Shown in pieces: positions 1-64,000 of a stretch of DNA of 64,000 nucleotides. Position 1 is the stretch's first letter. Every line of letters begins with the position of its first letter. The stretch lies in the NCBI GenBank assembly GCA_021927905.1, contig BLLK01000047.1, positions 1,550,001 through 1,614,000 on the forward strand, given 5' to 3'. The position numbers and the translations under genes were made by a program. The DNA comes from Chaetoceros tenuissimus. Lineage: Eukaryota > Bacillariophyta > Thalassiosirophyceae > Chaetocerotales > Chaetocerotaceae. Below the pieces are notes generated by a model. It ran no database searches. It saw nothing but the letters and a program-made list of their open reading frames with translations, and was not told the origin of the DNA.

Positions 1-74
1 GCTTATTGAAAGAAACAATATGGAATGAAAATTTTTTATTATTGAGAAGGAATAATTTGGATCGAAACTCTTAC

Positions 75-1183
75 CTGAACTCCATTGCACAATGTTCTGT
101 AAAATTTTCCAAACCACTGTCGCTGGACAAAAGAACACATAGTCCTGCATCCAATGACATTGTCATTTCTCTCTCGCGTTCCTTCTCCATTGGCGTCCTT
201 TGCTTTGCTCCAATGATACTCGCTCTTCCAGTCTGAATATTTGGAATTGGACGACCATATCCCAACTGAGTTTTACTTCTTGACTTTATTTGGCTCAATA
301 CGGAGCTTCCTGAAGAAAAATAGCATGGAATTAAAATCATAGATATAGAGAGAAGCATTTGTTGCAGAACGTAGAGTATCATTAGAAAATGATGATGCTT
401 CAAGGCTGTCAACACGAAATACGTCACATTGAAACCGAGAAGGATAACTATATTTCTCGTAATTTCTCTGCGAATCCCTAGTGCATCGTTGCAGTGTCTC
501 ACCAAAACCATTGATATGATTGCCAATATTGTAAAGAAGATTGCAAATCCTCGCCCAATGTGAACTATAAAATCTGGTTCTGGAAAGCATTGGCTCATCC
601 CAGTTGCTTGAAGATGATCTTGTGGACTCAAGCTCAGCATCAAAGTAAAGAGAATTAATGGGATACATATTAGGACACACTTGATAACTTTGACAGTCAA
701 TTTCATTTTTCGACGAGTCTCCTTAGCTTGCCATTTCGCACTTCTTTTGAGACTCTCGTTGGCATTTTCTTCGACTCTTCCTGATTCCTCGTCAAGCTTT
801 GAGCTGACTTCTTGCACAACATCAAGTGAACTATGGTGTATAGTTCTTCGGAGATGAGCAGTCTCTCCGTGCTTCAGAATAAGCTTGTTATGTTCCAACA
901 TCCCCCAGAGTGTAACTCCTCGTAGAAGTTGTGGGCCCACCGTCAATGGAGGCAGCAAAATAAAAATTGTGTAGTAGATACCACATATTGCAAAGTCCCA
1001 CAGACTAAATATGAGATTAAGGTAGGCAATCCACGAGGCAATCGAACAAACTAGAATCATGTTTGTATTCCTTTTCTTGAAGGACACGTCCTCCCGCTTC
1101 GTCCACATCATTAAGTAGCATGATAATTCAAAGACTGGAAACAGTCCTAGAAGAATGTACGCAATAACTTCCCAAGCTTTCAT
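75..1183 (-). CDS. Seven-transmembrane protein, first exon (partial at window edge)
   Basis: The protein starts at 1183 and has seven hydrophobic segments in order: residues about 5-28, 42-66, 67-90, 167-187, 206-228, 240-262 and 266-290. A basic and acidic loop of about 75 residues lies between the third and fourth. A Ser/Thr- and Arg-rich tail follows. The frame appears to stop at 71, but a consensus donor (CAG then GTAAGAG on the minus strand) sits at 75/74, so the first exon most likely ends at 75 and the gene continues left of the window. The 7TM layout followed by a further C-terminal part resembles receptor-like 7TM proteins, some of which carry an RGS domain in algae. That part is not visible here, so the family is unproven. 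Positions 233-1183 are repeated at 8929-9879. Confidence 0.7.
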
Positions 1184-1910
1184 TACATCTCCCGAACTTG
1201 GTAAACAAAGAGAAAGGTAAGGTTTTAAAAATCCTGGTTCGAGTAAGGACGGAAAATGCTGACACCTTTCTCGTCGGTGTCATCTTGTGAAAAATTAATG
1301 TACGTACTTCTTTTGTTTTTTTTCGAAAGATTCAGATACGTAGTTTCGACTAGGACTTTGCTTCTTTCCCAGAACCTCTTCAATTTATTGCTATTGATTC
1401 ATTTCTTGCTTTCATGTTTGTGTCAAAAAAACGGCGGGGAGGATTAAAAGGTTTCTCACTCTTTAGTCTATAATCTCTGATGCGCATGTACATAATTTTG
1501 AAACTCTTGTGATTCACTTTCACCTTCTTTACATTTCGTACGTACAAAATAACAACGCTTCTGAAAGGGCATGAGACTGAAACTGCGTATGTGTAGATTT
1601 ATCATCATGTCCTTCTGTTCTTTCACTTGCATAATATGATTATCTTGAACTTGGACTAGTGGCATCAATCACTTGACCCACAACTATACCACCGAAGATT
1701 CATCAAAGAGTCAATTTGATATTGGTAAGCTACAAGTCGTGATGAAATCAGCTACAAGTGTATCTTTAGCCAAACCAGTGACAAAAAGAGGAGGTATGTT
1801 TGCTTTTGATGAGTCATTGTCTTCGCGCCAAATGACCACTTTTTCCTCGAAATCCAACATGCATGAGAACATGTCGAAACCCATCTCAGCTTTCCGATAA
1901 GAGGATCATG
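233..1910. repeat. Left copy of the 1,678-bp direct repeat flanking the LINE
   Basis: The block is repeated at 8929-10606 with a constant offset of 8,696. Every stretch I compared is identical, and the translated frames inside the two copies are identical. It starts inside the 7TM coding exon and ends in the spacer toward the TALE gene. The first two bases (CT) are also the last two bases of the LINE tail, so the boundary is ambiguous by 2 bp. It occupies the place of a target-site duplication but is roughly 100 times longer than usual for a LINE. Confidence 0.95.
1184..1910. promoter_or_regulatory. Upstream region of the 7TM gene, left duplicate; orphan copy of a possible TALE first exon
   Basis: This stretch lies between the 7TM start and the LINE junction. 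It is repeated base for base at 9880-10606. Before the LINE arrived, it was part of the head-to-head spacer between the 7TM gene (minus) and the TALE gene (plus). It includes a short open frame at 1673-1900. Its first 121 bases (1673-1793) end at a GTATGT donor and match the possible first exon of the TALE gene in the right copy. Here that exon is orphaned, because the LINE follows instead of the TALE coding exon. I see no other gene. Confidence 0.5.
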
Positions 1911-2259
1911 ACTTGCCTTTGTCACACTAATCCATGACAACCAAATCCAACGTCTCCGCCATAGGACCAACCATATACTCCAAAACTATGATAACATTGC
2001 TATTGACTTCCACTCCCAATTCGGAAACAGTGCCTTACCTGCGCACCTAATAAATCCTAAAACTCGCTCGCCACCGGCTGCTAACACAACCATTCCAATA
2101 TATATTGATCCTCTTTCCGAACCTAAGCTCGTTCCGGCGGTTGGTCCCGTCCAACAAAAAGAAGCAACACGAGCTACTCAACAAAGGCAGGCCGATCCAC
2201 CTCCAGGGAAAGCCCTTCACTTTGTAGAAATCATAAATGACGAAGTTGGACCACATGCC

Positions 2260-5200
2260 ATGGAATATAACCCTGATGAGCCCTTTACGGCTGCTGACCT
2301 CAATACATATCATCCTCACTCTCATGAATTTCCTGGGGCGGTCCAGGAAGAAATTATACAAGCCCATGCACTCTTTATCCAAATAACAGAAACGCTGAAG
2401 GACAAACATCAAAACAACATTGGTAAACCGGAAACACAATGGCCCTTCACAGCGACAATCGAACAATGCCCCATTACAAATGCTTCAGTCTTGCATTATA
2501 ACAATTCACCAATAACTATGAAGCCTAAAATACCTTATGTTCCCTCTACTGCACGTCTAAATGGATTCACATTGAATGTCCTAGCCAGACTTCACCCCTG
2601 CTGGATGCGATCCTTGGATAGACTCACTAATCTTGTCCTCGCTACACGGATTCTCCCTAAATCTCTTAAAACTACAGGCAGAGTCCTTATTGACAAGCCT
2701 AACTCAACAGACAAACGACCAATATCCATTCTACATGCCTATGATTCATACATCGACACAATTGTAGCAACTCACCTTGCTAAGGCAGTCGAGGATCTAC
2801 AGATCTATGATGACACCATTGCGGCATATCGCCCAGGTCACTCATGCTCTGACTGCACTCTAAATCACCTCCTAGCTATTCAAGACACCGTTGCAAGAGA
2901 TGACTACTACCTATGTCAACTAGATGAAGATAAAGAAAAATTCTTTGATCGAATTACCACAGAACTCCAACTGCTACCATTCCACCTTATGGGATTTCCA
3001 AATGAAGGATACATAGAATGGATCGCTGAATCTCTTAACAATGTTGCCATCCTCACAGCAACTCCGTTTGGTTCCGTAAAGACTACGTTCAAATGCGGAG
3101 TTCGCCAAGGCTCAGCCCTATCCTGTGTAATTGCCAATGCTGTTGCCTGGCTCAGTGCTGCCCCTTGGTCACTAGATATCGATGATACACCTCCACCAGG
3201 ACATCAGCCAGTACAACTCCATCCTTTTGACATTACCCATAACAACTCCGGTATGCTTAATAAGTTCTCCTATTGTGATGACTCGTCGGCATACATAACT
3301 AGCACAGATATTGAACAACTCTTCGAATTCATAGCACGAGACATCACCATGTCTAACACCATATCCATTGTTACCAAACTTAGCATAAACGCAAAAAAGA
3401 GTCACATTCGAATCACCAACCTGCCGTCTAGGTACCCTATTCCGTCCTTTCACTATATCTCTTGGCATCATGGCACCAAGACAGTCCAAGCAAAGAGAAT
3501 TCCTACCAGTAATATGACAGATAAACGACTGACAGACTCCTCTCGTCTCTTTGGAACTTACTCCAATGGTAAAGGCCATACCCAGGAAAATCAGAGACAA
3601 CACTTTCCAAAAATGCATGCAACAAGGGCCTCCTTCAAAAACTTGAACCTCCAACCTGCTACCTTCTCCACACAATTTCCGGCGCTGGTGACCTCGACGG
3701 TAAACTTTAATGTCCTTGCGATGTCATACAACCTTGAAGCAGCTATCAAGGACGATTACATTACTATATACAAATATGCAGCTCCAATCTTTGGCATTCA
3801 CCCAGCAGCAGATTCCATGTATTCAATGTTCCTCCCTAAAACTGCACTGGGTCACAACTTTACTGGTATACTTACCCTCCAACTAGCAATTGCAATAACT
3901 CGTGAGCTATTTGTAACACTCAATGCCCCTCACCATCAACAAACATCGCTCCTTCAAGTCCGTGCTAGAGCCATGCTTCACAACCTAACTATAACAGCCT
4001 CAACCTATGATCCTCTGGACATACTTCCGCATGCTATACATCAACTTGCTCTACTCGGCATCTACCTAGTTCCTACAACATATCCCATTGCAAATCAAGC
4101 ACTAGCGCAGCTAATACAACATGACATAAGTACCACAGCCATCGGAACACCTAAACAGCAATCACATCGCACTCGATCTCCCCTTGACAATCTACTAAAC
4201 GGAAATAACATCAAATTTGCAAGTATCGACCCTATCTATCGGTCCCTCCTGATTACAATATGGTCCCTTGCAAATACCGTAAACAGTCCTTACCACCGAT
4301 CTGAACCATTCAAAGAAATATTCTATGCCACCAGTATGCCCACACCTGTGCAAAATCCACATCACACGCCTCAAACAAGAGTCATTAATGTCCGTGCGGC
4401 AGCCATTGAGCTCCAACCTCAATATAATCACCTATCTCACTTCCTTCAGCTAGATTTCCTCAGTCAGCGTCGAAACTTGCATAAACCGGAACACTTCCTC
4501 AATAATAATCCACTCTTTCCTTCAACCTTTGTGCTTCACTCCCTCTTTCCAGCACATGATAATGCACAAACAAACTGGCCAGATTCACCTATAACATCGC
4601 TTCATGCCTTCCATGAACGCAATTCCCTCGCTCTAGCTCCTGAAAGCTCCACTTTCTCACATGTGCAGCACGTCCTGGATCATTACAATTCACCACTTCT
4701 ACTTTCATCTGACTCAGGCCACTGTCGAAGGACAGGATTCACTGTTGCCGCCTCCATCCTCATGGCACTTCAAACGGAGCCAGACAATACAAATGATCCA
4801 GTCAAATATGATGAACCACCAATTCCAATCCTTGTCCGAAATCACATCCTGGCACAAACATACGGTACCAAGACCACAGACAATAACATGGGAGAAGCTC
4901 AAGGACTGATACTGTCCCTATACATGGCACCGAAAGACATACATGCAGTCTTCCTTCTTGACTCCAAAATAGTACTACTCCAAGTCCTGGCATACTTCCA
5001 GCCACATGCTGCAACAATCCGACATCAGCTTCGGACTCATATTCACACCACATCCATTCATCATTACTCAGAACTTCATCAAGCCTTAGCTCGTCATTGG
5101 CCAAATGCCAACCATAGACCATCATCGGCCTCATGTGAAAAATCACCATTCCTGGTCCATCGCCACTTTCAACTTATCATCCAACATCTCCATGATACAC

Positions 5201-8200
5201 TTGGCCAAGAGGCTTTACTACACCTGACTCCTGATGCTGATTCCAATCTCCCGACACTATCTGATGTCACTCATGGCTTCCAGATTGGACACCACCTTTT
5301 TCTCCACATTTATTCGCATCAACTTACTAACTATGGCAAACGTAAACTAGATCCAGACACGAAACAACCAATTGATCCGATTCCAAACATGGCTTTCGCC
5401 TCAGCCAACACCTGGGCTGATCGCCCTGCATCAAGGATGGCTGAAGCACTTCCCACAGATCTGCCACAAATCCTCCTGGATCACATCTCACAGCCACCAA
5501 TGACTCGAATTCAATATACCTACATGCATGAGTCCAAACTGGTAAACACTGATCACACTACATACCTTAGGGAACAATGGACAAAACACAATATGGAACT
5601 AGCGGCTCTCCGACAAGACCACTGGTACCTCCACCTTCTTCCGTCGTTTGCAGATCCAACTACAACCTTCAACACAGATTCCACACTACGTAATCTGGCA
5701 CAGGAAAGAGCCCTGTCCCATCAACGACTCCTTCGGATAAACCTAACCTACCGCCAATACTTTCAAGCAAAATGTCATCCATGTCAACAAGACCTACCTC
5801 GAAATGTTATCTCGACACAAATGCAACTATGCCCACTGTGTCCCGTAACATCAACACCAGCAACCTCACTGCACTATCACATTCAATGCACATCTCACAA
5901 AATAGCTCTAAATCGAAAACAACTCACTAGAAAAATAGAAAAAATACTTAGCGACCTTGACGCCATCACCTCCTACATGTCAAATATCATTCATCCTAAT
6001 CACAGGTATCGACACAATAGAATCCCTCTCTTCACGACCTTCCTTCGTACAGCAATCAACCATACCGGCTTAATCAAGCCCCTTACACCATCTCAAAGGC
6101 AGAAATACTACTCCACAACAGTCTATCCGCCATTTCAAAGCATCACCTATGACAACATACCTGACTGGAATGGCCATGCTCTTACTACACCACCGAATCG
6201 CCTCACAAGTGCCCATACATCGTACCTTATGGGGCTACCAGAAGAAAACCTCCCAGCTTATCCAACAAATCATTTTCATGTCATCCCACTGCTTGGACTT
6301 CTACCAACAAACACACATATTGCCATCCATGAATACCTCAACATGATCCATCACAAATTCTGCAAGGCAATTCGAGCAAGATCTCCACAAGTCTTACCTT
6401 CTCCCAGTCCAAAGGTTACAATCGAGTACATTAAACAACTATTCCGAGCCGAAACTGATATTTCACTCCTTGCCACGTTCAGTGACACAAAGACACTACT
6501 TGAGATCCTTCAAGACAAGTTCCTCCTTCTCCTTAAAAGTCTCATGAAAAAAACAAAGAACTTACAGGGAACTATCAGCCAGGCACTTCGTGAAAATCAA
6601 AGAAAGCATGTTCCACCTTCACCACCTTCTGCTAAGCCTCCAAAACGTAAACTCATTCATGAACACAGCACCTGTGACATAAACGATGGTCAACCCAAAT
6701 CTAAGAAAAGGAAGCGTCCCATCCCAAATAAACTCCCCACCTATCCCTGTCCTGGAAGATGGTGCACACTTCGAAACTCAAAGTCATTATCGTATACCAT
6801 GTCCACAATGAAAAAGAACTGTACTCTCTGTCAACACATTCAGCTTGCTACCACCATTGCCACCACTGTAACTGCTCATATCATCTGTGATGAAGCAGCA
6901 CTGTCTCTTATTTTAGAATATACCAACATAGATCCCCAGCAATTTACAGTGGGAAACATAGCCACGAGACTCGCACTCAGGCAAACTCCTCTCGACGAAA
7001 TACGAGATATCCTCTCTAATGCCATCTCTCATACAGAGACAAAGCTCTATATCTCTGACAAAATCACCTTCCTTCCCCTTGGTGATGCCCTCTATGAAAC
7101 TCCAGATGCTCAACTTCAGGAACTTGTCCTTCACCTAGTTGCATATGCCTGTCTCATCCCCATTACTCCACCGCTAACGAGAGAGTTCCCACCTCTGACT
7201 ACGGAACGGCTCCAAGACATCATCGAGCGAGCTCTAGTCTTCTGTACTTGTCCAACACCATGTCCAGCACCAAATCTACATACAAATCTGTGCAAACTTT
7301 GCTCCAACCTTATCTTAAATAAGCGGAATTCCCTTCTTCGACACCACGACCAACGTTGCTCCACCTGCATCACGTGTGACAGAGGGATCCTCCTTGCCAA
7401 ATATCCCAATAAACCATGCGACATATGCCTTCAGACAGCAATTCTCGTTCAAAGGAATCCCAGGGAAACATGGAACACCCTTAACAAAGCTACATCACCG
7501 TCAGTGCTCCCACACTTGCTCCCAACACCCTATGCATACATCCATAACGTCCCTAGGATCCGACCAAGTCCGCATTCGTCTTCTCTACCACCAGAAGATA
7601 TATATCAAACTCGTGACCCAAGAAATCCTCGCCCTCAGCTAATGCCCAACGAAGATCCAGACTTCCATTACCAGGACTGTTATGAAGAAGAGTCTTTCCT
7701 TGATATGAAAATCTTTCCACCTCGTCCTCCTTTTATGCCGTTTCCCCGAGTGTATGCACCTATAGCGATCACTACGGATATTACCTTAACAAATCTTCAT
7801 CTAGCATTACACCCAGCACTCTACAGACCCGACTATGCAGGGCTTCACCTCCACTACAAGAGACCATGCTTCCCTAGGTTTGAAGGCATTCGACCACCAG
7901 CATTTGGATACTATCCTGAAATGTATTTCGATCAGAATGTACAGGCCCTAGCACGAGCAATGCCATCATTGGACATCCATGAAGTTACAAGCAGCATGGT
8001 ACACCCAAACCCAAGCTTTGTTACCAGCTCCTCCTGGTACCATCACACAACAGTCACCTGGACCTTCCTTGAACACCCTCAGCCTCGTACGAAATGCCCA
8101 AATGAACGCATTTATAAGACGCCAGTCACATTCATCCTCACATTCTATCCACCAATGACATACCTTCCACCATTCCAGATACGACTACACTTCAATCCCA

Positions 8201-8571
8201 ATGACATGGAACGAGATCTACCACCGCGAGACAATATCCTCACTTCAGATATAGCCATAAAGGAGCTTGACAAAAATGAAGATCCTACCCTCTACGCGCT
8301 CATGCTAATATACCTCATTATTACACTACCGCCTCAATTCCTAAGTGACGATACAGTCTCAGCTTTCATGTTAACTTTTCCGGAGAACCTAAGGCAACTC
8401 CATCACGAAAGCTCCTACCTACATGCCATCCTCCATGATGAAAACTATAGCCAAGCCCTACACCACATCACTACCCCATGGAAACTCACATACGAACAAC
8501 AAGACGAAGACTATTCCGACCATCCAAATGACAGACCAAGACGATACAATCCTGACAACCCCAACCATTAA
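2260..8571 (+). CDS. LINE polyprotein: reverse transcriptase, RNase H, Cys/His clusters
   Basis: The protein is 2,103 residues from the first ATG; the frame is open for another 116 codons upstream, to the insertion junction. RT landmarks are RPISIL near residue 154, motif A (CQLDEDKEKFFD) near 218, motif B (GVRQGSALSC) near 280 and the catalytic YCDD near 338. An RNase H-like domain follows, with candidate acidic residues in SSDSGH (about 816), MGEAQG (about 877) and LLDSK (about 900). A CPLC...H...C zinc motif lies near 1190, as often seen after RNase H in LINEs. A basic patch (KPKSKKRKRP, about 1480) and a second Cys-rich cluster (about 1660-1725) lie farther on. More than 900 residues beyond the first zinc motif match nothing I know. 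The endonuclease is not identified; it may be lost at the 5' end or hidden in the C-terminal part. Confidence 0.85.
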   Translation: MEYNPDEPFTAADLNTYHPHSHEFPGAVQEEIIQAHALFIQITETLKDKHQNNIGKPETQWPFTATIEQCPITNASVLHYNNSPITMKPKIPYVPSTARLNGFTLNVLARLHPCWMRSLDRLTNLVLATRILPKSLKTTGRVLIDKPNSTDKRPISILHAYDSYIDTIVATHLAKAVEDLQIYDDTIAAYRPGHSCSDCTLNHLLAIQDTVARDDYYLCQLDEDKEKFFDRITTELQLLPFHLMGFPNEGYIEWIAESLNNVAILTATPFGSVKTTFKCGVRQGSALSCVIANAVAWLSAAPWSLDIDDTPPPGHQPVQLHPFDITHNNSGMLNKFSYCDDSSAYITSTDIEQLFEFIARDITMSNTISIVTKLSINAKKSHIRITNLPSRYPIPSFHYISWHHGTKTVQAKRIPTSNMTDKRLTDSSRLFGTYSNGKGHTQENQRQHFPKMHATRASFKNLNLQPATFSTQFPALVTSTVNFNVLAMSYNLEAAIKDDYITIYKYAAPIFGIHPAADSMYSMFLPKTALGHNFTGILTLQLAIAITRELFVTLNAPHHQQTSLLQVRARAMLHNLTITASTYDPLDILPHAIHQLALLGIYLVPTTYPIANQALAQLIQHDISTTAIGTPKQQSHRTRSPLDNLLNGNNIKFASIDPIYRSLLITIWSLANTVNSPYHRSEPFKEIFYATSMPTPVQNPHHTPQTRVINVRAAAIELQPQYNHLSHFLQLDFLSQRRNLHKPEHFLNNNPLFPSTFVLHSLFPAHDNAQTNWPDSPITSLHAFHERNSLALAPESSTFSHVQHVLDHYNSPLLLSSDSGHCRRTGFTVAASILMALQTEPDNTNDPVKYDEPPIPILVRNHILAQTYGTKTTDNNMGEAQGLILSLYMAPKDIHAVFLLDSKIVLLQVLAYFQPHAATIRHQLRTHIHTTSIHHYSELHQALARHWPNANHRPSSASCEKSPFLVHRHFQLIIQHLHDTLGQEALLHLTPDADSNLPTLSDVTHGFQIGHHLFLHIYSHQLTNYGKRKLDPDTKQPIDPIPNMAFASANTWADRPASRMAEALPTDLPQILLDHISQPPMTRIQYTYMHESKLVNTDHTTYLREQWTKHNMELAALRQDHWYLHLLPSFADPTTTFNTDSTLRNLAQERALSHQRLLRINLTYRQYFQAKCHPCQQDLPRNVISTQMQLCPLCPVTSTPATSLHYHIQCTSHKIALNRKQLTRKIEKILSDLDAITSYMSNIIHPNHRYRHNRIPLFTTFLRTAINHTGLIKPLTPSQRQKYYSTTVYPPFQSITYDNIPDWNGHALTTPPNRLTSAHTSYLMGLPEENLPAYPTNHFHVIPLLGLLPTNTHIAIHEYLNMIHHKFCKAIRARSPQVLPSPSPKVTIEYIKQLFRAETDISLLATFSDTKTLLEILQDKFLLLLKSLMKKTKNLQGTISQALRENQRKHVPPSPPSAKPPKRKLIHEHSTCDINDGQPKSKKRKRPIPNKLPTYPCPGRWCTLRNSKSLSYTMSTMKKNCTLCQHIQLATTIATTVTAHIICDEAALSLILEYTNIDPQQFTVGNIATRLALRQTPLDEIRDILSNAISHTETKLYISDKITFLPLGDALYETPDAQLQELVLHLVAYACLIPITPPLTREFPPLTTERLQDIIERALVFCTCPTPCPAPNLHTNLCKLCSNLILNKRNSLLRHHDQRCSTCITCDRGILLAKYPNKPCDICLQTAILVQRNPRETWNTLNKATSPSVLPHLLPTPYAYIHNVPRIRPSPHSSSLPPEDIYQTRDPRNPRPQLMPNEDPDFHYQDCYEEESFLDMKIFPPRPPFMPFPRVYAPIAITTDITLTNLHLALHPALYRPDYAGLHLHYKRPCFPRFEGIRPPAFGYYPEMYFDQNVQALARAMPSLDIHEVTSSMVHPNPSFVTSSSWYHHTTVTWTFLEHPQPRTKCPNERIYKTPVTFILTFYPPMTYLPPFQIRLHFNPNDMERDLPPRDNILTSDIAIKELDKNEDPTLYALMLIYLIITLPPQFLSDDTVSAFMLTFPENLRQLHHESSYLHAILHDENYSQALHHITTPWKLTYEQQDEDYSDHPNDRPRRYNPDNPNH

Positions 8572-8906
8572 AAATACAACAAAATACATAACAGGCTAAG
8601 GAATAGCTTGGGTTATAAATATTTCAACTAAGCCCTAGGAACTCTCTGCGACGTTCCTAGGCCTTATGCTGTAATGAGTACCGAGGTACTCACTACAGCA
8701 TAAGACCAGATCCCCTGCTGGCATCAAGCCACTGGGGATTACGTTCTCTATACAAAGGAGCTCTGAGAAGTACAAACACATCTCACCTCATTTGTGAGTT
8801 CATGGTCCCGCAGCGAACTGCTTTAACAAGGAGTACCATCGCCTGAAACATTGGCATGCTATATGTTGTGGAAACTTGGTGGTTCGTTGAAGTTGCTCTA
8901 GATTGT
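8572..8906 (+). other. Structured 3' UTR of the LINE with consecutive hairpins
   Basis: Three stem-loops follow each other. The first has arms 8629-8642 and 8653-8666 (14 bp, one mismatch). The second has arms 8663-8682 and 8685-8704 (20 bp, one mismatch, 2-base loop). The third has arms 8710-8722 and 8728-8739 (imperfect). The first two overlap at 8663-8666 and are therefore alternative folds in part. LINE reverse transcriptases of the stringent type recognise a 3' stem-loop in their own RNA, so these are the natural candidates for the template recognition site. Confidence 0.65.
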
Positions 8907-8930
8907 AAACCTAAACCTAAACCTAAACCT
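8907..8930 (+). repeat. AAACCT x4 tail at the LINE 3' end
   Basis: There are four perfect AAACCT units. The last CT overlaps the first two bases of the right flanking repeat. The unit is a hexamer and is not the TTAGGG repeat typical of stramenopile telomeres. It sits exactly at the 3' junction, so it is best read as the terminal microrepeat of the element. In the truncated 7TM copy the antisense of this tail supplies the stop codon. Confidence 0.85.
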
Positions 8931-9879
8931 GAATATTTGGAATTGGACGACCATATCCCAACTGAGTTTTACTTCTTGACTTTATTTGGCTCAATACGGA
9001 GCTTCCTGAAGAAAAATAGCATGGAATTAAAATCATAGATATAGAGAGAAGCATTTGTTGCAGAACGTAGAGTATCATTAGAAAATGATGATGCTTCAAG
9101 GCTGTCAACACGAAATACGTCACATTGAAACCGAGAAGGATAACTATATTTCTCGTAATTTCTCTGCGAATCCCTAGTGCATCGTTGCAGTGTCTCACCA
9201 AAACCATTGATATGATTGCCAATATTGTAAAGAAGATTGCAAATCCTCGCCCAATGTGAACTATAAAATCTGGTTCTGGAAAGCATTGGCTCATCCCAGT
9301 TGCTTGAAGATGATCTTGTGGACTCAAGCTCAGCATCAAAGTAAAGAGAATTAATGGGATACATATTAGGACACACTTGATAACTTTGACAGTCAATTTC
9401 ATTTTTCGACGAGTCTCCTTAGCTTGCCATTTCGCACTTCTTTTGAGACTCTCGTTGGCATTTTCTTCGACTCTTCCTGATTCCTCGTCAAGCTTTGAGC
9501 TGACTTCTTGCACAACATCAAGTGAACTATGGTGTATAGTTCTTCGGAGATGAGCAGTCTCTCCGTGCTTCAGAATAAGCTTGTTATGTTCCAACATCCC
9601 CCAGAGTGTAACTCCTCGTAGAAGTTGTGGGCCCACCGTCAATGGAGGCAGCAAAATAAAAATTGTGTAGTAGATACCACATATTGCAAAGTCCCACAGA
9701 CTAAATATGAGATTAAGGTAGGCAATCCACGAGGCAATCGAACAAACTAGAATCATGTTTGTATTCCTTTTCTTGAAGGACACGTCCTCCCGCTTCGTCC
9801 ACATCATTAAGTAGCATGATAATTCAAAGACTGGAAACAGTCCTAGAAGAATGTACGCAATAACTTCCCAAGCTTTCAT
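8923..9879 (-). pseudogene. Truncated duplicate of the 7TM gene
   Basis: The first 317 codons match the gene at the left edge of the window, covering all seven membrane segments, with the same start (9879). The copy then runs into the LINE tail, where the antisense of the AAACCT repeat gives a stop after one extra residue. The C-terminal tail and the downstream exon are missing. The upstream region is complete, so it may be transcribed, but its product would lack everything after the seventh segment. Confidence 0.8.
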
Positions 9880-10606
9880 TACATCTCCCGAACTTGGTAA
9901 ACAAAGAGAAAGGTAAGGTTTTAAAAATCCTGGTTCGAGTAAGGACGGAAAATGCTGACACCTTTCTCGTCGGTGTCATCTTGTGAAAAATTAATGTACG
10001 TACTTCTTTTGTTTTTTTTCGAAAGATTCAGATACGTAGTTTCGACTAGGACTTTGCTTCTTTCCCAGAACCTCTTCAATTTATTGCTATTGATTCATTT
10101 CTTGCTTTCATGTTTGTGTCAAAAAAACGGCGGGGAGGATTAAAAGGTTTCTCACTCTTTAGTCTATAATCTCTGATGCGCATGTACATAATTTTGAAAC
10201 TCTTGTGATTCACTTTCACCTTCTTTACATTTCGTACGTACAAAATAACAACGCTTCTGAAAGGGCATGAGACTGAAACTGCGTATGTGTAGATTTATCA
10301 TCATGTCCTTCTGTTCTTTCACTTGCATAATATGATTATCTTGAACTTGGACTAGTGGCATCAATCACTTGACCCACAACTATACCACCGAAGATTCATC
10401 AAAGAGTCAATTTGATATTGGTAAGCTACAAGTCGTGATGAAATCAGCTACAAGTGTATCTTTAGCCAAACCAGTGACAAAAAGAGGAGGTATGTTTGCT
10501 TTTGATGAGTCATTGTCTTCGCGCCAAATGACCACTTTTTCCTCGAAATCCAACATGCATGAGAACATGTCGAAACCCATCTCAGCTTTCCGATAAGAGG
10601 ATCATG
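8929..10606. repeat. Right copy of the 1,678-bp direct repeat flanking the LINE
   Basis: This is the partner of 233-1910. It carries the 5' part of the 7TM gene, the complete spacer, and the possible first exon of the TALE gene, and ends 77 bp before the ATG at 10684. Because it spans the whole former spacer, both the 7TM gene (left) and the TALE gene (right) still own a full upstream region despite the 7-kb insertion between them. Confidence 0.95.
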
Positions 10607-11661
10607 CCCTCATAATATTTCAAAACTGCTTCTATTCACCAAGGCGAAGCTGGCATAATTACACCCAATTCTGATAATTAGAAATGACAAAGATTATCCT
10701 CCCAGAAGTATCTACTGAGAATTCTACAACTAAATGGCAAGCAGTGGATCCACTAGAATTTTCGGTGATGATTGCTAATGCTGCTGGAATTGGGCAAAAA
10801 AAACAAAATATTTATCACAATTTCCTTACTCAAGCTATTCCTTCCACCCAATCCATCGCATGTGGTTTTCTTCCATCAGATCTGAGCGAAAAAGTGGAAG
10901 ATGGTAGATTTGATGAAGATGACGAATTAGGATCGAAAACTTCAAACTCTAACAAGAAACGCACTCGAAAAGATACTATTGCTGTTACTAATCCGACTGT
11001 GCAGGACGAGAAACAATCCTTCTCTTTCCTCGTTACTCAAAATCCAACTTGCCCAACTGCAAAAATGGCAGTAAGTCAGTTGCTCCAGCTTTCTCAGAAA
11101 CTAGAGTCCACAAATACCGTCACGAGAGCCTCTTACGAAGTTTTTCTGAAAGGTCTGATGGACAAGAGCACTGCGCTATACAATAGTAAATCCACTGCAT
11201 GTGAAAAAAGCATTGCGTTCGCAGATCTTTACTCGAAATCCATTCTACATCTCAAGGCCATAGTTGCACTAGGACTTGCACTGAAAGAAGAGGATGGGGT
11301 GACTTCTTTGACATCAAAAATTTCGAGCGATGAGGATGATGAATACATGGACGACGAAGATTATCTTAATGAACCGTCAAAGTCAAAGAAAGTCTACAAC
11401 AAGAAAAAGTTCACCAAATATATGAATCAATGGATGGTCAAAAATTGGACGAATCCTTACCCAGATGATGAAGGCCTTGCAGTTATTGCAGACGAACATG
11501 GCACGACTCCCATGATTGTCAGTAATTGGCTCATCAACGCAAGAACAAGAAAGTGGAGACCAGCTATTGTGAAGGCTTTTGAAGCTGGCAGACCATCTGA
11601 ACTATTGTTGGAAGACTCAACTCGTATCTTTGAGGGAAAATCACTTCGAAAGCTAAAGTGA
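10369..11661 (+). CDS. TALE-class homeodomain transcription factor
   Basis: The certain part is the 325-codon frame starting at ATG 10684. Its C-terminal third holds a TALE homeodomain: a basic start (KKVYNKKKFTKYMNQW), the three-residue PYP loop extension, and a recognition helix with SNWLINARTRKWRP, equivalent to the WFxNxRxR core. An acidic stretch (SSDEDDEYMDDEDY) precedes it and a basic run (NKKRTRK) lies near residue 95. A spliced model is also possible: exon 10369-10489, intron 10490-10681 (GTATGT...TTAG), exon 10682-11661. It joins in frame and adds about 41 residues. The junction of the 1.68-kb duplication (10606) would then lie in this intron. Such proteins bind DNA in the nucleus; TALE factors control life-cycle switches in several algae. 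Confidence 0.88.
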
Positions 11662-13040
11662 ATGTAAAGGTAGTCATAGTGTAATCGTTTAAAATTTATT
11701 GTTTTGTTTGTTTTGGTTTCTCATGATTGAAGCGTCCCAAAAAGAGAAGTGAAAAGAAGCATATCAATTTTTTTGCCCACCCACTTTCACTTATTGTTGA
11801 TCAACTGAAGAAACCTCACTGGCCAACTTCATCTGTTTGGGATCTTTCGTTTGATACATATTCATTCGTCATTACCATGCTCCAATAGCAACGGAAGACT
11901 AGTTCTAGTGGCCTTTGTCGAGGCTATTATCATTATTATTACCTGGGACAATGTCTCGCATAAATCCGATGGTTCTGGTTTCATCTTTCAATATTTGTGA
12001 TCAAAGTAATCCTAAGTATCCAAGGATTGATTACCCTAATTATCATATCTTTGCTCGAGAACAAAATATTGACATTATCATATGATAGTATAGAAAAAAC
12101 GAGCTAGTATGATGAAGTAAAGCTGATGTAATTTATATCTCTCCTTCTTTGCCTAGTCTGCTTTTGCTCCTACATGTCTAACAATGGTGGTTCTCCTCGA
12201 CATGCGCTTACACTAGGTTCAAGTAGACTACTATATCCATCGTAGATCATGTTCCTAAATCAAAAAGTTGACGCAGAGCAATAGAGAATTTTTATTGTCC
12301 TTAGCATTTGTTGTCATGCATTGGATTATCGGGAATCGGATCAGATAACCTGGATAGGATCAATCATACCCATGCCAAATCTGCAATCCATGTCAATTTC
12401 ACATAGAGTCAGTCTGAAGCCATATGAATAGTCACTAGCTAGGAACATACTCAATTTTCAACAGAACTAGAATTGTTATTCATGACGCGTTTGCCATGGC
12501 TTTCAATTTTATTCTGCATAGTAAAACACATCAATCGAAATATTGACGGGAGTAAAAGCAAAATCCTTCTCTTGCACAGATCAAGATTAATTATCAGAAA
12601 GAACATGATCCAAAGTTGTTCAAATGAATACAACTCTGTAAGTTCATTGAGGTGCAATGAACTGGATTCTTTGGACAACTGTGAGAAAGATCGAAGCTTC
12701 GAGACTTTACAGACGGAACTCGACTTTAACGGCGACCTTTGCTGCTCTTGTTCAATAAATCATGATAATGAGTTTATTAAAGAGTAAAGTCAAATGAGAA
12801 TGCATTCAAATTACAGAAGATATTCGATTTTTTCGAACAAGAAAGCAAGGTCAAAAAAGATCGGGTCCTACGACGAAGGCAGTCTTGACCCATCACATGA
12901 AAACCCGGAGAGCGATGTCGATGATTGACAGAAAAATGGATACGTATGGGATGTGGACTTGGTAACTACCATTTTGTTGATGCTGTGTAAAGTAGTTCAT
13001 CAGTCTATACGCACACTAAGACCTCACTGTAATCGACATC
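11662..13040. other. Intergenic region, 1.4 kb
   Basis: AT-rich spacer between the TALE gene and the thymidylate-synthase-like gene. Overlapping open frames on both strands at about 12451-12787 show no recognisable domain and no splice context. I see no RNA gene or clear repeat. Confidence 0.5.
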
Positions 13041-13637
13041 ATGACTCATGCAAAGACATGCCGTGAAGTTTACGATGATATGAATGCAAAGCTGAAAGAA
13101 GGAATGGTTAGAAATTACACAAGTTTGATCAAAATGCAAGATTTCACCGTGGCAACAGAACTATTCCCTATCAAGGCATTGGAAGTTTATTCTGCATATA
13201 ATTTAGGAGATGACATTAAGGAAGAAGATAGAGAAAAATACTTTTCAGCGCATCGCGGAGGTTCACAAGGAGATTATCGAGAAGATATGAAGGATAAAAT
13301 TGCAAATGTTGTAGATTGTTTGATCAAGTTTCCACGGAGCAAAAGGGCTGTTATAACCATACCTAATACTTCAACACCAAAGCACGAAAACGATGACGAC
13401 GCCAAATGTATGCGAGAAATGCACTTCTATTTAGATGGCAATGCTTTGAACGCTACTGTACTCATGCGTGCTCAAGCTGCCGAAATTTTCCCTAAAAACA
13501 TTCATTTCGTTGGTTCTTTGATGGACAAAGTTGCGTCTACAATATCAGAGAAAAAAGCTTTGGATGGACAAGATAAAATTTCTGTCGGACAATTATTTTA
13601 CCTTGCCACAACTTTAGTCTCGGTCAGGGAAGATTGA
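13041..13637 (+). CDS. Thymidylate synthase/dCMP hydroxymethylase superfamily-like protein
   Basis: The protein has 198 residues and no obvious targeting signal. The middle resembles the thymidylate synthase fold: a helix with an SKRAVITIP strand (compare the SRRAV phosphate-binding segment), then a Cys in KCMREMHFYLDGN followed by NATVLMRAQAAEIFPKNIHF, which parallels the strand and YMRSxDxxLGxPFN segment of the family. The sequence is diverged and shorter than a full thymidylate synthase, so it may be a relative that modifies another substrate, or one without activity. The call rests on motif resemblance only. It stands alone, with about 0.7 kb to the next gene. Confidence 0.4.
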   Translation: MTHAKTCREVYDDMNAKLKEGMVRNYTSLIKMQDFTVATELFPIKALEVYSAYNLGDDIKEEDREKYFSAHRGGSQGDYREDMKDKIANVVDCLIKFPRSKRAVITIPNTSTPKHENDDDAKCMREMHFYLDGNALNATVLMRAQAAEIFPKNIHFVGSLMDKVASTISEKKALDGQDKISVGQLFYLATTLVSVRED

Positions 13638-14331
13638 TTGAGGTCGCATTTTTGGCTATTTGTTGTTTTGATGCATCTATAAATAGCTTTCCAACTATCC
13701 TTTCAAGCGCAAAACCAAAATGCTGCATTATCTCATCATGTATATTGAATGCTATATTCGCAATTACACACTATCTACAGTGATTGCGTAATGGAGCACT
13801 AAGTCCTTCAGTATTGTAAAATAGGCAATAATTTCATTTTTTATCTCAAGGGCCCTAGATTTTCTTTGGTCTTGTACAACAATAGAGGAACACTTTAAGA
13901 TATTAATAAAGTTTAAATTTACACTTTAAGATATTTTAATAAAGTTTAAATTTACTACGGTTTAAGAATAATACTATAAACTTTGGTTTAAATTAGTTTC
14001 AGATGTTTATTTAGATGTATGCTTTTGAATATTACTCATTTTCAAAAGTTAGGTATGATTCTTGTCTCTTACATCTATTATTTAATGGAAGCGATTGGAA
14101 TTGAATTTGAAATAAAAGCTATGATTGGTTCATAACCTATAAACCATAAAACAACTCCAGTCCCATCTCATTGTCTTCATTTCCCATTCCAACAAGCGTT
14201 CGGTTTCACTCCAAGCAAGCTCCAAAAGGTGTGGCGGTGTGGCGGTGTGGCGGTGTAGCGAGTAGCGAGTAGCGAAACAACAACAACATCTAATTGCATC
14301 CAATAGAAGAAACTCTTTGCATTGAATTACC
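13638..14331. other. AT-rich intergenic region with a small tandem duplication
   Basis: A 31-33-bp unit with TAATAAAGTTTAAATTT occurs twice in tandem at 13890-13953. Close to the next gene (14230-14275) are short direct repeats: GGTGTGGC three times, then AGTAGCG units. No gene is visible. Confidence 0.6.
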
Positions 14332-14929
14332 ATGGCGTTTGCAAGATCACGAACAGTTTTCGCACGTAGTGATGTTTCCTCCCACATGGTGAAGTGGTGG
14401 AAGGGACACAAGCCAACTGATGGACAGGTACGTTGATGGATTGGTCACCTAGCTAGCTCAACACATCAGTCGCTCACTACTACTACATTCTACTTGTAGT
14501 AAGCAAGGGATGTTGACTAGTCACATGTTGTCATTACTGATACATTTAAAATCTATAAACATATCTGATTTATTCCATGGAGAATATAATCGTGGAGATT
14601 GATATTGTATGAAGATTACGATTTCCTACGCCTAACTAACGTTCGCTTTGCTTGTAATAATAGGTAACTCGTTCCCTTTCCCCATATGAACAGCAAATTG
14701 TTATGCCATGGCTCAAGAGTTGGCCAAAGAGAGTAAGTTTTTTGGAATTTTTAAATTTTTTAGTTGAATCTGTGTTTATCTAATTAGTACACGTAAATTC
14801 TGTACACAGGCATACGATAAATTTTCCGATTCCTTTATTTACTGGGGAGGAGCAGGAGTACTAACTATTGGAACTGCTGTTCTTGCTGACGAGGCTGATG
14901 CTGCACAAGATCGTTCTCATCGTTATTAA
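14332..14929 (+). CDS. Cytochrome bc1 complex subunit 8-like protein (QCR8), three exons
   Basis: Exons are 14332-14427, 14664-14732 and 14810-14929, giving 94 residues. All junctions are GT-AG and phase 0. The middle has LSPYEQQIVMPWLKSWP followed by KRAYDKFSDSF, then one hydrophobic segment (YWGGAGVLTIGTAVL) and an acidic end. Length, single membrane segment and the SPYEQ...PWLKSWP stretch fit the small QCR8/UQCRQ subunit of mitochondrial complex III. The N-terminus is basic (MAFARSRTVFARSD), suiting a mitochondrial protein. The first intron (236 nt) is long for this window. The family call is from resemblance and could be another small inner-membrane subunit. Confidence 0.6.
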
Positions 14930-15948
14930 ATTATCTTAGGGTAGAAGAAGTTTGGCTGAGATTGATTCCATTTTATCTAGAGGGGAAACTCAACTTCATA
15001 CTGTTGAAATGGATTGACTAGTCTACGCACAGCCTAATTGGTTATAACACATTTAAAAAATACAGTCTCTTCAGTCTCTTCTATTTAGTTTGATTTTCTT
15101 GAATACATATAGTCTATGTATGTTAAAGTGGTGGAATTCATCATCATTGCATGATAAAATAAGTGAATGAACCAAGAACAACTTTTTGTACTGCTCAAAA
15201 CAAGCAAATTGGCTCTAATAATAATACGAATACAAGAGATGAATTGCTCCAAAGGGTATTCATCAACTTTGAGTTGGATAATAAAATTGAAGAAATCCAA
15301 AATTGGAAATCGAACCTTCACTTTTTCTTCTTTTTTGTGTAGGCCTTTTGCAGTAGGATCCTACTCCGACCATTTTTACCTGCAGGCAAGCGCAATAGGG
15401 GTGGTAGGACACCCTTCCATGAAGTACGAGTAGAAGTACCGTACGTACAAATAGACTTGCTAGGTTTGTCCACCAGCAGAGTAAGTGCATAACTTCGTAT
15501 TTTTTCATTGTAAACTTTTGCATTAGCTCATCAAGGACTACTTGAAGATCTCCTTAGTATTCGTATAAGTAATCATCAATCAGCAGAAAGAGTAGCTTCG
15601 AAACTAAGGTGCGTAGGAATAGCTCCATGCGTTGGGACATTTGAAATGACTCCCTTTCATGTAATAGGAACATGAAAGAATCAGCATATGTTGTGATCCA
15701 TGATGTGCAAATTGAAGAATCTTTTCTCTCCATATGAAATCCTTATTTTTCATAAGCTACTTGTACTTCCAATTTGCTAACACCACACACACTCTCTCTG
15801 TCACAAATAAATATTTACACAGTGAACATTAAAATTGATTGCAATATTTTAAAAGATTTTGCATGAATTAATCTTACTGTCCACGAACTGACTATACAAT
15901 ACAATCACTCCTTATACAATACATATATAGAAACCAATACATTCAACA
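14930..15948. other. Intergenic region, 1.0 kb
   Basis: No convincing gene on either strand. Short open frames near 15085-15523 overlap each other on opposite strands and show no domain. A CACACACACTCTCTCT run lies near 15783. Confidence 0.5.
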
Positions 15949-17375
15949 ATGAATGTTGGAATGCATGCTATACTGACATTCAGAGAAGTCGAGGCAGAAG
16001 GACCTGCCCATAGACCCCTAGATTTCCCTCCCCCGCAAGTTCGACGAGGAGTAAAAGTAACTGCACTCGTCGTGCATCCAGAAACAGGTAGAAGAGATAT
16101 TCTTCCAAATGTCATCCACCGCGCTAGTTACCTTCCTGAAAACAAATCGCGGGGAAAGGAAGATGTAGACAAATCAAGCTCTTCAAGCAGAGCTAAAGGG
16201 AAAGGTAAATTGAGCACATCGGAGTCATCCGCATCCGACAGCAAAGCAAAAGCTCGAACAACAAAACAAAAGCAATACACAGCGTACTTTCCACAAAGAC
16301 GGCTTCAGGATGCAATCTATGGGTCAGTTTGGTGTTGTCTCGTCTTGGAAAGACACTACGGATCTGCAGCAGATGATGCAGCTCGAGCAGCAAATTTAGA
16401 ACCTGGTGATCCATCAGCACCAATAGTTTGGGAAATCACAGGTAGACACGTTGCAATAAAAATGGTAGAATGGGCAAGAGTCCATCAAGCTAGAGGGAGA
16501 CTTTTGGAAGATCCTGTAAAAGAAATTGCAGCGATGCAACTGATTGGTACGGAGCATCCTCATGTCTTAGGAAGTGAAGAAGTTTTACAAGATGATGATT
16601 ATTTATACAGTATAATGCCATATGCAAACGGAGGTGATTTATTTGGATACGTTATAAGAGATGCAGAGAAGCGAGCAGATGATGGAGGGATGGACGAAGC
16701 AGCAGCTAGATATTGGTTTCGACAAATTCTTCAGGTACGTAACAACAGCCTCGCATTCTTTACTGTTTGCTAGACAACGACTCATCAAACTTTTATTTTT
16801 CATTCCAACAACTGCAAATATAGGGCCTACACTACTTACAAAGTAAAGGAATATGTCATCGAGACTTATCACTTGAAAACATCCTGGTAGACGATAGTAA
16901 TTCACTTGTGATAGATTTTGGAATGTGTCTTCGAGTGCCATATTCGGACAGTGAACGAAGAAATTGCATATCAGATGTAAAAGGTGGCAATGTCCGTCGA
17001 CTGATCACACCCATGGGAGTATGCGGTAAACACAATTACATGTCACCAGAAATTTTTGAGAACAGGAACAATTTTGATGGATTTGCTGTTGATTTATGGG
17101 CAGCAGGTGTGATTCTATACATTATGTTGACAGGTTTCCCCCCTTATGATCAAGCTACCCGTGCGGATCAAAGATTTGAAATCATCGTTGAAGGAATGCT
17201 GGTGAATCAGTTACGAGAATGGGATATTCATTTAAGTAGAGATGCTGGAGATTTACTTCAACGAATGCTTCAAGAGAATCCTAGGGATCGATTGAGCCTT
17301 GCACAGGTAATGAGTCATCCTTGGGTCACAAATCCAGATGTGCTACCTCCACAATCTGAATCATATTATGGCTGA
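15949..17375 (+). CDS. Serine/threonine protein kinase, two exons
   Basis: Exons are 15949-16734 and 16824-17375 (intron 89 nt, phase 0), giving 445 residues. A Ser/Lys-rich low-complexity stretch lies near residues 65-105. The kinase domain shows a poor Gly loop (AIYGSVW), VAIK (Lys about 171), HRD (about 274-276), DFG (about 293-295), an SPE triad (about 336-338) and DLWAAGVILYIMLTG. The fold and catalytic residues look complete. The HRDLK lysine is replaced (HRDLSLEN), a form I associate with stramenopile kinases. A 25-30-residue insertion separates the Gly loop from the catalytic Lys. The subfamily is unclear; substrates cannot be told from sequence. Confidence 0.9.
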
Positions 17376-17442
17376 TCACTAATATAGTTTGGTAACTTAG
17401 TTGTCAAATGAGATTAGATTAGATAAAATACTTTGCTCTAGA

Positions 17443-17913
17443 TTAGATTGCTATTGGCATACTTGGATCAACCATATCTACATCACCAAAAAGGCAAAGA
17501 TAAATAAAATATATACTCATTCCTAAAATTATTGTCCCTGTGAAGAGCGGTACACCGGCATCTTCTACACTGCTGCCATCTCTCGCTCTCAAACTATCGC
17601 TTTTTGGTTCCAATCCAAAAAAAGTTGGTTGTTGCAAGGAATCCAATTCAATAGGTTTATTCGGAACAAACTCTTCCATTTCTTCTTCTTCCTGCTTTTC
17701 TAAACCAGTGACACTTCGACATGTTGAGTACATTGGACCAGCATCTTGCGGATTCAAAGATGGCAAATCAATTGGTTTATTTGGAACGAATTCATCTTCA
17801 GAGTTGTTTGTTGCACGAAGGATATGAATTTTGTTTGTGGTCAAAGAGGAAATTGTAAATGCTTGACTGGAATGAACAGTAGCCATGAACATAAGCAACA
17901 CCCAATACATCAT
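17443..17913 (-). CDS. Small plastid-type membrane protein with a duplicated FVPNKPI motif
   Basis: The protein has 156 residues. A hydrophobic N-terminus ends in SSQAF, the signal-peptide cleavage and Phe pattern typical of diatom plastid precursors. The mature part repeats a short block twice: EDEFVPNKPIDLPSL and MEEFVPNKPIELDSL. One membrane segment follows near the C-terminus (FTGTIILGMSIYFIYLCLF), then a short tail. No family is recognised. It probably sits in a plastid membrane. It converges with the kinase gene, 67 bp apart. Confidence 0.7.
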   Translation of the reverse strand: MMYWVLLMFMATVHSSQAFTISSLTTNKIHILRATNNSEDEFVPNKPIDLPSLNPQDAGPMYSTCRSVTGLEKQEEEEMEEFVPNKPIELDSLQQPTFFGLEPKSDSLRARDGSSVEDAGVPLFTGTIILGMSIYFIYLCLFGDVDMVDPSMPIAI

Positions 17914-18485
17914 GACTAAAACAAAGACTCAACCTCGAAGCTAGTTAGATCAAATGAGTAGTAGATACTCTTTAGCAGAATTAGAATGTGGATTAGAATG
18001 TGTCGAATATGGTAGTGCATCTAGATTATCTAGATCCAATTTCCACTTTCCACATCATCTTCACCAGACACCAGACCTTCTGTTACCCTTCTGAATGAAA
18101 GGGGAATATTTTGCTCCATGACCTACTTTATCAATTTCCTTTTCTTCTCATCTCTTTCTCTTTTACTTCAAACCTTCCATGTCAATAGCACGAGTCAATT
18201 TTTAAATCTGGCATTGCAATTGAATTTGGCTTTATTTTTCGCTCACCTTCTTCGTTTATTTGAAACATCCTCTTCCTATCTGCTTGTTTTACTTCCAAAG
18301 GTAGCAAACAGCAAACATCTAGACAACGACAAAAACTGCTCTTCCGACCATAGATCAAATTAGAAGGAGATAGGGCCTCTTTGAATAGAAAGGAGAACAG
18401 TAACATATCCCATCACACATACTCTCGGTACTTACCATATAATTGCAGTTCCAAAGCCACCACATATATACATACCGTATTCGCG
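17914..18485. promoter_or_regulatory. Divergent intergenic region, 0.57 kb
   Basis: Spacer between two genes transcribed away from each other. A 14-bp block containing a palindromic TCTAGA-type sequence (CATCTAGATTATCTAGATCC) lies at about 18018-18037. Pyrimidine-rich sequence follows at 18120-18300. No specific promoter element is claimed. Confidence 0.35.
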
Positions 18486-21400
18486 ATGAACGATCTTCAA
18501 ACTGAAGCGAACAACGTCGGTAATGATACCTCGTCATTTGCAGCAAGCAGTAGTAGCAGTAACAATATCGCAAATCTTTTAGTCAGTCCTGAAGAAACAC
18601 CCATCAAATCGGTACTCCGTAGATCGACTAGAAGACGTACTTTAGCACCCATCTACAATTCTCAACTCAATGCCGACGATGATGAATCAATGGCTTCCTC
18701 TTCCTCCAAACGTAAACACAAGGAAGTCATTCTTAACTCTGAAGCAACTGCTCCAAGATCGAAAAAGAACAAAGGCAACAAAAAGAACCCGAGAAGACGC
18801 TCACTCGCTGTACAAAATGGTCAACTCCTCGTTGGACAGAATAAAATGATGGATTCATCCCAATCTTCAATTTCATCTTCATCAAACTGCACAATGTCAA
18901 GTTTGTCCAATGTTTCAAGGAGTGACAGTATCTCAGTCTTTTCCAAAGATGAAGAGGTTGAAAGTATAAACGATGAGAGTCAGCATTCATCTTCGACGTT
19001 GTCACGAATCTGTAATGGGATCAGTGCCATGATGGATGAGAAGATTTCACCAAAGAAAAAGAAATCAGTAAAAGGAAGAAAAGGGACGCCTGCTCCTAAA
19101 CGTCGATCGGCTAGGATTAGAAAAAGTATGCTTCCTCCTGCAAGGCAGGTGACAGATGAGGATGCAAAGGAATATGTTGGAGATGATAATACATCTGGAT
19201 TGTCTTGTAAATTTCGACTATCTACTTATTCACCTCTGGACAAGGTTCATGTTGAGAAAATGTCTGATTGTAAAGATACAAAGAATCATACCGAAGATGA
19301 TGATAAATCTGGATTGTATTGTAAATTTCGACTGTCTACTTATTCACCCTTGGGGAAGGATCAAGACGATGATGGCTCAGACCAAGAAGATACAAAGGAA
19401 AAAGATGGAACTGGAAATAATGACGAATCTGATTTGTTGAATAAATTTCAACCATCTACCCATTCTCCTTTGGAGAAGAATGATCACGATTTTGGTTCAA
19501 ATCAAGATGGGATACATGAAACTTCATTAAACTTCAAGATGGATGTTACAAAGGGATCTCCTACTGAGAAGCTTCAGGATGAAAAGAAATGCGAGCCTGA
19601 AGAACAGTTGAACACAGCCATGGAAAAAAGTAACCAGATTCATCTTGGGACAGATTCACCAGATGTCGATCTTGCCATGAACAAGACTGCTTGTGTGATT
19701 CCAGAAAATGATTCATCTAACAAAAATATAACGAGAAAGGCGAGACGCAGGCGTAGAAGTAGTCTAGGACTGCATATTGGGGGCATGGTGAATTTAAGTG
19801 ACATCGAAGCTGCGCAAAAAGTCGCAGCTGCTAGAAGAAGACGCCGTAAATCTGTTGTCCAACCTCTTCCAGAGGAGACATTTGACGACACAAACATTTC
19901 CAAGGACAAACAAACAGAAGAAACAAATACTTCCGATTCTATTACCACAACCAGAGTGACAAATGAACCAACGGAAGAAGTTGGTGACATTCTACAGAAT
20001 TTCCAAACAGCTCTATACGAGAGCGATTTTGATAGTTCAATAAAGCCTAGCTTTGCAGAAGTTGTAAAAGAGAATATGCCAACGGAGACTGATCATAATG
20101 TTGACTTGCCGAAGGAAGATAAATCCTTTTGCAATTCGTGTGTTCAAGAAACGAAAATGGAAAAAGATACTAATAAATACATCGAAGATTATAAATCAGG
20201 GCAAGAGACACCAATATCAGAGGGACTAAATAGTACTGATCAAATTTACGATGAGAATATTGACAGAAATTACACTGGAATATCAATGGAAATAAGTGAT
20301 TTGATGGTTGAGAGTCGTACTAATAAAAATGAGAGCGTACATTTGCCCGTCCTTTCCACAGTCTCCTCTGCGCCCCCAAAATTACTCTCATCACTTGAAA
20401 TCAGTTCTCGAGACATTAAGAAGATGATGAGAAAGTTATGCGAAGGAATTCCAATAGACAACTCGGTACGTGTTTTTGACAATCATGAGCTCTTCAATTT
20501 TTACAACTGCAAACTTTCACTAACGTCATTATTCTTTTTATTGGTAGCCTTCAATGACACCTAGGCTCTTTGCTAGTGTTTTGTTCCGCCTTCAAAAGCT
20601 TGATTATACATTTGATCAAATATCAAGAGCATTTCCTCTTTTGAAAACCTTTATTTCCGCTGAGTTAGCATCACTGAAAGATTTGAATATATCAAATGAA
20701 ACTTCTAGGAAGAAGTTACATTTCTGCAGTTTTGATTATTCCAGCACCATAACTCCAATTGATACAATGTCAGAGTCTATTGAAATTATTGAGTCATGCA
20801 TTTTCAAGCTACGTGATATCATCGACGAAGAAATCATTTTGAGCAAGGCTAACAGCGAAACCATGAATGTAATTTGCAGCTTTATAAACTGTCTTGAAGA
20901 TCTCTGTAAAGAAGAAGATCTCAAAACGTTTTCGGAGTGTTCGAAGGTAAGCATTTTATCCCTCTTTGTATCATATTCGAAATAAGAAGAAAATGAACCT
21001 ATTCCAAATCCCATTAGGTCATGCCTTTCAATTGGCCAAAGAGTAGATTTAAAGCCGCTGCAGATGTATACGCGAGCGAATTGAGATACACGACGTCAAT
21101 GCTACACCCAGATGATGTTGTCACACATCATTCCTTTGTCCGAAAATCTCTTGGTGACTTCATAGGGAGAGCTATTCGTTTCTATTTGAGAAAATTTTTC
21201 AATCCAGTTCCTTTAGCGCTTCACTCGGATGGCGATGACATACCCGATTACTCCAAATGTCGTTCTCGAGTACATGAGATTGTTGAAATGAAAGATGACG
21301 AGGATGATGGGCGTGATACAGCAACTGCTGATGGGTCTATATCTTCAGTGATTGGAATCGCACTTGAACGGATGGTCAAATTCTTCGATCTGAATTGCGA

Positions 21401-21965
21401 AATGGTAACTCGGGAGGGTTACAAGAATGAAAAGGAGTATTGTACAACCTTCTTTCAGCGCCCTGCTTCACTTGGTGGCCTTATTGAAAGAGGTTGCGTC
21501 ATTGAGCTTTCTGAAAGCGATGTATCTGAAATTCTTTTGGATATTGAAGAATGCAATGTTGCCCTCGCAGGGGTGCGTGCTTGTCGTTTCATCAAAAATC
21601 TGCTTACATGGCCTGGAGTTTCAGAAGCTATTACAGAGGTTGGTGGATGGGATAAAGTTCAATGCTTAGCCACTCTTTTCCGGAAACACAATCTTTGTGA
21701 AGAAATGCCTGCTGAGGATCATTTCATTCTTTTATCAGATGTTGATGCTCTTATCAAGAAGATCCAGAGTGATGAAGTTGTTCTAAATCTCGTCGAAAAG
21801 AATTGCGAAGACCACTCCCGAAAAATTTGGAAGAGGTTTCGATGCGGCACTCGAAATAAGGACCTTTTGCAATTGAATCCATGTATCAAAAGTTTTCAAA
21901 ATGGACTGAAGGAAGCGAAACAAACATTCTTGCCATCATTGACCAATGCCACAATCTGGGAGTAA
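18486..21965 (+). CDS. Large nuclear-type protein of unknown family, three exons
   Basis: Exons are 18486-20465, 20548-20946 and 21018-21965, all phase 0, giving 1,108 residues. An in-frame ATG at 18381 exists, but the added residues look like translated leader, so I chose 18486. The first 660 residues are low-complexity, Ser- and charge-rich, with basic patches (RRSTRRRTLAP, KRRSARIRKSML, RKARRRRRSSLG, ARRRRRKSVV) and three degenerate copies of a block with KFRLSTYSPL or KFQPSTHSPL at about 235-330. These SPL sites look like proline-directed kinase sites. The last 450 residues are more regular, helical and acidic. A chromatin or mitotic scaffold role is possible but only a guess from composition. 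Confidence 0.8.
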
Positions 21966-22365
21966 AATAATCTTAATGTCACCTTTTTATTTATTTAAAA
22001 TTTTTATGATTGTAGCTTTGTCATTTGACGTCTAGAACTTGTACTGGTAGGATTTCTGATATTGTCAGTATTTCTTTCAGACAAGTATGATTGGTAGGGA
22101 TCCATTTGCAGTCGATCCAATTATTACAGTAACTATTAACAACGAAGATCATCACTTGAAAAAGATCAATCCCACATGGATAGAACGACGGTCTGACGAG
22201 AGCGATCAAACCCGTCTCACTTTCTTTTTCGCTAGTTGTGACGATGGACGATGGTATACAAGTATCTTTGTGTTTTATTAATTCATCAAGTCAAAGACTA
22301 TAGGAATAGGAGGAATGGCTTTAGAACACACAACATAGTGTTTTTTCAAGGATTAACACATAAAG
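21966..22365. other. Intergenic region, 0.4 kb
   Basis: AT-rich spacer holding the 3' end of the large nuclear-type gene and the leader of the MTHFR gene. A 64-codon frame (22087-22281) has no recognisable domain. Nothing else is seen. Confidence 0.45.
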
Positions 22366-24377
22366 ATGACAAAGATAATAGAGAAAATATTATCGATCAG
22401 AGAGAAAAACAATAAGAGTACATCCGATAGAGAAGTTCAAAGCCTAGAAAATGATGAACAAAAACGTTTTCCACCAGAATGGTATTACTCATTCGAATTT
22501 TTTCCACCAAAAACTGAGGCCGGACTAGACAATCTTTTGACTAGAATAGATCGTATGTCTGCAAGGTTAGATCCACTTTTCATAGATGTAACTTTTTCAT
22601 ACCAAACAGCAGCGAGGTCCATGGCAGTCGCAGCCCATGCTCAAAAGTTTTGCGGTGTAGATGTATTGCTACATTTAACATGCACAGGAATGACAAAAGA
22701 TAATTTGGCAGCTCTTTTGCAGCAGGCGAAACTTCACGGGATACATAATTTACTTTGTCTTCGAGGAGACCCCCCAAGGGGAAAAAGTTCATGGGAAAAA
22801 GATGATGTCAGTGGAGGTGAATGTAATCGAGCGATTGATCTTATTCGTTTTATCAGAGAATTGTATGGTGAATACTTTTGCATTGCTGTGGCTGGGCACC
22901 CTGAAGGGCACCCATCAAGTCATTCTCTCTGTGAAGAAATATCACATTTGAAGGACAAGATCGATGAAGGAGCTGATTTTATAATAACTCAATTCTTTTA
23001 TGATACGGAAGTATACCTTGGTTTTGTCAAGAGATGCAGAGAAAATGGTATCTTGGCACCGATCTTACCTGGAATTCTGCCTATGTAAGTGACAACTCAA
23101 ATCAAATTTGTATCCAACTATGGATAGAGAGGTTATTATTTATTATCAAAAACAGCTGCTCACCACAATTTAGACAAAGTTTTGCCAGCTTTAAACGGAT
23201 GACTGAATGCTGTAATATTTTTACTCCTCCAAGCTTATTGGATAGACTTGAAGTGGTCAAAGATGACGACGAAGCTGTGAAAGAAATAGGATATGAAATT
23301 GCTATTGAGACCACATCAAAGATATTGTCAACGTCACTCGAAGAAGGTGGCATGGACGGTATTCACTTTTACACTTTAAATTTAGAGAGAAGCGTGACTC
23401 GAATATTGACAGCAATGAATGCCATCAGCCTTGAACATACCTACTCAACTCAAACAAATGGAGATGATATAACTCATCTAGCTACTGCTCCCTCAAAGCG
23501 AAGGCAATTTCCCTGGAGGCCAAGTACAATGGAGCAAAGAGAGCGAGAAGACGTTAGACCAATCAACTGGGCGAATAGGCCAAAGTCGTATGTAATGAGA
23601 ACAGAAGACTGGGATGAGTTTCCAAATGGGCGATGGGGAGATTCGACTTCTCCAGCTTTTGGTGAATTATCTGATATATCACACTTTTATTCTTCCACGT
23701 TTGGTTCCGAGGATAACAGACGTACAGTTCTAGGATTTAATCCTACGGAACCACAAGATGTTTACGAGGTATTTGCCAGATATATTGAAGGGAAAATTCC
23801 TTATTTACCATGGTGCGAAACTTCCCTGAAGGCAGAGTCATTCACAATGCAATCTGATTTAGCGCAACTAAATAGAGCTGGATACCTGACAATCAACAGT
23901 CAGCCATCTGTCAACGGAGTACGTAGCTCTCATCCAGTTTTTGGCTGGGGAGGAGAGGGTGGCTATGTTTATCAGAAAGCTTACTTGGAATGTTTTGTGA
24001 ACCCAGAGAATTTGAGGGCATTGCTGGAATTAACTTCTAGAAATCCATCTTTAAATCTTTATGCAGTGAACAACAACGGGGACAAGCAAAATGAAGGTAT
24101 GAGCGGTGGTGGTGTGACAGCTCTTACTTGGGGAGTGTTTCCAAACAGAGAAGTTGTCCAACCAACTATATTTGATCCTGAAACATTTCTTATTTGGGCA
24201 GAAGAGGCTTATGCACTTTGGACTTCAACATGGCTCAGTCTTTACGACTTTGATAGCGAAAGCTATGAATTGATCGAAAATATCCGGGATACATATTACC
24301 TTGTGGCTATAATTGACAATGATTATGTTTCAGATGACAATCACTTAATTCATCAAATATGCAATACGATTTTATAA
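22366..24377 (+). CDS. MTHFR: Methylenetetrahydrofolate reductase, two exons
   Basis: Exons are 22366-23084 and 23174-24377, giving 640 residues, the usual eukaryotic length. The flavin-dependent enzyme reduces 5,10-methylene-THF to 5-methyl-THF, the methyl donor for methionine synthesis. The catalytic barrel shows SFEFFPPKTEAG (with the conserved Glu), the LLHLTCTGM strand, LCLRGDPPRG, GHPEGHPSS and ADFIITQFFYD, then PGILPIQSFASFKRMTE across the splice. The intron has several possible AGs; only the one at 23172-23173 restores PGILPIQ. The C-terminal half keeps the family's regulatory domain (RPINWANRPKSY, FPNGRWGDS, LPWCETSLK). The start is the first ATG and the 5' extension is short. Confident. 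Confidence 0.96.
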
Positions 24378-24414
24378 GATAATTTTTAAAATTGATAAAA
24401 CAACGATATTCATA

Positions 24415-24444
24415 TAGCCACATAAGCATACATTTATGTGGCTA
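24415..24444. terminator. 11-bp inverted repeat behind the MTHFR gene
   Basis: Perfect arms (TAGCCACATAA and its complement) at 24415-24425 and 24434-24444 with an 8-base loop, 38 bp after the stop codon. It could fold in the 3' UTR. Eukaryotic termination does not need such a hairpin, so a role is uncertain. Confidence 0.35.
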
Positions 24445-24638
24445 CCCCTGAAGAGTATCGCGCTGACCGTGAGTTTTAGCGCGCTCCGCCGCGCTACTAC
24501 CCCGCCGCCCACCAGAGTATCTTCGAAGACAATGGTGAAGCCTCTCATTGAATAGAAGGTGTTGTCGCTTGGTGTTGTCAACTCGACAAAATCAAAACAA
24601 AAAATAGAATCGATAGTCATTACCTGGTTCTTTGGAAA

Positions 24639-25454
24639 ATGAATCTACACCCACTTTTTCTCATAGCTTCATTGCTTGGAGTTGTGTCTTCGATTAAAGT
24701 TGGAGACTCTTTACCAAGGTAATTATTTCTATAACAAATGATTGGATTTTCACTATTCTTCATCAGCTGACGTTACTTTCCTTTACCTTCAAGCATCGAA
24801 TTGCATCACAATTTTCCACCAGAGAAGATTAATATTGCAGATAGACTTCAGAATAAGAATGCAATTATTGTTGGCCTTCCAGGTGTGTACATTGTTTGTA
24901 TTTTTTAATAAACCTACCCAGAATATCATCTAAAGCCATCTATTTTCTATACTATTCATAGGGGCTTTCACGCCTACCTGATCTACAAGGCAAGTTCCAG
25001 GATACTTGGAACATGAGGTAAGATTTTATGAAAGGATGAAAAGTGGATTTGCAAAATATATATCTAATCTAGAACATTATCTGTTTAGGACGCACTAAAA
25101 GCAGTTGGAGTTGATGAAGTCATCATCTACTGTGTGAATGACGGAGCTGTGATGATGGCTTGGAGTGAAGATCAGGGAGTCCCTGAAGATAGTATGATCA
25201 CTCTCATGGGAGATCCTTTTGGAGATCTTACTAGTTCATTAGATATGGAAATGACTCATCCAGGTCCTGCGAGTGTTGGTATTACAGGAAGATGCAAGAG
25301 ATTTGCGCTTTACGTAGAGAATGGAATCGTAAAGATTGTAAGAATTGCTGAGGCCGAAGACGATCCAGCCGGAGATGATAAGCCAGAAGTAACTCTTGCT
25401 GATACTATGGTTGATGCAATCAAAGCACTAAAGTCATCTTCTGATGAACTGTAA
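24639..25454 (+). CDS. Type II (Prx5-like) peroxiredoxin, probable selenoprotein of the ER, four exons
   Basis: Exons are 24639-24718, 24794-24882, 24962-25017 and 25089-25454, giving 196 residues. The protein begins with a hydrophobic signal sequence (MNLHPLFLIASLLGVVSS) and ends SSDEL, an ER-retention-like tail. The peroxidase motif reads GAFTPT-x-ST, where x is the peroxidatic cysteine in the family; here the codon is TGA (24979-24981), residue 63. Frames before and after match the family without a gap: VDEVIIYCVND, MMAWSEDQGV, GRCKRFALYVENG. TGA exactly at the redox residue, with an otherwise intact gene, points to selenocysteine. I could not find a convincing SECIS element by eye in the 310 bp before the next gene. 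The alternative is an inactivated gene, which the clean rest of the frame argues against. Confidence 0.8.
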
Positions 25455-25764
25455 TGAAGGTGTTTTGGATTTTGAGCTCTTAACAAAATATGGGCTTCAG
25501 GAACAAAACAAGGTTTTAGACTCTTGGAATGACGTACTTTCAAATGAAAACAGATGGAAGAACTGACACAGATTTTGTAACAGACTTGAATCGTACTTTC
25601 ATTTTGCGTCCTTAGATGGATGTGCCTTCAACTTCTGTTGCAAAACCGTTTGATGAAAAAGCCTTGATGAGTTCCTCAGTACCTCACCTATTTAAATGAA
25701 ATTATATTAATATACCTATCTTAAACGCTCATACTATGCTATTTGTAGAAATTGGAAAAAAAAA
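25455..25764. other. 3' region of the peroxiredoxin gene
   Basis: This 310-bp stretch between two convergent genes must hold any SECIS element. ATGA and AA motifs occur (for example ATGACG at about 25528 and ATGAAA at about 25662), but I could not pair the helices convincingly. It may also hold the 3' UTR of the fibrillin-like gene. Confidence 0.4.
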
Positions 25765-26661
25765 TTATGGCAATGAAAATTCAGGGTCGATCAGATCAAC
25801 TCTAACTTGGGCCACCAACAGGCCTGCTTTTTCATCGATGGCACCTCCCGCTGATTCAGTATCTTTTGGCGTATCTAGTATACGAAGTTCTTCGTCAGCG
25901 TACAGCATTCTCATATATCCCCTCCCCTCGATATCAAAATTGAGCTTGTTCTGAAAGACATTGAATGAAAGACCAGTAGCGTCAATAGTGTAGTTTGCTG
26001 GGCAAGTCACAACATTTGCAACTGAATTGTCACTATCATTTGAAGAGACACTTTCCCCCCCAAAGACCCTCGCAAAAAATCCAGGGCGTTCTTCAACTAC
26101 TTTCTCTTCATTTTCTTTTATCTCAGGTTCTTCATCTTTAACACATTTACCTACAGCTTCGACGCTAAAATCCTTTCCTAGAAATTCAGCATAATTTCTT
26201 ACATTGTAGTTACCATTACCATCATTGAAATATTTTTGGCCTTTTATATTCTTTCTTCCTCCTCCAAATGATAATCCTGTGAGTCTTTCCCAAAACGGCT
26301 GTGGTCCCATAGCATATAATGCTACGTACAATTCTCCATTTAGGCATTTTTCAGGATCAAACGAAGTGTTTGCGTTCTTCAAAAAATTCATGAGATATTC
26401 GATACGATTTTCTTCTTCTTTTGCAGCTTTGGATCTGAATCTTTTCAAGAGAAGTTTTAATAGTTCATCTCTTGCATCTTCTACTTCCATAAATTCATCC
26501 GACGAAGTGTGGAGTAAAGAGGGAGTTCGTGGTGACGATGCAACTACATTTGCCTTTGTGGACTGCAAAATGATTTTGCTAGTAGTCGGCACAAATCCTC
26601 CCACGACGAAGGCGTGAAGCGAGATGGACACAAATAGAAGTGGTAGTGATTGCAATTTCAT
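25765..26661 (-). CDS. Plastid lipid-associated (PAP/fibrillin-like) protein
   Basis: The protein has 298 residues. The N-terminus is a signal peptide followed by GGFVP, then a Ser/Thr-rich transit-type stretch, as in diatom plastid precursors. The mature part opens with a helix (EDARDELLKLLLKRF), then LNGELYVALYAMGPQPFWERL, which parallels the LNGxWxLLY segment of fibrillins, and ends with YADEELRILDTPKD before AGLLVAQVRVDLI, like the C-terminal YLDxxLRI block. Fibrillins bind lipids and sit on thylakoids or plastoglobules. A variable acidic stretch lies near residues 175-210. The match is clear in pattern but not strong. The CDS has no intron. Confidence 0.65.
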   Translation of the reverse strand: MKLQSLPLLFVSISLHAFVVGGFVPTTSKIILQSTKANVVASSPRTPSLLHTSSDEFMEVEDARDELLKLLLKRFRSKAAKEEENRIEYLMNFLKNANTSFDPEKCLNGELYVALYAMGPQPFWERLTGLSFGGGRKNIKGQKYFNDGNGNYNVRNYAEFLGKDFSVEAVGKCVKDEEPEIKENEEKVVEERPGFFARVFGGESVSSNDSDNSVANVVTCPANYTIDATGLSFNVFQNKLNFDIEGRGYMRMLYADEELRILDTPKDTESAGGAIDEKAGLLVAQVRVDLIDPEFSLP

Positions 26662-26710
26662 TGTTTATTGATGAAATGTGATTCTATAATCTAGGTATGT
26701 AACAAGTTGT

Positions 26711-27422
26711 GGTCGTTCCCAGCAACCATCACGACCATCACGACCATCACCAATCAGGTAATGAGTCCCCATTTGCTGACCCTATAGGGATAAAAATTGT
26801 GATGAAATCATCACGCGTGATGGTCGTGATGATTTTTTTCATCACGACCATCACACGGATGGTACCACCATCACCATTTCAGCAAATCCAAAAACCAATC
26901 TGTAATCACTCAATTACATGTGGACCACTCAAATTCAACAAACGGCCAAAAATTCGAATACATAAAACTATCAATTGCACGCAAAAAATATTTGACATAC
27001 TATTCACTTTGATCTTTCTTGCTTTGTATCTTCTCTTATTTTTTATGTTTTTGGATGATGGAGCGATGCAACATATGTGAACGACTGACCCCTTCTCCTT
27101 CAATTGCACACAATTGTACTATTTCCTTCAATTGCACCATCCAAGTCATCATCCTTTATAGATTTCTTCGAGAGATATATGCATGCACATGTAATTTTGA
27201 TTAATAACAATTGCACGACTAGTTGTTTGTAGTATCGCACCATGTAACACATGATGTTTCACACATTTGATACTTGATGTAATTTCAGACCCTCGAGTTG
27301 TTTGAGGGGTGGCAAATTTTGAGTCGTGATGATTTTGTTGGAAACCAAACATCACGGGAGATGGTCCGATACGGATAATATCGTGATGATATCATCACAC
27401 GTGATGGTTGCTGGGAACGACC
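26711..27422. mobile_element. MITE-like element with 23-bp perfect terminal inverted repeats
   Basis: The ends 26711-26733 and 27400-27422 are perfect inverted repeats (starting GGTCGTTCCCAGCAACC). The 712-bp interior has no transposase. It contains reiterated CATCACGACC/GGTCGTGATG motifs near both ends, a perfect 16-bp hairpin (26817-26832 with 26839-26854, T loop), and at least four CAATTGCAC-type motifs between about 26967 and 27216. I could not find a clear target-site duplication at the ends, so the superfamily is open. It lies between the fibrillin-like and the sulfatase genes. Confidence 0.75.
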
Positions 27423-27683
27423 CTTAGTTACAGTACTAATACAGTGTAAGAGGAAAAAAGGGTTCTCATTGAATAGAGAGTATCTTTGTTTCCTTCTCAT
27501 GTAGGGATATTTTAACGACCATTTTAACCGCTAAACTCCTTCTCATTATTTAGGTGCGCCGTGCAGTTTACTAGGCGGTGCGAAATTTCTTTTATGATGC
27601 TACTACAACTGGTGTCCCCTACTCTTTTGTACAAAATTGAAATCATTTTTCATTCCAGCTAGAAAAGAATATATTTTGTAAGA

Positions 27684-29366
27684 ATGTGGAAGCAAAACTA
27701 CTTGTTGATCCTATTGCTCTTTTTAACTCGAGATTTTCTGTCGAGTGCACAAGAGGAGAAAAAGAGACCAAATATTGTTGTAATTATGGCAGATGACGTT
27801 GGATGTGGAGACCTTCCAATGTATTTCAATAATGAAGGTTTAATATCAATGCCTAATTTGAAACGGTTTTCTCAATTGGGTGTGACTTTCAAAGATGCAC
27901 ACTCTACTCCTCTTTGTGCACCAAGTCGCTACTCATTTCTGTCAGGCAACTATCAGCATAGAGGACGAAAGGCTCAAGGAACATGGGATGTACTAACTGG
28001 TCATAACCAGTTTCAAAAACATCAAAAGTCAATAGCCGAAGCACTTCGCGATAAAGCAGGATACAATACTGCAACATTTGGTAAATATCACATTGGTGGG
28101 CAAATTCCTTTTGCTGAAGGTCATTCAAGTCAGAATAGTACTCACAAGCTGACACATGTCGGTTATGATTGGACAAAACCATTTATAGAAGGACCATCAG
28201 ATATTGGGTTCAATACTAGCTTTGTGACTCCAAATGGAATCCAGGATTCTCCTTATGCTTTCATCAGAGATGGATATCTTCCATTTGATGCCACAGAAAG
28301 TAAATTCTGGACAAGAGGAGAACACGGCCAGCAATATGGAACTTCCAAGATCCAGAGAAAAGGAGAGGGGAGCCAAGATTGGGATAGTTCAGCGTACAAT
28401 ATGATTGTAGTGAACGAAACTGAAAAATTTATCGATCAACATATAGAAAGTGGTGCTGACAATCCTTTTTTCGTTTATGCTGCGCTTGGAGCTGTTCATG
28501 GCCCACACTCCCCACCAGATTTCTACATTGATGGTACTCCTATTGCTGGTAGATATCTCACAGAACATGCAGACATGCTCTTTGAGTTGGATAAAGCTGT
28601 GGGCTCTATAGTAACAATGGTTGAAGAAAGAGGTCTATCGGATAACACATTATTCATTTTCCTCAGCGATAATGGAGGAGTCAGGACAAGCAATGGATCT
28701 AGCTCATATGGTCATGATTCTCATGGACCCTTAAGAGGATACAAAGGGACAGTTTACGAAGGTGGCCATCGAGTACCCTTGTTATTTCGATGGGATAATG
28801 AATTACCAGCTGGCGAAGAAAGAAACAATTTAGTATCAATCACTGACATGTATGATACAATCTGTCAATTGGTGGGTATTACGAAGCCGCTTCAATCTGC
28901 TCAAGACTCAATCAGTTTTGCAAACCATTTATATTCATCAGTTAATAAGCAAGGTTTGAGGAAACAGCTGGGGACATGGGTTTATGAAAATGGCTTAGTT
29001 ACTGCAGAAGCATTGAGAATCAAGAATATGAAATTGGTGATTCATCACGATATACAAACTGGCAAACGAACCACTGAAATATTCAATCTGCGTCAAGACA
29101 TATCAGAAACTACGAATATCATCAATGACATGAACAAGAAGAAAGCTAGACGCATGATTCGTAAATTACGTGCCCATGGACCCTGTCCAAACAAAGATCA
29201 TAAGAAGAACTTTAAACTTGTAGAATCATTGGGAACCCAGAGTGCAAACTGTACCTTCTTTCAGGAGAAGAGGAAACGCTGCGATTGGTATATCGAAGGA
29301 GAAGTCAAATGTCCTAGTGCATGCAAAAGTCGTTTCTCTTCAATGTGTGACTCTGTATACGGTTGA
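27684..29366 (+). CDS. Secreted type I sulfatase
   Basis: The protein has 560 residues in one exon. A signal peptide (about residues 1-22) is followed by PNIVVIMADDVGCGD, the metal-binding start of the sulfatase fold. The active-site block STPLCAPSRYSFLSGN has the C-x-P-S-R signature, with Cys78 as the residue oxidised to formylglycine. GKYHIGG, AVHGPHSPP, FLSDNGG and GYKGTVYEGGHRVP complete the family pattern with the expected Asp, Asn and His/Lys ligands. It would cleave sulfate esters, probably of extracellular or lysosomal polysaccharides. The C-terminus is Cys-rich and basic. The start is chosen because it directly gives the signal peptide. Confidence 0.93.
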   Translation: MWKQNYLLILLLFLTRDFLSSAQEEKKRPNIVVIMADDVGCGDLPMYFNNEGLISMPNLKRFSQLGVTFKDAHSTPLCAPSRYSFLSGNYQHRGRKAQGTWDVLTGHNQFQKHQKSIAEALRDKAGYNTATFGKYHIGGQIPFAEGHSSQNSTHKLTHVGYDWTKPFIEGPSDIGFNTSFVTPNGIQDSPYAFIRDGYLPFDATESKFWTRGEHGQQYGTSKIQRKGEGSQDWDSSAYNMIVVNETEKFIDQHIESGADNPFFVYAALGAVHGPHSPPDFYIDGTPIAGRYLTEHADMLFELDKAVGSIVTMVEERGLSDNTLFIFLSDNGGVRTSNGSSSYGHDSHGPLRGYKGTVYEGGHRVPLLFRWDNELPAGEERNNLVSITDMYDTICQLVGITKPLQSAQDSISFANHLYSSVNKQGLRKQLGTWVYENGLVTAEALRIKNMKLVIHHDIQTGKRTTEIFNLRQDISETTNIINDMNKKKARRMIRKLRAHGPCPNKDHKKNFKLVESLGTQSANCTFFQEKRKRCDWYIEGEVKCPSACKSRFSSMCDSVYG

Positions 29367-29801
29367 TAATTTCAGTAATCTATATAGTACTACTATAATT
29401 GCTATTTTTCTGAAAATAATACTTGTATTATTAAGAATCTATTAAAAAAATTCATACAGTATTGTTTCTTTTTGCAGAAATATCGATGTGACACAATACC
29501 GAACAAAACTAGCTTTTTGCATTTTTCCATTGTATAACATAGATAAATTGTGACCGTTACAAAAAGCGTTGAAAGGTCTAGCGTAAGAACCAAAGTTTTT
29601 TTGCGCGAGTTTTGAAAGTGCATGAAGCAATCGAAATCAAGAGAATGCAGCCAGGAAGCAGGAACTGAAACTGTTCAATAAAAACTCCACACACGAATTC
29701 ATAAGAATTACTGGATTCAACTGACCACGTTGATTCAATCCCAAAACTCTTTTTCCAAGAGAACCAGCTTTCAAAGTCACAAACATTCTTTTCATCCAAT
29801 C
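29367..29801. other. Intergenic region, 0.43 kb
   Basis: AT-rich spacer between the sulfatase gene and the coiled-coil gene. The three overlapping short minus-strand frames look non-coding. Nothing else is seen. Confidence 0.45.
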
Positions 29802-30507
29802 ATGGAAGTAGCTTCACCTATCCCATTTAACGTAACAGCAGGAGCTAAGCGTAGACTGGCATGTTCTCCACTCGACACACCAGGACTTGACGCCCATGAT
29901 AACTATGGAATGGATGACTCTGGGTTTGGGCAAACGTTCAAAAGAAGACGCTGTGATGATATGGAGATGATTCACTCCAATCCACAACCGCTTGCATTCA
30001 ATAATACATTTGGGCAGCAGTCCGTTTTTGGTAAGTCGGGGGAATTCCTGTTCCTGTTTTTTGAAAAATCTCCTCGCTAAATCTTCTCCAAATCGCAATT
30101 TCATCATCTCTCACGCCGCATCACTCTAATCTATAGGAAATAAAAGACACAGGAGTGAAGAAACGCAAGGGTCACAAGACGAGAATATCCGGCAACTTCG
30201 TGCCCTTTTAGATCGCCAATCAGCAGAAATTGAGAAACTAAAAGGCGAGAAAGAGAGTATTGAGAATGGCTACAAGGAATTAGCTGCAGATCATGAGAAA
30301 ACCTCAAATGAAAACAAGATGCTTAAGAAGGTACTGACTATCAAGCAGGAGCGTCAGGACCAATTTGTTGCTGAACTCGAGAATGCAAGGCGCTACAAAG
30401 AGCAAGCGGATCAGGTGATTGCTGTTTTGAAACAACATCTTGCTCAGCAACAGTCTCAGGGGAATGTAGCTTTGGGATTCAACAGTGGCAATCCCCACGT
30501 GTTTTAG
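29802..30507 (+). CDS. Nuclear-type coiled-coil protein, two exons
   Basis: Exons are 29802-30030 and 30137-30507, giving 199 residues. The N-terminus has AGAKRRLACSPLDTP and a bipartite-like basic patch (FGQTFKRRRCDD). The second half is a continuous coiled coil (about residues 95-180: IRQLRALLDRQSAEIEKLK and onward), ending in a Gln-rich tail. The N-terminal basic and proline-rich style faintly recalls akirin, but the C-terminal half does not match well, so I leave it unnamed. It probably binds partners in the nucleus. The splice junction gives an unbroken frame (VFG-NKRHR). Confidence 0.72.
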
Positions 30508-30811
30508 AGTTACCATACTCTGCTTCTGTTGACATGCTACTAACAAGCCACCTTATTTTGGGAATCTCTTGCGTTTTCTTGACTCTGTGCATTATAATAA
30601 TTATTTCTCATAAAAAATACGAACGAGGCGACTAGAATTACCGTACATAGACTCTAATCCAACTAAAGCTCTGTTTATTATGTATGTCGCGTTATTTTAT
30701 ATTTATGCAACTGTTTCATCTCTATTCAATTGATTATCTCAAAGAGTAGATTCCGAAAAGACTGACATTAGATGGTCTTCCTTCATAAATTTCTCTAATT
30801 TGTCCATACAA
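30508..30811. other. Convergent 3' spacer, 0.3 kb
   Basis: AT-rich spacer between the ends of the coiled-coil and PDZ-ferredoxin genes. No gene or repeat seen. Confidence 0.4.
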
Positions 30812-31596
30812 TTATGTCGATTTCAACCTATCAGATGGACTAACAAAAATTTCAGAATCCGTCTGGGGCACTCTTGCGCAACATGGTCGAATGTATCTCG
30901 GCTTTGCATCATGAAAGAAAAGACCAGAGTATTAGTAAAAACAAAAATGGATTGAGAAAAAATGATGATGCAATATCTTCAGGAAAAACTAACCTCACAT
31001 GATCCAATTACTATAGTTTGCTCACATGTTCCGCAGCCTCCTGATTCACATAGATAGGGAATTTTCACATACGCATCTGAAGATGCTATTGATCTGAAAG
31101 AATCTCCAACTTTTGCTGCAACTGCAATACCATTTGACCAACGAACAATTATACTATCAGAATCTCTACCCAAGACAAGATCAATATCTCTTGGCGCCTC
31201 AATAATCATATCCATAACATTTTCCAAAGTTTCATCTAATACATCCACACCATTTATTTCGAGTAACCTATCACGAACGCATATATCAGTTTCCATCGGC
31301 TTTGCTCTACAGGCAGCTGCTGTCGATCCATTTTCATCAATTCTTCGTACCAAAATTCCAAGATCTGGTCTCTCTTCATCAATTTCTAAAATGATACCCA
31401 TTGGTTTTTGAAGCGACACAGAATGTCTTGTCATTTTAATATCTGGTTCTTTGTCTAATGAATTCTTTGATGTATGCAACAAAAAAGTCCTCTTCTGTTG
31501 GAATGTTCCGTTTCTCCTCTGCCGTGGACAAGAGATGAAGCCAAACGCCATCGTCATTGGAAGAAATACATAGAAATAAAAGCAGCTAACTTTCAT
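30812..31596 (-). CDS. PDZ-[2Fe-2S] ferredoxin fusion protein, two exons
   Basis: Exons on the minus strand are 31596-30994 and 30901-30812, giving 230 residues. After a hydrophobic N-terminus (signal or plastid leader: MTMAFGF) comes a PDZ-like domain: QKPMGIILEID, GILVRRIDENGSTAAA, VRDRLLEINGVDVLDETLENVMDMI. A plant-type ferredoxin segment follows: KIPYLCESGGCGTCEQTIV supplies the C-x4-C-x2-C ligands, and the fourth Cys is in the second exon (IRPCCARVP). Without the splice the fourth ligand would be missing, which supports the intron (GTTAGT...AAAG). The fusion would tie an electron carrier to a protein-binding module. A plastid location is likely but not proven. Confidence 0.75.
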
Positions 31597-31887
31597 GACT
31601 GGTGAGTTAATAATTGATTATCAAATAGTACAGGTAGTACTATACCTATCACTTGGTTTAAACTGCAAAAATGAAAGAATTCATCAGCATGCGAACTCCA
31701 AAAGAAGAGGGAAAAGGGGTTCAAAAATACACATGAAATAAAATTTGGAGCAATTTTCAATTTCCTTTTTATTTCATAGTTACTTCTAATTGTTATTTCT
31801 AATTATCTATTCTAGAAGATACTCAAATGAAAATAAATATCCTATCTTCCCTTCAAAGAATGAGGGCTTTTTGCTTTTAAAGCATTT

Positions 31888-33182
31888 TCAATCAGAATCG
31901 GAGTCACTGTCAGAGTCATCAGAATCACTGTCCTCCTGAAGCCATGCAACAAGTGGCTCAGCTAGTCCACGAAGTTTTGCACGCGCCTCTTCCTCGAGCG
32001 AATCACTAGTGTATTCAGAGCGACCATCAAAAGCCCACTCCAAAATGGAATCTTCAGAAAGAGCGTCCTCATCAAAGAGTTGCTTCAACACAACTGGGAA
32101 ATGCTTTGGTTCCAAGATATCATCCGCACAGATATCCTCAACAGCACTAATAAGGTGGCGCTGCATGATTGGATTTCCCTGAGTGATTTTGGAAATGGTT
32201 TCAGCATGTGTCTCAACCTCCTTCTTCTTGAAAAAGTCTGAAGTAATCACTGCACGCAAGAAGATATGAACTTTATCATGGGATTTGAGCGCGGATGCCA
32301 TCTGTTGATTAACAACCACCTCCGCAATCTCATCCGCAGAAGCATCAGGATTTTCCTTCATGAATGCCTGAACACCATTGATTGCCATGTCTAACATAAT
32401 CACCATGGTGCGGGTGAGAAAATAGTTCAAATTTAAAATCGAAACAAGAGAATGTATACAAAGCCTTGTCACTTACTTCTGACGTTCGCATCATCCACTT
32501 CAGATCCTAGAGATAGATCATCGACTCCATCAGCTGCATCACTAACAGAATCCTTGTCCTTCTTCTTTGATTTCTTCTTATCCTTTTTCTTCTTGTCCTT
32601 CTTCTTCTTTTCTTTCTTGTCATCATCACTATCCTTGGACTTCTTCTTTTTCTTCTTCTTCTCAGCTTTATCAGATCCATCATCATCACCCTTCTTTGCC
32701 TTTTCCTTTTTGTCCTTCTTCTTTTTGTCCTTTAACTTCTTCTCCTGGGAAAGAATGAAGGTACAAAGCTTATGATTCATATCTACCATCTCTTTCGCTC
32801 CACAGGCAGCACACTTGTGCCAAATGCATCCCTGTTTGATGGAGTAAACAGTCTCTGGAAGCCCACAATTTGGGCAAAGTACAAACTTTTCAACGTACTT
32901 GTGGACACAATCCTGCAACTTTGGGTCAGTATGCGCTCCGTTTACGATAGCTTTCATAGTATCCTCATTGAAGGTAGTTTGAGCTCCCATTTCGCATCCG
33001 AAAAACTTGTTGACCTCTTGGGGGTCACGGTTGAGAGCGGTGGCAAGGTCACCAATGTTGACAATCACAGTTTTGATTCCGTTTCCTTTTCCTTCGATCT
33101 TTCCTACAACAGTAGGCATCTTGTATCGATAGGAGAAATCTTCGATTGGAGTAGTTCCTGAAATGTTGATAAGTCTAGACAT
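31888..33182 (-). CDS. EIF5: Translation initiation factor eIF5, two exons
   Basis: Exons on the minus strand are 33182-32477 and 32390-31888, giving 402 residues. eIF5 is the GTPase-activating protein for eIF2 in start-codon selection. The N-terminal domain has SYRYKMP with the conserved arginine (residue 19, equivalent to yeast Arg15), GKGNGIKTVIVN and a zinc-binding pair C103-x2-C106 / C124-x2-C127. A Lys/Asp-rich linker of about 80 residues follows, encoded by a purine-rich, nearly repetitive stretch. The second exon is the C-terminal W2 HEAT domain (LDMAINGVQAF; EDALSEDSILEWA; EPLVAWLQEDSDSDD), which contacts eIF2beta and eIF1. Length is normal. Confidence 0.96.
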
Positions 33183-34721
33183 GGTTGCTGTGTTTTGAAT
33201 TTGTGCTTTAATTTCTAATAGTTCCGCGGGTTAGGTTGCGATATACGGTATGGTTCCCCAAATAAAATAGGGTTGTGTCGGGTATATTTGAAAGTCGTCG
33301 TGGTTTGATTTGTAGTCTTCCTGATTTCTTGGAAGACGATTCGTTGAATTTGATTTTTGGAATAATATCGGTTGAGAAGGAGGTTCTTTTGCTCTAGCGA
33401 TTGTGATGCTTAGGTCAATGAACATGTACTCGGTAATCGTGATACTTTGAATTGTTTCTAAGTAGGGCTTACTGCGTTTTAGCGATGTAAGGTTAAGTGT
33501 TATGGTGTAATAAGCGGTAATGTTTTCGATGTTCAATTTCTCCAACATACCACCAAGATACCACCACCACCAGTAGTTGTTGGTGTGACGTGCAGGCCAA
33601 TGCAAAGGCAAATTTTCAAATTATTTCAATGGCCTTCATTATTTGTACTGAGGGCTACGGGAAAGTAGGGACTTCAGTACTTCCTCCCTTTTCTCTTCAT
33701 TTGTATCACTTTTGTATGTTCATTGTCATTGTGTGTTTTTTTCCATTTTTACCAATCTTCACTGATAATTTACCTATATACAATTTTTTCGAAGTAACTC
33801 TGCTCCACATGAAGATATGCTTCCTGCTCTTCTTCTTTTCTATTACATATAAATTTTTTTATTGGCACAACACCGCCGGGCCATTTCCAGCTTAAAAGGG
33901 TAAGGCCTTAGTTCGGCGAAACAAACATCACGTCTAACTGGTTAGGGAAAGGAGGAGATTCGTATAGTATGAAAATTGGTGTAATGTTTAGTTTGGCACA
34001 CTTTTTTGGAATAACAAGTCAGGTTGAAATCGGTTTGTTTGTTTTTTCTCATCGAAACTAAAAGTAAATGATAGTACATAGTAGGTTCACCCTATTTTGT
34101 AAGAAGTAAAGAGGTACAGCACTGTGTTATAGAATGCCTGTACAATAGAAGAATGGTCCTAGGTAGAGTGTCTACTTTACTGCAGACAGTCTGACCTTCT
34201 ATCCGTCAATCATGTCAAGTAGGTAGTTACTAATTGTGAGAATGAACGAATCATCTTCACCCATTCAGAGTCAACAGTTAGTAGTGCGACGCGAACAATA
34301 GAACGGAGCGAATCATTTCACCCCGTTGGGGTCATCTGTTAGTAGTGTGACACGAACGAACGCACGCACGAACGGAAAAATAAACGGGGTAAGGAATCGG
34401 TTCCCTGACAAACCGATAATAATTAACTAAGTATTATTTCCTATGTAAATGTATGTATCAGTACTACCATTGAAGTACAAAATATAATGTCGTTAGATGA
34501 TGCAGTCAACGACATATTAATACGGGAATGACGTCATTTCTAGCTCATCAACTTCAACTAAACAGTAGGATAGCCTCTTAATTAGCCTAGCCACAGCTCA
34601 CCTTCACGACCTATTATTGAGTACTGCAGTACTTGGAGTTTCTACTCTGTTCCCTGGTTCCTTTTCAACAAAATTTTCTTTCAATACGACCACAATCTCA
34701 TCAAATCTAAATTAAATCAAC
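33183..34721. promoter_or_regulatory. Divergent intergenic region, 1.5 kb, with an imperfect tandem repeat
   Basis: This lies between eIF5 (minus) and the DUF6824 gene (plus). A block of about 52 bp is repeated at 34244-34296 and 34306-34357 (shared core GTTAGTAGTGYGACRCGAAC), followed by (ACGAACGC)-type units. An 8-bp inverted repeat (34487-34494 with 34508-34515) lies next to a TGACGTCA palindrome. The open frames in 33231-33895 look non-coding. Confidence 0.5.
34529..34536. promoter_or_regulatory. TGACGTCA (CRE-type) palindrome upstream of the DUF6824 gene
   Basis: The sequence reads ATGACGTCAT, the full bZIP/CRE palindrome, 185 bp before the ATG. TGACGT-type elements act as CO2/cAMP-responsive sites in diatom promoters. 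Whether this one is bound is not known. Confidence 0.4.
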
Positions 34722-35450
34722 ATGAGCGACTCATCAATCCAGCTACAGAATATCACTGACTATGGTTCAAATGACGTCTTGTATGGCCGAGGTGGACTGG
34801 CGACACATCACGAAGGCAATAAGAAATTTCGATTGATTGTCGAAGGAAAGAAAAAAGAATACAGTCAGATCCAATTTTTACAAAAAAGCGAATTTGCAAT
34901 GGCTTTAGTGAAGGAATGGAGAAACCAAGTACCGGCAGGTAGATTCCTCAAATTTGATGCGAAGAAGAAGGTATGGAACGATGTAGGCGACAAAGAAGCT
35001 AGAAAAAAGACATCACAATCACTTAGGGAGAACAAGACCAAGCATTCTGAAGGCATCGAAAAACCAGGCAAAGTATCAGGATCGCCAAAGAATCAAAAGA
35101 ATCCAAAACGAAAGAATAGGAAGCCATCTAGTGCATCTCGAAGTAATTTATCTCAGCAAAGTACATCATCTGAAAGTATGCCAGCTTTAGAGGAACAATT
35201 AAAAAGCACTACAACTGGCAGTTTAGAAAATGTAGAGTTACCCATGTCAGATGTTTTGCAGGACATCCCACCCATTACTTCGCTTCCGCAAAATGAAATC
35301 AATTCTACTACACCTTCAATTTCCCCCACACCATTCTTTCCGTGGGAATCTTCTCCTCATCCCAACGTACAAACGAAACCAAAAATAACCAATGCATGGG
35401 ATTTGCCAAAGACAGGACCTTCTGAGAGACAAAATAACAGGACCTATTAA
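34722..35450 (+). CDS. DUF6824 (diatom-expanded) nuclear-type protein
   Basis: The protein has 242 residues. Residues about 14-105 form the DUF6824 pattern: NDVLYGRGGLATHHEGNKKF, KKEYSQIQF, a helix with ALVKEWRNQVPAGRFLKFD, then VWNDVGDKEARKKTSQSLRE. This domain is expanded in diatoms and its function is not established; nuclear or DNA-related roles are often assumed. The rest is low-complexity, with a Lys/Ser-rich basic stretch (about 105-150, probable nuclear signal) and a Ser/Pro/Thr-rich tail. The first ATG is used. A CRE-type palindrome lies upstream. Confidence 0.85.
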   Translation: MSDSSIQLQNITDYGSNDVLYGRGGLATHHEGNKKFRLIVEGKKKEYSQIQFLQKSEFAMALVKEWRNQVPAGRFLKFDAKKKVWNDVGDKEARKKTSQSLRENKTKHSEGIEKPGKVSGSPKNQKNPKRKNRKPSSASRSNLSQQSTSSESMPALEEQLKSTTTGSLENVELPMSDVLQDIPPITSLPQNEINSTTPSISPTPFFPWESSPHPNVQTKPKITNAWDLPKTGPSERQNNRTY

Positions 35451-35692
35451 TCACAAAAGAAGGGAAAATTTTCAATGATTTATTAGTTTCTTGAAAAAAT
35501 GCCTTTGCTTTGCGAACCCGCCACAACCTTGTCGAAATATCAGCAGATGAAAGCCAAAGATAATGTAGAATACGACCATCATCCATGTACAATTTAATCA
35601 CGAAATAAAAATAGAATTAATACGATAACATGATTATACTTTAATTACGAGATATGATCATAATAATATCACACTAGCTAGAGAAATCTTAT

Positions 35693-36325
35693 TCATGGTA
35701 TCAAAGTATCCAAGAAGGAAAGGTTTTTATTGGACACTCTAACTTCTCCAAGGTCTTCGTATTTAACTGTATTTCTTCCTCTCTTTTTCGCATTTTCATT
35801 ACTTTCTTTCACAATTTTTTCCACAAATAATTCTACGGCATATGTTGCAACCATAGCTGCCTCATTTTGTACAGTCACGATATCTTTGTCGATTTTCATA
35901 AGGCGCTTTACAGCTCTAAATGGAATCCCTAGATCCTTGACAGAAGGAATTTCTCCAGACTTTTGCTTTTTTGGAGAAGCTTTTCTTTTTCTCTTTTTCG
36001 TCTCGGTATGTGGAGTCCCAGAGGCATCACTTGCTTTTCTCTTCTTTGGTGTAGCTTTTGTATTTTTAGCTTTGGGTTCATCACTAGAATCCACACTGTT
36101 CGGTTTGACTTCTGCATCCAATGATTCCTCTTCGACTTCCATAGATGCATCTAAGCATTCAGCTGCCTGACTGTCGTCCTCATCTGTGTTTGCGATGTTA
36201 CCTTCCGCATTTGCACCTGTAGGTTCTTCGTCCACGACCTCCACTGAAACAACTGCATCATTCTCATCTCCTTCTGATGTTTCAACGACGGCTTCAACTT
36301 CGACTGCTTCTTCTATATCAGACAT
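35693..36325 (-). CDS. Histone-fold (CBF/NF-Y, DPB3/CHRAC-like) protein
   Basis: From the Met at 36325 the protein has 210 residues; the frame extends further 5' but the added residues look like leader. The first 75 residues are strongly acidic, followed by a Lys-rich basic stretch (KKRKASDAS; KKRKRKASPKKQ). Residues about 120-210 are one histone fold: LGIPFRAVKRLMKIDKDIV, then a long helix EAAMVATYAVELFVEKIV, then RNTVKYEDLGEV and a final helix with FLDTLIP. This matches the NF-YC/DPB3/CHRAC15 group that pairs with an NF-YB-like partner in chromatin remodelling or DNA polymerase epsilon. Which complex it joins cannot be told. Confidence 0.82.
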   Translation of the reverse strand: MSDIEEAVEVEAVVETSEGDENDAVVSVEVVDEEPTGANAEGNIANTDEDDSQAAECLDASMEVEEESLDAEVKPNSVDSSDEPKAKNTKATPKKRKASDASGTPHTETKKRKRKASPKKQKSGEIPSVKDLGIPFRAVKRLMKIDKDIVTVQNEAAMVATYAVELFVEKIVKESNENAKKRGRNTVKYEDLGEVRVSNKNLSFLDTLIP

Positions 36326-36557
36326 AATTACTCCAATGCTTGAACTATTTTTGATAGTTTCACTCTTGTAATTTCTTTTCGCAGTACAGTTTTTGTAACT
36401 CTGTGCAGTAGTATTGTCTCGAAGATATTGTAACTTGTACACTCTTTTGAGCTGAACTAAAGGCTGAAGCTAATAAAAATATGGAGCTGTTTATCCGACT
36501 TTCACTTGCGTCCGACTATCTTCTGGGGGATGATGATGCTTCGATTGCAATTGCCAA

Positions 36558-36565
36558 TGACGTCA
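36558..36565. promoter_or_regulatory. TGACGTCA (CRE-type) palindrome between the histone-fold and MsrA-like genes
   Basis: A second full palindrome lies in the 380-bp divergent spacer, 233 bp from one start and 141 bp from the other, so it could serve either gene. No binding evidence exists beyond the motif. Confidence 0.35.
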
Positions 36566-36705
36566 GATGGAACACAGCACAGCGGAGAAAAGTGGAAGCG
36601 ATGAAGCGATGAAAAGCAACTCTTCTAAAGCTAGGAAAGGTGACGACACTTCCATATCCGTCTAATTAAAAGGCATTAGGTGCATATACACAATATACTG
36701 ATATA

Positions 36706-37374
36706 ATGCGTTCCTCCCTCATACTAGTTCTTGTCGTAAAGACGGCAGCTGCCTTTTCAGCAATGTCTATGACAGGTAGTGCATCAAAGATAAAAAGCTT
36801 CACTTTTGGAGCAGGTTGCTTTTGGGCACCTGCAGACAAAATTAAAAAGAAGGATGGCATTCTCAGCACATCCGTCGGATACTGCGGTGATGACTCTATT
36901 TCTAGTACACCAAACTATGAATATGTATGTAGTGGTCGAACAAAGCTCGTAGAAGCAGTCAGAGTCGAATATGACTCAGAGAAGCTTTCATTCGACGATT
37001 TACTGAAAATGTTTGATGAAGTCAATACTGCAGAATGGGGTAATAAACGTCAATACGAAGGTGTAATATTTACTCAGTCAGACAAGGATGCACAAATCGC
37101 TGCATCTTTCTTGCAGAACAACAGAAAAGTAGTGGCGAAAGTAGAACCGATGAGTAAAGTTTATTTCAAAGCAGAAAATTATCACCAAGACTATTGGGCA
37201 AAGTGGAGGACTAGAATTCCATTATTAATTTTGACATTAGCAGTAGGTGGAAAATTTGGTGGTGATTACAGTCAAACCATTTACAACACAATCTGCTATG
37301 CTTTTATTGGATTTACTTTACTGGAGCGCAAGTTCGATACCAATGTAGATAAAGTGATTGTAGGTAAAGATTAA
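36706..37374 (+). CDS. Peptide-methionine (S)-sulfoxide reductase-like protein with hydrophobic C-terminal extension
   Basis: The protein has 222 residues. The N-terminus is hydrophobic with an A-F site (AAAFSAMS), suggesting a secretory or plastid leader. The MsrA core shows FTFGAGCFWAP with the catalytic Cys38, STSVGYCG, TPNYEYVCSGRTKLVEAVRVEYD and YFKAENYHQDYW. The usual Glu after GCFW is absent in the normal position (APADK), and the HDP motif is replaced by VNTAEW. Beyond the normal end an extra segment of about 55 residues is hydrophobic (IPLLILTLAVGG) and may bind membrane. It may be a membrane-anchored or diverged MsrA; activity is uncertain. Confidence 0.72.
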   Translation: MRSSLILVLVVKTAAAFSAMSMTGSASKIKSFTFGAGCFWAPADKIKKKDGILSTSVGYCGDDSISSTPNYEYVCSGRTKLVEAVRVEYDSEKLSFDDLLKMFDEVNTAEWGNKRQYEGVIFTQSDKDAQIAASFLQNNRKVVAKVEPMSKVYFKAENYHQDYWAKWRTRIPLLILTLAVGGKFGGDYSQTIYNTICYAFIGFTLLERKFDTNVDKVIVGKD

Positions 37375-37747
37375 AATTATAAGTATTTTGAATAATTCGG
37401 AAAGCAAGAGATTAGAAATTTGGGCATTGGGCAGCAAACTTCAAAAAGCTTGAAATCATATTATTATTTGAGCATCAATGTTATTGGATGAAACCTTAAT
37501 TGAACCAAGATTGAACAATGCCTTCCTTAAATGTGACGCCATCGACACCATACTAGCTTTTCGCGCAATTTTTCTGGTGCTATCATCACGATTGGTACTG
37601 ACTCCATTACCATGTACACATCAACTAATGATTCGTGTTCATATCTACTCGTAATCACAATACTTCATCAGTAGTAGCCCCAAAACCATTACAGTTTATT
37701 CACAGGGCCACTCCTAGTACAATTAGATTACAGTCTGAGAAGGAAAG
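37375..37747. other. Intergenic region, 0.37 kb
   Basis: Spacer between the MsrA-like gene and the ABC transporter gene, transcribed in the same direction. Nothing recognised. Confidence 0.4.
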
Positions 37748-40700
37748 ATGAAGGCTGCTCAAGATGAAGATTGTAGACCTCAAAATAACTATGAACACTC
37801 CGGATGGATCTCAAAGCTATTCTTCACTTGGCCACAGGACTTGTTAGCCAAAGGAATTCTTGAAACAATCGAAGAAAAAGATTTACCATTTTTGATGAAA
37901 TCGGAGTCATCTGACGAAAGAAGAGTGGCATTTGAGAAGTTATGGAAAGAGGAGATTCAGCGAATCGAAGATTTGAAGGAAAAGTTGCCACCGAATTCTC
38001 CAGAAAGAGCAAAGCTTGGACCAAAACTACATAGAGCACTTATCAAAGACTTCTTCAAGAGAACATGGATTGTCCAGCCTCTTATGGCTCTATCTTCTGC
38101 CGCGCGAATTGCAATGAGCCTTGCTTTGGGCTATTTGATTCAGTCATTCATAGACAAATCAAGAGATGGACATTACTGGGCAGCCATATTAGTCTTTTGC
38201 AATGCTATTGTACTATTTGAACACCATCATGTGTTTTTCATCACATGGAGATATGGAATGCAAACTCGAATAGGAGCTGTAGCCGCTATCTTCTCGAAAT
38301 CTCTTCGTCTAAACTCCGTAGTGAACGATGACTCCAAAGCTACGACGGGACAAATCATGAACTTGGTTAGTAACGACGTTGAGAGATTCATGATTGCTAC
38401 ATTGTTCATCTCCTATATTATCTGGGCGCCAATCCAAGCAATTGTGATTTTGGTACTGGGTATTTATTTGATTGGTCCCGCTTTTGCAATTGGAATTGGG
38501 CTACTTCTATTCATTTTCATTCCGATGCAAGTTTACCTGAGTAAACATTTCGCTAGCCTGCGTTCACGTGTAGCATCCATTACTGATAAAAGAATGCAGT
38601 TGATCTCTCAAGCGATTAATGGTGTTCGAGTGATGAAAATGTCGGGCTGGGAGAGCGAATTGGAGAAACGGATCACAGAAACAAGAGCAGAAGAAATCAG
38701 CAAAATTCACAAAGCGAACAGATTGAAGGCATTGAATGAAGCCCTCTTCTTTTCGGTGAATGTGGTGATATCTTTCACTATTTTCATATGCCACGTCTTT
38801 GTCTTTGATGGTGAACTGACTACTCGAAACGTATTCACGATCATGAGTCTCACCAATGTCCTTCAGATTGAACTCACAAAGCATCTATCTTTGGGTGTTA
38901 TGTCAGGTTCTGAATGTTGGGTCGCAATGCGTCGCATCCAAAAGTATCTTGAAAGTTCTGAGCTAGAATCTGAAGTTGAAAATGAATGTAATGCAACTTC
39001 TGGAGAAGATGACAATATCTTGGAATTACATGATGTCACATGTCATTGGGGTGAAAGACAAGATACACGCGACGAAGATTCTACAGAGTCAGCCAATGGT
39101 AGAGTCATCGCTTTGAACAATATTAGCTTGACACTGAAGAGAAAAGACCTACTATGTATTACAGGGGGAGTTGGTGCCGGCAAATCTGCATTACTTTATG
39201 CACTCGCGGGTGAGCTAAAGCCATCTAGTGGTACAATTCATCGTTCTTATAAATCCATGGCGTATGCATCTCAGGAAGCTTGGATTATGAATGGAACTAT
39301 CCGAGACAACATATTGATGGGAAAAGATTTTGATGCAGAATTTTACCAAGATATAGCAAAATCGACTGGCCTTCTGCAAGATTTCGACCAACTTGTTGAT
39401 GGCGATCTTACACTAGTAGGAGATCGTGGAGTTCAACTAAGTGGCGGACAACGCGCAAGAATCGGTTTGGCAAGGTAAGATTTGTTATGATAGAATTAAG
39501 TTTTGTTCAAAAATGATTACTCATTTGTTTTAAAAAGGGCATTGTATCGTGATGCTGAAATATTGCTTCTCGATGATCCACTATCAGCAGTAGATAGTAG
39601 AGTTGGTAGACTAATATATTACTCAGCTATTCGAGATCTTGCATATGAAAGAAATAAATGTGTGGTTCTTGTTACACACCAACATCAATATATTGGTGAT
39701 AGTCGTTGTGCGTACATTGACAATGGTGCTCTCAAGCATTTAGGAAGTTTTGAAAGCTGCGTAGCCAAGTCTGGGGGCAAGCTGCATCTCGTCTCTCAAA
39801 ATTCTGAATGTTCATCGGAAGATCTTACCAAACTGATGGATGAGAAGAGCACCATTTCGACTTCTGATCCTTTCGAAGAAAAGAAAGAAGAAAAGGATAC
39901 TTCAATGAACAAGGAAAGCGCACCTAGGAATGATCAAGATGAAAAAAAGATCACTGGCGTTGTAACAAAGGCAACTTTCATGAATTATGCCAGCTCAACC
40001 GGGAGTATCTGGCTTGCCATTGGGCTGATTCTGCTCTTTATTATCACTCAGATTCTTCAACTAGCCTCCATTGCATATTTTGGAAGATGGTCGGAATATG
40101 ATACATCGGAACAAAAGTCTATCGACATTGTTATTTTGGTCAGTGCTCTAGCCGCTGGACTTTGTATTTTTTCTTTCATAAGATCTATTGCAAGTTTTGC
40201 GTTGACCCTAAGAGCATCGAAGAAACTGCACGATTCTATGACTAGCGCTGTTTTACGTGCAAAAATAGAGTTCTATGATACAAACCCGACAGGTCGTGTT
40301 CTGAATCGATTCAGTGTAAGTAGGATATATGTATTTGGTATTTTAGATAATTTGGCTTCAATATCTCAATCCTCTTTTTAGGCGGATGTCGGGTCAAATG
40401 ATGATTTGCTTCCTCATACACTTTTTGACTTCTTCATGTGTGCATTCCTGGTTGGAGGCTCTCTCATTACTGCCATTACTGCAATTCCCTACATCCTTGT
40501 CATCATCCCACCTCTACTATGGTATTTCCTACGTGTTCGTAATATGTTTGTGACAACTAGCCGTGAGTTGAAGAGATACGAAGGCTTGGCTCGTAGTCCA
40601 ATCTATGCAATGCTGAACGAGAGTATCAGTGGAATCGCAACAATAAGAGCCAACGGTGTTGGTGGATATATTAAGAGTGAATTTGCCAAATGTCATGACA

Positions 40701-41797
40701 CACATTCTAGAGCCTTTTGGAGTTTTCTAGCTTCTTCAAGATGGTTGGGCTTTCGCATGGACTTTCTAATGTTTGTCAATTGTAGCGTGGCTTCTTTTTT
40801 GGCGGTTCTGCTTTCTGAGAGAGACTGGTTCAAGATTGACCCGGTCATTTTTGGTCTGGCTTTATCAATGTTGATCCAATTGGGATCCATCTTCCAGTGG
40901 ACTATTAGGCAATCAGCCGAAGTTGTAAATCAAATGGTATGTGTCGAGAGAGTTTCTGAGTATAGTAACTTGGAACCGGAGGGCGATCTAGAGAAGGAAA
41001 CTGACAAGAACTTTGATTCATGGCCATCTAGTGGGCTAGTCCAAATCCAAGATCTTTCACTAAGATATAGAAATGATCTTCCACTCTCCTTGAAGAAGTT
41101 GACCATAGATATACCTTCCGGAAAGAGAGTAGGAGTTGTTGGAAGGACAGGTTCTGGAAAGTCTACATTGGTACAAGCATTGTTCCGTATTCTCGAAGCA
41201 GAGAATGGGAAAATCACAATTGATGGTACCAACATCACAGATCTAGGTTTACACAAGTTGAGAACTGGAATGTCTGTGATTAACCAAGTTCCTGTGCTAT
41301 TTAGTGGTACTGTGAGAGAAAATCTAGATCCCTTCAACAACTATAGCGATAGCGATATAAAGGAAGCACTTAGTGATGTGCAAATGATGGAAGCAATTCA
41401 AGAATTACCAAATGGAATAAACTCACCAGTTGCAAGTGGTGGATCTAATTTCAGTGTTGGCGAAAGGCAGCTTCTCTGTTTGGCAAGAGCCATTCTTCAG
41501 AAAAGTAGGATTCTTGTCTTAGACGAACCTACTGCAAATGTTGATAATCGCACAGATAAGCTCCTACAAGAAGCTGTGAACAAATCTTTCAATGACGCCA
41601 CTATCATTTCCGTTGCACACAGACTGGATACTGTAATCGAAAATGATTTTATCGCTGTAATGGGCAACGGTACACTGCTAGAGTATGGAACTCCAGCAGA
41701 TTTGATTGCAAAAAAGGGAACTTTCTATAGTATGGTGGAGGATTGTGGCGAAGAAATGGCAGATGCCTTGAAAAAGCGTGCTATCAAGTCTGCATAA
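37748..41797 (+). CDS. ABC transporter, ABCC (MRP) subfamily, three exons
   Basis: Exons are 37748-39474, 39538-40315 and 40382-41797, giving 1,306 residues. The layout is TMD1-NBD1-TMD2-NBD2, without the extra N-terminal TMD0 of long MRPs. The N-terminus (NNYEHSGWISKLFFTWPQDLLAKG) is the usual ABCC opening. NBD1 has Walker A GGVGAGKSAL (about 473), signature LSGGQRARIGLAR (crossing the first intron) and LLLDDPLSAVD, with Asp instead of Glu after the Walker B Asp, the degenerate form usual in ABCC. NBD2 has GRTGSGKSTL (about 1088), FSVGERQLLCLARAIL and LVLDEPTANVD. TMD2 starts after NRFS-ADVGSND, exactly at the second intron. It probably exports organic anions or conjugates; the membrane is not known. 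Confidence 0.95.
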
Positions 41798-41867
41798 TTG
41801 CTTTTACTCCCAGATACTTTCATACATTATACGTTACTAAACTTTATATTTTGGCTACATTATTTCT

Positions 41868-42404
41868 TCAACAATAACTCATCTGTTGCTGAGACCAAGC
41901 GTAATAGCGTTGAAAAACGATTGCTGCAGCTATACTGACATTCAAACTGGCCGTTCCACCTCCGTACTGACTAATTTTTACAAATCCATCACATAATTTC
42001 ATTTGCTTATCATTCATACCTGTCCCTTCATTCCCCATCATGAAACAAATTTCCTTTCCTATGTTAAAACATTGCTCAGTATCTTCGACATCTATTGCCG
42101 AGGAATCAATCTCAACCCCAAGAACATGAATTCCCAATGAATGAATATGATCTATTGCCTCTTGAAGTTTTTCAAATTGTATGATTCTCAGAAGACCTTT
42201 TTGAATCAGATGTCGTATGGGTTTTGGAATATCTGATTTCTCTTCGTCTGCATTGAAATTAAATTTCCGTTGTCCTGCTACAAATATTGTTTGAATCCCA
42301 AAGGCAACAGCATTCTTGATTAAGCACTTGATATTTGGTTTCTTAGATATGTTGTATATCAGAAGATATGATTGCGTCTTCATCTTCACTTCGTCGGCAA
42401 ACAC
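41868..42404 (-). CDS. SpoU/TrmH-family RNA 2'-O-methyltransferase
   Basis: The protein has 178 residues from the first ATG (a second Met lies 7 residues later). The SPOUT knot is complete: LLIYNISKKPNIKCLIKNAVAFG (motif 1 region), ICFMMGNEGTGMNDKQMKLCDG (motif 2) and ISQYGGGTASLNVSIAAAIVF (motif 3, with the Ser/Leu/Asn core that binds S-adenosylmethionine). It methylates the ribose of a tRNA or rRNA position; the target cannot be told. The protein is short, a catalytic domain only. It converges with the ABC transporter gene, 70 bp apart. Confidence 0.9.
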   Translation of the reverse strand: MFADEVKMKTQSYLLIYNISKKPNIKCLIKNAVAFGIQTIFVAGQRKFNFNADEEKSDIPKPIRHLIQKGLLRIIQFEKLQEAIDHIHSLGIHVLGVEIDSSAIDVEDTEQCFNIGKEICFMMGNEGTGMNDKQMKLCDGFVKISQYGGGTASLNVSIAAAIVFQRYYAWSQQQMSYC

Positions 42405-42730
42405 TGTTGCCTTTTTAGTTCTGTGTATAGCAGGGTCCTAGAGCAGATACAGAGTAATTCGTGATTTTATAGAAAGTCAAAGGCAATGAACCGCAAAAGT
42501 ATATTAGTAGAACTAGTCAAAGAAGATGGCTTCCGTAGAAAAAATCAATGGTAGATAGAGAACGAGAACATGGCCATTTTGAACCGTTATAAATCGTTAG
42601 AAAAGGATTCTGATTCTGATATCTTCATTCTTCATATCAACTGTAGACAGGTGTGGCATCTGTGAATCTCCGGAATAGTTTTTGTGTTTACTGCACAAAA
42701 ATACATAAGAGACCTATTTTACTTAATAAC
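42405..42730. promoter_or_regulatory. Divergent spacer, 0.33 kb
   Basis: Upstream sequence shared by the SpoU gene (minus) and the SCOT gene (plus). No specific motif claimed. Confidence 0.35.
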
Positions 42731-44394
42731 ATGAATAGGGCGATGTTGCTACCATCGAGAGCTTTGCCACCTTCTCGCTTTTTGGGGCTGAAGAACTTTT
42801 CTCGAGCAGAAAATATGATTAGAAAGATGACTGTAACGAGTCAATATTCCTTCTTTTCCACTTCGATGACAAATTCTGACACCATACCATCAAAAGTTGT
42901 ACCAAGTGCAAAGCAAGCGCTCGAAGGGTGTATATTCCCAGGTGCATCTATAAACTGTGGTGGCTTTGGCTTGGGAGGGTTGCCGGAGACTCTGTTGAAT
43001 GAATTAGCACGAACAGATGAGGCAAAGAATTTGACAGTTGCGAGCTTGACAGCTAGTGTCGACGATTTTGGAATCGGAAAGTTATTTGCAGCAGGAAAAG
43101 TAAAACGCATGATTTCAAGCTATGTTGGAGAGAATGAATTGTTTGCAGAAATGTATTTCAATGGCCAGTTGGAAGTTGAGTTGACACCACAAGGAACAAT
43201 AGCTCAAAGAATGAAAGCCGCAGGATCGGGTATACCTGCTTTTTTTACACCAGCTGGCGTTGGAACAATTTATAGTGAAGGAGGTGTCCCTATCAAGCAT
43301 TCTTCGGATGGGAAAGATGTTGTCATTTCGTCACCAAAGAAAGAAACAAGACTTTTTGATGGCATTGAGTATGTATTAGAAGAATCTTTACCTGCCGATT
43401 TGGCTATTGTGAAAGCATATAAAGGGGATACAAAAGGAAATCTAGTATTCAGAGGGACAGCAAGAAATGCAAATCCTGATTGTGCAATGTCTGGGAAGGT
43501 GTGCATTGCTGAAGTAGAACGCATTGTAGAGGCTGGTGAGCTAGACCCCGACGAAATACATCTTCCTGGAATATATGTTGACAAGATCATTTTAGCCAAG
43601 GACAATGAAAAGCGAATCGAACGTCTTCGATTATCATCGGCGAGTGCGCCCACTATATCTGGAGGGAGAGAGGTAATGATTATACGAGCTGCAAAAGAAT
43701 TTAAGGATGGGATGTATGTAAATCTTGGTATTGGTAAGAGAAATCCAAAGTTTACTTAGCATTTGTTTCTACTTTGCCATCTAATGCATATATATTTTAT
43801 ATAGGTATTCCAACCCTAGCAAGCAATTTTGTTCCAGAAGGTGTCCATATTGAACTTCAGGCTGAGAATGGAATGTTGGGGTTGGGACCTTATCCCTCTA
43901 CAGAGGAAGAGGCCGATGGGGACTTTGTAAATGCAGGCAAGGAAACTGTAACACCCAATAAAGGTGCTTCCACATTTAGTAGCTCCGAAAGTTTTTCCAT
44001 GATACGCGGGGGACACGTGGACTTGACTATTCTTGGAGGATTGCAAGTTTCCCAGCAAGGGGATCTTGCAAATTGGATCGTACCAGGAAAAATATGCAAA
44101 GGTATGGGTGGTGCCATGGACCTTATTTCAGCACCAAATGCAAAAGTAGTGGTGACTTTGGATCATGTAGCAAAGGATGGTACACCAAAGATTTTGACCG
44201 AATGTAGTCTTCCTCTGACAGGAAGAAGGGTTGTAGATAGAATAATTACAGACTTATGCGTATTTGACTGCGACAAGCATGGAGATGGAGGTCTCACACT
44301 GATCGAGATGTCCAATGACACTACCATCGAAGAAATCAAGAGTAAAACTGCGTGTGACTTCAAAGTCCTTGACGAGATCAAAGCAATGCAATGA
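42731..44394 (+). CDS. OXCT1: Succinyl-CoA:3-ketoacid CoA-transferase, mitochondrial, two exons
   Basis: Exons are 42731-43733 and 43805-44394, giving 530 residues. The enzyme moves CoA from succinyl-CoA to acetoacetate for ketone-body use. The frame is open upstream of 42731 but the first ATG there gives a basic, Ser-rich leader (MNRAMLLPSRALPPSRFLG) suited to mitochondria. Subunit A-like half: INCGGFGLGGLPETLL, SLTASVDDFGIGKL, GSGIPAFFTPAGVGT. Subunit B-like half: GMYVNLGIGIPTLASNF across the splice, and IELQAENGMLGLGP, where the Glu (about 355) is the CoA-thioester-forming residue. Both halves are fused as in other eukaryotes. Confident. Confidence 0.95.
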
Positions 44395-44470
44395 GAGAAA
44401 CCGTATTTAACTTTGTAGGAATTTTTATATAATATATAAATAATGATAGTCCTTGAAAATGTAGAGCAAG

Positions 44471-45705
44471 TTAATATGGTCCGAATTCACTCCATGGACC
44501 TGGTTGCAAATTATTACCTCCCATATCTGTCCACCCACTTCTACCTTTGATGCCATAGGAGCCACAGCCATAGACTGCAGAATCTTTGATTTTGAAGTCA
44601 ATATTTGAGAAAATTCCTCTACATTGAGCATATGAAATATCGGTTTGATCGATAGTTGCACGTGTAGAACAATCCGTCAAACATAGTCCGTCCGAACCAC
44701 CTTTTATTTCACAGCAATATGCGAGAAACTTTCCAGGACAGCAATTAACTTCGAATGCATCGTAAGTGGGAGTATTTGTTGCGTCAACTTCTACACTGAC
44801 AAAAGAAAGCTCATGAAATGTATTCTGTACAACTTCTACTGTCCCTTGAATCTTAAAATTTCGAAAAATAGCCTTTCCGCCACCACACCCATTTTGCTTG
44901 ATTAACAATGTTTTGCAAATCAAAGTAGACTAGTCTTATTCATACCTTCGCCTGCAAAATGCAAGTTCTTGTCAATTTCCAAAGTGAAATCAATTCCTTC
45001 ATGTCCAAATGTACCGCTTGGCAATATAATCACGTCATTAACATTTGCATTTCTAATCACTGTTTGAATGGTTTCAAGTGAGGCAGACTTGTCTACAGAG
45101 TGCTTCACTTGATCATGAGGAATACATTCAAATTTGTGAAATTTCCAATGCTTCTTTTGACATTGCTCATTACAGTAGTGTCTTTTCTTGCATCTGCCAC
45201 ATGTTTTCGGCGCGTTAGAAGAACCACAAGTAGGAAGTGCACATTTGAAGATATCATTATTCTCTTCCGACTCATTCTTTTCTGAATGTCGAGGCTCGTG
45301 TCCGGAGCTTTTCCCTGACTCTGGCTCAACTTCGTCGTCTAAGCCGATACCCCTTTGGATTATTTTCCACCCACCTTCTTCATGTGCGCTTGTCAATGGG
45401 ATTTCAGAAATTTCATCATCTCCATCCATAAAAATGAGATAATGTGGCTCCTTTGTTCCAAATTCAGTTTGCCAACATGATCCAACCACTTCGCAAACCA
45501 TTGGTTTTGTGATATCCCCATCGAAAAATGTTTTCAACTTTGTGCCATATGAATGCTGCTCCCTGTCATCTCCAAATAATTTATCATCAGCGGGGTAGAC
45601 TTGTGGATACATCTGTTTCATTTTATTGTGCCACTCATTTAATTCTCTGGTCGGTATGAATCTTCCCACCTGATTCTGACTCAAATCTGAAACTGGATCA
45701 AACAT
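44471..45705 (-). CDS. MYND zinc finger plus right-handed beta-helix protein, with an apparent one-base frameshift
   Basis: The Met at 45705 gives FDPVSDLSQ and onward. Residues about 20-105 hold an unrecognised N-terminal domain with PHYLIFMDGDDEISEIPL. A MYND finger follows: CALPTC, CGRCKKRHYC, CQKKHW, KFEC. The C-terminal part has the style of a pectin-lyase-fold beta-helix: LETIQTVIRNANVNDVIILPSGTF, LHFAGEGMNKTSL, then AIFRNFKIQGTVEV and more short beta turns. The frame stops near 44923 in TSLL, and a frame one base off continues the same domain (ICKTLLIKQNG). No plausible intron bridges the gap. A single missing base in the assembly, in or near the run CTTTGATTT, is the simplest reason; a real mutation is the alternative. 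Confidence 0.68.
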
Positions 45706-45924
45706 AGCAGTGGATGTACAGTAATGTAGTTGTGATGAAATGTATGGAAAAAGTGAGGATGCTTCCTGAATAACTAATAAGAAGTCAGTCAGTATACCTT
45801 CAAATAGAACAAAATAAGGGCAAAAGGTAAAAACATCAATACACAATTACAAAATTCAGTAAGTATGCTTTGCGCGACTAGGTAGGACGAACTCTAACTC
45901 CTACTCGGACTTTATCGTGATACC
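45706..45924. other. Spacer between the MYND gene and the P-element
   Basis: Upstream sequence of the MYND gene up to the target-site duplication of the transposon. The transposon insertion lies about 220 bp from the gene's ATG, so it could affect its promoter. No motif is identified. Confidence 0.4.
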
Positions 45925-45932
45925 ATTATTTC
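45925..45932. repeat. Left 8-bp target-site duplication of the P-element (ATTATTTC)
   Basis: Identical to 50762-50769 and directly adjacent to the first base of the left terminal repeat. Confidence 0.9.
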
Positions 45933-45964
45933 CAAGGTAGATAAATAGAGACAGGTAATGCAGC
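45933..45964 (+). repeat. Left terminal inverted repeat of the P-element
   Basis: 32 bp, starting CAAGGTAG and ending ATGCAGC; the exact reverse complement of 50730-50761. Homology then resumes imperfectly around TTTCGCGCCA on both sides. Confidence 0.95.
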
Positions 45965-46147
45965 AATTTTTCGCGCCATTTTTTTCAGTATAGACATACG
46001 TACGACCCAATGTTCTCCAAAAAACATGCGCGGCACAGGAAGCTTCCCTCGACTCCGGCATCCTCTCATCCTCTCAAGAAAAGATGTTTTTACACACACA
46101 CAACAGCAACACAAACATAGAACTAAGGTACTGTTACTTGCCCCTAT

Positions 46148-49100
46148 TTACTTTGCTTTATTTTTCCTATCCTCTAATTCTTTATCAGCTTTCGCACTAG
46201 ACGCCTTTGCGCTCCTTTCACCGTAGTTGATCTTTAGAACAGCACGATGTGCGGCAGTAACCGAGTCTTTAGCATACTGTCCAATATTCTTTTCTCTATA
46301 CCTTCCCAACTCATAGTTGCTCCTACTCCGTGCTGTTTTTTCAACTAGAATCTTATAGATACTATCAAGATGGATCTTTACAGGAACAGATACATCAGCA
46401 TTGAATTGCTCAAAGGATTTTCTGAGTTCCTCGTTCTCCTTCATATTCCTGATTCCCTCTGAAAGATATGCCGTTCCGCGCTCAGATATTTTTGACATGG
46501 ATAGTTCTTCATCACACAATGAAGTTAGAATTGTAGCAAAATTGAAGAATTCGGGTGAAATCAAAGTTCTACCACCATGATTTAACATTTGATCATGAGG
46601 AGAATACATGCGCTTCAGGTAATCTACATTCAATAAAGCATCTTCGTGGAGTATTCGCATTCGACGTAAGTACGTTCCAATTTCATTAAATTCTTTTTCA
46701 GATTCTTTCTCTTCATTCACTTGCGCTTTTCGTTCTAAACTGCCATAGTGTCGAATCAGTGAATAAACTGCAAAGCCAACGAAATTTGTGATTCTGCTAT
46801 TACGGCTGTCAATACTTTCTTCTTTGTCATTTTGATTCTCACATTTCTTATCTGAATTTGATCGCGTTTCATCTACCAGCCATTTCTCAACAAGCTTAAA
46901 AAGATTTTCAATGATCATGTAAAGACCGCATTGATTACCATGTAATTCTTGAGGTAGTTGAGAGAAAGGACCTCCATCTTTTAAGAAATTTTCTTTGTCG
47001 ATAGAATAGTAGAGTCCGTACCAAAACGAGGAGAAACAAGATTGCTTTGAGAACATGATTGAGTCTCGTAATAACTGAAGGCACTTTGAAACAACTTTTT
47101 GACATGCACAATCAAATTTATGCAGAATTCCAATGTCAGAGATAGAGAACAACCTTTGAAACCATTCTTGCGTAGTCGAACCAGAATCGATAGATGCAAC
47201 TGCGGACTTCTTAAAAGGTGTCTCTTCAATCAGAATATCGAGAAACGATGTTTTGAGGGTCTTCTGTTTCAAAATATCTACAATTCTCCGAAAAGAGTCT
47301 TTGTATAAACTAAAATCTTCAGCTTTTTTTCGACCACGGTAGTCATTTAGATAATTTTGAAGAGAGATTTCATCAAGGATTGGTATAGGCTGGTTGTAGG
47401 TAGTTTTTCGTACGTTGCTTGACTTACTGAGCCAACTGTCAACGATAGCAGACCTTAATTTGTATGTAGATTGAACAGATTCATTGAATCCAAATGTAGC
47501 TACCTGTATTTCATTTTCGTGAACTGTTCCTGCATACATTCGATTTTGTTGTTGTCTTAGCGCATCCATTGTCTTTTTTGTCTCAAGGGCACTTACTGCA
47601 GCACAGTATTTTTGTGGAGTATCAGCATTGCGTGCTCGAATCTGAGAGAAAAAAGACTCCAATGATGATGTATTTGAAAAAAGGAATGGAATATACTTCA
47701 CCCTTTCATCGTGTTGCAGTAACTTTCTAGCAAAGAAGAAGAATCCGCAAATTTGAATACGTAGATTGTTGTAGGTCTTCTTGTCGATGCAGCATTCAGT
47801 CCATTTGTCCTTTTGACCTCTGTACAGATCAGTTCCTTTTTGATCATACGCAGATAGAATCCAATCCTTAAAATATTCAAGATTCGATTTCATTTCGTCT
47901 TCAAGTTGGTCAATATTTTCTCTTGTAATGGATTGACCTTTATTCATAAACCTTTCGTTGAAAATGCAGGCTACATAGACTGAAAACTCCAAACCAGCAA
48001 ACATTTCCTTTACATTTTCACTGACTTCCTCTAATTTGGAAGAGATAACTCCTCGCAGTATCCGTAGTCTCTTCTTGTACATTGCAATAATGTCTTTGTT
48101 CTCATTTCTATTCCCTGAAAACAATAATTCATTGAAACAGTTAAGTTCCTGACCAATTGTCATGAATTGCTCAACAAGAGTTTTTTCCGAGAAAACACGA
48201 AGAGCTTCTCCCACTCGCATCTTATTCCAATGATTAGGAAATACACTGTCCATGGTAAGCATCGTATCTTGCTGTAGATTCTGGCGATCTCGATAGAAAC
48301 ATTCCGTTACGCAACCATTCCATGTGAATCGAATCCCATCTCTAGATCGAAAGTAACGGGCTGTCGAATCTTGTTTACTACTTGCCAAGAAAGCATTTCG
48401 TAGTGCCTTTAACCCGTGAGTACTACAATGAGAAATTCCAACACGGGTTCTTTTATATCCTGTTGGGTCGGTGAATGAGATCATGGACTCATTGAGCCAT
48501 ATCATTTCGGACGGAAGTTCAACGCCATTTCGAAGTAGAGAAGCAAGGCGACTATTACTTCCTCCAGCATCAAATAGTAACAGTAGTACAACAATGTTGA
48601 CATTGTTTAACTGGTTACAGACATGCAGTAGCTGGTAAAGTATTTCATTTCCACTAAGCGATCCATCGTTGAAGAAAAATTCGACGTTCGCTGACTTATT
48701 GAAAGCAGTCCGAATTCTCCACTGATTTACGTATAGTGCTGGGACAAAGTTCCCATTGTCAGTAGATTGTTGAGATTTTGGTTTCTTATCACTTTTGTTC
48801 TTATCATCATAACCTTCTTCATTCCTCTTGTCTTCCATCTGCATCTCTTGAACTAACTCTTTTGTTGTATCGTGAATCTCTTTTCGAATGTCTTCAAGTG
48901 AATTACCGACTGGAACAATGCCTACAACTTTGTTGTTCATTATGTTTGTGTAGATTCCGCTTTGGAGCTTCATCTCATCAACTAACAATTGTACGTATTC
49001 TGTTTCCTTGGTATTTTGTATGTTGAGTCTTTCTCGCAATCGACCATATATTGAAGGATCAACACCATCTTCAACTGCTGATTTCTTTCGCCATCCTTTG

Positions 49101-50584
49101 ATTTGGGTCTCTGATGGATATATACATAAAGAGGAATCTCTCAGATCTTTGTATGCAGCTGGATTCATATTATATAACGAAAGAGCCAGTCGAATTTCTC
49201 TTGCTGTGTATCTAACACTGCTTTTTTTTCCTTCCTGAACAAGCCGAAAATTTCTTATCTTATTCAAAATGTCGTCGACGAAGTTGGCGATTGATGGATC
49301 ACTATCATCTTTTGAGTGTTCATTCTTTTGCTTTGTTGCAATGTTAGATGATAAGGATTCTATCATCATTGCACGGAATTTTTTATAGTCATTGCTGCTA
49401 GCCCGACTTGCGCCTTCGATGAGTTTCATTATTTGTTCATCCTTGCGGTTTTCTCTGTCTAGTTCTATATGAGGTTGATTAGACAGTGCAGCTTTTAATT
49501 TAAACTGCAAATTGTGTTTAATGTAGCGATTCTGTCGGAGACGCTTCGCTCTCGATCCTGGCGACAAGACGGTTATATTCACTTTGCTGTCATGTTCGGA
49601 CCATGCCTCACCTGCTTTCCTCTTTCGTGTACTTCTTTTTGTATCATTATGCTTCTCTCTTTTACATTTCAAGCAAAGTGGTACAATTCCTTTTCTCAAT
49701 TTCCTATAGAACACAGTTTTCATGCATTTTGATTCATCACCATGTCCTTTGCAATAATACACAGCCATCTCCGACTCCTTTTTCACAAATACGGAACCTT
49801 TACATCGATAAAAATCTTTAAGCAACTTTGAAATATTGCTATAATGTGGATTTGCATGAAGAGAAGAATTAAATTTGTCAACGTCGTATGGGTTGTCAGC
49901 GGAAATATTTGATAAGTGTGAATCGACAATAAATTCCATCATCTGCGTGAGCGTGGATACAGATGCTATATAATCGCGAATCTTTGATACTTTGATCACA
50001 TCAGATTGAGGAGATACTATATTTTGATCATTCTCAGCAATAGAAGACTTTGCTGGTGTTGAGCGACTTTGGACCCTTGCTGCTCGGTGGTTAAGATATC
50101 CTTCGGCTAACTCATCAGCTACCTTTTTCACCGCATTCTTGGCAACATTAGGCACGAAGAAATATTTATTCTCTCTCTTACTTTCGATTGCAATATTTCT
50201 ACGATCGGGAACTACACTTATTCCATACTTCCTGGCTTTCTCTAGCGAAATGGGGGTTCTGAAATATCGGATCTCATCTTCTAAAATTGGAGCCCATGGA
50301 AAGTGATGCTTAGCTACCCATACTTGTGTTCTATCTGAGATACCTTTATAGTCAATCCTCAAATGAACACACAGCACTTTCATGTACTTTTCAAACATGA
50401 GCTTCTTGTCATTGTATTTTGATTCATCTGACTTGTTACCTTTCCGAGAATCAAGCTTGATACAAACTAGTTCACCTAGTTTCTCATACTTCGATGACTG
50501 TTTGAAAACTTCTGTCCAGTCAGAGCACTCCTTCCATTCGCAGACGCATGTACCACTTTTCGTTCTTGTTGTATTATTTGTCAT
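46148..50584 (-). CDS. P-element/THAP9-type transposase
   Basis: A single frame of 1,478 residues fills most of the element. Family landmarks: LALSLYNMNPAAYKDLRDSS with YPSETQIKGW (about 466-498), LLVDEMKLQSGIYTN (Asp536), LLLFDAGGSNSRLASLL (Asp672), ISHCSTHGLKALRN (about 717-730) and SNTSSLESFFSQIRARN (Glu976). Asp536, Asp672 and Glu976 fall where the catalytic D-D-E of P transposase would be expected. An acidic and Lys-rich insertion (about 575-610) lengthens the first gap. Before the catalytic core a Cys/His cluster (C261, C278, H281, C287, C304, C307) could bind zinc; I do not see a canonical THAP finger. A basic stretch (KRSTRKRK, about 316-323) may import it to the nucleus. It is much longer than the Drosophila protein. 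No intron is needed. Confidence 0.88.
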   Translation of the reverse strand: MTNNTTRTKSGTCVCEWKECSDWTEVFKQSSKYEKLGELVCIKLDSRKGNKSDESKYNDKKLMFEKYMKVLCVHLRIDYKGISDRTQVWVAKHHFPWAPILEDEIRYFRTPISLEKARKYGISVVPDRRNIAIESKRENKYFFVPNVAKNAVKKVADELAEGYLNHRAARVQSRSTPAKSSIAENDQNIVSPQSDVIKVSKIRDYIASVSTLTQMMEFIVDSHLSNISADNPYDVDKFNSSLHANPHYSNISKLLKDFYRCKGSVFVKKESEMAVYYCKGHGDESKCMKTVFYRKLRKGIVPLCLKCKREKHNDTKRSTRKRKAGEAWSEHDSKVNITVLSPGSRAKRLRQNRYIKHNLQFKLKAALSNQPHIELDRENRKDEQIMKLIEGASRASSNDYKKFRAMMIESLSSNIATKQKNEHSKDDSDPSIANFVDDILNKIRNFRLVQEGKKSSVRYTAREIRLALSLYNMNPAAYKDLRDSSLCIYPSETQIKGWRKKSAVEDGVDPSIYGRLRERLNIQNTKETEYVQLLVDEMKLQSGIYTNIMNNKVVGIVPVGNSLEDIRKEIHDTTKELVQEMQMEDKRNEEGYDDKNKSDKKPKSQQSTDNGNFVPALYVNQWRIRTAFNKSANVEFFFNDGSLSGNEILYQLLHVCNQLNNVNIVVLLLLFDAGGSNSRLASLLRNGVELPSEMIWLNESMISFTDPTGYKRTRVGISHCSTHGLKALRNAFLASSKQDSTARYFRSRDGIRFTWNGCVTECFYRDRQNLQQDTMLTMDSVFPNHWNKMRVGEALRVFSEKTLVEQFMTIGQELNCFNELLFSGNRNENKDIIAMYKKRLRILRGVISSKLEEVSENVKEMFAGLEFSVYVACIFNERFMNKGQSITRENIDQLEDEMKSNLEYFKDWILSAYDQKGTDLYRGQKDKWTECCIDKKTYNNLRIQICGFFFFARKLLQHDERVKYIPFLFSNTSSLESFFSQIRARNADTPQKYCAAVSALETKKTMDALRQQQNRMYAGTVHENEIQVATFGFNESVQSTYKLRSAIVDSWLSKSSNVRKTTYNQPIPILDEISLQNYLNDYRGRKKAEDFSLYKDSFRRIVDILKQKTLKTSFLDILIEETPFKKSAVASIDSGSTTQEWFQRLFSISDIGILHKFDCACQKVVSKCLQLLRDSIMFSKQSCFSSFWYGLYYSIDKENFLKDGGPFSQLPQELHGNQCGLYMIIENLFKLVEKWLVDETRSNSDKKCENQNDKEESIDSRNSRITNFVGFAVYSLIRHYGSLERKAQVNEEKESEKEFNEIGTYLRRMRILHEDALLNVDYLKRMYSPHDQMLNHGGRTLISPEFFNFATILTSLCDEELSMSKISERGTAYLSEGIRNMKENEELRKSFEQFNADVSVPVKIHLDSIYKILVEKTARSRSNYELGRYREKNIGQYAKDSVTAAHRAVLKINYGERSAKASSAKADKELEDRKNKAK

Positions 50585-50729
50585 TTGATGAATATTATTT
50601 TTAATTTGTCACATAGTACAAATACAAATGGTCGTCAAGATGAATGGAGTGAAGGTTGTGTGAAGAATGAGGGTTTGCCGGAGTCGATGAGGCTTCTCGT
50701 GCCACGCATGTTTTTGGCGCGAAACGGTC

Positions 50730-50761
50730 GCTGCATTACCTGTCTCTATTTATCTACCTTG
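50730..50761 (-). repeat. Right terminal inverted repeat of the P-element
   Basis: Exact reverse complement of 45933-45964, ending ...TATCTACCTTG next to the target duplication. Confidence 0.95.
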
Positions 50762-50769
50762 ATTATTTC
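50762..50769. repeat. Right 8-bp target-site duplication of the P-element (ATTATTTC)
   Basis: Matches 45925-45932. The empty site would have read TACCATTATTTCGGTACC. Confidence 0.9.
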
Positions 50770-51221
50770 GGTACCTACCGTATGAGTCGTCGAGTGGTGA
50801 TGAAGAGGTGTAGAATGGATTGGAGGAAAATATCTAGCTAGGGGATGTGCCACGGTGGAGCAACAACTATGACGCTGCATTGAGAAGAAAGTTTGGAACA
50901 ACAATAGAAGGAAAGCAACCACAGAACACATCACCTCATTTTTCTAGGTCTACAGTAGAGTCTTGATGACTTGGCATCCAGATAGTAATATAATAGAATA
51001 AAAAGGACCCTCCCACTTCCACCCTTGGGATAAGTTTGACATTGTATCACACAATAACAACAACAAAAGGGTCCGAAAATTACTTAAGTCAGTCATTTTT
51101 CGGCACACTTTTACACATTTACGCGTTGTCTCTATTGTAGATCCAAGTCTGCACAGATAAATGCTAGCTCGGGCCATATGGAGTACGTAGGGCCCATTAT
51201 GGTCCAATAGAAACTGAATAA

Positions 51222-51491
51222 TGTTAGCTAGCCAGCGACCAACGCCAACAAAGTCTTTGATTCCCTCACCACCACTCACGCGGAGAATGGGATGCATGAT
51301 GCGGACAAGTACGTGCGTATGATGCATTGCCAGGACCGTTCTAGTGACGTGGAATAGCCTTCAGGTACAAGCCAGTACAGCATTTCTCTCAGAGAGAAGC
51401 TGCAGCAGATTAGGTCCATCAGTGTGAGCTCACTTTCTTTTGATTGCAAGAAGTATTCAACTCCAACAAGCTCGCAGCCTTTCTGTTGTTT
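51222..51491. repeat. Left copy of a 270-bp direct repeat bracketing the repeat desert
   Basis: The block starts TGTTAGCTAGCCAGCGACC and is repeated at 58076-58345 with one visible difference. Minus-strand frames cross both copies (for example KESELTLMDLICCSFSLRE) but are not conserved beyond the repeat edges, so I do not call a gene. It could come from a segmental duplication or be the end repeats of a large non-coding element. No polymerase or capsid gene is visible between the copies. Confidence 0.9.
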
Positions 51492-51639
51492 TAGACGAGT
51501 TTCCTTTCCTGTCTCCCTCTCTAGATTCTCTAGCTCCGTCGATCCAGAAATGCTCTCTTTTCTTGTCTCAGTTTCATCACTTCTTGCAATCATGTCTTCA
51601 TAAAGTACAGCCATCTTCTCAGGCACATTTCCAAGGAGT

Positions 51640-53400
51640 TGTCTCAGGTCATCTCATGGAGTTTCTGGGCTTTTCAGTCTTTTTGATTAGCAGCTTTGGT
51701 ACATTCCTACCATTTTGCAGAGTTGAGTCGGACGTGGAGTTTTCAGGGCTTTCAAGCCCTTTTGATTCATTGTATCAGTACATTTTTATCATTTAGGGAG
51801 TTGATTTGATGTTTCAAGGCTTTCAAAGCCCTTTCAGTTTTTAGCTTCGCTAATTTCATACAGTTTCGCAGAGCTGAGTGGATGTCATCGATTCACAGCT
51901 TACTGTTTCGCAGGGTGGAGTTGATCATTGTGTTGATGCAGAGTTTTTTATGACATTCTAAGCCTTCTTTTACCGTGGCTTTGGTACATTCTCATTCATG
52001 GAGCTGATTTGAAGTTGGCGAAGACTTTCAAAGTCTTTTCGGTTCGTAGTTTTGGTACTTTCTTGCCATTTTCAGAGTCAAGTTGGAGTAGAGTTTCGTA
52101 GCTTTTCAAGCCTTTCTGATTCACAGCTATGGTACATTCCTACCATATAGTAGTTTTTGAGTTGAAGTGGAGTTGGGTTTAGATTTCTCACGGCTTTTCA
52201 AGCCCTCTCGATTCATTGTCGGTAAATTCTCTTGTGGTACTTTCTTGCCATTTTCAGAGTCAAGTTGGAGTAGAGTTTCGTAGCTTTTCAAGCCTTTCTG
52301 ATTCACAGCTATGGTACATTCCTACCATATAGCAGTTTTTGAGTTGAAGTGGAGTTGGGTTCAGATTTCTCACGGCTTTTCAAGCCCTCTCGATTCAATC
52401 CTTCGGTATATTCCCACCGTATTGCCTGCGTTGAAGTGGAGTCTTTTGGCTGTTCAAGCCTTCGTGTTTCATAGCTTTCGGTATAATCTAATACTTGTGA
52501 TATAGCTCTGGTATATTCCTACCATCTCAAGAGTTGATATAAGAGTTCTCATGGCTTTTCAATTTCAAGCCTTTGTAATCCATTAGAAATGCAATAAGTG
52601 TTGAGTTGAAGTACATTTTCTGGTTTCCAAACCTTGTGTTTCATAGCTTCGCGGCTCCTCAAGCCCATTTGATCATAGCTTCAGTACATTTTACTGCTCA
52701 GCAAAGTTGCCTCCGGTTAGAGCTTCTTCAAGCCTTCGTGCTTCATAGCTTTGATTCATTTCTACCACGTCAAGTGTTGCGTGGAGGTGGATTGTCTTGG
52801 CTTTTCAAGCCTTTCTGATCGTTTCTTCGATACGTTCTTACTGGTGTGGAGTTTCTCTGCCTTTCAAGTCTTCGTATTCACTTTCTCGCCAGAAAACAAG
52901 TGCTGCATAGACGTGCAATTTTCACGGCTTATCAAGCCTTTCAATCTATAGCTTCGGTATATTCTTACCGTTTAGCAGAGTATTGTAGGTGGAGTTTTTC
53001 TGGGACTTCAACCCTTTCCAATTCATCGCTTCAGTATATTCTTACAGTTTAGTAGAGTTATGTTGATGTAAAGTCTCTTGGTCTTTCAAGCCTTTGAGTT
53101 TTCATAGCTTTGGTTTTTTCTTCCCGTGTGTCGAGTCCCGAGTGTCGCATTGCTGAGAAGTTTTCAAATGCCCTTCTAGAACCTTTCTATCCATAGCTTC
53201 AGTGCATTCTTGCCATTTGCAAAGCTTTCTAAGCTGAGATTTACTTTGGAGTTTTCAAGGCCTTTCTAGCCTTTTTTATTCAGGGCTGTGGGGTACTTTT
53301 ACCATTCAACAGAGTCGTTGGAGAGGTTTCGCGGCTTCTTATGCCTTTTCGAATCATGACTTTGGATAATTTTTACCATCTCCAATTCCAAATTGATGTG
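51640..53400. repeat. Decayed minisatellite, unit roughly 70-95 bp
   Basis: About twenty degenerate units. The core is a short palindrome, GGCTTTTCAAGCC, with variants such as GGGCTTTCAAGCCC, GACTTTCAAAGTC and CGGCTTATCAAGCC. It is followed by TTTCTGATTCATAGCTTYGG, TACATTCYTACCAT, then GAGTTGAAGTGGAGTT. Unit length and spacing vary. Within it a two-unit block is duplicated almost unchanged (52053-52216 and 52236-52397), so some turnover is more recent than the rest. The compensated changes in the palindrome hint that the stem was once maintained. Confidence 0.78.
52053..52397. repeat. Recent internal duplication inside the minisatellite
   Basis: Two copies of about 162 bp, at 52053-52216 and 52236-52397, nearly identical (a few differences), offset 181-183 bp. 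Each holds two minisatellite units. Confidence 0.85.
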
Positions 53401-54222
53401 TTTCTATAAATTAATTTGTCAACAGAAGGTCTGATTTACTTTCCGCATTAGTACTCAATACTATGCACATCCTTCTCGGGAGTGAGGGTGCTTAGGAGTG
53501 CAAGGGACTTTGACTCTTTATCATATCATCAAACGTTTAATCATATCTTCCAAAAGAGTTTGAATTTCAATCTATTCACTCATTGTCGACATTTTAGTCG
53601 GACTCACCCCATCTATCGTTGGAGTTTCATTTCAATTGCTTCATGTCATATCATAGTGGTCTATAACTTGCTTGAAGTTTGACATATGCAAAGTTTTCGG
53701 AGCTCTATCCATCGGACGGTGTCTGCTTCACTTAAGTCTTGGTTTCCTCATCTCACGAAATTCTCTCCCATCTTCCCACTCGCAGAGATGATATCATTAG
53801 AGAATTTGCAATCGTGCATTTTACCAATAGTCCATTTGTGTTTGCCATCAGCCGCTGGGCAATGGAGCTCGGTTTCATATGAGCCTTTCCATTCAACGCA
53901 ATCTTAGACTTCCGTAGAGTTGATAAGGAGCTCTAAAGCGGTGAAATCATGAATAGGTGGCACATTGGTATATCTTGCCATACAATCAATAATCACTTCA
54001 TTTCAACCTAACCATTCGGAATTCCAGGGTTCCAATTCGGTCGACTTTGCGTACCTTTCCCTTTGGGAGATTCAGCGCTTTCGTACATTTTCTCATTTCT
54101 GTAGAGATTGGTTTCGGTTGAGTCTTTCGGATTCAACGTTGGATATAGCTACAATTTGGTGGAGTCAAGGTTCACTATTTTACACATCACAGCTTATCAA
54201 TAGACATCGTTTGAGTCATTGT

Positions 54223-54327
54223 CATTCAACATTCAACATTCAACATTCAACATTCAACATTCAACATTCAACATTCAACATTCAACATTCAACATTCAAC
54301 ATTCAACATTCAACATTCAACATTCAA
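54223..54327. repeat. Perfect heptanucleotide array (CATTCAA)15
   Basis: Fifteen uninterrupted CATTCAA units, 105 bp, followed by three CTCCAT units at 54328-54345. Perfection shows recent slippage, and the array should be length-variable. Confidence 0.97.
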
Positions 54328-56755
54328 CTCCATCTCCATCTCCATTTCAGAGGTTTTGTTGCAGAGTTTCCAAATGATCGAACACATGGATTCAATACTT
54401 CAATACATTATACGATCCGCTAAGCTTATTTCGTTCGGTGTTCCCACTCAGGCACACTCATTCATATACCTCTCATTGCCATACATTTCCTTTGCAAATT
54501 TTGGTACTCAGCAATTTTGCGATCCTCCAATCACAGAGAGCTTTATTTCATTGGCGTCTGGATCCTTTTCATTTTCCAAGATACTTTCCATTAGGAGGAC
54601 GTAGTCCATTTGCGCGTCTCCTGTCACATGGCAGAAATTTTGTTTGATTACACTCGGCCATAGCACATTCTGCTCAAAGAGTGATGATTTTATTTCAATT
54701 CTGAGAGTTGTCCTTCCAGTACCTTTTACCATTCCGACGGGATTCTGGTTCGTGATCGGGGTTAATACGTGGAGGTAGTATAATGGTGGTTTTTGCCATT
54801 TCAATTTTCACTCCACTATCTTCTTATCAAGCAGAGACAAAATCGAGTAGAATCTTTGTCATTGAGCGCATGGCTTCTTTTAACAAGACTTGCGATTCAG
54901 CATCTAGGGTACATCTTCTCGTAGAAGCAAGGGTTTCATTTCAGTTCTAAGGATCAGTATATTGTATAGAATGAACTTCGAGCCTTTCTCATTGGGCATG
55001 ATCAATATGAAGTCGTAATACCAGGAAAATCATTGCCACCAGCACATTTTTTTGCATTGGTGAGAGTTACGACTTAGCAGTGGACATTCCTAGTATTCTG
55101 TTCTGCCTGATTTCATTAGTTGAAATCTTGAGTACATCATCCCTATCAAGAGCGATTCCTTCTGCTCTAGTCCCCTATATTCAACACATCGATTCTGATT
55201 CCAAGGGGGGACACCGTGATTTCTCTCAGTTGGGTACATCTGTCCATTTCATGAGGTAGCTTGACTTCACATCGCATTTCCATCAAGGGTTTCTGATGAA
55301 TCTTATCGTTCAGTAGAGATGGTCGTATTTTACTACGAGATTCAGATTGAATTTCGGTCTTTCATTGAATTATCTTTGAATCAAATGTGAAAAATCGTTC
55401 TCACGGGTTGATTCATGGTTGCTGCACTTTTCCCATTGAGCGAGTTCCGCTTTGATTACATTTGAGCCTAGTCATTGACATTTTCACAGAGGATGTTCCC
55501 TACTGACCCCTTGAGACCATATGATTCCAAATAGACTTGTTTTTCAGAAAGTACACTGTTGTAGATATTTTTCATTCTGCGTGATATCCCACCAACATCC
55601 TTTCAGTTTGAAGTCATCATGGTTATTCACTCTTCAGAATTTTCTCCAAGACCTTTTCTCACTCATTGTGGAGGGACGTTAAATCAGCTTGTTATCCATC
55701 CGAATGATGTGTTGGTCAAGGGATCTATTGTTTAGACGATCTCATATCAAATCAACATTTCAGAATTTCTTCTTGAATCAAAGTTTCATGGAAATGTCGA
55801 AGTTGTATGGTTGTAATCGAGGTCAAGCAAGATTTCCACTCTTTCGAATTCTTTTTCTGATCAGTCAGAAAATGTATGTTTCAGTATAGTCTATACAGCG
55901 GGGTATGCATACCCGAGTCCACTTCATAGCATCTTTTCTCATGAATATGTGGACTCTGTAACTGATATTTCGTCTAGCAGGTCTTATACCAGCCTGTACC
56001 TTCAACATTTCGGAGCAAATCCACATTCATTTTGTTCAGGTCACCTTTACATGGAAAAAGGAGATTGGGCATCGACCTCTTCGTTTTACTCACTAGAGAG
56101 TAGAGCATGGATATTGTTTCAACTCAGCAATTTTTCTCACGGCTTGTCATCTTCATTTTGGAAGAGTACTGCATTGCTCATCAAAACAGTTCCTTTGCAG
56201 ATTTTAGTCTTTTGACGCGTCATCACCAAGCATCCAAATTTTGAAAAAATGCAGAAGGGTACTCACAAACATTGTCTTCATTTCTTCGCCATTCATCATG
56301 GAATCATTCGCCGTTCATTCCCATGTCGAAAATCACGTTGAATAATGATAGATGCTTCCAGTCGTTCTTCATAGGCCAATATTGGAAGAAATTATTTCTG
56401 TTTCTGGTGGACAAATTGTGTTGATTTCATTTTTACTTATTCATCTGATTCTCACAATTTTCATGTTTTGCTACAGCAATCCTCTCCCATGTAGACCATG
56501 TCACAAGCATCCTCAATGACAAATGGACAATCTTCGGTTACGTTACTCTCTTCATAAATTTTCGAACCTCAATGAATGATGATACGGTAGCCATTTCATG
56601 GTATACAAGCCAATGTTCCAATGATTCCTTTGGTCATCAGGGATTTGTATGCTCTGCAAAGAAATCCACAGACACATTAAGTCGAGTTGGAATACCACCA
56701 TGATTATCTATTGCAGATTTCAAATCATTCTATTAGATTGAGGCCGATATACCAT

Positions 56756-57570
56756 CCTTCAGTGATACTCATCACACCATCTTCTAGCTCAAGTTTCAGA
56801 TGAAGCAATGACATTTTCTCATCACCAATCCTGTCACACCTTTGTTTCGCGGAGTCACCGGACACTCTTTTTGGATCGACTCTACAACATTCAATGTTGT
56901 GCGAGGAAATCACAGATGCTATCTTCAGCACCTTTCAACTTTGGATAATTTCCGCTCTGAGATCACAAAGGCTCAATCCTTTCTCCACCATTCCATGGAA
57001 GTCAGTAATTAAAAGAACACGCAACTCTCTTTCCACAACTTCCGTGTAGAGGATATCCGGACCCAGAAGTCTCTTGGATCGGGAGCAACTCATACACACC
57101 CATTCTCAATTGTTACTTTTTAAACTCGACGACAAATTCTTCAGTGATACCCATCACACCATGTTCTAGCTCATGTTTCAGACAAGCAAATCAATGATTT
57201 TTTCTCACAAAAAAATTCTATCACTCTTTCACTGAGTAACTGGGCACTCTTTATGGATCAACTCTACCTTATTCAAACAGACGGAGATTATCTGCAACAC
57301 TTCTCATCATTTCCAATGCCCGAACATTACTATTTTCTATGGTTTGCTGCCAAAAGATTTCAATCCTTCCTTCGGACCTTTTCTCTCTTCATATTTATTC
57401 AGCAGTTACATCATTCAAAGCTCGAGCCTTTCTCCACTATTTAGTGGAAGTCGGTATTGAATAGAACAGACGTCCTTTCTTTCTACAACTTCCGTATAGA
57501 GGATGTAAGCCCCAGAAGTCTCTTGGATCAGAAGCAACAATTCAAAACACTCATTCTCAATTGTTATTTG
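56756..57570. repeat. Diverged tandem duplication of about 0.4 kb
   Basis: The copies are about 56756-57119 and 57139-57570. Shared landmarks in the same order: CTTCAGTGATACYCATCACACC, TTCTAGCTCA, GGCACTCTTTNTGGATC-type, CCTTTCTCCACYATT, CAACTTCCGTRTAGAGGAT, CCCAGAAGTCTCTTGGATC and CATTCTCAATTGTTA. The copies differ by substitutions and indels, so the event is old. Confidence 0.75.
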
Positions 57571-58075
57571 TTGGATCTCAACGCAGAATCGGCTTTGAAT
57601 ATTTCAGATATTCATCCTGTGTCTTTCCATATGATGCATTGCTGTCTCTCAAATTGAGCAATCTCTACGCACGACATCCAACTCATGCAAATTACAGTGT
57701 CAGCAGACGATCAAACACCTTTGAAAAATTCAGAAGGTTCACACTTTCCATCATAATTTCAGTCTTCATGAGCTACTTTGCTTGCATCCCATCTTTGTCT
57801 CTTCTTCGTTCTCCATATCTCTCGCCTTCTTTCACTCCCTTTCCTCGGAGTTTTTCTTTTTGGCTAGGTCCTCGTCTCTCTCGTGTTGGTCTGGGCTTTG
57901 GTTCATGGCTGCTCATCATGATCATGTTGTCGTTCTACGACTTTTCATCATGGTTCATGCTGACGTCACGGCTTGCGCCTTCCAGACCACACAACAATCT
58001 TCCAAGGCCCCTCAGTCAACTCCGGCAAAGCTCTTTGAAGGCTAGAGAGCAGCGCCGCGAGGAAATCTCTGATTT

Positions 58076-58345
58076 TGTTAGCTAGCCAGCGACCAACGTC
58101 AACAAAGTCTTTGATTCCCTCACCACCACTCACGCGGAGAATGGGATGCATGATGCGGACAAGTACGTGCGTATGATGCATTGCCAGGACCGTTCTAGTG
58201 ACGTGGAATAGCCTTCAGGTACAAGCCAGTACAGCATTTCTCTCAGAGAGAAGCTGCAGCAGATTAGGTCCATCAGTGTGAGCTCACTTTCTTTTGATTG
58301 CAAGAAGTATTCAACTCCAACAAGCTCGCAGCCTTTCTGTTGTTT
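58076..58345. repeat. Right copy of the 270-bp direct repeat
   Basis: Same orientation as 51222-51491, offset 6,854. The right flank (AAATCCGAGTGAGTGAG) differs from the left copy's right flank (TAGACGAG), marking a sharp boundary. It ends 364 bp before the XPG-SWIM gene, so it may contribute to that gene's upstream region. Confidence 0.9.
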
Positions 58346-58709
58346 AAATCCGAGTGAGTGAGTTTGACCATAAATCCTGTCCAATAGCTTTTTGCGGGGC
58401 GCACCCTCCATTTTTGGCGATTCTCACCCCCTCACCAAAAAACAACACACAACCACTCATTACAAAACCTTACTTCTCTACACCTATATAACATAATAAA
58501 ACATATCCAAACACCTACAAACTACACATATACATCCATACTACGTAATAGTGTCATGTGCTTGAAGGAATTGTGACTTCATTCACAATAGACACGATAT
58601 GTTGACATATGTGAGACAACGACGTCCAGAGCCTCATCTTTTCCTTCTTTGAACTAAACCACCCAACGATTAACCCCTCCAGGGAATATTCTAATTACAA
58701 TATGATATC

Positions 58710-61367
58710 ATGGGTGTTAACGACTTAATGAAAAAAATTCGTGATGGTGAGAACCATTGCAATACCACATTGAAACGGCTTATCAAAGATACACCAGAAC
58801 AAATTATCGTTGGGATTGATATGTCGATCACTATCATAAAAATGATCAAGAGAAATCCAAATCATATAGATCAACTCTTTACTGAACCAAAAAGGCCTGT
58901 GCATGGATTAATAGACTCAATATGTAATGCATTAGATCCAATATATAAAAACGAGGGGGTTTTGGTCTGTGTTTTCGATGGTTTACCTGGGTCTTTGAAA
59001 AAAAATCATGCTCATCTTTCAAGATATGGAAAGAATGAAGAAAAAAAAAGAGAACTAGAAGAACTATACAAGGAAGATGATTTTGATTCGTTCGGTGAGG
59101 AGTTGGCAAATGCGGTGAAAGTAGCAAAGCTGAGGAAAGAACTCGTATCTTTCAATAGACCAGATTTACTATACGATTTGAAGATAGAATTGGAAAAGAG
59201 ATTTGAAGGTAGAATCTATTGTGTTGGCGCACCATTCGAAGCTGACCATCAACTAGCAGCTCTTTTCCACCAAAAGATAATTGATTTAGTTTGGACAAAT
59301 GATAATGATCTTTGCTGTCTCGGATGTGACGTAATCTTGAATCTTAAGTCAGACGGGAGGTGTCTTCACGTTAAATTTGACGATTTGCTGAAAACAAGAT
59401 TTCCTGACAAAATATGCAAAGATAATATCAAGTGGTCAAAGGAATTACTTTCACATGTTTGCTGTTTCTCGGGATGCGATTTCATTGAAAGGAATCCAGG
59501 CAACAGTATGGCAAAGATACCTGATTTTCTAAAAAGTATCACTGATACCGAAGGAAATTTGATGGACGATGTAGCTCTTTATAATGCCGTGAAATCCAGA
59601 TGGCTTATTCCTACTAATGTTAGTAATGAAGCAAAAGCAAAATGGACGGAGGGATACAAGGAAAATCATCTTAAGTTATGGAAATATGCACGGAATATGT
59701 TTTTATTTGGACCTGCTTCAATTGTAACTCCTAATAACAGTGAGATTTCAATTCGAGAAGCTTTCATAAGTGGAAACTATACTACCCATCTATCAGCATA
59801 CTCGCAGAGAAGTATTGAGTGGATCAATAGTCGGAGTGAGCTACTTATTGGATATGATCCTGCGAGAGAGTTACGAGATGCATTTGCCAATCGAGAAGAT
59901 TTCACACCAAGTGGAGACGACGATGAAGTATTGAATGAGCTTCTGCAGAAGTCTTTCAAGTTGGAGGTATGGTGTAAGAATGGTGAAGACATAATTCCAT
60001 TACCAAAACTAATGGACGACAACAACCGTGAACTATTTCATGGTTCGATACTGGACTTCGAAAAGGTTCCAGTTCGTTGCCATACAAAAGATACGTTAAG
60101 TTTTTGGCTTTCGTGTCGGCAAATCCAAGCACCAACAACCATGCGAGATGTAATCAATTTAGTCAAATTTGTTGACAAACAATGCCCAGATTTAAAGCCA
60201 ATCTTTAAAGAACTGATGAGAGGATCGAGTGGATGGATATCTCCTGAGATCTTGAAACCCAATGCAGATTGTATTGAGGTTCGATACAAAACTAGACAAG
60301 ATGCACTCGAAACTGTAAGGGAGATTTTTCCAAATATCAGTGACAACTTTTTTACAGAAATCTTTCATAAACGTAACGGTACTCGCAAACGCATTCACAT
60401 GCATCTCGAAGGAGGTAGTTTCGATATCAACAGTTTGAGAGTGACACATGACTTGAAAAGTGAAATGATCCAAGACGCAAAGTTAGTAGTTTTCACAATA
60501 GGTTGCGCACCCTCACAAAAATTAAAAGAGAAAGGCAAAGAAAAGTATTACGACCTCACTCTTGTTATAGAGGTAAATGACGATCTTTCATTCAAAAAGT
60601 TCCACTTTCATCCTCTTTCTCGATGCGGATGTCCAAATGGTTGTATTATATGCGCTCATTTAGGTGCTTTCTTGGTTTTACTATTGATTCTAAAGAATTT
60701 CGACGTAAAGATTGACAAAGATAGTGGCCCAATAGAAGATAGTAGTAGTGGCTCAACACCGTATTCTTACGAAGATATCAAAAAATTATTACCCACTCCT
60801 GTAAATGAAGTCAGCTCAAAGCCATTGCTCGCATCGCATGCCTTTCTTTTGAACGGTAGTGACAAAAAGAAAAAGCAAAACAATTTCAATGATAGAACGA
60901 AACGAAGGAAAGAGTTTGCAAAAGAACTTGCTTCTAATCTTCTACCAGGGACACTTCAGACACTAGCAACTGATATACAAGTTTCTTCTGAAACAAGTAG
61001 TATTGAAGAACAAGCACGATCTCAAGGAATTGTGTTGCCCGAAGAAAATGAAGAATTATTAGAGTATGCTCTGGAGGGTATATTGGATGCTACAGATACA
61101 CCCACAACTCCTGTAATCGAAATTGCTTATCAATGGCTACTTAATCTTAGAGAAAACAGAACAAGAACTGGACAAGAGATGCTAAGGGGAGAAGAAATCG
61201 ATAAAGCACTCGAAGATGAAGCGCAGTACAGAGAATGTAAAATGTACAAAGCAGTCATGATTGAGAGACAAGAAAGATTTCTTGCTTTGACAAAGAAGTT
61301 TAACTACTCATCTATTGATTCGGATGACGAAGACGATACCGAAGGAAGTGATAATGATAGAGGTTGA
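58710..61367 (+). CDS. XPG/FEN1-like nuclease fused to a SWIM zinc finger
   Basis: The protein has 885 residues in one exon. The N-terminus follows the Rad2/XPG plan: MGVNDLMKKI start, VGIDMS (Asp about 37), VLVCVFDGLPG (Asp about 92), GAPFEADHQLAALF (Glu/Asp about 178-180), TNDNDL (Asp about 197-199) and FSGCDFI (about 255), so the metal-binding acidic residues look present. The usual helix-hairpin-helix region (NPGNSMAKI) is weak. The middle is unrecognised. Near residues 638-649 is CGCPNGCIICAH, a SWIM finger (C-x-C-x6-C-x-H). The tail is acidic (SSIDSDDEDDTEGSD). SWIM fingers bind DNA or protein. It stands next to the repeat desert. A role in a mobile element cannot be excluded, but I saw no terminal repeats around it. 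Confidence 0.78.
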   Translation: MGVNDLMKKIRDGENHCNTTLKRLIKDTPEQIIVGIDMSITIIKMIKRNPNHIDQLFTEPKRPVHGLIDSICNALDPIYKNEGVLVCVFDGLPGSLKKNHAHLSRYGKNEEKKRELEELYKEDDFDSFGEELANAVKVAKLRKELVSFNRPDLLYDLKIELEKRFEGRIYCVGAPFEADHQLAALFHQKIIDLVWTNDNDLCCLGCDVILNLKSDGRCLHVKFDDLLKTRFPDKICKDNIKWSKELLSHVCCFSGCDFIERNPGNSMAKIPDFLKSITDTEGNLMDDVALYNAVKSRWLIPTNVSNEAKAKWTEGYKENHLKLWKYARNMFLFGPASIVTPNNSEISIREAFISGNYTTHLSAYSQRSIEWINSRSELLIGYDPARELRDAFANREDFTPSGDDDEVLNELLQKSFKLEVWCKNGEDIIPLPKLMDDNNRELFHGSILDFEKVPVRCHTKDTLSFWLSCRQIQAPTTMRDVINLVKFVDKQCPDLKPIFKELMRGSSGWISPEILKPNADCIEVRYKTRQDALETVREIFPNISDNFFTEIFHKRNGTRKRIHMHLEGGSFDINSLRVTHDLKSEMIQDAKLVVFTIGCAPSQKLKEKGKEKYYDLTLVIEVNDDLSFKKFHFHPLSRCGCPNGCIICAHLGAFLVLLLILKNFDVKIDKDSGPIEDSSSGSTPYSYEDIKKLLPTPVNEVSSKPLLASHAFLLNGSDKKKKQNNFNDRTKRRKEFAKELASNLLPGTLQTLATDIQVSSETSSIEEQARSQGIVLPEENEELLEYALEGILDATDTPTTPVIEIAYQWLLNLRENRTRTGQEMLRGEEIDKALEDEAQYRECKMYKAVMIERQERFLALTKKFNYSSIDSDDEDDTEGSDNDRG

Positions 61368-61715
61368 GGTTTATTACGGCAAAAAAGACCTATTTGTGCA
61401 AAGGTAATTGAACATACAATTAGGGTTAACAACACTACAACGAAAGAGACAAGACAAGTTGAGTGATTGAAGGTGAAAAGAATACAAAACTAAGTACTGC
61501 AAGTAGCCTACGCATTTGGATATGTTAAACCCCCATCCAACAGGGCATACTATTACGACTAGATGAAGATACTTTAAGGTGTTCTTTTGTGTCACAAATG
61601 AAAAATGAGAAGCCTTATTCGACTGAGATTTGCACTGAACGAACTCAGATTTTGGAACAAACAGGTACTTCATAAAAAAACAAAAGATACTTTTTCAATC
61701 AATACCAACCTAAAC
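61368..61715. other. Spacer before the subtilase gene
   Basis: 0.35 kb with no recognisable gene. An in-frame upstream ATG (61605) exists for the subtilase, but the added residues look like leader. Confidence 0.4.
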
Positions 61716-62805
61716 ATGTCTACCGAAATCGCAAACCCAAACTCAAGTTTGAAAGCTCCAAAGCTCAGAAACATTAATGTTTCCAAGGCAGCAAAGGAGA
61801 TCAAGATCCCAACACATACGAAATCTGAAGCGAAAAACATCAAGGTCGAGGAATCTTTACCACATGGTATTGTTTTGACAGGCGGAGAAAAGCTAAGAAG
61901 AAAACAATTGACGGGCAAAGGGGTCAAAGTAGCTGTCATTGATAGTGGAGTCGATGCAGAACACGACGGGTTTGAAGGGAAAGTCACACATCAGAGCTGG
62001 TTTCGTTGGGGAACTCCTTTGGAAGAAGATGACCACGGAACTCATGTCGCGGGTACATTCATATGATGTAAGTTTCGTCAAAGTTGAATCTCTTTTCTTT
62101 CTTCATTTTCTCCTCCTAATGCTCTATTTTGAATTGATCTCATCTAGGGCACCAGACGCTGAGATTTATGACTATCGCGTTTTTGGAGAAGAAGGGTGGG
62201 ACATTGATGATGCGATCTATACATCCATCATCGAAGCTTGCTTTGATGGTGTTGATATTATCAACATGTCACTTGGTGGGCGCTTCCCGTCACCAGCTAT
62301 TCAGACTGCAGTTCAATATGCCCATAGCCAGGGCGTCATTGTTGTAGCTGCAGCTGGCAACGAAGGAGATGGTGACGATTTTACTGTTGAGAGATCTTTC
62401 CCAGCACTATGGGATGAGGCTATTTCCATAGCAGCTGTGAAAAAGGAAAACAATCTACCTGCTGTCTACTTTTCCAATACTAATCCACAGGTTGACTACG
62501 CTGGGATTGGAGTAGATGTTGTGTCTTTCAAGCCAGGTGGTGGTTTCCAGCAAATGTCGGGAACTTCGATGGCTGCACCTCACGTCTGTGGCCTGTTAAC
62601 TGCTCTTTTGGATAAGGAACATGGTAACAAACACATGATGGCCAATATCTTCAATAAAAAGAGCCACGACGAAACCCTTCGCAACTTTATCAACAAACAC
62701 TATTGTATTGACATCGGTCTTAAAGGAGCTGATCATAGTACAGGACTAGGATTCTTGACTTACCTGAACAAGAAAGAATTCGATAAAGCTTTTGACGACC
62801 TTTGA
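61716..62805 (+). CDS. Subtilisin-like serine protease (S8), two exons, apparent one-base frameshift
   Basis: Exon 1 runs from ATG 61716 to 62067 and exon 2 from 62148 to 62805, about 336 residues. The triad is complete: VAVIDSGVD (Asp), DDHGTHVAGT (His), GTSMAAPHV (Ser), with the oxyanion Asn in AAAGNEGDG. Just before the donor (GTAAGT at 62068) the frame after HVAGT gives a stop. One extra base between about 62052 and 62061 would give THMMAPDAE-type sequence that joins the second exon in the right phase. The donor, acceptor and second exon are otherwise perfect. A missing base in the assembly is the simplest explanation; a recent mutation is possible. There is no signal peptide from this start, so it may act inside the cell. 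Confidence 0.82.
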
Positions 62806-63088
62806 GAAAAATGGGAAAAATATTATGAAACTGTTGGCTCAGTAAATAATAGAATAATATCTGATAATCTATAATCCTTGTGAGACTTTTGAAAGTGAAT
62901 TTACTATTCTCTACTTCATAACCGTCATAACCGTTTTTCTCGCCAAAATTGCCCAAGAAAACCAGAGGCAATCATTCACAATCTATGTTATTTCTTTGTT
63001 TCGAGTGTATCTTTAGACGCACCACCAACTTACTATTTTCAACCTTCCATTTATCCATCGTTTCTTGGGAATTTGTTTCCTGTTAGGG

Positions 63089-63478
63089 ATGAAAAATCTT
63101 GTATTATTTTCCGTGGTAGCAATACTATTGCTTGAGTCCACAACTGCGTTTGGAACTTGGTCATCTATATTCAATTCAAACTGGGGAGATAACGATCCAC
63201 CTCCACCTCAAGCTAGAGACCTTACCTCAAACTTTGACAGAGAGGAGTGGACTGATAAACTTTCAAAATCAATGATTCGGGAAATATTAGAAGAAGAAGA
63301 CAGCGAAGACGACATAACAAATGAAGACAATGTCAGTGATGGCGAGAGTGATGTCGACCGGGAAAATGAAGTGGATGAGTTTGACATTGACTCGGATGTA
63401 GAATTTACAATTGAAGAATTTGATTCTGAAGATTTCGATTCAATTGGTAAAGAAGAGACCGTGGAAGCAACGATATGA
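63089..63478 (+). CDS. Small acidic plastid-type or secreted protein
   Basis: From the Met at 63089 the protein has 129 residues; an upstream ATG at 63065 is in frame but would bury the signal sequence. The leader (MKNLVLFSVVAILLLESTTAFGTW) ends with the TAF-G pattern of plastid precursors. The rest is strongly acidic, Asp/Glu-rich to the end, without a membrane segment. A helix with WTDKLSKSMIREILEEE precedes the acidic tail. Family unknown. Confidence 0.65.
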   Translation: MKNLVLFSVVAILLLESTTAFGTWSSIFNSNWGDNDPPPPQARDLTSNFDREEWTDKLSKSMIREILEEEDSEDDITNEDNVSDGESDVDRENEVDEFDIDSDVEFTIEEFDSEDFDSIGKEETVEATI

Positions 63479-63906
63479 AGTTGTGATTAAGAAGTGAAGG
63501 TGAAATGACAAATTGATGAAAAATGCATTCCTATTCTTTCCAGATTATGGTATATACTGCCAAGTAGATTCTGTTCTATAACACGTATACATCAGATTGA
63601 TCGATGAATACAAGTACGTCGAGATTTTTAAGTAAAAACAGATTGTAGTTTCCAGTGATGCAAACAAAACAAAAGGAAAATGGATTTATAGCATCCTTGC
63701 CATCACAAACACTTTTTCCGAGAGGGACAAGAAGTTTGCTTGGTTTCACTAATAAAAGTAACTTCAAACTCAGTAAAATTCACAGTTTCTGTGAAGATTC
63801 ATCGGTGTAACCAAATTTTTGTGAGGTTTTGTGAGATTTCTTGGTTTCGTTTGATTTGAATCGATTTCCCCTAAGTACGTACGTAACCAGTAGTAATACG
63901 TCACAA
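63479..63906. promoter_or_regulatory. Intergenic region, 0.43 kb
   Basis: Spacer before a possible gene start. It contains CTAAGTACGTACGTAACC and TACGTCAC (a half CRE, 63897-63904) just before ATG 63907. No other feature seen. Confidence 0.35.
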
Positions 63907-64000
63907 ATGGCCTATCTGTTGTGTTTTTCTAGTCTTGCCGTATCTTCACCTACAATCACTCGATCGGCTTCGTTCCAAAAGCAATCTTTCTATTACCTAC
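63907..64000 (+). CDS. Possible 5' end of a gene running off the window
   Basis: ATG 63907 opens a frame of 31 codons to the window edge (MAYLLCFSSLAVSSPTITRS), hydrophobic then Ser/Thr-rich like a targeting leader. It is too short to identify. The end of the window (TACCTAC) does not decide whether an intron begins there. Confidence 0.35.
   Translation, partial: MAYLLCFSSLAVSSPTITRSASFQKQSFYYL

What the first reader, a model, noticed from the sequence alone, without database searches (positions are those of the whole stretch)
233..10606. A LINE flanked by a 1,678-bp duplication of host DNA in the position of a target-site duplication
Seen: positions 233-1910 and 8929-10606 are identical as far as I compared, and only the LINE (1911-8928) lies between them. 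The left copy ends exactly at the LINE 5' junction and the right copy starts exactly at its 3' tail. Known: LINE target duplications are usually under 20 bp and only rarely long. Inference: either the two strands were cut about 1.7 kb apart (or the second cut was replaced by a distant break) during target-primed integration, or the LINE was captured while a tandem duplication formed. The 2-bp CT overlap at the tail fits microhomology. An assembly that placed two haplotypes in tandem is the main mundane rival.
Basis: partly seen in the sequence, partly recalled or inferred. Interest (0 to 1): 0.82.

Follow-up and report, generated by a model that had tools for sequence, protein, structure and literature searches.

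The report
Diatom LINE makes kilobase target duplications
A jumping gene (LINE retrotransposon) in a marine diatom is flanked, at most of the places examined in one genome assembly, by two copies of 0.2 to 3 kilobases of host DNA, where other LINEs usually duplicate about 20 bases, so it may be completing its insertion in an unusual way.

Summary
It is not a one-off. The window lies in an assembly that protein matches identify as the diatom Chaetoceros tenuissimus. The LINE's (TAAACC)n tail marks 27 tails at 25 loci. At 20 of 25, the host DNA after the tail recurs upstream of the LINE on the same contig. Sixteen duplications were measured at both ends: 171 to 3,136 bp, median about 1.65 kb. 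Copies of a duplication differ by 13 substitutions in about 24.2 kb, against 1.56% heterozygosity (PMC8613185), so they are not two haplotypes misplaced in tandem. Best reading: target-primed reverse transcription in which the second strand is routinely captured 0.2-3 kb downstream of the first nick. The source of that distant 3' end (fork or sister chromatid, far second nick, or template jump) is unresolved. Five loci show no duplication, one with a target deletion instead. Reads were not available. Seven paper searches listed no LINE with routine kilobase duplications.

The parts
233..1910 (.). left copy of the 1,678-bp target-site duplication
   Evidence: identical to 8929-10606 at 1,678 of 1,678 positions
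1911..8928 (+). 5'-truncated LINE, 7,018 bp
   Evidence: near-identical copy on contig 32; RVT_1 domain
1912..8571 (+). open frame of 2,219 codons with reverse transcriptase; no endonuclease domain in this truncated copy
   Evidence: an endonuclease frame lies upstream in the contig 32 copy
8906..8928 (+). (TAAACC)n 3' tail of the LINE
   Evidence: pattern hits at C34:1558906-1558928
8929..10606 (.). right copy of the target-site duplication
71..1279 (-). conserved gene frame cut by the first nick (at 233) but kept whole in the left copy
   Evidence: 41 relatives, the best a 370-aa protein at 95% identity; the frame spans the nick and ends inside the duplication
8923..9975 (-). truncated second copy of that frame, running into the LINE tail

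Best explanation
This is a retrotransposition product of a diatom LINE group whose integration routinely makes kilobase-long target-site duplications. SHOWN (in the assembly): the 3' tail is joined at one target point, the 5' end is variably truncated, and the other join lies 0.17-3.1 kb further along the same target. Twenty loci have duplication polarity, one has a deletion of about 281 bp, four show neither. INFERRED: the LINE's APE-type endonuclease nicks the bottom strand; the nick primes cDNA from the (TAAACC)n tail; the second strand is then primed from a top-strand 3' end 0.2-3 kb downstream, so gap filling duplicates the interval. For the source of that distant 3' end I favour a nascent strand or sister chromatid at a replication fork (about 0.5), then a far second endonuclease nick with strand separation (about 0.3), then a template jump with strand displacement (about 0.2).
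For: 20 of 25 tail loci have a second copy of the right flank upstream on the same contig and strand, 3.8-14.1 kb away. Sixteen lengths (left/right where they differ) seen at both ends: 171, 582, 795, 1090/1080, 1136, 1144, 1171/1161, 1615, 1678, 1710, 1803/1804, 1807, 1830, 1870/1868, 2388, 3136/3133 bp. Copies that are 100% identical over about 2.5 kb (contig 58 and contig 21, each against contig 48) start at different 5' positions and sit in different targets with 1,830-, 582- and 1,080/1,090-bp duplications, so each insertion made its own. LINEs with, by eye, four kinds of 3' end share the property. Copies of one duplication differ by 13 substitutions and 40 gap letters in about 24.2 kb versus 1.56% heterozygosity, which points to one haplotype. 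The within-window control is 3 of 496.
Against: Five of 25 loci show no duplication: C13:11733 and C40:4338 lie 11.7 and 4.3 kb from a contig end, C48:982233 and C62:77903 simply show none, and C14:1111722 lacks about 281 bp of target. A 171-bp LINE fragment at C21:64153, outside the 25, also shows none. Contig 33 reads LINE-R-LINE-R and may be a tandem duplication; without it the count is 19. At four of the 20 (C27, C32:2409282, C33, C48:1749633) the far end of the duplication was not read. Some targets belong to multi-copy host families whose other members are 66-90% alike. All rests on one assembly of one strain, without reads. No motif was found at 18 first-nick sites, and length does not follow LINE length (rho -0.09, p 0.77, n=14), so neither endonuclease use nor any of the three sub-mechanisms is shown directly. 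The LINE-free paralogue on contig 37 has a deletion over one duplication end.
Confidence: 0.85

Rival explanations
1. Assembly artefact: the two haplotypes of a heterozygous diploid were laid in tandem by MaSuRCA or HaploMerger2.
For: The assembly is a hybrid of Illumina and MinION reads, haploid-merged, from a genome with 1.56% heterozygosity (passages). No reads were checked here.
Against: The copies differ by 13 substitutions in about 24.2 kb, where about 378 would be expected. Tandem haplotypes cannot give junctions at two different target points with the LINE between. The structure recurs at 20 of 25 loci.
Confidence: 0.04
2. Host tandem duplications captured a LINE cDNA at their junctions during break repair.
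For: The junction anatomy is the same; a single L1-mediated tandem duplication of 22.6 Mb is described in a tumour (PMC7058536, passages).
Against: It would have to happen at 20 of 25 loci, with the tail on the same side each time. Random pieces of the window rarely have a direct copy within the window (3 of 496).
Confidence: 0.06
3. Crossing-over between two LINEs inserted 0.2-3 kb apart on different chromatids or homologues.
For: It gives the same final order R-LINE-R.
Against: It needs two independent insertions close together at 20 loci, and the copies show few homologue-like differences.
Confidence: 0.02
4. The LINE inserted between segments that were already duplicated in tandem.
For: Some targets belong to multi-copy host families, for example C32:2407782-2409279.
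Against: At the 16 loci where both ends were located the junctions sit at the duplication ends; family members elsewhere are far less alike (66-90%); a LINE-free paralogue of the contig 21 target carries the flank and most of the segment once.
Confidence: 0.03

Closest known systems
LINE-1 and other APE-type non-LTR retrotransposons (target-primed reverse transcription)
   Same: RVT_1 reverse transcriptase, Exo_endo_phos endonuclease in the longer copy, repeated 3' tail, 5' truncation, target duplication.
   Different: Human canonical insertions have duplications of median 21 bp (PMC12350158, passages); here 0.17-3.1 kb is usual.
R9 of bdelloid rotifers
   Same: A LINE with a duplication far longer than normal.
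   Different: R9's is 126 bp and called 'quite distant' (PMC6895275, passages; the R9 paper itself was not seen). Here duplications are more than tenfold longer at the median, variable, and at unrelated host sites.
L1-mediated tandem duplications in human tumours
   Same: cDNA joined to a distant downstream 3' end; the published model places it on a sister chromatid (PMC7058536, passages).
   Different: The passages describe single somatic events of megabase scale; here it is the usual outcome at kilobase scale.
Ambal clade of LINEs
   Same: A LINE/Ambal label is used for LINEs in another diatom genome (PMC12803021, passage).
   Different: Membership could not be tested here; the name is a lead only.

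Membership tests
LINE (non-LTR retrotransposon) | reverse transcriptase domain | tested here: met
   RVT_1, E 5.6e-12, above the Pfam cut-off
LINE (non-LTR retrotransposon) | APE- or restriction-like endonuclease in full-length copies | tested here: met
   Exo_endo_phos in the contig 32 copy, E 2.2e-6, and in relative P0002, E 1.1e-5, both above cut-off; not found in the truncated window copy
LINE (non-LTR retrotransposon) | no long terminal repeats | tested here: met
   the flanking repeat is host DNA that differs between loci
LINE (non-LTR retrotransposon) | constant 3' end with variable 5' truncation | tested here: met
   same tail, different 5' starts in near-identical copies; copies were collected by their tails, so the constant 3' end is partly by selection
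LINE (non-LTR retrotransposon) | short target duplication, about 20 bp (usual, not a strict criterion) | tested here: not met
   171 to 3,136 bp at 16 fully measured loci
R9 element | 126-bp duplication (fixed length and rDNA target are recalled) | tested here: not met
   lengths vary, and target flanks are unrelated to one another; the reverse transcriptase was not compared with R9
Ambal clade | reverse transcriptase phylogeny | not testable with these tools
   no reference set of LINE clades was held

The most novel reading that the evidence does not exclude
This LINE group integrates at active replication forks. The nick is made behind the fork, and the nascent strand's 3' end at the fork primes second-strand synthesis, so the interval between nick and fork is copied twice at almost every insertion. 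The result spares host genes: a gene cut by the first nick usually survives whole in the upstream copy.
Probability: 0.3. Interest if true: 0.93.

Novelty: new variant of a known kind. Interest (0 to 1): 0.82.

Why it matters
[quoted passage not shown] passages). A LINE group that routinely takes its second 3' end kilobases away, with several recent and nearly identical copies, gives natural junctions to test the models. It also means an insertion is a small segmental duplication: host genes can survive a hit, gene fragments are duplicated, and the long direct repeats permit later amplification or clean excision by recombination. The R-LINE-R-LINE-R array on contig 48 fits such amplification.

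Tried and rejected
Telomere targeting by the (TAAACC)n tail: rejected, since 25 of the 27 tails lie more than 20 kb from a contig end (the exceptions are C13:11733 and C40:4338) and this species' telomere repeat is TTAGGG. Endonuclease motif at 18 first-nick sites: no column exceeds 0.28 bits. Link between duplication length and LINE length: none (n=14). Microhomology at four 5' joins, read by eye: 0-1 bp. Structure of 1,140 residues of the C-terminal part: unusable model (mean pLDDT 37), so no fold search was run. PDB sequence search with the endonuclease frame: only heptad-repeat stretches of viral spike proteins, E 0.0015-0.038, taken as chance; with P0002 one hit at E 0.21. A bacterial-type promoter and terminator scan of 8800-9000 has no bearing on a diatom. 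A short-duplication control from the LTR-like element at 51222-58345 failed: its outer flanks show no obvious 5-bp duplication, so I have no positive control of a normal duplication in this assembly. Ten paper searches were made: seven on long duplications, one for the genome paper (43), one on replication forks (60), one on LINE clades (68). I saw their listings; passages were read in seven papers and a full section (Discussion) in PMC8613185 only. Subscription papers are mostly not held, so absence from these listings is weak evidence of novelty.

Full report
OBSERVATION. Bases 233-1910 and 8929-10606 of the window are identical at all 1,678 positions, and the identity stops at once on both sides. 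Between them lies only a LINE, 1911-8928: one open frame of 2,219 codons with a reverse transcriptase domain and a (TAAACC)n tail at 8906-8928. The window's other direct repeats are of 270 and 166 bp (megablast). Of 496 distinct random 110-base pieces from 10.7-64 kb, searched within the window only, 3 have a second direct copy, all in those two repeats. A search of the assembly with 8929-12500 found the 1,678 bp only at these two places.

WHERE IT IS. The window is part of a 41.03-Mb assembly in 68 contigs. LINE proteins on contigs of the same lengths carry the name Chaetoceros tenuissimus. The genome paper (PMC8613185; passages, Discussion) reports Illumina plus MinION reads, MaSuRCA and HaploMerger2, 41 Mb in 85 scaffolds, heterozygosity of 1.56% and TTAGGG telomere repeats. 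It mentions many LINEs, and a TTTTATG target duplication at an integrated viral fragment, that is, a short one; the parts I read do not mention kilobase duplications.

OTHER COPIES. A copy on contig 32, about 99.9% identical, continues some 3.5 kb further upstream, with an endonuclease frame (Exo_endo_phos, E 2.2e-6), so the window copy is 5'-truncated. It too is flanked by a direct duplication, of 3,136 and 3,133 bp, differing by a 3-bp repeat unit and one edge base. A minus-strand LINE on contig 48, from another subfamily (67% DNA identity), is flanked by a 1,090/1,080-bp duplication, differing by a 10-bp repeat unit.

SYSTEMATIC TEST. The tail pattern gives 45 hits, that is 27 tails. Two pairs are tandem copies with the same right flank, leaving 25 loci. 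I took the host DNA after each tail and asked where it recurs. Twenty of 25 loci have a second copy upstream on the same contig, in the same orientation, 3.8-14.1 kb away. Both large searches scored only 40 of 104 and 40 of 137 candidates, so misses are possible. One of the twenty, contig 33, reads LINE-R-LINE-R and may be a tandem duplication of LINE plus flank; without it the count is 19. Sixteen duplications were measured at both ends (left/right where they differ): 171, 582, 795, 1090/1080, 1136, 1144, 1171/1161, 1615, 1678, 1710, 1803/1804, 1807, 1830, 1870/1868, 2388 and 3136/3133 bp (some computed by hand from the coordinates). Four have lower bounds only: about 2,170 (C27), 2,198 (C48:1749633), 1,496 (C33) and 1,498 bp (C32:2409282). 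The median of the sixteen is about 1.65 kb.

EXCEPTIONS. C13:11733 and C40:4338 lie near contig ends, so an upstream copy may be missing; the C40 flank also belongs to a multi-copy family with members 87-90% alike. C48:982233 and C62:77903 show no second copy. C14:1111722, nested in another LINE, lacks about 281 bp of its target, judged against the contig 48 copy. A 171-bp LINE fragment at C21:64153, outside the 25, shows none.

WHY IT IS PROBABLY NOT AN ARTEFACT. Over the 19 pairs aligned (nine of them only in part; C32:2409282 not included) there are 13 substitutions in about 24.2 kb, plus 40 gap letters. Two haplotypes would differ by about 378 substitutions. The left join lies at one end of the target segment and the right join at the other, which tandem haplotypes cannot produce. 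Copies on contigs 58 and 21 are 100% identical to the contig 48 copy over about 2.5 kb each, yet have different 5' ends, targets and duplication lengths. By eye, four kinds of LINE 3' end occur among the loci with duplications. A LINE-free paralogue of the contig 21 target on contig 37 carries the flank and 537 of 582 bases of the segment once at 99.1% identity, but with a deletion of about 180 bp over the far end of the segment, so it is only partial support. Reads were not available, and I have no positive control of an ordinary short duplication in this assembly.

MECHANISM. Shown in the assembly: the tail end joins at one target point; the other end joins 0.17-3.1 kb further on, on the side that gives a duplication in 20 cases against one deletion and four with neither. 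Shared bases between tail and target are 0-3 (contig 33, where the upstream flank is itself a LINE tail, left out); at four 5' joins they are 0-1. No motif was found at the first nick in 18 sites, and length does not follow LINE length. Inferred: a bottom-strand nick primes cDNA, and the second strand is primed from a top-strand 3' end far downstream. Three sources are possible. (a) A nascent strand or sister chromatid at a fork, where the segment already exists twice and no long unwinding is needed; the published model for a tumour L1 duplication uses a sister-chromatid break (PMC7058536, passages). (b) A second endonuclease nick kilobases away with unwinding. (c) A template jump that displaces the DNA between the cuts, as proposed for short duplications (PMC6895275, passages). 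The broad length spread, same-haplotype copies and lack of a motif favour (a) mildly in my judgement; none is excluded.

CONSEQUENCE. In the window the first nick falls inside a conserved gene frame (71-1279, minus strand; 41 relatives, the best a 370-aa protein at 95% identity, one named from Chaetoceros neogracile). The left copy keeps the frame whole; the right copy runs into the LINE tail. Of 18 loci examined (C33 and C32:2409282 left out), the nick falls in a stop-to-stop frame of at least 120 codons at nine, and at eight of these the frame ends inside the duplicated segment, the exception being contig 21 (one of the eight, C40:42394, is a LINE's own frame; only about 100 bp of upstream DNA was held at most loci). 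Long duplications also flank LINEs at the other nine loci, so survival of genes by selection alone does not explain them.

COMPARISON AND NOVELTY. By its domains this is a LINE; its clade was not tested. Human canonical insertions have a median duplication of 21 bp (PMC12350158, passages), and the 126 bp of R9 is described as quite distant (PMC6895275, passages). Seven paper searches on long duplications listed no LINE with routine kilobase duplications; I saw the listings, not every paper. I call it a new variant of a known kind.

Noticed in passing
window 51222-51491 and 58076-58345: 270-bp direct repeats (99.6% identical) about 6.9 kb apart, probably an LTR retrotransposon; no obvious 5-bp target duplication at its outer ends.
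   Followed up: partly
window 52050-52397: A 166-bp segment present twice in direct order, 98% identical.
   Followed up: no
window 10678-11661: Frame with a Homeobox_KN domain next to the duplication.
   Followed up: no
G000 C48:1742003-1759498: R-LINE-R-LINE-R array with a 7.64-kb unit, as expected from unequal recombination between long target duplications.
   Followed up: partly
G000 C33:897408-905562: LINE-R-LINE-R arrangement; the second LINE either inserted at the tail/R border of the first or arose by tandem duplication.
   Followed up: partly
G000 C32:2210793-2211840 (approximate): The long contig 32 LINE has about 1 kb of extra DNA between its endonuclease and reverse transcriptase frames, where relative P0002 has one continuous frame; part of it resembles, in reverse, DNA in the contig 48 target.
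   Followed up: no
G000 C14:1735000-1735735 and C32:2403455-2404002: Tailed elements of about 3 kb share a 5' part, with a 155-bp piece nearby that recurs on contigs 21 and 34; possibly non-autonomous LINE derivatives with kilobase duplications.
   Followed up: no
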